In this document: piece by piece, positions 1 to 32,053 of the stretch | How the letters are laid out: each line of letters starts with the position of its first letter | Position numbering within the stretch: position 1 is the stretch's first letter | Source of the DNA: Acidimicrobiia bacterium | GTDB taxonomy: Bacteria; Actinomycetota; Acidimicrobiia; Spongiisociales; Spongiisociaceae | Assembly: GCA_011523395.1 (NCBI GenBank) | Contig: WTGW01000121.1 | Coordinates: 1 to 32,053 of the forward strand | Length of the DNA: 32,053 bases | Reading direction: 5' to 3' | The notes under the pieces: generated by a model | What the model was told of the DNA's origin: nothing | Databases searched by the model: none | What the model saw: only the letters and a program-made list of their open reading frames with translations | Made by a program: the position numbers and the translations under genes

Positions 1-155
1 GTCAGTGGTCAGTGGTCAGTGGTCAGTGGTCAGTGGTCAGTGGTCAGTGAATGGTGTGTCCCAGGGAATGACACGCGCCATCGAAGACACTAAGGACCAC
101 AAGGAACCTGATTAGCTCCGGGTCGCCCACTGGCCACTAAAAGCCACTGGCCACT
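1..155. repeat. Heptamer-array repeat element, copy A (left edge cut by window)
   Basis: Seven perfect tandem copies of GTCAGTG occupy 1-49 and may continue beyond the window edge. They are followed by AATG, about 70 unique bases, the string GGTCGC, and then two blocks of the near-complementary unit at 129-138 (ACTGGCCACT) and 144-155 (CCACTGGCCACT). The left units and right units can pair imperfectly, giving a long hairpin. The same architecture recurs at 10124-10263, including the shared pieces GGTCAGTGAATG and GGTCGC. In both places the right end abuts the stop codon of a minus-strand gene, so in the transcript it lies just behind the gene. Confidence 0.85.
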
Positions 156-164
156 ACTCAGTGA

Positions 165-1100
165 TCAGCTCGTTCCGCGATCGCCGGAAGCGGCGCCTTC
201 CTTGAACATCTCGCCGATCGCCGCTACCGCGCCCAATAGGCCCGACGTGTCGAGCGGCAGGAATATCTTGGTGGCCTGACCGTCGGCGACGCCCTGGAGC
301 GCCTCCAGGTACTTGATAGCGATCAGGTCATCGGTCGGATCGCCGTTGTGGATCGCCAGGAAGACCCTCTCGATGGCCTGGCCCTCACCCTCGGCCACCG
401 TCAGCTTCTGGTACTTGTCCGCGTCGGCCACCCGCTTGATGGCCTCGGCCTCGCCCTCGGCCTGGAGGATCGCGGCCTGCTTGACGCCCTCGGCCTTGAG
501 GATGGCGGATCGCTTGTCGCCCTCGGCTTCGGTCACCACCGCCCGGCGGCCTCGCTCCGCCTTCATCTGGCGGTGCATGGCCTCGGTCACGTCCGGCGGC
601 GGCTCGATCCGCTGGATCTCCACCCGGACCACCCTGGTCCCCCACTTGTCGGTGGCGTCGTCGAGGATCTGCCGGAGCTTGCTGTTGATGACCTCGCGGG
701 AGACCAGAGCCTCGTCCAGCTGGAGGTCGCCGACCACGTTACGCAGGTTGGTCTGGGCCAGCTTGGTGATGGCCAGGATGAAGTTCCCGACCGCGTACTT
801 GAGCTTGACCGGATCGGTCGCCTCGAAGTAGATCACCGCGTCCACCGTGACCACCACGTTGTCCTTGGTGATGACCTCCTGCGGCGGCACGTCCACCACC
901 TGCTCGCGCATGTCCACCTTCAGGATTCTCTGCACGAACGGGATGACGAACCGGAGCCCGGGCGAGACGGTCCTCTGGTACTTGCCGAGGAACTCGATCA
1001 GACCCTGCTCGTACGGCCGCACGATACGGAACCCGCTCGCTGCAATCAGCAAGACCGCCAGGGCAATGATGCCTAGAAGCAATACGCCCGCTACCTCCAT
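165..1100 (-). CDS. SPFH/band-7 (stomatin/QmcA-like) membrane protein
   Basis: This 311-residue protein has one N-terminal membrane segment (about residues 5-24), then the band-7 start [20 protein letters not shown], a PHB domain to about residue 185, and a long Ala/Glu-rich coiled coil with repeated AEG motifs (residues 190-235). That layout matches bacterial stomatins such as QmcA, which form oligomeric cages on membrane microdomains and are thought to control membrane proteases. The start has AGGAAA about seven bases upstream. The upstream neighbour is an NfeD-like gene, the usual partner, and the two probably form an operon (gap 49 bp containing a small hairpin). Length is normal for the family. 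The precise client is unknown. Confidence 0.9.
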
Positions 1101-1123
1101 CGGATTTCCTTTCTCTGTTGGTC

Positions 1124-1152
1124 TAGCGGTCTGTCTGCAAGAGAGACCACTA
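1124..1152. repeat. Small hairpin at the nfeD stop codon
   Basis: TAGCGGTCT (1124-1132) and AGACCACTA (1144-1152) form a 9-bp stem with one G-T pair. The sequence resembles the terminal repeat TAGTGGTCTGTCTG of the element at 27764-27930, so it may be a collapsed remnant of that family. The right arm contains the TAG stop of the NfeD gene (1150-1152). In the transcript it separates nfeD from the SPFH gene and could act as a processing or weak attenuation site, which is inference. Confidence 0.5.
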
Positions 1153-1590
1153 TTCGACTTCTCTGACTACCAGGCGGGTACCTCGCAGGGCCACGACTTC
1201 CACCCTCCTACCCTCGTCAATGGGCTCACCGTCGGCAACGGCCCGCCATTCCTCCGCCTCGACCCTGATCAGCCCGGTGTTGGCGCCGGTGTCGATCGTC
1301 TGCAGCACAAGGGCCTCCATCCCGACGTAGCGACCGGGCCCCACCACCAAGCCCCCGTCCTCATCCTGGGCCCTCATGAAGCGGCGCACGTACACGAAGG
1401 AGAGCCCGGTACCGACGAAGAAGAGCAACCACTGGACGATGTCGCTCAGTCCTGTCCAGGCGGCAATAGCGGCGAGCCCGGCGCCGATCGCGAAGGGGAG
1501 CAGGAAGAACCCGGCCGTGACTATCTCTCCGAGACCCATGAGCAGGGCCAGGCCGGTCCACACCCATCTCCAGACTTCGTTGTCCATCAT
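1150..1590 (-). CDS. NfeD-like membrane protein
   Basis: This protein of about 146 residues has hydrophobic segments at about residues 10-50 (two helices, with a [18 protein letters not shown] stretch) and 52-68, then a soluble C-terminal OB-fold-like part with [21 protein letters not shown] and [17 protein letters not shown]. This is the short-NfeD pattern (PF01957), the standard operon partner of SPFH proteins; the pair is proposed to organise membrane domains and proteolysis. Two adjacent ATG codons (1588-1590 and 1585-1587) can serve as start. GGAG lies a few bases upstream, and the second ATG has the better spacing. Confidence 0.85.
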
Positions 1591-1720
1591 CGTCTCCAGT
1601 CTCCACGTAAGGACGGGCGGGCGCCGTCACCACACCAGTCCCCTGAAACCCTTGCTCCGGTGAATCCAGCCGTCAAGTCGCTAACGGATACCCCGCTGAG
1701 GATACTGACGCCCCGCTCCT

Positions 1721-1825
1721 TAGGAGGGTACTGAAAAATGTCCAGGTGGCCCGAACGACTCGATTGAACCCCCAGGTGAAGAAGCCGAGGGCCAACCAAT
1801 CCCCGTCTCTTTCAGCACCCTCCTA
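1721..1825. mobile_element. MITE-like element with 16-bp terminal inverted repeats
   Basis: TAGGAGGGTACTGAAA (1721-1736) faces TTTCAGCACCCTCCTA (1810-1825); the ends match at 15 of 16 positions. The 73-bp interior shows no convincing coding sequence. Ends of the form GGAGGGTRCTGAAA resemble those of some DDE-transposase insertion sequences, so this is probably a non-autonomous derivative moved in trans. It lies between the NfeD gene and a small membrane-protein gene, and no transposase is present in the window. Confidence 0.7.
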
Positions 1826-1837
1826 GACTGGCGCGCC

Positions 1838-2020
1838 ATGTACGGACCCCTGAACGGTGTACGGGCGGCGCTGGTGACGCTGGCGGTGATCGCTGCCCTG
1901 TTCGCCGTGGTTCTCGGCCACTGGGTGGTCACCCTGGTCCTGCTCATCGGCGTGGCCCTTCATGGCCTCGGCTGGCTCTATCTGGCCCAACAAGCCAAGA
2001 TCGAGTCAACCGACCGCTGA
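1838..2020 (+). CDS. Small two-helix membrane protein of unknown function
   Basis: This is a 60-residue open frame with two hydrophobic stretches, ALVTLAVIAALFAVVLG (about 11-27) and VVTLVLLIGVALHGLGWLYL (about 30-49), and a short charged tail. I do not recognise a family. The start ATG follows the right end of the MITE-like element by 12 bp and has no clear Shine-Dalgarno sequence, so expression is uncertain. It converges on menB, with only 3 bp between the stop codons. The alternating hydrophobic/charged composition argues for a real gene, but it could also be a chance frame in GC-rich DNA. Confidence 0.5.
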   Translation: MYGPLNGVRAALVTLAVIAALFAVVLGHWVVTLVLLIGVALHGLGWLYLAQQAKIESTDR

Positions 2021-2023
2021 CCC

Positions 2024-2923
2024 TCAGTAGTAACGGGGGAAGCGCGAGAAGTCCTTCGGACGCTTCTCCACGAAGGCATCCCGCCCCTCCTGGGCCTCTT
2101 CGGTCATGTAGCCGAGGCGGGTGGCCTCGCCGGCGAAGATCTGCTGGCCCACCAGACCATCGTCGATCAGGTTGAAGGCGTATTTGAGCATCCGCTGCGA
2201 CATGGGGCTCTTGGCGTTGATGATCCCCGCCCACTCCAGCGCCGTCTTCTCCAGGTCCGCATGAGGGACCACCTTGTTGACCATGCCCATGCGGAAGGCT
2301 TCCGTGGCCGAGTAGTCGGCGCCGAGGAAGAAGATCTCCCTGGCCCGCTTCTGGCCCACCATCCGGGCCAGGTAGGCCGACCCGAATCCGGCGTCGTACG
2401 AAGCCACATCGGAGTCGGTCTGCTTGAAGACGGCGTGCTCCTCCGAGGCCAGGGTCAGGTCGCACACCACGTGGAGGCTATGACCACCCCCTACCGCCCA
2501 TCCCGGCACCACCGCTATGACCACCTTGGGCATGAACCGGATCAGGCGCTGGACCTCGAGGATGTGGAGCCTGCCGAGACGGGCGGGGTCGATGTCCGCG
2601 GCGCCTTCACCCTCGGCGTACATGTAACCGGCTCTACCGCGAATGCGCTGGTCCCCACCCGACGAGAAAGCCCAACCCCCATCCCTGGGAGACGGTCCGT
2701 TCCCGGTGAGCAGGACGGTCCCCACGTCGCTCCATTGGCGGGCATGATCGAGGGCGATATAGAGCTCGTCCACCGTCCGCGGCCGGAAGGCGTTGCGCAC
2801 TTCGGGTCGATCGAAGGCCACCCGGACCGTTCCCTGATCGACCGCCCGGTGGTAGGTGATGTCGTCGAAGGAGAAACCCTCTACCGGACGCCAGGCATGC
2901 GGATCGAACAGTTCGGAGACCAT
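2024..2923 (-). CDS. menB: 1,4-dihydroxy-2-naphthoyl-CoA synthase
   Basis: This 299-residue crotonase-fold enzyme closes the second ring of menaquinone by converting O-succinylbenzoyl-CoA to 1,4-dihydroxy-2-naphthoyl-CoA. Family marks are RPEVRNAFRPRTVDELY near the N-terminus, the oxyanion/substrate stretch GWAFSSGGDQRIRGRAGY (about 83-100), PGWAVGGGHSLHVVCDLTLA, and the C-terminal RPKDFSRFPRYY. The length and the N-terminus MVSELFDPHAW fit actinobacterial MenB. No Shine-Dalgarno sequence precedes the ATG. Instead the start overlaps the TGA of the upstream selenoprotein gene as TGATG, which suggests translational coupling. No other men genes are in the window. Confidence 0.95.
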   Translation of the reverse strand: MVSELFDPHAWRPVEGFSFDDITYHRAVDQGTVRVAFDRPEVRNAFRPRTVDELYIALDHARQWSDVGTVLLTGNGPSPRDGGWAFSSGGDQRIRGRAGYMYAEGEGAADIDPARLGRLHILEVQRLIRFMPKVVIAVVPGWAVGGGHSLHVVCDLTLASEEHAVFKQTDSDVASYDAGFGSAYLARMVGQKRAREIFFLGADYSATEAFRMGMVNKVVPHADLEKTALEWAGIINAKSPMSQRMLKYAFNLIDDGLVGQQIFAGEATRLGYMTEEAQEGRDAFVEKRPKDFSRFPRYY

Positions 2924-3873
2924 CAGCAGCGGGGGATGTCGCCCGGAGTGCCGGCCCGGCAGGCGATCCCGACCCCGTATGCCGCCACCGCGGCCGTCCG
3001 GTCATCCTGATTCTGGTACTGGGGGGTGTCGTGACGAGGAGTGCGATGATCCTCCGGTCGCAGCGCTGCTGCCTTCCATGGCGCGGGCCACGCGTAGCCC
3101 AACTCCACGATTCCCGGCTGCTCCAAGGTCTCGAACAGCGCCAGGGCGTCGCGCATGATCGACCGCTGCTCCACCGGCCGGTCGGGTGGCCCGCAGGTGT
3201 GGCCCAGCGGGAAGTCGGTGAAAGCCGCCCTAGGGGGGTTGGCCGATGCCGTGATGGAGTGGGCGCTGGTCATGGACAGGGTGGGCACGCCTTTGCTCTC
3301 GATGGCTCTGCTGACCAGCCCAACTGACTGGTGGCACACCGGTCAGACGGGTACCAGCAGCACCGCGTCCACCTCCATGTCGAGGGTACGGTCCACCAGC
3401 ACCGGGATCAGTTCGGAGGCCAGCCGGCGCTGCGAGTAGATGCCGCCCATGAAGGTGAGCGCCAGCGGCGCCAACTCCCCCACAGTGCCCTCGGCAACCA
3501 GGGAACGAAGGGTGTCGATCGGGAAGACCACGTTGGGATCCCGCCGGGCGGCGGTCGGATCGAAGGCGAAGTGAGTCACCCGGACTTCGGCGCTATCCAC
3601 GTCGGTGGGGATCTCCCGGTGGGTCACGTCATCGCGGTGGGTGAAGGCCACCTGCCCGTGCCGGTAGATCCCACCCGAGGCGATCAACCCCAGCCGGGCT
3701 TCCGAGAGCGGTTTGCCGAGCGTGGCCCAGGAAGGCGGATCTTCGTTGAGGGCCCAGCGATAGGGCTGGTAACCCAGCCGGGCATAGGTCTCCCTGGTTA
3801 CGGCGATGTAGTCGATCGGTCGGCGGTCGGGCTCGGTCATGGGCCGATTGTAGGACGTTGCCCGGCCCTCCAT
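2923..3873 (-). CDS. Selenoprotein of the glycine/sarcosine/betaine/D-proline reductase selenoprotein B (GrdB-like) family
   Basis: Two same-frame open segments (3346-3873 and 2926-3342) are joined by a single TGA at 3343-3345. Read through, they give 316 residues with the redox motif U-P-V-C: Sec177 preceded by DAVLLVPV and followed by PVCHQSVGLVSRAIESKGVP. In the GRDB family (PF07355) this context is where selenocysteine sits. The first half carries DYIAVTRETYARLGYQPYRW and DPNVVFPIDTLRSLVAEG; the second has PRAAFTDFPLGHTCG. All are family-like and both halves are well conserved, so this is not a pseudogene. A SECIS-like hairpin follows the UGA at 3314-3332. The chosen ATG has GGAAGG five bases upstream; an alternative ATG lies at 3840. 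Its substrate is unknown: such stand-alone aerobe-type members are distinct from the clostridial reductase complexes. No selA, selB, selC or selD is in the window. Confidence 0.87.
3314..3332 (-). promoter_or_regulatory. Bacterial SECIS-like hairpin
   Basis: Read on the minus strand, ACCAGUC pairs with GGCUGGU (seven pairs including one U-G) around the five-base loop AGUUG. The loop begins 18 bases after the UGA at 3343-3345. A stem of this size, a small loop with G in its first two positions, and a distance of about 16-37 bases from the UGA are the known features of bacterial SECIS elements, which bind SelB. The element lies inside the coding sequence, as expected in bacteria. Confidence 0.75.
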
Positions 3874-3945
3874 CGCAGCCTTCCAGGTCGGCGATCAGCC
3901 GGACGAACATACAGGGGTCGGCGGCTTGAGTAGGGTTCTTACCCT

Positions 3946-4836
3946 GTGTGGAAGGTTCCGGAACCGAGTTCGGTGCACGGTGTCCGTCTGGAGGACGGCA
4001 CCCGGATCACTCTGCGCCGCCACGGAAATGCTTCGGGTCCGCGGCTCGTACTGAGTCACGGTAACGGACTGGCTATTGATCTGTACTTACCATTCTGGTC
4101 GTTACTCGCCGAGGACTTTGACCTCATAATCTACGATTTAAGGAACCATGGATGGAACGAAACGGGGTCTTTGAGAGCCCACACCATACCTACGTTCATC
4201 AAGGATCACGACAATGTTCTGGAGGCCATTGATGAGACCTATGGACGGAAACCGAAGATAGGTGTCTTCCACTCCTTGTCCGGCCTGGTAAGCCTCCTGT
4301 CCCCTACAAGGGGAAGCGGCTTCGCGGCACGGATCCTGTTGGATCCACCCCTGTGCACTCCTGGCAGGAGCTACGAGGAGTTCGACATAGCCGCTACCCG
4401 TACAGCGGCCATCGCACGCCGTCGTACCGACAGGTTCCGCTCCTACGATGAATTTGTGGGGCTTCTCGGCTTCTCACCCGTCTTCCGTCAGGTTGTACCG
4501 GGTGTTCTCGATCTGATGGCAAGGACGACTCTCCGCAAGGATGGTACCGAGGACACATATATTCTTAGATGCCCCCGGGAATTTGAGGCACAGATAATCG
4601 ACTACGCCAGCTCGTACTCGGTGCTAGTGGACTTCAACGATGTCGAGTGCCCAACCAAGGTCTTAGGGGCTGACCCATTGGTACCGTACTCGTACCTGCC
4701 CACACTCGACCTCAGTGACATGCTGAGCGTCGACTACGACTTCCTTCCGGAAGCTACCCATTTTCTTCCGCTTGAAGAGCCGGAGCAGTGCGCGGCGATA
4801 GTGCGCGACTACATCAACTCGATCACTGCTACATGA
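3946..4836 (+). CDS. Alpha/beta hydrolase
   Basis: This 296-residue protein starts at GTG. It shows an alpha/beta-hydrolase core: the oxyanion segment VLSHGNGLAIDLYLPFW (about 34-50), strand/turn FDLIIYDLRNHGWNET, the nucleophile elbow GVFHSLSGL with the probable catalytic Ser in HSLSG (about 107-115), a late acid in KVLGADPL, and the His in EATHFLPLEEP near the C-terminus. The substrate cannot be inferred. Its base composition is lower in GC than its flanks and it uses codons such as TTA, ATA and AGG that are rare elsewhere here; the ACP gene that converges on it shares this. A thioesterase-like role with that ACP is possible but unproven. No good Shine-Dalgarno site is visible. Confidence 0.8.
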   Translation: MWKVPEPSSVHGVRLEDGTRITLRRHGNASGPRLVLSHGNGLAIDLYLPFWSLLAEDFDLIIYDLRNHGWNETGSLRAHTIPTFIKDHDNVLEAIDETYGRKPKIGVFHSLSGLVSLLSPTRGSGFAARILLDPPLCTPGRSYEEFDIAATRTAAIARRRTDRFRSYDEFVGLLGFSPVFRQVVPGVLDLMARTTLRKDGTEDTYILRCPREFEAQIIDYASSYSVLVDFNDVECPTKVLGADPLVPYSYLPTLDLSDMLSVDYDFLPEATHFLPLEEPEQCAAIVRDYINSITAT

Positions 4837-4870
4837 TTCTCGCGACAGCGCGCGAAGCTGAGGGAAGAGG

Positions 4871-4893
4871 GTCGGAGCCTGATCGGCTCCGAC
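4871..4893. terminator. Bidirectional hairpin between convergent genes
   Basis: GTCGGAGCC pairs perfectly with GGCTCCGAC over nine bases around the loop TGATC. It lies in the 70-bp gap between the hydrolase (plus) and the ACP gene (minus). There is no T-tract on either side, so it is either a hairpin-only terminator or a transcript 3' stabiliser serving both genes. Confidence 0.65.
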
Positions 4894-4906
4894 ATCTGCG
4901 GGCTAG

Positions 4907-5152
4907 CTAGCCGGAATTGCTATCGATGAAGGCTGCGACGTCCTTCAACGTGTCCAACGCGTAGCAGTCCTCAACGGCAAACTCCACACCGAACTCTTGA
5001 GTTATCAGCTTCGCCAGGGCAACGGCCTCCAAGGAGGACACACCGGAGTTCATGAGGCTGATGTTCAGATCGTCCGGGATGTCCAGCTTCTGGCCGTCAA
5101 CCTCGATGTTCTCGTTGACCAGACTGGTGAGTCGTTCTGCGGTTGATGCCAT
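4907..5152 (-). CDS. Acyl carrier protein (free-standing)
   Basis: This 81-residue, acidic protein has the ACP four-helix pattern. The segment MNSGVSSLEAVALAKLITQEFGVEF corresponds to the helix-II start, and the phosphopantetheine serine should be the second Ser of SSLEAV, where the classic motif is DSLxxVEL; Asp is replaced by Ser. The C-terminal TLKDVAAFIDSNSG is typical. It probably holds an acyl or aminoacyl group for a biosynthetic enzyme elsewhere. A GGGGG purine run lies about nine bases before the ATG. It does not sit with fatty-acid genes, and its lower GC matches the neighbouring hydrolase, which suggests a specialised and perhaps acquired function rather than the main AcpP. Confidence 0.88.
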   Translation of the reverse strand: MASTAERLTSLVNENIEVDGQKLDIPDDLNISLMNSGVSSLEAVALAKLITQEFGVEFAVEDCYALDTLKDVAAFIDSNSG

Positions 5153-5226
5153 TGATGCATTCCCCCTCTCAGGTTCGCGTAGCGTCCACAGCCCTGGTAG
5201 CAGGGCGCTCGGTGAATCCTAGTCAA

Positions 5227-5670
5227 TCAGCCCGCCGGCTCGGGCATCCAGTCCGGATCCAGGTCGATCAGGAACCCGGCACATCGCTCGGCTTCGGGAA
5301 GTTCACCGAGGCGCTCGGCCATCCGCGCCAGCCCGGAGACGCAGCGCAGGAATCCCCGATTGGGTTCGTCCTCCCACCTGACCGACTGGCTGCCGTTCCA
5401 GCCGTTGCGGCGCAGCGCATCCAGTCCGCGGTGGTAACCGACGCGGAAACAGCCATAGGCGGCGACCGCGTCCACCAGCGTGCCCTCGCTCCGCTCGTAC
5501 CAATGCCCCAGGGCCGCCCACGCATCCATCGAGTCAGGATGGTCGGAAACGATCGCGGCCACTTGGTCGAGGCGTGTGGCGGACACGATCTGCTGAACCA
5601 ACCGAGGATCGGGTGCAGGGAGAACTACGGTGGGCCTCCCGATACTCAGAGGCGCCCACTCATCTGCCAT
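5227..5670 (-). CDS. DUF3151 family protein
   Basis: This 147-residue soluble protein matches the actinobacterial DUF3151 family (PF11349) in the central block DAWAALGHWYERSEGTLVDA and AYGCFRVGYHRGLDALRRNG, followed by VRWEDEPNRGFLRCVSGLARM and a C-terminal helix pair. The function is unknown; the helical layout recalls TPR-like repeats. The start MADEWAPL at 5668-5670 was chosen because the open frame continues upstream only into a dispersed repeat (5691-5794) that is not part of the family. A GAGG lies three bases before the ATG. It is separated from the ACP gene by 74 bp. Confidence 0.85.
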   Translation of the reverse strand: MADEWAPLSIGRPTVVLPAPDPRLVQQIVSATRLDQVAAIVSDHPDSMDAWAALGHWYERSEGTLVDAVAAYGCFRVGYHRGLDALRRNGWNGSQSVRWEDEPNRGFLRCVSGLARMAERLGELPEAERCAGFLIDLDPDWMPEPAG

Positions 5671-5690
5671 CGGCCTCGATGCTACACGTA

Positions 5691-5794
5691 GGCTGGCGGA
5701 GGCGTGCGCGGCGGCACGTTGAGGAAGCGGAACGCAGCGACGGGACGCCGATGACCGCCATAACACCCCTAGTCGTTTCGCAGGCAGACCACTA
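5691..5794. mobile_element. Partial copy of the dispersed TAGTGGTCTG-ended element
   Basis: About 85 bases ending at 5794 match, in the opposite orientation, the element at 27764-27930. Shared blocks include ACGTTGAGGAAGCGGAACG, AGCGACGGGACGCCGATG and the end CAGACCACTA. The upstream part is more diverged and the other terminal repeat is missing, so this copy is truncated. It supplies an upstream open-frame extension to the DUF3151 gene that should not be annotated as protein. Confidence 0.75.
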
Positions 5795-5827
5795 ACATCG
5801 GTGACAGTCGTGGCCCGACGAGTCGAG

Positions 5828-5886
5828 TGGCGGACGCTGGATGGCCTAGTGCGAATCCCGTTTGGGGTCGCTCCAGCAGTCCGCCA
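5828..5886. other. Long intergenic stem-loop, possible structured RNA
   Basis: TGGCGGAC (5828-5835) pairs with GTCCGCCA (5879-5886), and directly inside it GCTGG (5836-5840) pairs with CCAGC (5873-5877) with one bulged base. The 32-base loop contains a smaller hairpin around CCCGTTTGGGG. It is too short for a tRNA (no room for D and anticodon arms). It could be a small RNA, a 3' end structure of the hspR operon, or a palindromic repeat unit. The coding strand is unknown. Confidence 0.5.
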
Positions 5887-5918
5887 TCTCGCATCCTAAC
5901 GTTCAGCATCAACATTAA

Positions 5919-5937
5919 GTAGTGGCATAGCCACTAC
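5919..5937. terminator. Perfect 8-bp palindrome downstream of hspR
   Basis: GTAGTGGC and GCCACTAC surround the three-base loop ATA. It lies 41 bp beyond the hspR stop codon on the transcribed strand and is followed there by a weakly T-rich stretch (TTAATGTTG). It may end the dnaK operon transcript. The core also resembles the AGTGGCC units of the heptamer repeats in this window. Confidence 0.45.
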
Positions 5938-5977
5938 CATGTTCCTTCGCGGTAAGTTGTGTTCTAGTAAGCCGCCG

Positions 5978-6394
5978 CTACCGCGGGAAATCGGGGAAGC
6001 GGAGGATGTCGCGACGCACCAGGATCTCGCCGGCCAGGCTGCGCCTCGTCTCCTGCAGCGCTTCGGTCGCCGCTATAGCGGTCTCCTGAGCGGCCTTCCT
6101 CTGGCGGCGCAGCCTCCGTACCTCGTCCCGGAGGAACTGGTTCTCCTCCTCTAGGGCGATGATGCGCTTCACGCCCTCGATGTTGATGCCCTGGCCGGTC
6201 AGGTCCTGGATCAGGGAGAGGCGCTCGAGGTCGGCATCCGAATAGCGGCGGGTACCACCGGGGGTCCGGAACGGCTCGATCAGCCCCCTTCGCTCGTAGA
6301 TGCGGAGGGTCTGGGGATGCATGCCGGATAGCGAGGCTGCAACCGAGATGACGTAGACCGCCTCCAATTCGGGTGAGATTCTCTTGCCGGCCAT
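5978..6394 (-). CDS. hspR: Heat-shock repressor HspR (MerR family)
   Basis: This 138-residue MerR-type regulator has an N-terminal winged-helix block (YVISVAASLSGMHPQTLRIY, ERRGLIEPFRTPGGTRRYSD), then a helical dimerisation coil (EEENQFLRDEVRRLRRQRKAAQE). HspR is the last gene of actinobacterial dnaK operons and represses that operon, often using DnaK as co-repressor. AAGGAGG lies six bases before the ATG. It follows dnaJ by 14 bp in the same operon. The classic HspR operator (HAIR) is not visible upstream of dnaK; a different palindrome is present there. Confidence 0.95.
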   Translation of the reverse strand: MAGKRISPELEAVYVISVAASLSGMHPQTLRIYERRGLIEPFRTPGGTRRYSDADLERLSLIQDLTGQGINIEGVKRIIALEEENQFLRDEVRRLRRQRKAAQETAIAATEALQETRRSLAGEILVRRDILRFPDFPR

Positions 6395-6408
6395 CCGTGA
6401 CCTCCTTC

Positions 6409-7500
6409 TTAAAGATGCGCTCGCGGGTCAGCGGTCTCGTACTTGTCCTTGAACTCTTCCAGGAGCTTCCTGGCATCCCTCGGCAGCTTCTCGGGGACGG
6501 TCACCTGCGCCGTGACCAGCAGGTCGCCGGGGCGCCCCGAGTCCCTCCGCACGCCTTCCTTGCGTATCCGGAAGGTCTTGCCGGACGGCGTGCCGGCCGG
6601 GATCTTGAGCGTGACCGGGCCGTTCAGCGTCATCACCCTCACCTTGGCGCCCAGCGCCGCCTCGGTGAACGTGATCGGCAGCTGCATGGTCAGGTTGTCG
6701 CCCTTACGGGAGAACACAGGATGCTGCCCCACCCTGACCTTGACCAGCAGATCACCCGGGGGACCGCCCCTCGGCCCGGGCGCTCCCCGGCCTCTCAGCC
6801 GGATCGTGTTTCCGTCCCTGATGCCGGGAGGGATACGCACCCTGATGGTGCGTGCCCGGACTTCCTGGCCGGAGCCGCCGCACTGGCGGCAATGCGACTC
6901 CACGTTCCTGCCGGCGCCGCCGCACACCGGGCACGGGTTGGTGAAGGAGAAGAAACCCTGGTTGGAAGCGACCGTGCCGGTGCCACCGCAGTTCCCGCAC
7001 ACGTCCACCGGAGTCCCGGGCTCCCCTCCCGAGCCCGAACAGCGCCCGCACTGGACGGCGCCCTGCACCGGCACCGGACTGGTGGTCCCCCGGATCGACT
7101 CTTCGAAGGTCAGGTCCAGGGTGGCCGACATGTCGGCACCGCGCTGGGGACCCCTACGACCGCGGCCGAAGTTGAACAGGTCACCGATGCCCCCCGCACC
7201 GCCGAACAGGTCTTCGATCCGGACCTGCCCTCCGGCGAACGGGCCGCCCGCCGGGCCGAAGCCCTGCGCTCCCATGGAGCGGACCTGGTCGTACTCCCTT
7301 CGACGGTCGGCGTCCGACAGCACCGAATAGGCCTCCGAGACCCCCTTGAAACGCTCGGCGGCATTCGGATCGTCCGGGTTGGCGTCCGGATGGAGCTTCT
7401 GGGCCAGCCGCCGGTACGCCTTCTTGATGGTCGCCTGGTCGGCATCCTTCCCCACCTCGAGGAGCCGGTAGAAGTCCTTCTCGAGCCAGTCGCGGTTCAT
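6409..7500 (-). CDS. dnaJ: Chaperone protein DnaJ
   Basis: This 363-residue Hsp40 co-chaperone stimulates DnaK ATPase. The J domain (about 6-72) has the HPD signature (KLHPDANPDDP), followed by a Gly/Phe-rich linker. The zinc domain has four CxxCxGxG-type motifs: CGRCSGSG, CGNCGGTG, CPVCGGAG and CRQCGGSG. The C-terminal substrate-binding domains include GDLLVKVRVGQHPVFSRKGD. The start MNRDWLEKDFY is placed at 7498-7500; the upstream open frame (to 7626) has no family similarity. It lies 19 bp after grpE in the operon. Confidence 0.96.
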   Translation of the reverse strand: MNRDWLEKDFYRLLEVGKDADQATIKKAYRRLAQKLHPDANPDDPNAAERFKGVSEAYSVLSDADRRREYDQVRSMGAQGFGPAGGPFAGGQVRIEDLFGGAGGIGDLFNFGRGRRGPQRGADMSATLDLTFEESIRGTTSPVPVQGAVQCGRCSGSGGEPGTPVDVCGNCGGTGTVASNQGFFSFTNPCPVCGGAGRNVESHCRQCGGSGQEVRARTIRVRIPPGIRDGNTIRLRGRGAPGPRGGPPGDLLVKVRVGQHPVFSRKGDNLTMQLPITFTEAALGAKVRVMTLNGPVTLKIPAGTPSGKTFRIRKEGVRRDSGRPGDLLVTAQVTVPEKLPRDARKLLEEFKDKYETADPRAHL

Positions 7501-7519
7501 GGACGACCCCCGGGCAGGA

Positions 7520-8182
7520 TCACGCCGGGTCCTCCTCCCCGGCTTCCGCCTCGGAAGGCGAGGTCGACTCGTAGCCCACCGCGACCAGAGCAGGCCGCAC
7601 GACCCTCCCCTTGAGGAGGTAGCCACGCCGCAACTCGGCCGTCACCACCATCGTGCCGCTCCCCTCGGCCATCTGGGCCGCTTCATGGAGGGTGGGATCG
7701 AACCCGGCGCCCAGGGCCGCGATCGGCTCGAGGCCCTCCCGGGACAGCGTGGAGAGCAGGAGCTCCCGCGTGCTGGACATTCCCCGGCGCAGGCCGCCGT
7801 CCGAGGACCCGTCCGCGCTCTCCATGATCAGGGCGGCGTCGAGGCTGTCGAGCACCGGAAGGATCTGGAGCATCACCCGCTCCGACGCGCGCGCGACCGA
7901 CTCCTGCCGGGCCCGTGCGGTGCGCTTGCGATAGTTGTCGAACTCGGCAACCGACCGCTTCCACCGGTCCTCCGCCTGCTCGGCCGCCTCCCGGGCCGCC
8001 AGCAGTTCGTTGATCAGGAGCGCCACGGCCTCGTCCGGATCCTCGGGAAGCTCCACGCGAACGATCCGGTCACACGCGTCGTCTTCGAGGACAGCCTCGA
8101 CCACCTCCTCGGACGTGGGCTTAGTCACCTCCTCAGGCGGAGCGCCGGAAGGATCGGCACCCGGCCGGGTAGCGCCGGTCAA
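7520..8182 (-). CDS. grpE: Nucleotide exchange factor GrpE
   Basis: This 220-residue GrpE exchanges ADP for ATP on DnaK. It shows an acidic N-terminus, a long coiled coil ([20 protein letters not shown]), the family core [18 protein letters not shown] (about 79-96), [10 protein letters not shown], and the C-terminal beta domain with [14 protein letters not shown] and [17 protein letters not shown]. The frame opens at a TTG (8180-8182) overlapping the dnaK stop as TTGA. A GTG further in, next to a GAGGAG, is an alternative start giving a protein about 20 residues shorter. Translational coupling to dnaK is likely. Confidence 0.94.
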
Positions 8183-10011
8183 GCGTCCTCCCCCTCATCG
8201 ATGATCTCGGCCTCCACGATGTCCTCGTCATCCGGCATCGCATCACCCTCGCCGGCGGCCGCCTGTTCCTCGGCCTCCGACGCGTACATCTTCTGGGCCA
8301 GCACGGCGGACGCCTGGAAGAGGGCATCGATCGCGGACTGGATGTCGTCCGCGGAGGACGCCTCGTCCTCGGTGACCGACCGCAGGGTCGCCACCGCTTC
8401 GTCGATGGCGGACCGCTCATCGTCATCGAGCTTGTCGCCGTGGTCCTCCAGCAGCTTGGTGGTCTGGTTGAGGACCTGATCCGCCCGGTTGCGGGCATCG
8501 GCCAGATCCCGCCGCTGGCGGTCCTCGTCCGCGTAGCGCTCCGCATCCTCCACCATCCGCTCTATCTCGTCCGGCGACAGGGCGGTGCCGCCGGTGATGG
8601 TCATGGCCTGCTGGCGGCCGGTGCCCAGGTCCTTGGCGTTGACCGACACGATCCCGTTGGCATCGATGTCGAAGCTCACCTCGATCTGGGGCACACCCAT
8701 CGGGGCAGGCGGGATCCCGGTCAGGCGGAACTTGCCCAGGCTCTTGTTGTCGCCGGCCATCGGGCGCTCGCCCTGCAGGACGTGTATCTCGACCTCCGGC
8801 TGGTTGTGATCAGCAGTGGTGAAGATCTCCGTGCGCTTGGTGGGGATGGTGGTGTTGCGCTCGATCATCTTGGTCATCACGCTCCCCTTGGTCTCGATAC
8901 CGAGCGTCAGGGGCGTCACGTCAAGCAACAGGATGTCCTTCACGTCACCGGTCAGCACGCCGGCCTGGAGCGCGGCTCCGGCCGCCACCACCTCGTCCGG
9001 GTTGACCCCACGATGGGGGGTCTTGCCGGTCAGTCGCCTCACCAGGTCCTGGATGACCGGCATCCGGGTGGACCCGCCCACCAGCACCACATGGTCGATC
9101 TCGTCAGCGGACACCCCGGCGTCGGCCACCGCCCGCTTGAACGGCCCCTCGGTCCGGCCCACCAGATGTTCGGTGAGCTTCTCGAACTCGGAGCGGGATA
9201 GCTTCGTCTGGAGATGCAGCGGCCCGTCAGAGGTGGCGGTGATGAACGGCAGGTTGAGGTCGGTCTCCGGCACGGTGGACAACTCGATCTTGGCCTTCTC
9301 CGCGGCCTCCTTGAGCCGTTGCACGGCCATCTTGTCGGCGCTCAGGTCGACGCCGTTGTCGTTCTTGAAACCCTTCACCAGCCAATCGATGATCGCCTGG
9401 TCCCAATCGTCCCCGCCCAGCTGGGTGTCGCCGCTGGTGGACTTCACCTCGAACACGCCGTCACCGATCTCCAGGACCGACACGTCGAAGGTTCCTCCCC
9501 CGAGATCGAATACGAGGATGGTCTGGTCCGACTCTTCCTTGTCGAGGCCGTACGCCAGGGCGGCCGCGGTGGGCTCGTTGACGATCCGCAGCACCTCGAG
9601 GCCGGCGATCTGGCCTGCTTCCTTGGTGGCCTGCCGTTGCGCATCGTTGAAGTAGGCCGGCACTGTGACCACGGCGGAGGTGATGGGAGTTCCCAGGTAT
9701 GCCTCGGCGTCCCGCTTCAGCTTCATCAGGGTCCGGGCCGACACTTCCTGGGCCGTGTAGGACTTGCCGTCGGCCCCGACGGACCAGTCGGTTCCCATGT
9801 GGCGCTTGACGGATCGGACGGTGTGATCGGGATTGGTGATGGCCTGCCGCTTGGCGACCTCACCGATCAGCACCTCACCGTCCTTGAAGGCCACCACCGA
9901 TGGCGTGGTACGAGCCCCTTCGGCATTGGCGACCACGGTCGGCTCGCCGCCTTCCAGCACCGCAATCACGCTGTTGGTGGTCCCCAGATCGATTCCGACG
10001 GCCTTGGCCAT
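8179..10011 (-). CDS. dnaK: Chaperone protein DnaK (Hsp70)
   Basis: This 610-residue Hsp70 has an ATPase domain with [17 protein letters not shown] at the N-terminus, [13 protein letters not shown] and [15 protein letters not shown], then the substrate-binding domain ([32 protein letters not shown]) and a helical lid with an acidic tail ending in [18 protein letters not shown] precedes the ATG by about five bases. It is the first gene of the dnaK-grpE-dnaJ-hspR operon, the standard actinobacterial arrangement for protein folding under heat stress. Confidence 0.98.
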
Positions 10012-10047
10012 GCGTTTCTTCCTTTCGATACTTCTCAGTGTCTTCGA

Positions 10048-10077
10048 TAGGTATAACCTAAGTCACACCTTATCATA
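10048..10077 (-). promoter_or_regulatory. Putative dnaK promoter and operator
   Basis: On the minus strand TATGAT (10072-10077) is a good -10 hexamer; no convincing -35 is seen. About 12 bases downstream, over the expected transcription start, is the perfect palindrome TAGGT-TAT-ACCTA (10048-10060). Its position fits an operator for HspR, but the sequence is not the known HAIR consensus (CTTGAGT, seven bases, ACTCAAG), so the assignment is inference. Confidence 0.4.
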
Positions 10078-10123
10078 TTCCCGCGAATCCTCCGCATCGC
10101 GGGCTTCTGGAAGTGGAGCAGCG

Positions 10124-10263
10124 GTCAGCGGTCAGTGGTCAGTGGTCAGTGAATGTGGAACACGGGACTGTTGGGAGGCGAACGCCAGGCTGGTGAGCTC
10201 GAGGAACTTGATCAACCGACCAGGTCGCAAACTGGCCACTGGCAACCGGCCACTGGCCACTGG
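10124..10263. repeat. Heptamer-array repeat element, copy B
   Basis: One GTCAGCG and three GTCAGTG units (10124-10151) are followed by AATG, about 75 bases, GGTCGC, and at 10231-10263 a run of ACTGGCCACTGG-type units. The plan and several blocks (AGGAACTTGAT compared with AGGAACCTGAT, and GGTCGC) match copy A at 1-155. The element ends three bases before the stop codon of the CoA-binding protein gene. It fills most of the 254-bp gap between that gene and dnaK; the rest is dnaK promoter DNA. Confidence 0.85.
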
Positions 10264-10265
10264 AA

Positions 10266-10745
10266 CTAGATGTCCCGCAGGCGCTTGCTGGAGATGACTC
10301 CGGTGTCGAAGCCGGCCAGGTTCAGACGGCCCGAGAAACGGGCGTGCTCGATCTTGAGGCAACGGTCCTGGACCACATCGAGGCCGGCATCGATGGCCGT
10401 CCGGGCCGCATCGTCGTGGCGGAGGCCGAGCTGGAACCACACCACCTTGGCGCCGATGGCTATGGCCTCGTCCACCACCTCCGGGATGAAGCGAGGATGG
10501 CGGAAGATGTCGACGATGTCCGGCACCTCCGGCAGGTCCGCAAGCGAGCCGTAGCACTTCAGGCCGAGCACCTCGTCGTACATGGGGTTGACGGGGTAGA
10601 CCCGCAGGTGGGTGCGGATCAGGTAGGTAGCAACGAAGTTCGATGCCTTCAGCTCGTTGCCGGACACGCCGACCAGAGCCACCGACTTCGCCTGGCGGAT
10701 GATCCGCAGCCGGGTGCGGGCGTCGGCTTCGAGTACCTCGGTCAT
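10266..10745 (-). CDS. CoA-binding domain protein (YccU-like)
   Basis: This 159-residue protein is a single Rossmann-like CoA-binding domain (CoA_binding_2). It has VALVGVSGNELKASN near the N-terminus, VYPVNPMYDEVLGLKCYGSLADLP, DIVDIFRHPRFIPEVVDEAI, GAKVVWFQLGLRHDDAA and the terminal stretch VVQDRCLKIEHARFSG. The family is widespread and its biochemical role is not settled; small members of this type bind CoA or acyl-CoA. It starts 4 bp after metY, and such genes often accompany metX/metY, so it is probably co-transcribed with the homocysteine pathway. Confidence 0.9.
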   Translation of the reverse strand: MTEVLEADARTRLRIIRQAKSVALVGVSGNELKASNFVATYLIRTHLRVYPVNPMYDEVLGLKCYGSLADLPEVPDIVDIFRHPRFIPEVVDEAIAIGAKVVWFQLGLRHDDAARTAIDAGLDVVQDRCLKIEHARFSGRLNLAGFDTGVISSKRLRDI

Positions 10746-10749
10746 GGTT

Positions 10750-12024
10750 TCAGCTCCCCAGCGCTTGGTCGAGGTCCCAGAGAATGTCCTCGATGTTCTC
10801 GAGACCGATCGAGATCCGGATCATGTCGCCGCCCACCCCGGCCGCGTCCCTCTCCTCGGGCGGGACCTGCTGGTGCGTGGTGCTCGCCGGGTGGATCACC
10901 AGCGTCTTGGCGTCACCCACGTTGGCAAGGTGGCTGGCCAGCTCCACCCGCTTGATGAACGACACCCCCGCCTCGTAGCCACCGGCGATGCCGAAGGTGA
11001 ACACCGCACCCGGCCCGGCCGGTACGTACTTCCGGGCCAGGTCGTGGGAGGGGTGGGAGGGCAACCCGGCATAGGACACCCACGACACCCGGCTGTCCGC
11101 GTCCAGGAACTCGGCCACCGCCTGGGCGTTGGCCACGTGGCGCTCCATCCGCAACGACAGCGTCTCCAGCCCCTGGAGCAGCAGGAACGAGTTGAAGGGC
11201 GACAGGACCGCGCCCACATCCCGCATCAGCTCCATGCGGGCCTTCATCAGGTAGGCGTACTCCCGGAAGTTCGCCCAGAAGGTGAGGTTGTGATAGGCCG
11301 GTGACGGCTCGACGATGGCGGGGAACCGTCCGTTGTCCCACGGGAAGACCCCGCTCTCAACGATCACACCGGCGATCGAGGTGCCATGGCCGCCGATGAA
11401 CTTGGTGGCCGAGTGCACCACCACGTCGGCGCCGTACTCTATGGGCCGGCACAGCGCGGGGCTGGCGAAGGTGTTGTCCACCACCAGGGGTAGGCCGTGG
11501 GAGCGGGCCAGATCGGCCATCGGCGCCAGGTCGAGGACGTCACCCGCCGGGTTGCCGATCGTCTCCCCGTAGACGAGCCGGGTCCGGTCGGTGATGGCCG
11601 CCTCGATGGCGTCGAGGTCGTTGGTGTCCACGAAGGTCGTGTCGATGCCCATCCGGCGGAGCGTCACGTCGAACTGGGTGAACGTCCCGCCGTACAGCGA
11701 CCGGTTGGCGACGATGTGGTCCCCCACCTCGCAGAGGGTGAGTACCGCCACGAGCTGGGCCGCCATACCGGAGGCGGTCGCCAGTCCGCCCAAGCCGCCC
11801 TCCAGGGAGGCCATGCGCTCCTCGAAGGCCGCGTTGGTGGGGTTCCCGATCCGCGTGTAGATGTTGCCGAAGCTCTGGAGGGCGAACAGGTCGGCGGCCT
11901 GCTGGGGATCCTCGAACACGTAGGAAGTGGTCTGGTAGATGGGCATGGCCCGCGCACCGGTGTCGGGGTCCGGCCGCTGGCCGGCGTGGATGGAACGGGT
12001 GTCGAAGCCGAACTCGTGGCTCAT
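10750..12024 (-). CDS. metY: O-acetylhomoserine sulfhydrylase
   Basis: This 424-residue PLP enzyme of the Cys/Met metabolism family makes homocysteine from O-acetylhomoserine and sulfide. It shows DTRSIHAGQRPDPDTGARAM at the N-terminus, YTRIGNPTNAAFEERMASLE, the PLP-lysine motif HSATKFIGGHGTSIAGV, and the C-terminal VIHPASTTHQQVPPEE and RISIGLENIEDI. All are typical of MetY rather than cystathionine synthase. The start at 12022-12024 overlaps the metX stop as ATGA, with AGGAG nine bases upstream; the frame reaches further back but into metX. Regulation is not visible locally. Confidence 0.95.
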   Translation of the reverse strand: MSHEFGFDTRSIHAGQRPDPDTGARAMPIYQTTSYVFEDPQQAADLFALQSFGNIYTRIGNPTNAAFEERMASLEGGLGGLATASGMAAQLVAVLTLCEVGDHIVANRSLYGGTFTQFDVTLRRMGIDTTFVDTNDLDAIEAAITDRTRLVYGETIGNPAGDVLDLAPMADLARSHGLPLVVDNTFASPALCRPIEYGADVVVHSATKFIGGHGTSIAGVIVESGVFPWDNGRFPAIVEPSPAYHNLTFWANFREYAYLMKARMELMRDVGAVLSPFNSFLLLQGLETLSLRMERHVANAQAVAEFLDADSRVSWVSYAGLPSHPSHDLARKYVPAGPGAVFTFGIAGGYEAGVSFIKRVELASHLANVGDAKTLVIHPASTTHQQVPPEERDAAGVGGDMIRISIGLENIEDILWDLDQALGS

Positions 12025-13208
12025 CTGGCGCTTCTCCTGGACCGGGTCGTGGATGAGGGATCCCAATCGGATTCCAGATGGTAACGGAGGTGGGGCTCGA
12101 ATAGATGCGGCTCGAGCAGGAAGGCATCGTGACCCTTCTCCGAGTGGACGGTGATCCAGTTGAAGTCCTGACCGGCCGCTTTCAACTCCTCCGCCAGCTC
12201 CTTCTGCTCACCCGGGTAGTAGCACACGTCGGAGTCGATCGAGAAGACCAGATACTTGTGGGATCCGGCCGAGAGCATGTCGCGGAGCGTGATCCCCTTG
12301 CGCTCGGCCTCCGCATACAGATCGAAGTCCTGCCATGCCCACATGGTCCGCAGGTAGGCGTTGGCATCGAAGCGCTTGACGAACTTCTGGCCCTGATGCC
12401 ACATGTAGCTCTCGATCGGAAGCCGAACCCGATCTCCGGACTCGGCCACCTCCCCCCTGGCCCGCTTCTTCATCTGGTCCAGCGACACGAACGTCTTGTG
12501 CCCGATCATCCGGGCGAGGGCGAGGCCGGCGTCGGGCGAGGCCCCGTCGTAGTAGTTGCCCCCGTTGAAGTCCGGGTCGTTGTAGATGGCGTTGATCTGC
12601 TCGAAGTCATGGATCACGTGGAGGGTGGTGGCCCGAAGGCCTGCCGCGATGGGAACGACGAAACGCACCCGATCGGGGTAGCGGACCGCCACGTCGAGGC
12701 ACATCATCCCGCCCACGCTGCCACCTACCACCGCATGGAGTTTCCTCACCCCGAGGTGGTCCAGGAGCCGGAAGTGTGCCCGGACCGTGTCGCCCGCGGA
12801 GACGCGCGGGAAGTCGGGTCCGTAGGGCTTGCCGGTGAGCGGGTTGATGCTGGCGGGGCCGGTGGTGCCATAGCAATGACCCAGCCAGTTGGCGCAGATC
12901 ACTGCGAACTTGTCCGTGTTGAGGGAGCGGCCCGACCCGATGAAGTCGTCCCACCACCCCGTATGCATCTCGTCGGTCCAGCGGTCCTCGGCGCCGGTGT
13001 AGTCACGGTTCTCTCCGGCCGCGTGGTGGCCGCCGGTGAGGGCGTGGAATAGGAGGATGGCGTTGTCGCCGGCCTCGTTGAGCTCGCCGTAGACCTCGTA
13101 GGCGAGGGTTACCTCGGGCAGCTCCTCGCCGCTCTCGCAGACGAACGGATCCGATTCGCTGCCGAACGTGAAAAACCGGGTCTCGACCGGTCCGATGCCT
13201 TTGCCCAT
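12021..13208 (-). CDS. metX: Homoserine O-acetyltransferase
   Basis: This 395-residue alpha/beta-hydrolase-fold acyltransferase activates homoserine with acetyl-CoA. It carries NAILLFHALTGGHHAAG, the nucleophile elbow VVGGSVGGMMCLD (catalytic Ser in GGSVGG), the Asp in VFSIDSDVCYYPGEQ and the His in HSEKGHDAFLLEP. The start MGKGIGPVETRFFTFG (13206-13208) fits the family N-terminus; an upstream ATG at 13239-13241 would add 11 residues. Together with metY it forms a direct-sulfhydrylation route to methionine. The 84-bp upstream gap shows no riboswitch I can recognise. Confidence 0.94.
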   Translation of the reverse strand: MGKGIGPVETRFFTFGSESDPFVCESGEELPEVTLAYEVYGELNEAGDNAILLFHALTGGHHAAGENRDYTGAEDRWTDEMHTGWWDDFIGSGRSLNTDKFAVICANWLGHCYGTTGPASINPLTGKPYGPDFPRVSAGDTVRAHFRLLDHLGVRKLHAVVGGSVGGMMCLDVAVRYPDRVRFVVPIAAGLRATTLHVIHDFEQINAIYNDPDFNGGNYYDGASPDAGLALARMIGHKTFVSLDQMKKRARGEVAESGDRVRLPIESYMWHQGQKFVKRFDANAYLRTMWAWQDFDLYAEAERKGITLRDMLSAGSHKYLVFSIDSDVCYYPGEQKELAEELKAAGQDFNWITVHSEKGHDAFLLEPHLFEPHLRYHLESDWDPSSTTRSRRSAR

Positions 13209-13292
13209 GAGTCCATTCCGAGTGCCTCTGGATCGGCGCATACGATATCAACCTATCCGGCCATCCCGGACATCGGGGGTGGAGCGGATCCT

Positions 13293-13925
13293 CTACAGCT
13301 CCCGCCGGTCCGCCAGGGCCCTGCCGAGTGTGATCTCGTCGGCGTAGTCCATGTCGCCCCCGACCGGCAGACCGCTGGCCGGACGGGTGACGGTCACCCC
13401 GAAGGGCTTGAAGCGTCGCGCCAGGTACATGGCGGTGGTATCCCCCTCGATGGTGGGATTGGTGGCGATGATGATCTCGATCCGCGACTCCCCGGTCCCC
13501 GCGCCGTTGTCCCTGTGCCGGTCCCGGAGCTCCTCGATCCGGAGCTCGAGCTCCTCTATCCGGAGCTGGGAGGGTCCTATACCGTCGATGGGCGAGAGAG
13601 CGCCGCCCAGCACGTGGTACTGCCCGGCGAACTCGCGCGTACGCTCGATGACCGCTATGTCCTGGGCCCGCTCGACCACGCAGATGTACCCGGGCTCGCG
13701 GCGAGGATCGCGGCAGATCGAGCATTCCTCCCCGGCGGTGACGTTGTAGCAACGAGAGCAGAAGGAAGTCTGCTCGCGCAGGTCGATGATCGCCCCCGCC
13801 AAGCGGCGAGCGTCAGCCTCCTCTACGTTCAGCAGATGGAAGGCGAGACGCTGGGCGGACTTGCGACCCACCCCGGGAAGCCTGCTCAGCTCGTCGATCA
13901 GTCGTTGGACGGGACGCTCGAACAT
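13293..13925 (-). CDS. recR: Recombination protein RecR
   Basis: This 210-residue protein acts with RecF/RecO in gap repair by loading RecA. The helix-hairpin-helix [20 protein letters not shown] (residues 13-32) is followed by a C4 zinc finger (CSRC and CSIC), then the Toprim domain with [20 protein letters not shown] and [19 protein letters not shown]. The protein is slightly longer than the usual 200 residues because of an extra segment between IGP and the ATNPT strand. That segment contains a duplicated LRIEEL heptad encoded by a 21-bp tandem repeat. It lies downstream of dnaX; the ybaB gene usually found between them is absent. Confidence 0.95.
13527..13568. repeat. 21-bp tandem duplication inside recR
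   Basis: Two adjacent 21-bp units (13527-13547 and 13548-13568) match at 19 of 21 positions; each begins GAGCTCCTC and ends CCGGAGCT plus one base. The repeat is in frame and encodes two heptads of the form LRIEELE and QLRIEEL in the Toprim region. Confidence 0.85.
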
Positions 13926-13981
13926 CAGCCTGACCAGGGTAGTCGGTGACAGTGACGAAACCGTCGCATCCTCGCCTACGC

Positions 13982-15793
13982 CTAGTCGGGCTGGACCTCC
14001 TGGACGTTCAGTTCGGACTCGCGCAGCAGAAGCTCCGCCTGATGCATGGCCGCCTTCGGGTCCACCTGCGGCGGCGCCGGCGAGGGAGCGGGCTCGTCCA
14101 CCGGCTCGGCAGGATCAGGGGCATCCGGCTCCGGCCCTAACTCGGGCATCGGATCCGGCGGGGGTGAGGGATCCGGTCCGGCACCCTGCCCGTGGGACCC
14201 TCCGGTCGCGCCCGCCATCCGGAAGTCGATCCTCACCGACCTGCCGAGGAGCCTCTCTCCCTCCCGAGCGAGCAGCGCGGCCAGATCGGAGTCGGTCGAG
14301 AGGGTCTTGTAGTGAAGCTCGTACCCGGCCGGAAGGTGCAGCACCAGAGTGGAACCGTCCACTGCGCCCGGAACAGCCTCGCGGAAGAACGCACCCAGCC
14401 TGCCACCCAACCCTTCGATGACCGCGTTGCTGAGCTGCGGCCAGATGCGGTCCAGGTCCGCATCGGAGAGTGGCTGGTCGGACGCCGGGATGGACAGCGC
14501 CTCCTGAGGCGGAGAGGCCGGACTGTCCGCCGGGGCTCCGGCCGAGGCGTCGGGAGTGGGGGCGGCCGGAGCGGAAGCCGCCGAGGCAGCCGCGGCCGGA
14601 GCCGAGGCAGCCGCGGCCGGAGCCGGGCTGCGGGCGGGCGCGACCGGCCGGCCCTTCTCGAGCCGCTCGATCCGCCGCAGCAGTCCCTCCGCGCGGTCGT
14701 CCAGCTCGGGGCGGGACAGCTTGAGGACGGCCAACTCCAGCATCATGCGCTCGTCCCGGCCCTCCCTGAGCTTGACGAGCGCCTCTCCCAGAATGTCGAT
14801 CGACCTCATCACCAGAGCCGCAGGGATCCGGCCTGCCACCTCCTGCCAGTGCTCGATCACCTCAGGAGGCTCGTCGGTGAACTCCCTCACATCCGAGCTG
14901 TAGTGGGTGAGGAAGACCCCCCGGAAGAACCCCAGCGCATCGCCGGCGAAGCGTCGCAGATCGACGCCGCCCGCCGACAGATGGGCCACCAACTCGAGGG
15001 CGGCGGCGGGCGCCTCGTCAGCAACCGCATCCACCAGCTTCACGAGCGACTCGGGCCCGGCCACGCCGAGCGCCGCCTGGACGCCTTCCTCGGTGACGGT
15101 GCCGTCCCTGGCGGCTACCTGCTCCAGGAGGCTCAACGAGTCCCGGACCGACCCGGCAGCCCGCCGAGCCACCGCCAGCAGGGCGCCGTCGGTGGCCTCG
15201 AACCCCTCGGCCTCGGCGATCCACCTCAGGTGGTCGGTCAGGGTGTCGGTCGGCACCAGATGGAAGTCGAACCGCTGGCTTCTCGAGCGGACCGTGTCGA
15301 GCAACCGGTAGGGCTCGGTCGTGGCCAGCACGAAGTGCACGTGCTCGGGTGGCTCCTCCAGGGTCTTGAGCAGGGCGTTGGCGGCCGACTTGGTGAGCAT
15401 GTGGGCCTCATCGAGGATGAACACCCGCCGAGCACCCCCCACCGACGCCACCGTGGACACCCCGGCGCGCAGTTCCCTGATGTCCTCCACCTTGTTGTGG
15501 GAGGCGGCATCGAGCTCCATCACGTCCATGGAGGCTGATGACGCCACGCCCGCACAGGACGGGCAGGCGCCGCACGGCTCGCTGTCCGGACCCCGGTCGG
15601 GACAGTTCAGGGCCATGGCCAGCAGGCGGGCGGTGGTGGTCTTGCCCGTGCCTCTGGGACCGGTGAACAGGTAGGCGTGAGCCACCCGACCTCCGGCGAT
15701 CTCCCTGGCCAGGGTCACGGTGACGTGCTCCTGGCCGATTACCTGATCGAAGCGCTGCGGCCGGTACTTACGGTAGAGCGCCTGGTACTCCAT
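13982..15793 (-). CDS. dnaX: DNA polymerase III subunit gamma/tau
   Basis: This 603-residue clamp-loader ATPase carries [20 protein letters not shown] at the N-terminus, Walker [18 protein letters not shown], the zinc module [17 protein letters not shown], Walker [11 protein letters not shown], and [20 protein letters not shown] with the sensor-1 region. The last third is an Ala/Pro-rich tau-type linker (with a perfect 21-bp tandem repeat in the DNA) and a C-terminal domain. The start MEYQALY at 15791-15793 is preferred; an in-frame ATG lies six codons upstream. It is divergent from the dGTPase-like gene with 62 bp between starts. Confidence 0.95.
14580..14621. repeat. 21-bp perfect tandem repeat in the dnaX linker
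   Basis: Two identical 21-bp copies starting GCCGAGGCAGCC lie at 14580-14600 and 14601-14621. They encode an Ala/Pro/Ser heptad (APAAAAS-type) twice in the low-complexity linker of the tau region. Slippage in a disordered linker is the ordinary explanation. Confidence 0.85.
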
Positions 15794-15855
15794 CGCCGGA
15801 AGCGTACTCATCCGGCACGGGCCGGCAACCTGGACGGCCTCGCTATCGTCGGAGC

Positions 15856-16851
15856 GTGGTCGTCCATGCGGAACCCTTCCGGCACGTTGCCCGCGAGGCT
15901 CGAGAGAACTCCGAATTCCTGCGGATGGCACCCGCCGCCACCAAGGCTGCCGAGTCCAAGGGCCGGGAGAGTCCGGAGGAGCCCGACCCGCTCCGTACCG
16001 CATTCGAACGGGACCGCGACCGCATCGTGCACTCCAACGCCTTCCGGCGGCTGGCTCGCAAGACCCAGGTGTTCATCGATCCCGGCAACGACCATTTCGT
16101 CACCAGGCTCACCCACACGCTCCAGGTCGCCCAGATCGGACGCTCGATGGCGGTTGCGCTCGGCCTGAACGAGTCCTTGACCGAGGCCATCTGCCTGGGT
16201 CACGACATCGGGCACGCCCCGTTCGGTCACACCGGAGAGGACGCCCTCGACGAGATGCTCGACGGGGGTTGGGTACATGCCGATCACTCGGTGCGGATCC
16301 TGTCGGTGATCGAGCCGCTCAACCTCACCTGGGAGACGCGGGACGGCATCCGCGCCCACCCGTGGCGGATCGAGGAAGGACCCGCCACCCCGGAAGGGAC
16401 CCTATGCCGCTACGCCGACCGGATCGCCTACCTCAGCCACGATCCCGTCGATGCCATGAGGGCCGGGATCATCCGCTACCAGGACCTGCCGTTCCGGGCG
16501 CAAGCACTGCTCGGCGACCAGCACGGGCGTTGGGTGACCGCGATGGTGCACGCGGTGGTCGACGGCTCGATAAGCGCCGGCCGTGTCCAGATGGCCCCCG
16601 ATGTGGCCGAAGCCATGGACGATCTGCGGAACTTCATGTTCGAGCGGGTCTACCTTCGGGCTGAAGGTCAAGCCCTGAGGAGGCAGGCCATGGGCGTGGT
16701 CCAGGACCTGGTCCGCTACTACGAGGCGCACCCGTCCGAGATTCCCCCCTCCGCGCGGCGGTCCGACTCTCCGCAGCGCCAGGCGGTCGATTACGTGGCC
16801 GGCATGACCGATCGTTTCGCCAACCGGGTCCACGCGGCTCGCTGCGGGTAG
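15856..16851 (+). CDS. dgt: Deoxyguanosinetriphosphate triphosphohydrolase-like HD protein
   Basis: This 331-residue HD-superfamily enzyme is probably a dNTP triphosphohydrolase. The metal ligands are visible: His87 in RLTHTLQVAQI, the HD pair 116-117 in CLGHDIGHAPFGHTGED, and Asp188 in YADRIAYLSHD. The upstream block SKGRESPEEPDPLRTAFERD and FRRLARKTQVF is typical of the dGTPase-like subfamily. The GTG start is tentative; an ATG at residue 24 is possible, but the family similarity begins before it. It is followed after 6 bp by the nucleotidyltransferase gene, so the two are co-transcribed. Confidence 0.9.
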   Translation: MVVHAEPFRHVAREARENSEFLRMAPAATKAAESKGRESPEEPDPLRTAFERDRDRIVHSNAFRRLARKTQVFIDPGNDHFVTRLTHTLQVAQIGRSMAVALGLNESLTEAICLGHDIGHAPFGHTGEDALDEMLDGGWVHADHSVRILSVIEPLNLTWETRDGIRAHPWRIEEGPATPEGTLCRYADRIAYLSHDPVDAMRAGIIRYQDLPFRAQALLGDQHGRWVTAMVHAVVDGSISAGRVQMAPDVAEAMDDLRNFMFERVYLRAEGQALRRQAMGVVQDLVRYYEAHPSEIPPSARRSDSPQRQAVDYVAGMTDRFANRVHAARCG

Positions 16852-16857
16852 GGCGAG

Positions 16858-17892
16858 ATGCTCCGACCGGTGATCCTGGCGGGAGGATCGGGCACCCGGC
16901 TGTGGCCGCTGTCGCGTCCCGAGCATCCCAAGCCGCTGGTCCGAGCGGCCGGAGGGCGTTCGATGTTGCAGGAGACGCTCCTGCGCGCAGCCCTGCTCCC
17001 GGAACCGGCGGATCCGATCATCGTGTGCGGTGAGGACCACTACCCGCCCGTATCCGACCAACTGGCCGAGATCGGGGTGAGACGCTTCCGGGCGGTGCTG
17101 GAACCGGTGGGCCGCAACACCGCTCCCGCCGCAGCCGCAGCCGCGTTGCTGTCGGCGGCGGACGACCTGCTGCTGGTGCTCCCGGCCGACCATGCCGTCA
17201 GAGACACCGCAGCCTTCGTCGAGGTGGTGGAGCGAGCCACGGCCGCCGCCCGGGCCGGATGGCTGGTCACCTTCGGCGTCACGCCGGACCGGCCCGAGAC
17301 CGGATACGGCTACATCGAGCACGGGCCGGCCGTCGCCGACCTCCCGGGCGTGATCAGGATCGCCTCGTTCCGCGAGAAACCGGACCGTCCGACCGCCCGC
17401 CGTTACGTCGACTCGGGCCGCTACTCATGGAACTCCGGCATGTTCCTGTTCCGGGCCGGCACCTTCGTCGACGAACTGGGGTCAGCCAGTCCCGGCACTA
17501 TTCGCCAGGTACGGGCCGCGCTCGGCGGCCGGAGCGACGAAGGTCCGGTGGTGTTGGAGGAGCAGGCCTTCTCGGCCTGTCCGGAAGGCTCCATCGACCG
17601 GGTGGTGATGGAGCGGACCCGCCGCGGCGCCATGGCGCCCTTCGAGGCGGGATGGTCCGACCTGGGATCCTGGGCCGCTCTCTGGGAGAGAGCCACCAGT
17701 GACGAGCACGGGAACGTGGTGGCCGGGCCAGCCGAGGTGCGCTCGGTCTCGTCCAGCTACATCTCCGCCGGGGAACGGCCCGTCCTGGTACTCGGCCTCG
17801 ACGGGGTCATAGTGGTGGATACCGGGGACGCGGTCCTCGTGGCGGCCATGGACCGGGCCCAGGACGTCAGGCCCCCCGACCGTAGTTGCTAG
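16858..17892 (+). CDS. manC: Mannose-1-phosphate guanylyltransferase
   Basis: This 344-residue nucleotidyltransferase makes GDP-mannose from mannose-1-phosphate and GTP. It has the signature VILAGGSGTRLWPLSRPEHPK at the N-terminus, EPVGRNTAPAAAAAALL, the LLVLPADHAV motif, GVTPDRPETGYGYIEHG, FREKPDRPTARRYV and YSWNSGMFLFRAG, and AGWSDLGSWAALWERA near the C-terminus. The protein is of the short, monofunctional type without a phosphomannose isomerase domain. AGGGCGAG lies directly before the ATG. Its TAG stop lies inside the first arm of the heptamer hairpin at 17883-17948. Confidence 0.93.
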   Translation: MLRPVILAGGSGTRLWPLSRPEHPKPLVRAAGGRSMLQETLLRAALLPEPADPIIVCGEDHYPPVSDQLAEIGVRRFRAVLEPVGRNTAPAAAAAALLSAADDLLLVLPADHAVRDTAAFVEVVERATAAARAGWLVTFGVTPDRPETGYGYIEHGPAVADLPGVIRIASFREKPDRPTARRYVDSGRYSWNSGMFLFRAGTFVDELGSASPGTIRQVRAALGGRSDEGPVVLEEQAFSACPEGSIDRVVMERTRRGAMAPFEAGWSDLGSWAALWERATSDEHGNVVAGPAEVRSVSSSYISAGERPVLVLGLDGVIVVDTGDAVLVAAMDRAQDVRPPDRSC

Positions 17893-17944
17893 TCGTTAGT
17901 TGCTAGTTGGTAAGAACGAGCAACTAGAAACTAGAGACTAGAAA

Positions 17945-17948
<4 letters not shown>
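17883..17948. repeat. Inverted heptamer array between manC and rpoC
   Basis: The left arm is four 7-bp units (TAGTTGC, TAGTCGT, TAGTTGC, TAGTTGG; 17883-17910), the loop is TAAGAACGAG, and the right arm is four 7-bp units (CAACTAG, AAACTAG, AGACTAG, AAACTAA; 17921-17948). The right arm, reversed and complemented, matches the left unit by unit with one or two mismatches, making a stem of about 28 bp. The manC TAG (17890-17892) lies in the left arm and the rpoC TAG (17945-17947) in the right arm. It probably works as a bidirectional transcript end. Confidence 0.85.
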
Positions 17949-21979
<4,031 letters not shown>

Positions 21980-21984
21980 GCTTG

Positions 21985-24900
21985 TCAACCTTCTTCCCTG
22001 CGCTCCGGACGCGACAGATCGATTCCGAGTGACTCCGACGTGCGATAGAGGTCCTCGTCCAGGTCTCTGAACTGGACTTCCTCTCCCGCCGACAGCAACT
22101 CTACGTTGAGACACAGGCTCTGCATCTCTTTGATTAGCACCTTGAAGGACTCCGGGATCCCCGGTTCGGGTATGTTGTCGCCCTTGACGATCGACTCGTA
22201 GACCTTGACCCGACCCAGGACATCGTCCGACTTGATGGTCAGCAGCTCCTGGAGGGCGTAGGCGGCGCCGTAGGCCTCGAGAGCCCACACCTCCATCTCC
22301 CCGAAGCGCTGGCCGCCGAACTGCGCCTTACCGCCCAACGGCTGCTGGGTGATCATCGAGTAGGGACCGGTCGAACGGGCATGGAGCTTGTCATCCACCA
22401 GGTGGACCAGCTTGAGGATGTAGAGGTATCCCACCGTGATGGTCGTGTCGAAGGGCCTCCCGGTCCGCCCGTCGTAGAGAGTCGCCTTGCCGTCGTCGCC
22501 CACCAGGCGCATCCCGTCCCGGTTGGGGAGGCTGTTGGCGATGACGTCGCGTATCTCGCTCTGTCGGGCCCCGTCGAACACAGGCGTGGCCACGCGAGAG
22601 CGGGGCGGCCTGCCCTCCGCCGCCGGGGTCTCGCTCTTGAAGGGGCGCCATCCCTGAGCGGCGGCCCATCCGAGATGCGTCTCCAGCACCTGGCCGAGGT
22701 TCATCCGGGATGGAACGCCCAGCGGCGAGAGCACGATGTCGATAGGGGTCCCGTCCGCCAGGAAGGGCATATCCTCCTCCGGGAGGATCTTGGCGATCAC
22801 GCCCTTGTTGCCGTGCCGGCCCGCCAGCTTGTCGCCTTCGGAGATCTTGCGCTGGCTGGCCACGCACACCCGCACCAGCTCGTTGACCCCGGGCTGGAGA
22901 TCGTCGTAGCCGTCCGCCCGCCGGTAGACCCGTACATCGATCACCTTGCCGGACTCGCCGTGGGGAACCTTGAGGGAGGAGTCCCTGACCTCGCGGGCCT
23001 TCTCCCCGAAGATGGCCCGTAGCAGGCGTTCCTCCGGGGTCATCTCGGTCTCACCCTTGGGTGTCACCTTGCCGACCAGGTAGTCACCCGGTCCCACATT
23101 GGCGCCCACCCGGATGACTCCCTCGTCGTCGAGGTCTTTGAGGACCTCCTCCGCTACGTTCGGGATGTCGCGGGTGATCTCCTCGGCGCCCAACTTGGTG
23201 TCGCGAGCGTCGACCTCGTACTCCTCGATATGGATCGAGGTCAGCACGTCGTTCTTGACCAGACGCTCGCTGAGGACTACGGCGTCCTCGAAGTTGTGCC
23301 CCTTCCACGGCATGAAAGCGGCCAGCAGGTTCTTGCCCAGCGCCAGCTCTCCCGCCTCGGTGGAGGGCCCGTCGGCGATCACGGTCCCCGCCGATACCTC
23401 GTCACCGATGTCCACCACCGGCTTCTGGTTGATCGAGGTGCCCTGGTTGGAGCGCTCGAACTTGCGGAGCCGGTAGCGGTGCTCCTCATCGGTTCCGGTC
23501 TCGGTGATCACGATCTCGTTGCCGTTGATGGAGGTCACCACGCCCGCCACCTCGGAGGTGATCAGATCACCGGAGTCCTGGGCGGCCCTGGCTTCCACGC
23601 CCGTGCCCACGAGAGGCGCCTCGGCCTGGAGCAGCGGAACCGCCTGGCGTTGCATGTTGGAGCCCATAAGCGCCCGGTTGGCGTCGTCGTGCTCGAGGAA
23701 CGGGATCAGGGAGGTGGCCACCGAGACGATCTGCTTGGGTGAGATGTCCATGTAGTCGACGTCCCTGGGCGGTACCCGGTCGATCTCGCCGCCGGCTCGC
23801 CGGACCAGAACCCGGTCGCGAACGAAGGTGCCGTCCAGGTTCAACTCCGAGTTGGCCTGGGCGATCACGAAACGCTCCTCCTCCGAAGCGGTCAAGTGCT
23901 TGGTGACATCGGTCACCCGGCCGTCCTTGACCTCGCGGTAGGGGGTCTCGATGAAGCCGAACCGGTTGACCCTGGCATAGCTGGCGAGGGACCCGATCAA
24001 CCCGATGTTGGGACCTTCGGGGGTTTCGATGGGGCACATGCGCCCGTAGTGGGAGGGATGGACGTCCCGCACCTCGAAGCCTGCCCGCTCCCGCGATACG
24101 CCGCCCGGACCCAGCGCCGACAGGCGCCTCCGGTGGGTGAGTCCGGCCAGCGGGTTGGGCTGGTCCATGAACTGGCTGAGCTGGCTGGACCCGAAGAACT
24201 CCTTGATCGAGCCCACCACCGGCCGGATGTTGATGAGGGACGTGGGCGTGATGGAGTCCGGGTCCTGGGTGGACATCCGTTCTCTCACCTGGCGTTCCAT
24301 CCGGCTCAGACCCACCCGGATCTGGTTCTGGACCAGCTCCCCGACCGTCCGTACCCGGCGGTTTCCGAAGTGGTCCGTGTCGTCGGTGCGGACCACCACC
24401 TCGGCACCGGCCCGGGTGGTCATGGTCTCCTTACCCTGCTGGAGGTGGATCAGGTAGCGGATGGTGTCGATGAAGTCGTCCTGGGTGAAGAGACCGTTCT
24501 CGGATGAGTGTCCCTCCGGGTTCTCGAACTTCTGGTTGACCTTGTAGCGACCTACCTCGGTGAGGTCGTAACGCTTCGAGTTGAAGAAGATGGAGCCGAT
24601 CAGGCCCTTGGCGGAGTCCAGGGTGGTCGGCTCGCCGGGGCGTTGCTTGCGGTAGAAGTCGAGCATGGCATCCTCGACGTCACCCACCGGGTCCTTGTCC
24701 AGGGTGTTGGCGATGACGTCCGCGTCATGGAACAGGCGGAGTATCTCGTCGTCGGTCTCGGCGATGCCCAGCGCCCTCACGAACGACGTGATGTACTGGC
24801 GCCGCTTGCGGTCCACCCGTACGCCGACCGTGTCGCGCTTGTCGATGTCGAACTGCATCCAGGCGCCCTGGCCGGGTATCACCTTGGCGCCGTACACGTC

Positions 24901-25353
24901 CTTGTCGGAGGCCTTGTCCACCGAGTGGTCGAAGTACACGCCCGGAGACCGAACCAGCTGGCTCACTACCACCCGCTCGGTGCCATTGATGATGAAGGTG
25001 CCGTTGCGGGTCATCATCGGGAAGTCGCCCAGGAACACCCTCTGTTCCTTGATCTCGCCGGTGTTGCGGTTGACGAACCGGGCGATCACGTGAAGGGGCT
25101 TGGAGTAGCTCGTGTCCCGCTCCTTCGCCTCCTCCTCGGTCATCAACGGCTCCCCGAAGTAGTGATCGCTGAGGTCGAGAGCCAGCTGCCCGCCGAAGTC
25201 CTCGATGGGTGAGAGCTGCTGGAATATCCGGCTGAGGCCTTCTTCGAGGAACCAGCTGAAGGACTCGCGCTGGACCGCGATGAGGTCGGGCAGGGGGCTG
25301 ACCTCGGGAATCTTCGAGAAGGACAGTCGATCAACAGCAGGGGCTATGGCCAA
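21985..25353 (-). CDS. rpoB: RNA polymerase beta subunit
   Basis: This 1122-residue beta subunit has actinobacterial length. It begins at TTG (25351-25353) with a perfect AGGAGG five bases upstream. Landmarks are [20 protein letters not shown] near the N-terminus, the rifampicin region [58 protein letters not shown] and [20 protein letters not shown]. The key rifampicin contacts (Asp516, His526 and Ser531, E. coli numbering) are wild type; Pro replaces the usual Asn518 and Ala replaces Ser522. It is followed by rpoC in the same operon. Confidence 0.98.
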
Positions 25354-25692
25354 AGCTTCCTCCTAATAGACACCCAACCGGTAACACCGGCCGGCTCGAA
25401 CTCAATTGACCCGGTACATCCGTGTTCCGACGCCACTCCGGACACGAACAATCACCATGCTCTCCGAATATCGGTCGCCATCAGGCGGGATGTGTGAAGG
25501 TACGCGCGCTCTCCCGACACCTAGGGCACGGCAAACCCGCAGTTTAGCACGCGACAAAACCCACCTAAAGCCGGAGCCTTAGGCGGAAGTCACTTCCTAT
25601 CGACGGGCTCCCGTCGTTGCACCCTACGGGCGATGCCGTCCACTTCGCGGTGATGTTAACGGGACACCGGAGCCGCGGCAACCGCTCGCGGC
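25354..25692 (-). promoter_or_regulatory. rplL-rpoB intergenic region with hairpins and a candidate promoter
   Basis: This 339-bp stretch has no supported gene. Going with transcription after the rplL stop, it holds a perfect hairpin at 25601-25616 (CGACGG, loop, CCGTCG), a short palindrome at 25585-25597 (GGAAGT-C-ACTTCC), a hairpin at 25563-25582 (CCTAA and TTAGG arms), a -10-like TAAACT preceded by TG (25541-25546), a CCGGT-AAC-ACCGG hairpin at 25378-25390 and the rpoB Shine-Dalgarno. The position is where an attenuator and secondary promoter commonly reduce rpoBC expression relative to rplJL. The specific promoter is tentative. Confidence 0.45.
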
Positions 25693-26079
25693 CTAGCGAA
25701 TCTCGACAGAGCCTCCGACCGCCTCGATCTTCTCCTTGGCGGCGTTGGCCTCCTCCTTGGAGACAGCCTCGAGAACGGTGCTGGGGAGACCGTCCACGAC
25801 CGCCTTGGCCTCCTTGAGTCCGAGACTGGTCATGGCCCGGACTTCCTTGATGACCTGGATCTTCTTGTCGCCGGATCCGGTGAGCACCACGTCGAATTCC
25901 GTCTGCTCCTCTGCGGGCGCCTCGGCCCCGGCGCCGTCACCGGCCGCGACCGCCATCGCCATCGGGGCTGCCGCGGTCACATCGAAGTGCTCCTCGAAAG
26001 CGTCGAGAAACTCCTTGAGCTCGAGGACCGTCATCCCCTCGAACACACCCAACAGTTCTTCAGTAGTCATGCTGGCCAT
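25693..26079 (-). CDS. rplL: Ribosomal protein bL12 (L7/L12)
   Basis: This 128-residue stalk protein recruits translation GTPases. The N-terminal dimerisation domain has [22 protein letters not shown], then an Ala/Gly hinge ([18 protein letters not shown]), and the C-terminal factor-binding domain [20 protein letters not shown] with [20 protein letters not shown] and the terminal GGSVEIR. Several in-frame ATGs lie near the start. [10 protein letters not shown] at 26077-26079 was chosen because AGGAGG sits six bases upstream of it. It is co-transcribed after rplJ. Confidence 0.97.
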
Positions 26080-26145
26080 TGCCATCCTCCTAGATTCCGT
26101 TCGTTCGGCCGGTGCGGGCACCGGTGGCCGCGTCTGGACCCGGCC

Positions 26146-26667
26146 TTATCCTTCTTCCTTCTTTTCGAGCAACTGCGAGAACATCGAGGCTGCGCTCCTC
26201 GTAAAGGAACCCATCAGCGAGGCGGCTCTGGTCAGGGGCGCGTTGAAAGCCCCTGCGACCGTGGCGAGCATTACCTCCCGGCTGTCGAGGGTGGCGAGGC
26301 GCGCCACCTGATCGGCGCCGATGGCCCTGCCGTCGAGCATGCCGGCCTTGATGACCAGACCTTCGTGGTCCCGGCTGAAGGCGACCAGTGCCTTGGCGGC
26401 CGGGACCGGATCGTCCTCGACGAAAGCCACGGCGGTCGGCCCCGTAAGCCACTCGTCCATGTCATCGTGGCCGAGATCGTGGAGAGCTCGCTTGGTGAGC
26501 GTCATCTTCAGGACCCGGTATCTCGCCCCGGCTTCCCTGAGGCTCCGGCGAAGTTCCTGCTGGGCCGCCACCGGCAGGCTGCGGTACTCGGTCAGGAACG
26601 ATGAGGACGAGGCCGAGAAGTAACCCTTGATGTCTTCAACAGCCCGGACCTTGTCGGGTCGTGGCAT
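26146..26667 (-). CDS. rplJ: Ribosomal protein uL10
   Basis: This 173-residue protein anchors L12 dimers to the ribosome and represses its own operon. It shows PRPDKVRAVEDIKGYFSASS, FLTEYRSLPVAAQQELRRSL, ARYRVLKMTLTKRALHDL, GPTAVAFVEDDPVPAAKALV and a C-terminal helix ending SMFSQLLEKKEEG that binds L12. GGAGG lies five bases before the ATG at 26665-26667. The frame extends upstream but without family similarity. The leader in front of it has the look of an L10 regulatory leader. Confidence 0.96.
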   Translation of the reverse strand: MPRPDKVRAVEDIKGYFSASSSSFLTEYRSLPVAAQQELRRSLREAGARYRVLKMTLTKRALHDLGHDDMDEWLTGPTAVAFVEDDPVPAAKALVAFSRDHEGLVIKAGMLDGRAIGADQVARLATLDSREVMLATVAGAFNAPLTRAASLMGSFTRSAASMFSQLLEKKEEG

Positions 26668-26982
26668 GAACTCCTCCGCTGGATTGCGGGTCGCGGGCCG
26701 TCCCGCGACTTTGCTGGCGGTAGGCCGCACGCGCCGGAACGGCGCACAGGGACAGCAGGGAGGGAATCGGGACGGATGCCTCGATCCGACCTCGGCAGGC
26801 GAATCCTCGCGGATTGCTTTACACCCGTAACGGGTACCGGCTGTCTACGGCCAAACATTCCCGGTCCGGAACCGGGAAACCGCGGGCAGTGTAGCGGCCG
26901 CGCCCACCCTGCGCCAGGCAGGGGTCACCGCCCGTTGGCGGTTGCCGCTCGCCAGTGAGACGAGAGGACTGCTAGCTACCGG
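26668..26982 (-). promoter_or_regulatory. rplJ leader, probable L10 autoregulatory RNA
   Basis: This 315-bp gap between rplA and rplJ has no gene but is rich in RNA-like structure. In transcript order it has an 8-bp stem TTCCCGGT/ACCGGGAA (26858-26878), then GCCGTAGACAGCCGGT and ACCCGTTACGGGT, a hairpin AATCC-GCGA-GGATT with a GNRA loop, and the string CCTGCCGAGGT. These pieces occur in this order in actinobacterial L10 leaders as I remember them. They are followed by a GCGCC hairpin (26731-26745) and a perfect 8-bp stem GTCGCGGG/CCCGCGAC (26690-26709) just before the rplJ ribosome-binding site. Binding of L10(L12)4 would control rplJL translation. Confidence 0.6.
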
Positions 26983-27699
26983 CTAGGAAGCCACGCTGGA
27001 CAGGCGGTCCACCTTCGTCACGTCCACCCTGATTCCGGGACCCATGGTCGAGGCTATCGACAACCCCTTGAGATAGGTGCCCTTCGAAGCGGCCGGCTTC
27101 ACGCGCAGCACCTCGGACACCAGGGAGATCAGGTTCTCGTGGAGGCGCGTCTCGTCGAAAGAAGCCTTGCCGATGGGAGCGGCCACGTTCCCGTAGCGAT
27201 CGTTGCGGTACTCGATCTTGCCGGCCTTGAACTCCCCGACCGTCCTGGCCAGGTCCCGGGTGATGGTCCCGGCCTTCGGGTTGGGCATCAGACCCCGCGG
27301 TCCCAAGATCCTTCCGAGGCGACCCACCTTCGGCATCATGTCCGGTGAGGCGATCGCGACGTCGAAACCGACATCCCCGCCCGCAGCGATCGACGCGATC
27401 AGCTCGTCGCCGCCGACCACCTCGGCGCCCGCCTCCTCGGCCTCGGTTGCCAGGTCACCGACCGCGAACACGCAAATGCGGATCGCCTTGCCGGTTCCAT
27501 GGGGGAGCACCACGGTGCCCCGGACCAACTGGTCGGCCCGGCGCGGGTCGATCCCCAGCTTCATCACCGTCTCGATGGTCTCGTCGAATCGGGCGGCGGC
27601 CGAAGCCTTCACCATGCGCACCGCCTCGAGCGGCTCGTAGTGGTGGTACCTGTCGAATGCGGCGGCGAGCCGGTCGTAGCGCTTGCCCCTGCGAGCCAT
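26983..27699 (-). CDS. rplA: Ribosomal protein uL1
   Basis: This 238-residue L1-stalk protein has MARRGKRYDRLAAAFDRYHH at the start, ASAAARFDETIETVMKLGID, DQLVRGTVVLPHGTGKAIRI, MMPKVGRLGRILGPRGLMPNP (the L1 signature) and GTITRDLARTVGEFKAGKIE. AAGGAGG lies six bases before the ATG at 27697-27699; the longer open frame runs into the upstream repeat and is not coding. The gap to rplK is 259 bp, unusually long for this pair, because a MITE-like element sits between them. Confidence 0.97.
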   Translation of the reverse strand: MARRGKRYDRLAAAFDRYHHYEPLEAVRMVKASAAARFDETIETVMKLGIDPRRADQLVRGTVVLPHGTGKAIRICVFAVGDLATEAEEAGAEVVGGDELIASIAAGGDVGFDVAIASPDMMPKVGRLGRILGPRGLMPNPKAGTITRDLARTVGEFKAGKIEYRNDRYGNVAAPIGKASFDETRLHENLISLVSEVLRVKPAASKGTYLKGLSIASTMGPGIRVDVTKVDRLSSVAS

Positions 27700-27763
27700 A
27701 GGGTTCCTCCTTGTGGTCATAGCGAGCCACCCTCGCGGTGGCTCTCCCATCGGTATTCGGTTG

Positions 27764-27930
27764 TAGTGGTCTGTCTGCGAAACATCCGGGTGCTCTGGCG
27801 GCCATCGGCGTCCCGTCGCTTCGTTCCGCTTCCTCAACGTACCGCTGCGGGTACGCCTTCGTCAGCGCGCCTTGCGAGGAACACCGCTGCCGACGCCATA
27901 CCACACCGACATTACACAGACAGACCACCA
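27764..27930. mobile_element. MITE-like element between rplK and rplA
   Basis: Terminal inverted repeats TAGTGGTCTGTCTG (27764-27777) and CAGACAGACCACCA (27917-27930) match at 13 of 14 positions and enclose 139 bp. The interior has a perfect 6-bp hairpin (27838-27855, CGTACC/GGTACG) and no gene. A truncated copy in the opposite orientation lies at 5691-5794, and a fragment-like hairpin at 1124-1152. The element would be transcribed within the rplKA message. Confidence 0.78.
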
Positions 27931-27931
27931 G

Positions 27932-27954
27932 CCCCGCTTCTTGGAGCGAGGGGC
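27932..27954 (-). terminator. Hairpin directly behind rplK
   Basis: On the minus strand GCCCC and GGGGC, with an inner GC pair step, enclose a loop containing TCCAAGAA, starting about four bases after the rplK stop codon. There is no T-tract. It may pause or protect the rplK transcript end between rplK and the inserted element. Confidence 0.4.
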
Positions 27955-27958
27955 CTGT

Positions 27959-28387
27959 TCAGTCCGCGACGATGATCCCCATCGACCGGGCGGTGCCGGC
28001 CACGATCTTCATGGCCGCCTCGATGTCGTTCGTGTTCAGGTCGGGAAGCTTGGTCTCGGCGATCCGCCTGATCTGATCGCTGGACAGGGTGGCGACCTTC
28101 TCCCGGTGCGGCTCCGGCGACCCCTTCTCCACCCGCGCCGCCTGCCGGAGCAAGACCGCCGTGGGAGGTGACTTGGTGACGAAGCTGAACGACCGGTCCG
28201 TATAGATGGTTATCTCGGCCGGAACGATGGTGCCCACCTGGGCCCGGGTGGCATCGTTGTAGGACTTGACGAACTCCATGATGTTGATGCCGTACTGGCC
28301 CAGAGCCGGCCCGACGGGCGGCGCCGGGCTGGCCTCGCCGGCCGGGATCTGAACCTTCAGGATGGCTGCAACCCTTTTTCTGCCCAT
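27959..28387 (-). CDS. rplK: Ribosomal protein uL11
   Basis: This 142-residue protein binds 23S rRNA at the GTPase centre. It carries [77 protein letters not shown] and the terminal [15 protein letters not shown], all standard. AAGGA lies seven bases before the ATG. It follows nusG by 63 bp and belongs to the secE-nusG-rplKA group. Confidence 0.98.
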
Positions 28388-28450
28388 GGTCGGTCTGTCC
28401 TTCGTGTCTCTCGTCTTGGCGGTCTGGTCTCGGTCGGGATAGTCGTGGCG

Positions 28451-29305
28451 CTACTGCTTCTGGATGTCCTCGAAGCCCAGTTCCATCGGCGTGTCCCGGC
28501 CGAAGATCTCGACCAGCACGGTGACCTTCTGCTGGTCGACGTTGATGTTCTCCACCACCCCGTTGAAATCGGCGAAGGGTCCCTTGGACACCCGCACCGT
28601 TTCTCCGATCTCCCACGCCGGGCGGAACCTCGGGGCCTTCTTGGCCGCCTCTCTCTTGAGACCCAGGAAACGCTCCACCTCGCGGCGCGACAGCGGGGTG
28701 GGCTGGAATCCACCTCCCATCCCGCTACCCACGAACGAGGTGACTCCGGGGGTGTTCCGCACCACGTTGAAGGTATGGGTGTCGTCGTACATCCTGATCA
28801 AGAGGTAGCCGGGGAACATGCGCCGCTCCACCTCCACCTTGCGGCCCCCTTTGATCTCGACCACCTTCTCGGTTGGGATGACGACCTCGAAGATGCTCCC
28901 CTCCAGGTGCTGGGAGGTCTTGAGGGTGTCGAGGTTGGCGCGTACCTTCTTCTCGTGACCCGAGTAGGCATGGATCACGTACCAGGACCCCCGCTTGTCG
29001 TAGGGGCTGATCGGATCCTCCTCTACGAACTCGGGAACCAGCTCCTGGGTGACGGTGGCCTTGGCTGCGGCCGCCGGAGCCTTCGCTACCGGCTCCTCCC
29101 GCACGGGCTCGGCGCTGGCCTCCGTGGCTTCCACCTCCGGGGCGGCGGCTTCCTCGACGGGCTCCGGCTCGTTCTCGTCACGGGATCCATCTGCCAGGAA
29201 GCCCGCACTCAGGAATGCCGCTCCCAGGGATCCGAGCGAGGCATCCTCACGATCCCCCTGCTCGGCGGGAGCTCGGTCCTGCTGCTCTGCCGTCCGTTCC
29301 GCCAT
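28451..29305 (-). CDS. nusG: Transcription termination/antitermination factor NusG
   Basis: This protein of about 284 residues has a long acidic Ala/Glu-rich N-terminal extension (about 100 residues, low complexity), the NGN domain starting GSWYVIHAYSGHEKKVRANL and containing RRMFPGYLLIRM and VRNTPGVTSFVGSG, and the KOW domain GETVRVSKGPFADFNGVVEN. The extension is common in actinobacterial NusG. Two starts are possible: ATG at 29303-29305, used here, or TTG at 29309-29311, which overlaps the secE stop as TTGA. It links RNA polymerase to Rho or to the ribosome. Confidence 0.95.
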   Translation of the reverse strand: MAERTAEQQDRAPAEQGDREDASLGSLGAAFLSAGFLADGSRDENEPEPVEEAAAPEVEATEASAEPVREEPVAKAPAAAAKATVTQELVPEFVEEDPISPYDKRGSWYVIHAYSGHEKKVRANLDTLKTSQHLEGSIFEVVIPTEKVVEIKGGRKVEVERRMFPGYLLIRMYDDTHTFNVVRNTPGVTSFVGSGMGGGFQPTPLSRREVERFLGLKREAAKKAPRFRPAWEIGETVRVSKGPFADFNGVVENINVDQQKVTVLVEIFGRDTPMELGFEDIQKQ

Positions 29306-29307
29306 CT

Positions 29308-29622
29308 TCAACCTGTCAGCGCTCTGATCCCGGCCAGCACCGATCGGCTGAGGGCCAGGTCGACCAGGAATACGTAACCCGTCAGGACGCCGGTCGTGAT
29401 GACGGTCACCGTTGTGAACGCGATCATCTGCCGGCGGTTGGGCCAGTTGACACGGCTCAACTCCACCCGCACCTCGCGGAGGAACTGGACCAGCCGGCCC
29501 CAGCGGCCGGTCACCGACCCGTCGCCGCCCGGCGCACCCGCGATCGGCGAGCGGCGCCGGTCACCCTGTTGTTTGTTGCGCCGCTCTTCCCGCTCGGCCA
29601 TGCGACGCATCTCGCGGTTCAT
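29308..29622 (-). CDS. secE: Preprotein translocase subunit SecE
   Basis: This protein of about 104 residues has a basic, hydrophilic N-terminus, the SecE signature FLREVRVELSRVNWPNRRQM and one membrane helix, AFTTVTVITTGVLTGYVFLVD (amphipathic plus transmembrane, about 68-90). It is the single-helix form usual outside enterobacteria and is part of the SecYEG channel. The start MNREMRRM was chosen at 29620-29622; ribosome-binding support is weak, and a second ATG four codons in is possible. It lies between tRNA-Trp and nusG, as in mycobacteria. Confidence 0.92.
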   Translation of the reverse strand: MNREMRRMAEREERRNKQQGDRRRSPIAGAPGGDGSVTGRWGRLVQFLREVRVELSRVNWPNRRQMIAFTTVTVITTGVLTGYVFLVDLALSRSVLAGIRALTG

Positions 29623-29679
29623 TTTTCTGCTGCCTTTTCTTGTGGGTACTGCGACGGGAGCCGCAGTGAACGAGTCGAG

Positions 29680-29755
29680 CAGGGGCGGAGGGACTCGAAC
29701 CCCCAACCTCCGGTTTTGGAGACCGGCGCTCTAACCAACTTCGAGCTACGCCCCT
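29680..29755 (-). tRNA. tRNA-Trp (anticodon CCA)
   Basis: This 76-nt cloverleaf has acceptor arms AGGGGCG and CGCCCCT, D-stem GCTC/GAGC, anticodon stem CCGGT/ACCGG with loop CTCCAAA (anticodon CCA), variable loop AGGTT, and a T-arm with loop TTCGAGT, ending at discriminator G. CCA is not encoded. Its place just before secE is conserved with mycobacteria. Confidence 0.97.
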
Positions 29756-29769
29756 CGGCTGCCGCAGGG

Positions 29770-29797
29770 AGTATACGAACAGGTCTGCCCTAGTTTA
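29770..29797 (-). promoter_or_regulatory. Candidate promoter for tRNA-Trp
   Basis: On the minus strand TATACT (29770-29775) lies 14 bases before the tRNA 5' end, and a second -10-like TAAACT lies at 29792-29797. The latter hexamer also appears in the rplL-rpoB gap at 25541-25546. The -35 regions are poor matches, so the call rests on position and the -10 sequence. Confidence 0.4.
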
Positions 29798-29828
29798 GAC
29801 ACCTCACGACCCCGTCCGGTCGTCGGCG

Positions 29829-29863
29829 GTCAGTGGCCAGTGATCAGTGGCCAGTGATCAGTA
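29829..29863. repeat. Five-unit heptamer array
   Basis: Five consecutive 7-bp units, GTCAGTG, GCCAGTG, ATCAGTG, GCCAGTG and ATCAGTA, share the core CAGTG. The array lies 43 bp beyond the stop codon of the anti-sigma gene and ahead of the tRNA-Trp promoter. It belongs to the same class as the arrays at 1-49 and 10124-10151. Confidence 0.85.
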
Positions 29864-29906
29864 GGAATTAGCAGTTCGTAAGTATTCGGTCAATCAACCG
29901 GGTGGG

Positions 29907-30305
29907 CTACCGGATGCTTGGCGATCTCATCCGGCGGGCCAGCACCACCACCCCTATGGCGGCGATCGAAACTGCCGACGCCACCGCGGTGGCGGTTCTT
30001 CGACTGGTAGAGCTGCGCCGCGCCGAGGGGTGGTCGCCGCCCACCTCGGCCGGGTACTCCAGGCCGGCCGTCATGTCGTAGGGCACCGGCTCGACCTGGG
30101 TTCGCATGGCGCCCAGCTCGGCCAGCATCCTCCGCTGGCGAGCGGTGGCGACCTGGCAGGTCAGGCAGCCGCGGCGATGTCGCTCCATCACCGGAGGCAG
30201 GTCTATCCCGCCCGACTCGGCCCCGTGCAGGACCAGCCGGGTGAGGCCGCAGGTGGCGATCCGAGGAACGCGATCGAGTCCGGCGCGGTTCACCAGGCGG
30301 CTCAA
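29907..30305 (-). CDS. Probable zinc-binding anti-sigma factor
   Basis: This 132-residue protein has a zinc-type anti-sigma motif: Cys19, then His43-x3-Cys47-x2-Cys50 in ERHRRGCLTC. A polar linker and one membrane helix follow (about 104-123, AVASAVSIAAIGVVVL), with a short basic cytoplasmic or external tail. This suits a membrane-bound inhibitor of the adjacent sigma factor. It starts at TTG, overlapping the sigma stop as TTGA, and AAGGAG lies five bases upstream, so coupled 1:1 synthesis is expected. The signal it senses is unknown. Confidence 0.78.
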   Translation of the reverse strand: MSRLVNRAGLDRVPRIATCGLTRLVLHGAESGGIDLPPVMERHRRGCLTCQVATARQRRMLAELGAMRTQVEPVPYDMTAGLEYPAEVGGDHPSARRSSTSRRTATAVASAVSIAAIGVVVLARRMRSPSIR

Positions 30306-30865
30306 CTCGACTCCTTCAACAGCTCCCGCAACCGGAGATGAGCGCGGTGCAACCGCACCTTGGAGGCGGTCACCGAGATCGACAGTGCTTCGGAGATCTC
30401 CTTGTGTGACCAGCCGTAGACGTCCTTCAGGATCACCACCGTGCGCTGGGATCGCGCCAGTTCTGCGAGCGCCGCCCCGAGCCGGGCGCGCAACTCGGTC
30501 CGCTCCCCCGCCACCTCGGGATTGCCGCGGTCGCTCGCCTGCGGTTGGACGATCATCGCGTCAAGCTGGTAGGTGCGCTGGCGAGCCGCCCGTCCCTTGA
30601 GCGTCCAGGCGACGTTGGCCGTGATCCGGTACAGCCAGGTGGAGAAGCTCGAGTCCCCCCGGAACCGCCCGATGGCCCGCCACGCCCGGATCAATGCCTC
30701 CTGGGTGACATCGGCTGCCAGGGTTCGATCACCCACCAACCGGACCGCCAGCGTGTAGACCTCGTGTTGATGGAGCCGTGCCAACTCTCCGAAGGCCTCC
30801 CGATCACCGTCTCGCGACCGGTCCACCAGCTCGTTTACGTCGGGACCCAACCGGTGGTCCTGCAC
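30302..30865 (-). CDS. ECF-type RNA polymerase sigma factor
   Basis: This sigma-70 family ECF factor of about 187 residues has region 2 at about residues 22-92 (EAFGELARLHQHEVYTLAVR; DVTQEALIRAWRAIGRFRGD; FSTWLYRITANVAW) and region 4 at about 135-185 (RSQRTVVILKDVYGWSHKEI; SISVTASKVRLHRAHLRLRE). There is no region 1 or 3. The start is uncertain: GTG at 30863-30865 directly follows the hotdog gene stop but has an AGGAG too close to it, and downstream TTG or GTG codons are alternatives. It is paired with the overlapping anti-sigma gene; targets are unknown, and both genes interrupt an otherwise conserved gene order. Confidence 0.92.
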   Translation of the reverse strand: MQDHRLGPDVNELVDRSRDGDREAFGELARLHQHEVYTLAVRLVGDRTLAADVTQEALIRAWRAIGRFRGDSSFSTWLYRITANVAWTLKGRAARQRTYQLDAMIVQPQASDRGNPEVAGERTELRARLGAALAELARSQRTVVILKDVYGWSHKEISEALSISVTASKVRLHRAHLRLRELLKESS

Positions 30866-30869
30866 GCTC

Positions 30870-31757
30870 CTACCCGCTTCCGTCGTCCTTCGGTATCTCG
30901 ATGCTAGCCGAGACGTGATCTCCCGCTTCGGACGACACTGTCGCGTTGAGGACGGTCCGCAGCTCATCCCGATCCTTCACCATGGTGGTGACGCGGGCAG
31001 CCTGGTCGGGATACAGGGGCCGCCGGAACCGGAAGCGGGCCCGGGCGAGGGGACGGGGCCCGGGCGACGATGCAGCGGCCGGCTGGGTAGCCCAGGCGGC
31101 CATCAGCAGGCCGTGGCAGATAACACCGCCCACTCCCGACTCGACCCCCCGGAGGTGGTCCCAGTGGACCGGGTTGAAGTCCTCGCTGGCGGCGGCGTAC
31201 CGCACCAAGTCGATGCGGGAGGCCGACTTGGCCAGCGGCGTGAGGGACTCGCCTACCTCGGGCAAGGACTCGGCGCGGGGAACGGAGTTGGCCCGGCGCG
31301 CCTCTGCCGCCGGCTCGGAACGCTCGGTGGCCGTCCCTCCGGGTGGGCTCTCCGGGGACATGAGGAACAGCGAGCGGGACGACAGCACCGTCCGGTCGGC
31401 GGAATCTACGACCTCGGCGCCGAAGGTGACGAAGGCGGTGCCGGCCCGCTCCCGGAGCCGATCGACCCGGGCCGAGATGGCCAGGTCGGCGCCGATCCGC
31501 CAGGGCCGGCGCCAGGTGAATGTCTGCTCGCCGTGGATGAGCAAGCGGGCATGCGAAGCAACGTCCGGATCGCCCAGGAAGGACGTGGCCACCTTGAACA
31601 GAACCGCCCCGGCGAACGAGGGCGGAGCGTGGGCATGCCAGCGCTCCGGATCGTCGCCGGTCGCCGCCACGTATGCGGCCACCTGGGCCCGACTGACTCG
31701 GAACCGCGACGGGCCGTAGGTGCGACCGGCCAGGTCCCGCAGGCCCGTGACTTCCAT
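30870..31757 (-). CDS. Double-hotdog MaoC-like dehydratase (HadA-HadB-like fusion)
   Basis: This 295-residue protein has two hotdog domains. The N-terminal half (about 1-135, LRDLAGRTYGPSRFRVSRAQ; FTWRRPWRIGADLAISARVD) resembles HadA/FAS1-like dehydratase domains. A linker of about 35 residues follows. The C-terminal half has the hydratase motif AASEDFNPVHWD (Asp and His catalytic pair) and GVICHGLLMAAW. In mycobacteria separate hadA, hadB and hadC genes follow rpmG and dehydrate 3-hydroxyacyl-ACP in fatty-acid elongation; here a single fused gene holds that place. The ATG is preceded by TAGG. The substrate is inferred only. Confidence 0.85.
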   Translation of the reverse strand: MEVTGLRDLAGRTYGPSRFRVSRAQVAAYVAATGDDPERWHAHAPPSFAGAVLFKVATSFLGDPDVASHARLLIHGEQTFTWRRPWRIGADLAISARVDRLRERAGTAFVTFGAEVVDSADRTVLSSRSLFLMSPESPPGGTATERSEPAAEARRANSVPRAESLPEVGESLTPLAKSASRIDLVRYAAASEDFNPVHWDHLRGVESGVGGVICHGLLMAAWATQPAAASSPGPRPLARARFRFRRPLYPDQAARVTTMVKDRDELRTVLNATVSSEAGDHVSASIEIPKDDGSG

Positions 31758-31766
31758 CCCGACCTA

Positions 31767-31787
31767 CTAGTGGCTAGTGGTCTAGCG
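31767..31787. repeat. Short heptamer repeat at the rpmG stop codon
   Basis: Two CTAGTGG units (31767-31780) are followed by TCTAGCG; the CTA at 31782-31784 is the rpmG stop codon on the minus strand. The unit resembles the AGTGG-containing heptamers elsewhere in the window and again lies exactly at a gene's 3' end. Confidence 0.6.
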
Positions 31788-31964
31788 GGTTTCGCGATGC
31801 AGGGTGTGGCGCCGGAGAAAGCGGTTGTACTTCCTGAGCTCGAGCCGGCCGGTGGTATTGGTCCGGTTCTTGGTGGTGATGTAGCGCGACGGGGGCTTTC
31901 CCTCGGCCCTCGCCTCGGTGCACTCGAGGGTGATCTTGATACGGCTTCCCTTTTTCTTGGCCAT
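31782..31964 (-). CDS. rpmG: Ribosomal protein bL33, zinc-free form
   Basis: This 60-residue protein contains [20 protein letters not shown] and [20 protein letters not shown], ending [13 protein letters not shown]. The usual zinc ligands (two CxxC pairs) are not conserved: only Cys15 remains, the second pair is replaced by NRFL, and a few residues are added before YITTKN. It is therefore a C-minus paralogue that does not need zinc. GGGAGGG lies four bases before the ATG. It lies 41 bp after the tuf stop and leads the hadAB-trpT-secE-nusG segment. Confidence 0.95.
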
Positions 31965-32005
31965 GGTGCCCTCCCGCTGTCCGATTCTCCGACCCGGTGT
32001 TCCGG

Positions 32006-32053
32006 TTATTCGATGATTTTGGTGACGGTGCCTGCCCCGACGGTGCGTCCGCC
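32006..32053 (-). CDS. tuf: Elongation factor Tu, C-terminal end (partial)
   Basis: The last 15 codons and the TAA stop read [15 protein letters not shown], the nearly invariant C-terminus of EF-Tu. The gene continues past the right edge of the window. EF-Tu delivers aminoacyl-tRNA to the ribosome. It is upstream of rpmG on the same strand, and the 41-bp gap suggests co-transcription or a very short promoter region. Confidence 0.93.

Follow-up and report, generated by a model that had tools for sequence, protein, structure and literature searches.

Known members of the PF07355 (Pfam GRDB) superfamily include PrdB (TIGR04483), the selenocysteine (Sec) subunit of D-proline reductase, which works with the pro-protein PrdA that makes the pyruvoyl group, and GrdB, GrdF and GrdH, the protein B subunits of the glycine, sarcosine and betaine reductases. 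These reductases are defined by a partner, the alpha/carbonyl subunit of the PrdA or GrdE type, which is covered by PF09338. In the accessible parts of the sources, PrdB carries its Sec in a UxxC motif (PMC2398784 Table 2, PMC13188914) and GrdB in UxxCxxC (PMC13188914). The superfamily does switch substrate: the fluoroacetate reductase FarB/FarE acts on another C-X bond, and FarB, as described in the accessible text of PMC10838667, pairs with a PF09338-type subunit and is without the Cys of CxxC.

Sequences named PrdB have also been counted in ocean metagenomes. In the Sargasso Sea, PrdB with UxxC ranked third in abundance among selenoprotein families, with 42 sequences, beside one GrdA and one GrdB (PMC1088965), and the Global Ocean Sampling data held 235 Sec and 110 Cys forms of PrdB (PMC2398784). 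The accessible sections of both reports ascribe the D-proline reaction to these proteins and make no mention of an absence of PrdA.

Here we describe a gene of this superfamily in a 32,053-nucleotide stretch of DNA (the window) from an Acidimicrobiia bacterium (contig WTGW01000121.1 of assembly GCA_011523395.1). We conclude that it very probably encodes a PrdB-like PF07355 selenoprotein in which Sec177 is inserted by way of a hairpin, and that the product probably acts as a stand-alone protein, perhaps through UxxC chemistry.

The in-frame TGA and its counterparts in relatives

On the minus strand of the window, a frame of 316 codons (2926-3873), recognized from its translation, its matches to TIGR04483 and PF07355 and an alignment of 20 proteins, is interrupted solely by a TGA at 3343-3345 (codon 177) and ends at a stop TGA at 2923-2925. 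The residues around codon 177 read LLVPV-U-PVCHQSVG, with Cys180, which completes the UxxC motif as U-P-V-C, encoded at 3334-3336 and invariant in the 20 aligned proteins. A first-pass annotation of this DNA had described just such a lone TGA within PV-U-PVC, splitting one continuous frame, and had expected ordinary gene calling to break the gene in two; table 11 does yield two ORFs, 3343-3873 and 2923-3339. The NCBIfam model TIGR04483 matches each half (89.5 bits for the 5′ half, 39.6 for the 3′ half) as well as the joined frame (145.5), and we therefore treat the two ORFs as one protein. The position of the first Met in relatives suggests that the ATG at 3838-3840 (codon 12) is the likely start, which would give a protein of 305 aa with Sec at 166.

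The two table 11 ORFs are also what would be expected if the TGA really ended translation, or had arisen by sequencing error or as a disabling mutation, leaving a pseudogene or two genes. Against this, a TGA aligned exactly with codon 177 is found in 30 of 30 relatives' loci, spread over several families. The gene is present in 13 of 15 genomes of the window's own taxonomic family (the two without it are 72% and 78% complete), and an order-level survey of 59 genomes gave matches in 37, every match listed having at least one internal TGA. Sampling of the phylum (396 genomes) returned 92 rows from 78 genomes at E ≤ 1e-10. We took the 76 rows of at least 119 bits (64 genomes) as PrdB-like proper and the other 16, at 55-88 bits, as GrdB type. 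Seventy of the 76 PrdB-like rows have an internal TGA; the remaining six have no stop, and all six have Cys at the site. The same holds for the two named records, Chelatococcus reniformis and a Rhizobiales bacterium, from a contig scan in which Sec was back-translated as Cys codons, a design that detects Cys forms only.

Reading the site in the DNA of 69 distinct homologues gave 61 TGA, 8 Cys and no other codon (these are the best-scoring loci plus six chosen for having no stop, and the share of Cys forms should not be taken as a frequency; the GrdB-type gene of the window's own genome was left out). A quick tree implies at least four changes of state between Sec and Cys. The first-pass annotation had proposed looking for Sec or Cys at position 177 in homologues, and had regarded any other sense codon there, with no conserved downstream half, as telling against its reading; all 69 have one residue or the other, and the downstream half is conserved in every one of them. 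Purifying selection acts on both sides of the TGA, with dN below dS in eight same-genus comparisons (upstream, dN 0.020-0.040 vs dS 0.117-0.334; downstream, dN 0.039-0.067 vs dS 0.134-0.324); in three comparisons over greater distances gaps were not handled, which makes the downstream values (dN up to 0.42) untrustworthy.

The hairpin and the selenocysteine machinery

Bacterial SECIS elements are hairpins that lie at a set distance just past the UGA and carry a G in a small apical loop. The window has a bSECIS-type hairpin at 3314-3332 (minus strand), ACCAGUC / AGUUG / GGCUGGU, with seven pairs, one of them G-U, and its first stem base 10 nt past the UGA, which matches the seven-pair stem, AGUUG loop and spacing reported at first pass. 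Taken alone, this hairpin is not exceptional (48-nt fold z = -1.14; 31 of 200 shuffles at least as stable), a point that sits comfortably with a true stop. The covariation of the stem argues the other way. We examined 53 distinct Sec sequences with 500 shuffles, which break kinship, and with column slides, which keep it. Stem cells were paired in 89.8% of cases vs a shuffled mean of 71.4% (sd 1.3), cells with a double-sided change numbered 41 vs 9.5, and the covariation score was 0.463 vs 0.165; none of the 500 shuffles reached any of these values. Further pair types in the stem (15 vs 11.1 in shuffles) were matched by 4 of 500, and the number of stem pairs with double-sided change (6 of 7 vs 4.3) by 38 of 500. 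Sliding the partner by 1-3 columns lowered pairing to 24-45%.

Six or seven of the seven pairs are kept in 48 of the 53 Sec sequences. The other five, a subgroup with UPDCCxNVP, are without this stem, and single folds suggest that theirs is shifted. Among the loci of this subgroup (L045:2041-2088, L047:1738-1785, L048:1735-1782, L049:1735-1782 and L054:1777-1824), single folds place a hairpin a few bases downstream in some. The eight Cys homologues retain between two and six of the seven pairs and have not all lost the stem. Changes in the protein track the base pairs, with Gln, Arg, Val or Gly after the His and Leu or His four residues on. All 53 sequences have the loop G (column 22), which also lies within a conserved Val codon.

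The window's assembly (genome G000; 239 contigs, 93% completeness, 5% contamination) holds selB (319.5 bits, cut-off 242.25) and selA (421.7 bits, cut-off 267.9) side by side on contig 140, a tRNA-Sec with a TCA anticodon on contig 51 (77 bits, gathering 47) and selD on contig 77 (371.5 bits), which has an in-frame TGA of its own in GGGUASK. The expectation that the host runs a full Sec system is in this way confirmed. Any single gene could sit on a stray contig, a concern of no weight here, where the gene is conserved throughout the genus. In the same genome, contig 175 carries a GrdA gene at 3968-4408 (PF04723, 189 bits) with one in-frame TGA; because GrdA adds this further TGA, the genome has at least four UGA-containing genes.

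Placement of the window's genome in Actinomycetota is supported by its RpoB, whose best solved relatives are 8dy7 and 7vpd, Streptomyces and mycobacterial enzymes, followed by others. Across the phylum sample, SelB (E ≤ 1e-60) was found in 57 of the 64 genomes that carry a PrdB-like gene vs 171 of the 332 others (Fisher p = 5e-9, kinship ignored). Seven of the 64 had no SelB match at this threshold (G239, G335, G345, G372, G380, G397 and G430), and five of these seven are less than 90% complete. The first-pass view that selenoproteins are patchy in Actinomycetota does not hold in this sample: SelB is matched at E ≤ 1e-60 in 228 of 396 genomes, with 214 of these above the family cut-off, and Sec coding is common there. 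Because SelB is also present in Cys-form genomes of the phylum (G069, G083, G099, G110, G414 and G429), the Cys form is no mark of lost Sec coding.

Since the genome has selA, selB, tRNA-Sec and selD, the UGA can be read as Sec. We conclude, from evidence at the level of sequence, that the UGA at 3343-3345 almost certainly inserts Sec, as first proposed; the 61 Sec and 8 Cys forms, the covarying hairpin and the machinery genes all bear this out. The exchange of Sec with Cys alone, the covariation, the purifying selection past the TGA and the complete machinery leave a true stop with next to no credence, and conservation rules out a pseudogene.

Family identity and the missing partner subunit

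We assigned the protein by comparing its scores with the cut-offs of the named families. The joined frame scores 38.8 bits and its 5′ half 41 bits against PF07355, above the gathering score of 22. PrdB is the top-scoring named family, although its 145.5 bits fall short of the equivalog cut-off of 300. GrdB (TIGR01917) gives 48.2 bits against 602.2, and the NCBIfam GrdB-type models as a set just 47-56 bits. The 316 aa compare with a full length of about 430 aa for GrdB, and the Pfam GRDB match starts at profile position 221, with the first ~220 positions absent. GrdB identity is ruled out by score and length, which corrects the first-pass label "GrdB-like", and neither equivalog cut-off is reached. 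These matches point to a selenoprotein of the PF07355 superfamily with PrdB as its nearest named family.

The protein shares with PrdB homology across both halves and the UxxC Sec motif, and differs in reaching half of the equivalog cut-off, in having no adjoining prd cluster and in that PrdA was not found. With GrdB, GrdF and GrdH it shares the Pfam GRDB match and a Sec at the aligned place, whereas it has UxxC in place of the UxxCxxC given for GrdB in the accessible part of PMC13188914, is missing the N-terminal ~220 profile positions, and comes mostly from genomes in which the GrdE/GrdA partner is absent. Relative to FarB as described above, it is the reverse, having the Cys and not the paired subunit.

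No alpha/carbonyl subunit of the PrdA/GrdE type (PF09338) lies beside the window gene. We found PF09338 in 16 of 396 genomes, namely all 14 that have GrdB-type rows only, together with G000 and G344, which have both types. It occurs in 2 of the 64 PrdB-like genomes vs 14 of 14 GrdB-only genomes, and was not detected anywhere in the other 62 of these 64 sampled draft genomes. In both G000 (contig 49) and G344 (contig 11), the PF09338 gene adjoins the GrdB-type gene. GrdA was found in 15 of 78 genomes, 13 of them GrdB-only and the other two again G000 and G344. A search for PrdA (TIGR04480) at E ≤ 1e-20, in which no positive-control genome matched, found none in 396 of 396 genomes, the window's own included, where the closest gene scores 38.4 of 700 bits.

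These results bear on two readings that would give the protein a partner. The first is that it serves a D-proline reductase as its Sec subunit PrdB, with PrdA supplying the pyruvoyl group, which would accord with TIGR04483 being the top-scoring model in both halves and with the naming of such sequences as PrdB, with the proline reaction, in the accessible text of PMC1088965 and PMC2398784. We reject it on the score and on the missing PrdA and PF09338 genes, the genome's only PF09338 gene being the neighbor of another GrdB-type gene on contig 49, and we regard it as highly improbable. The second reading is that the protein borrows the GrdE-type subunit of contig 49 and the GrdA of contig 175 and thereby adds a further arm to a system resembling glycine reductase. 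The genome does have both a PF09338 gene and a GrdA with an in-frame TGA, and one GrdA can serve several types of protein B according to the accessible text of PMC10838667. The window gene is near neither of them, however, and PF09338 and GrdA accompany just the same 2 of 64 PrdB-like genomes; with the first ~220 Pfam GRDB positions also absent, borrowing seems quite unlikely.

Because PF09338 went undetected in 62 of 64 genomes, with a like pattern for GrdA, we consider it probable that the product is a stand-alone protein, acting in these draft genomes without the partner that defines the proline, glycine, sarcosine and betaine reductases.

The contig-49 genes of G000 merit a description of their own. 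A second UGA gene, of GrdB type (TIGR01918, 417.1 bits, cut-off 65.45), lies at L018:5744-7054 on the minus strand, directly behind the PF09338 gene at L018:7080-8372, likewise on the minus strand. Its protein has Sec347 within STUGTGTRSG, and no Cys follows this Sec. Among NCBIfam models, the PF09338 gene scores 236.9 bits against sarcosine GrdG and 129.2 bits against fluoroacetate reductase FarE, both below cut-off. This pair bears a closer likeness to FarEB than the window protein does. By analogy with FarB, which is likewise without the Cys pair in the accessible account (PMC10838667), the contig-49 pair is possibly a reductase of another C-X bond.

Gene neighborhood, proposed mechanism and meaning

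The gene is followed by menB (1,4-dihydroxy-2-naphthoyl-CoA synthase; 2024-2923, minus strand; NF006186 573.2 bits and TIGR01929 407.9 bits, both above cut-off). In the window, L104-L107 and L109, the start of menB overlaps the stop of the selenoprotein gene by one base (TGATG), and menB lies downstream in 9 of 9 same-family loci examined, the window included. Such an arrangement would suit a role in menaquinone metabolism, with the selenoprotein either partnering MenB or acting on a naphthoquinone or CoA intermediate. We consider this role unlikely: gaps of 123, 99 and 419 bases separate the genes in L108, L110 and L111, and in the neighborhoods examined, where gene names were assigned by eye for all but ten proteins, menB was not seen beside the gene outside the window's taxonomic family.

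Beyond this family, ORF clustering and reading of 40-odd neighborhoods, with genes found by a crude amino-acid-composition filter, gave no widely recurrent operon partner except among close kin; no redox partner is conserved beside the gene, and neighbors vary by lineage. A family scan confirmed several single-case neighbors, which we do not count as proof: a glutaredoxin gene (65.3 bits) within the L111 gap before menB, a peroxiredoxin gene after the Cys form in Chelatococcus (L082), an arsenite methyltransferase, an arginase and a proline dehydrogenase. In one genome, the gene immediately upstream of the PrdB-like gene is that of the arsenite methyltransferase (L119:8440-9240; NF008823, 293.6 bits, cut-off 263). 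In three loci of one lineage, the PrdB-like gene is followed by a gene for a small protein (80-100 aa) with many helix-forming residues (L112:7382-7690, L113:8474-8719, L114:7731-8030); the L114 protein, the sole one of the three scanned, had no Pfam match.

All 20 aligned proteins carry the motif U-P-x-C. In an AlphaFold2 model built from this alignment with Sec modeled as Cys (mean pLDDT 86.5, pTM 0.87; the other four models 76-80), strand 170-174 is followed by residue 177 and then by helix 178-192, which puts the U/C-x-x-C at the N-terminus of a helix. In the model, residue 177 would occupy the usual place for a reactive selenol with a resolving Cys. We found no sequence match among solved structures (best E 0.14), and a Foldseek search with the model gave no PDB match of any fold at E ≤ 0.001 (best E 0.0054, TM 0.26), with no match to the thioredoxin fold among them. 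The protein may work like a UxxC thiol/selenol oxidoreductase, and it is no member of the thioredoxin family.

In the mechanism we propose, the hairpin at 3314-3332 would cause SelB to bring Sec-tRNA to the UGA at 3343-3345, and Sec177 would be inserted. At the start of the helix after the beta strand, Sec177 would attack an electrophilic substrate, Cys180 would resolve the Se-bound product or selenenylsulfide, and a thiol of the thioredoxin or glutaredoxin type would re-reduce the protein. Within the window's own taxonomic family, the gene would be co-expressed with menB. We lean slightly toward this UxxC selenol-thiol mechanism with recycling by thioredoxin or glutaredoxin, the thiol-oxidoreductase step being suggested by the motif and the model; the single glutaredoxin and peroxiredoxin neighbors would be in keeping with it.

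This kind of selenoprotein is already known, such sequences having been counted as "PrdB" in ocean metagenomes (PMC2398784, accessible text). Those described in the accessible text of PMC1088965 and PMC2398784 resemble the window protein in their UxxC, in their assignment to pfam07355 and in having Sec and Cys forms side by side; in the Sargasso set (PMC1088965), GrdA and GrdB are nearly absent, as in the genomes examined here. From these descriptions we infer that metagenomic "PrdB" may be of the same stand-alone type. The newer point is the missing partner subunit; we found no description of PrdB-type proteins without PrdA in the open-licence PMC literature searched. Evenly balanced, in our judgment, is the broader proposal that these proteins form a separate, widespread family of stand-alone Sec-dependent enzymes without a pyruvoyl or other PF09338 subunit, and that much of what ocean and soil metagenomes list as "proline reductase PrdB" is such an enzyme and not proline reductase.

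Annotation cuts the gene at its UGA and, where the gene is found, the family name points to D-proline reductase. If the protein does act alone, then one of the sea's more abundant selenoprotein families, by the accessible counts of PMC1088965 and PMC2398784, would be without a known reaction. The question is open to experiment, given the small size of the gene, its naturally occurring Sec and Cys forms and the option of expressing it from a laboratory host's own SECIS.
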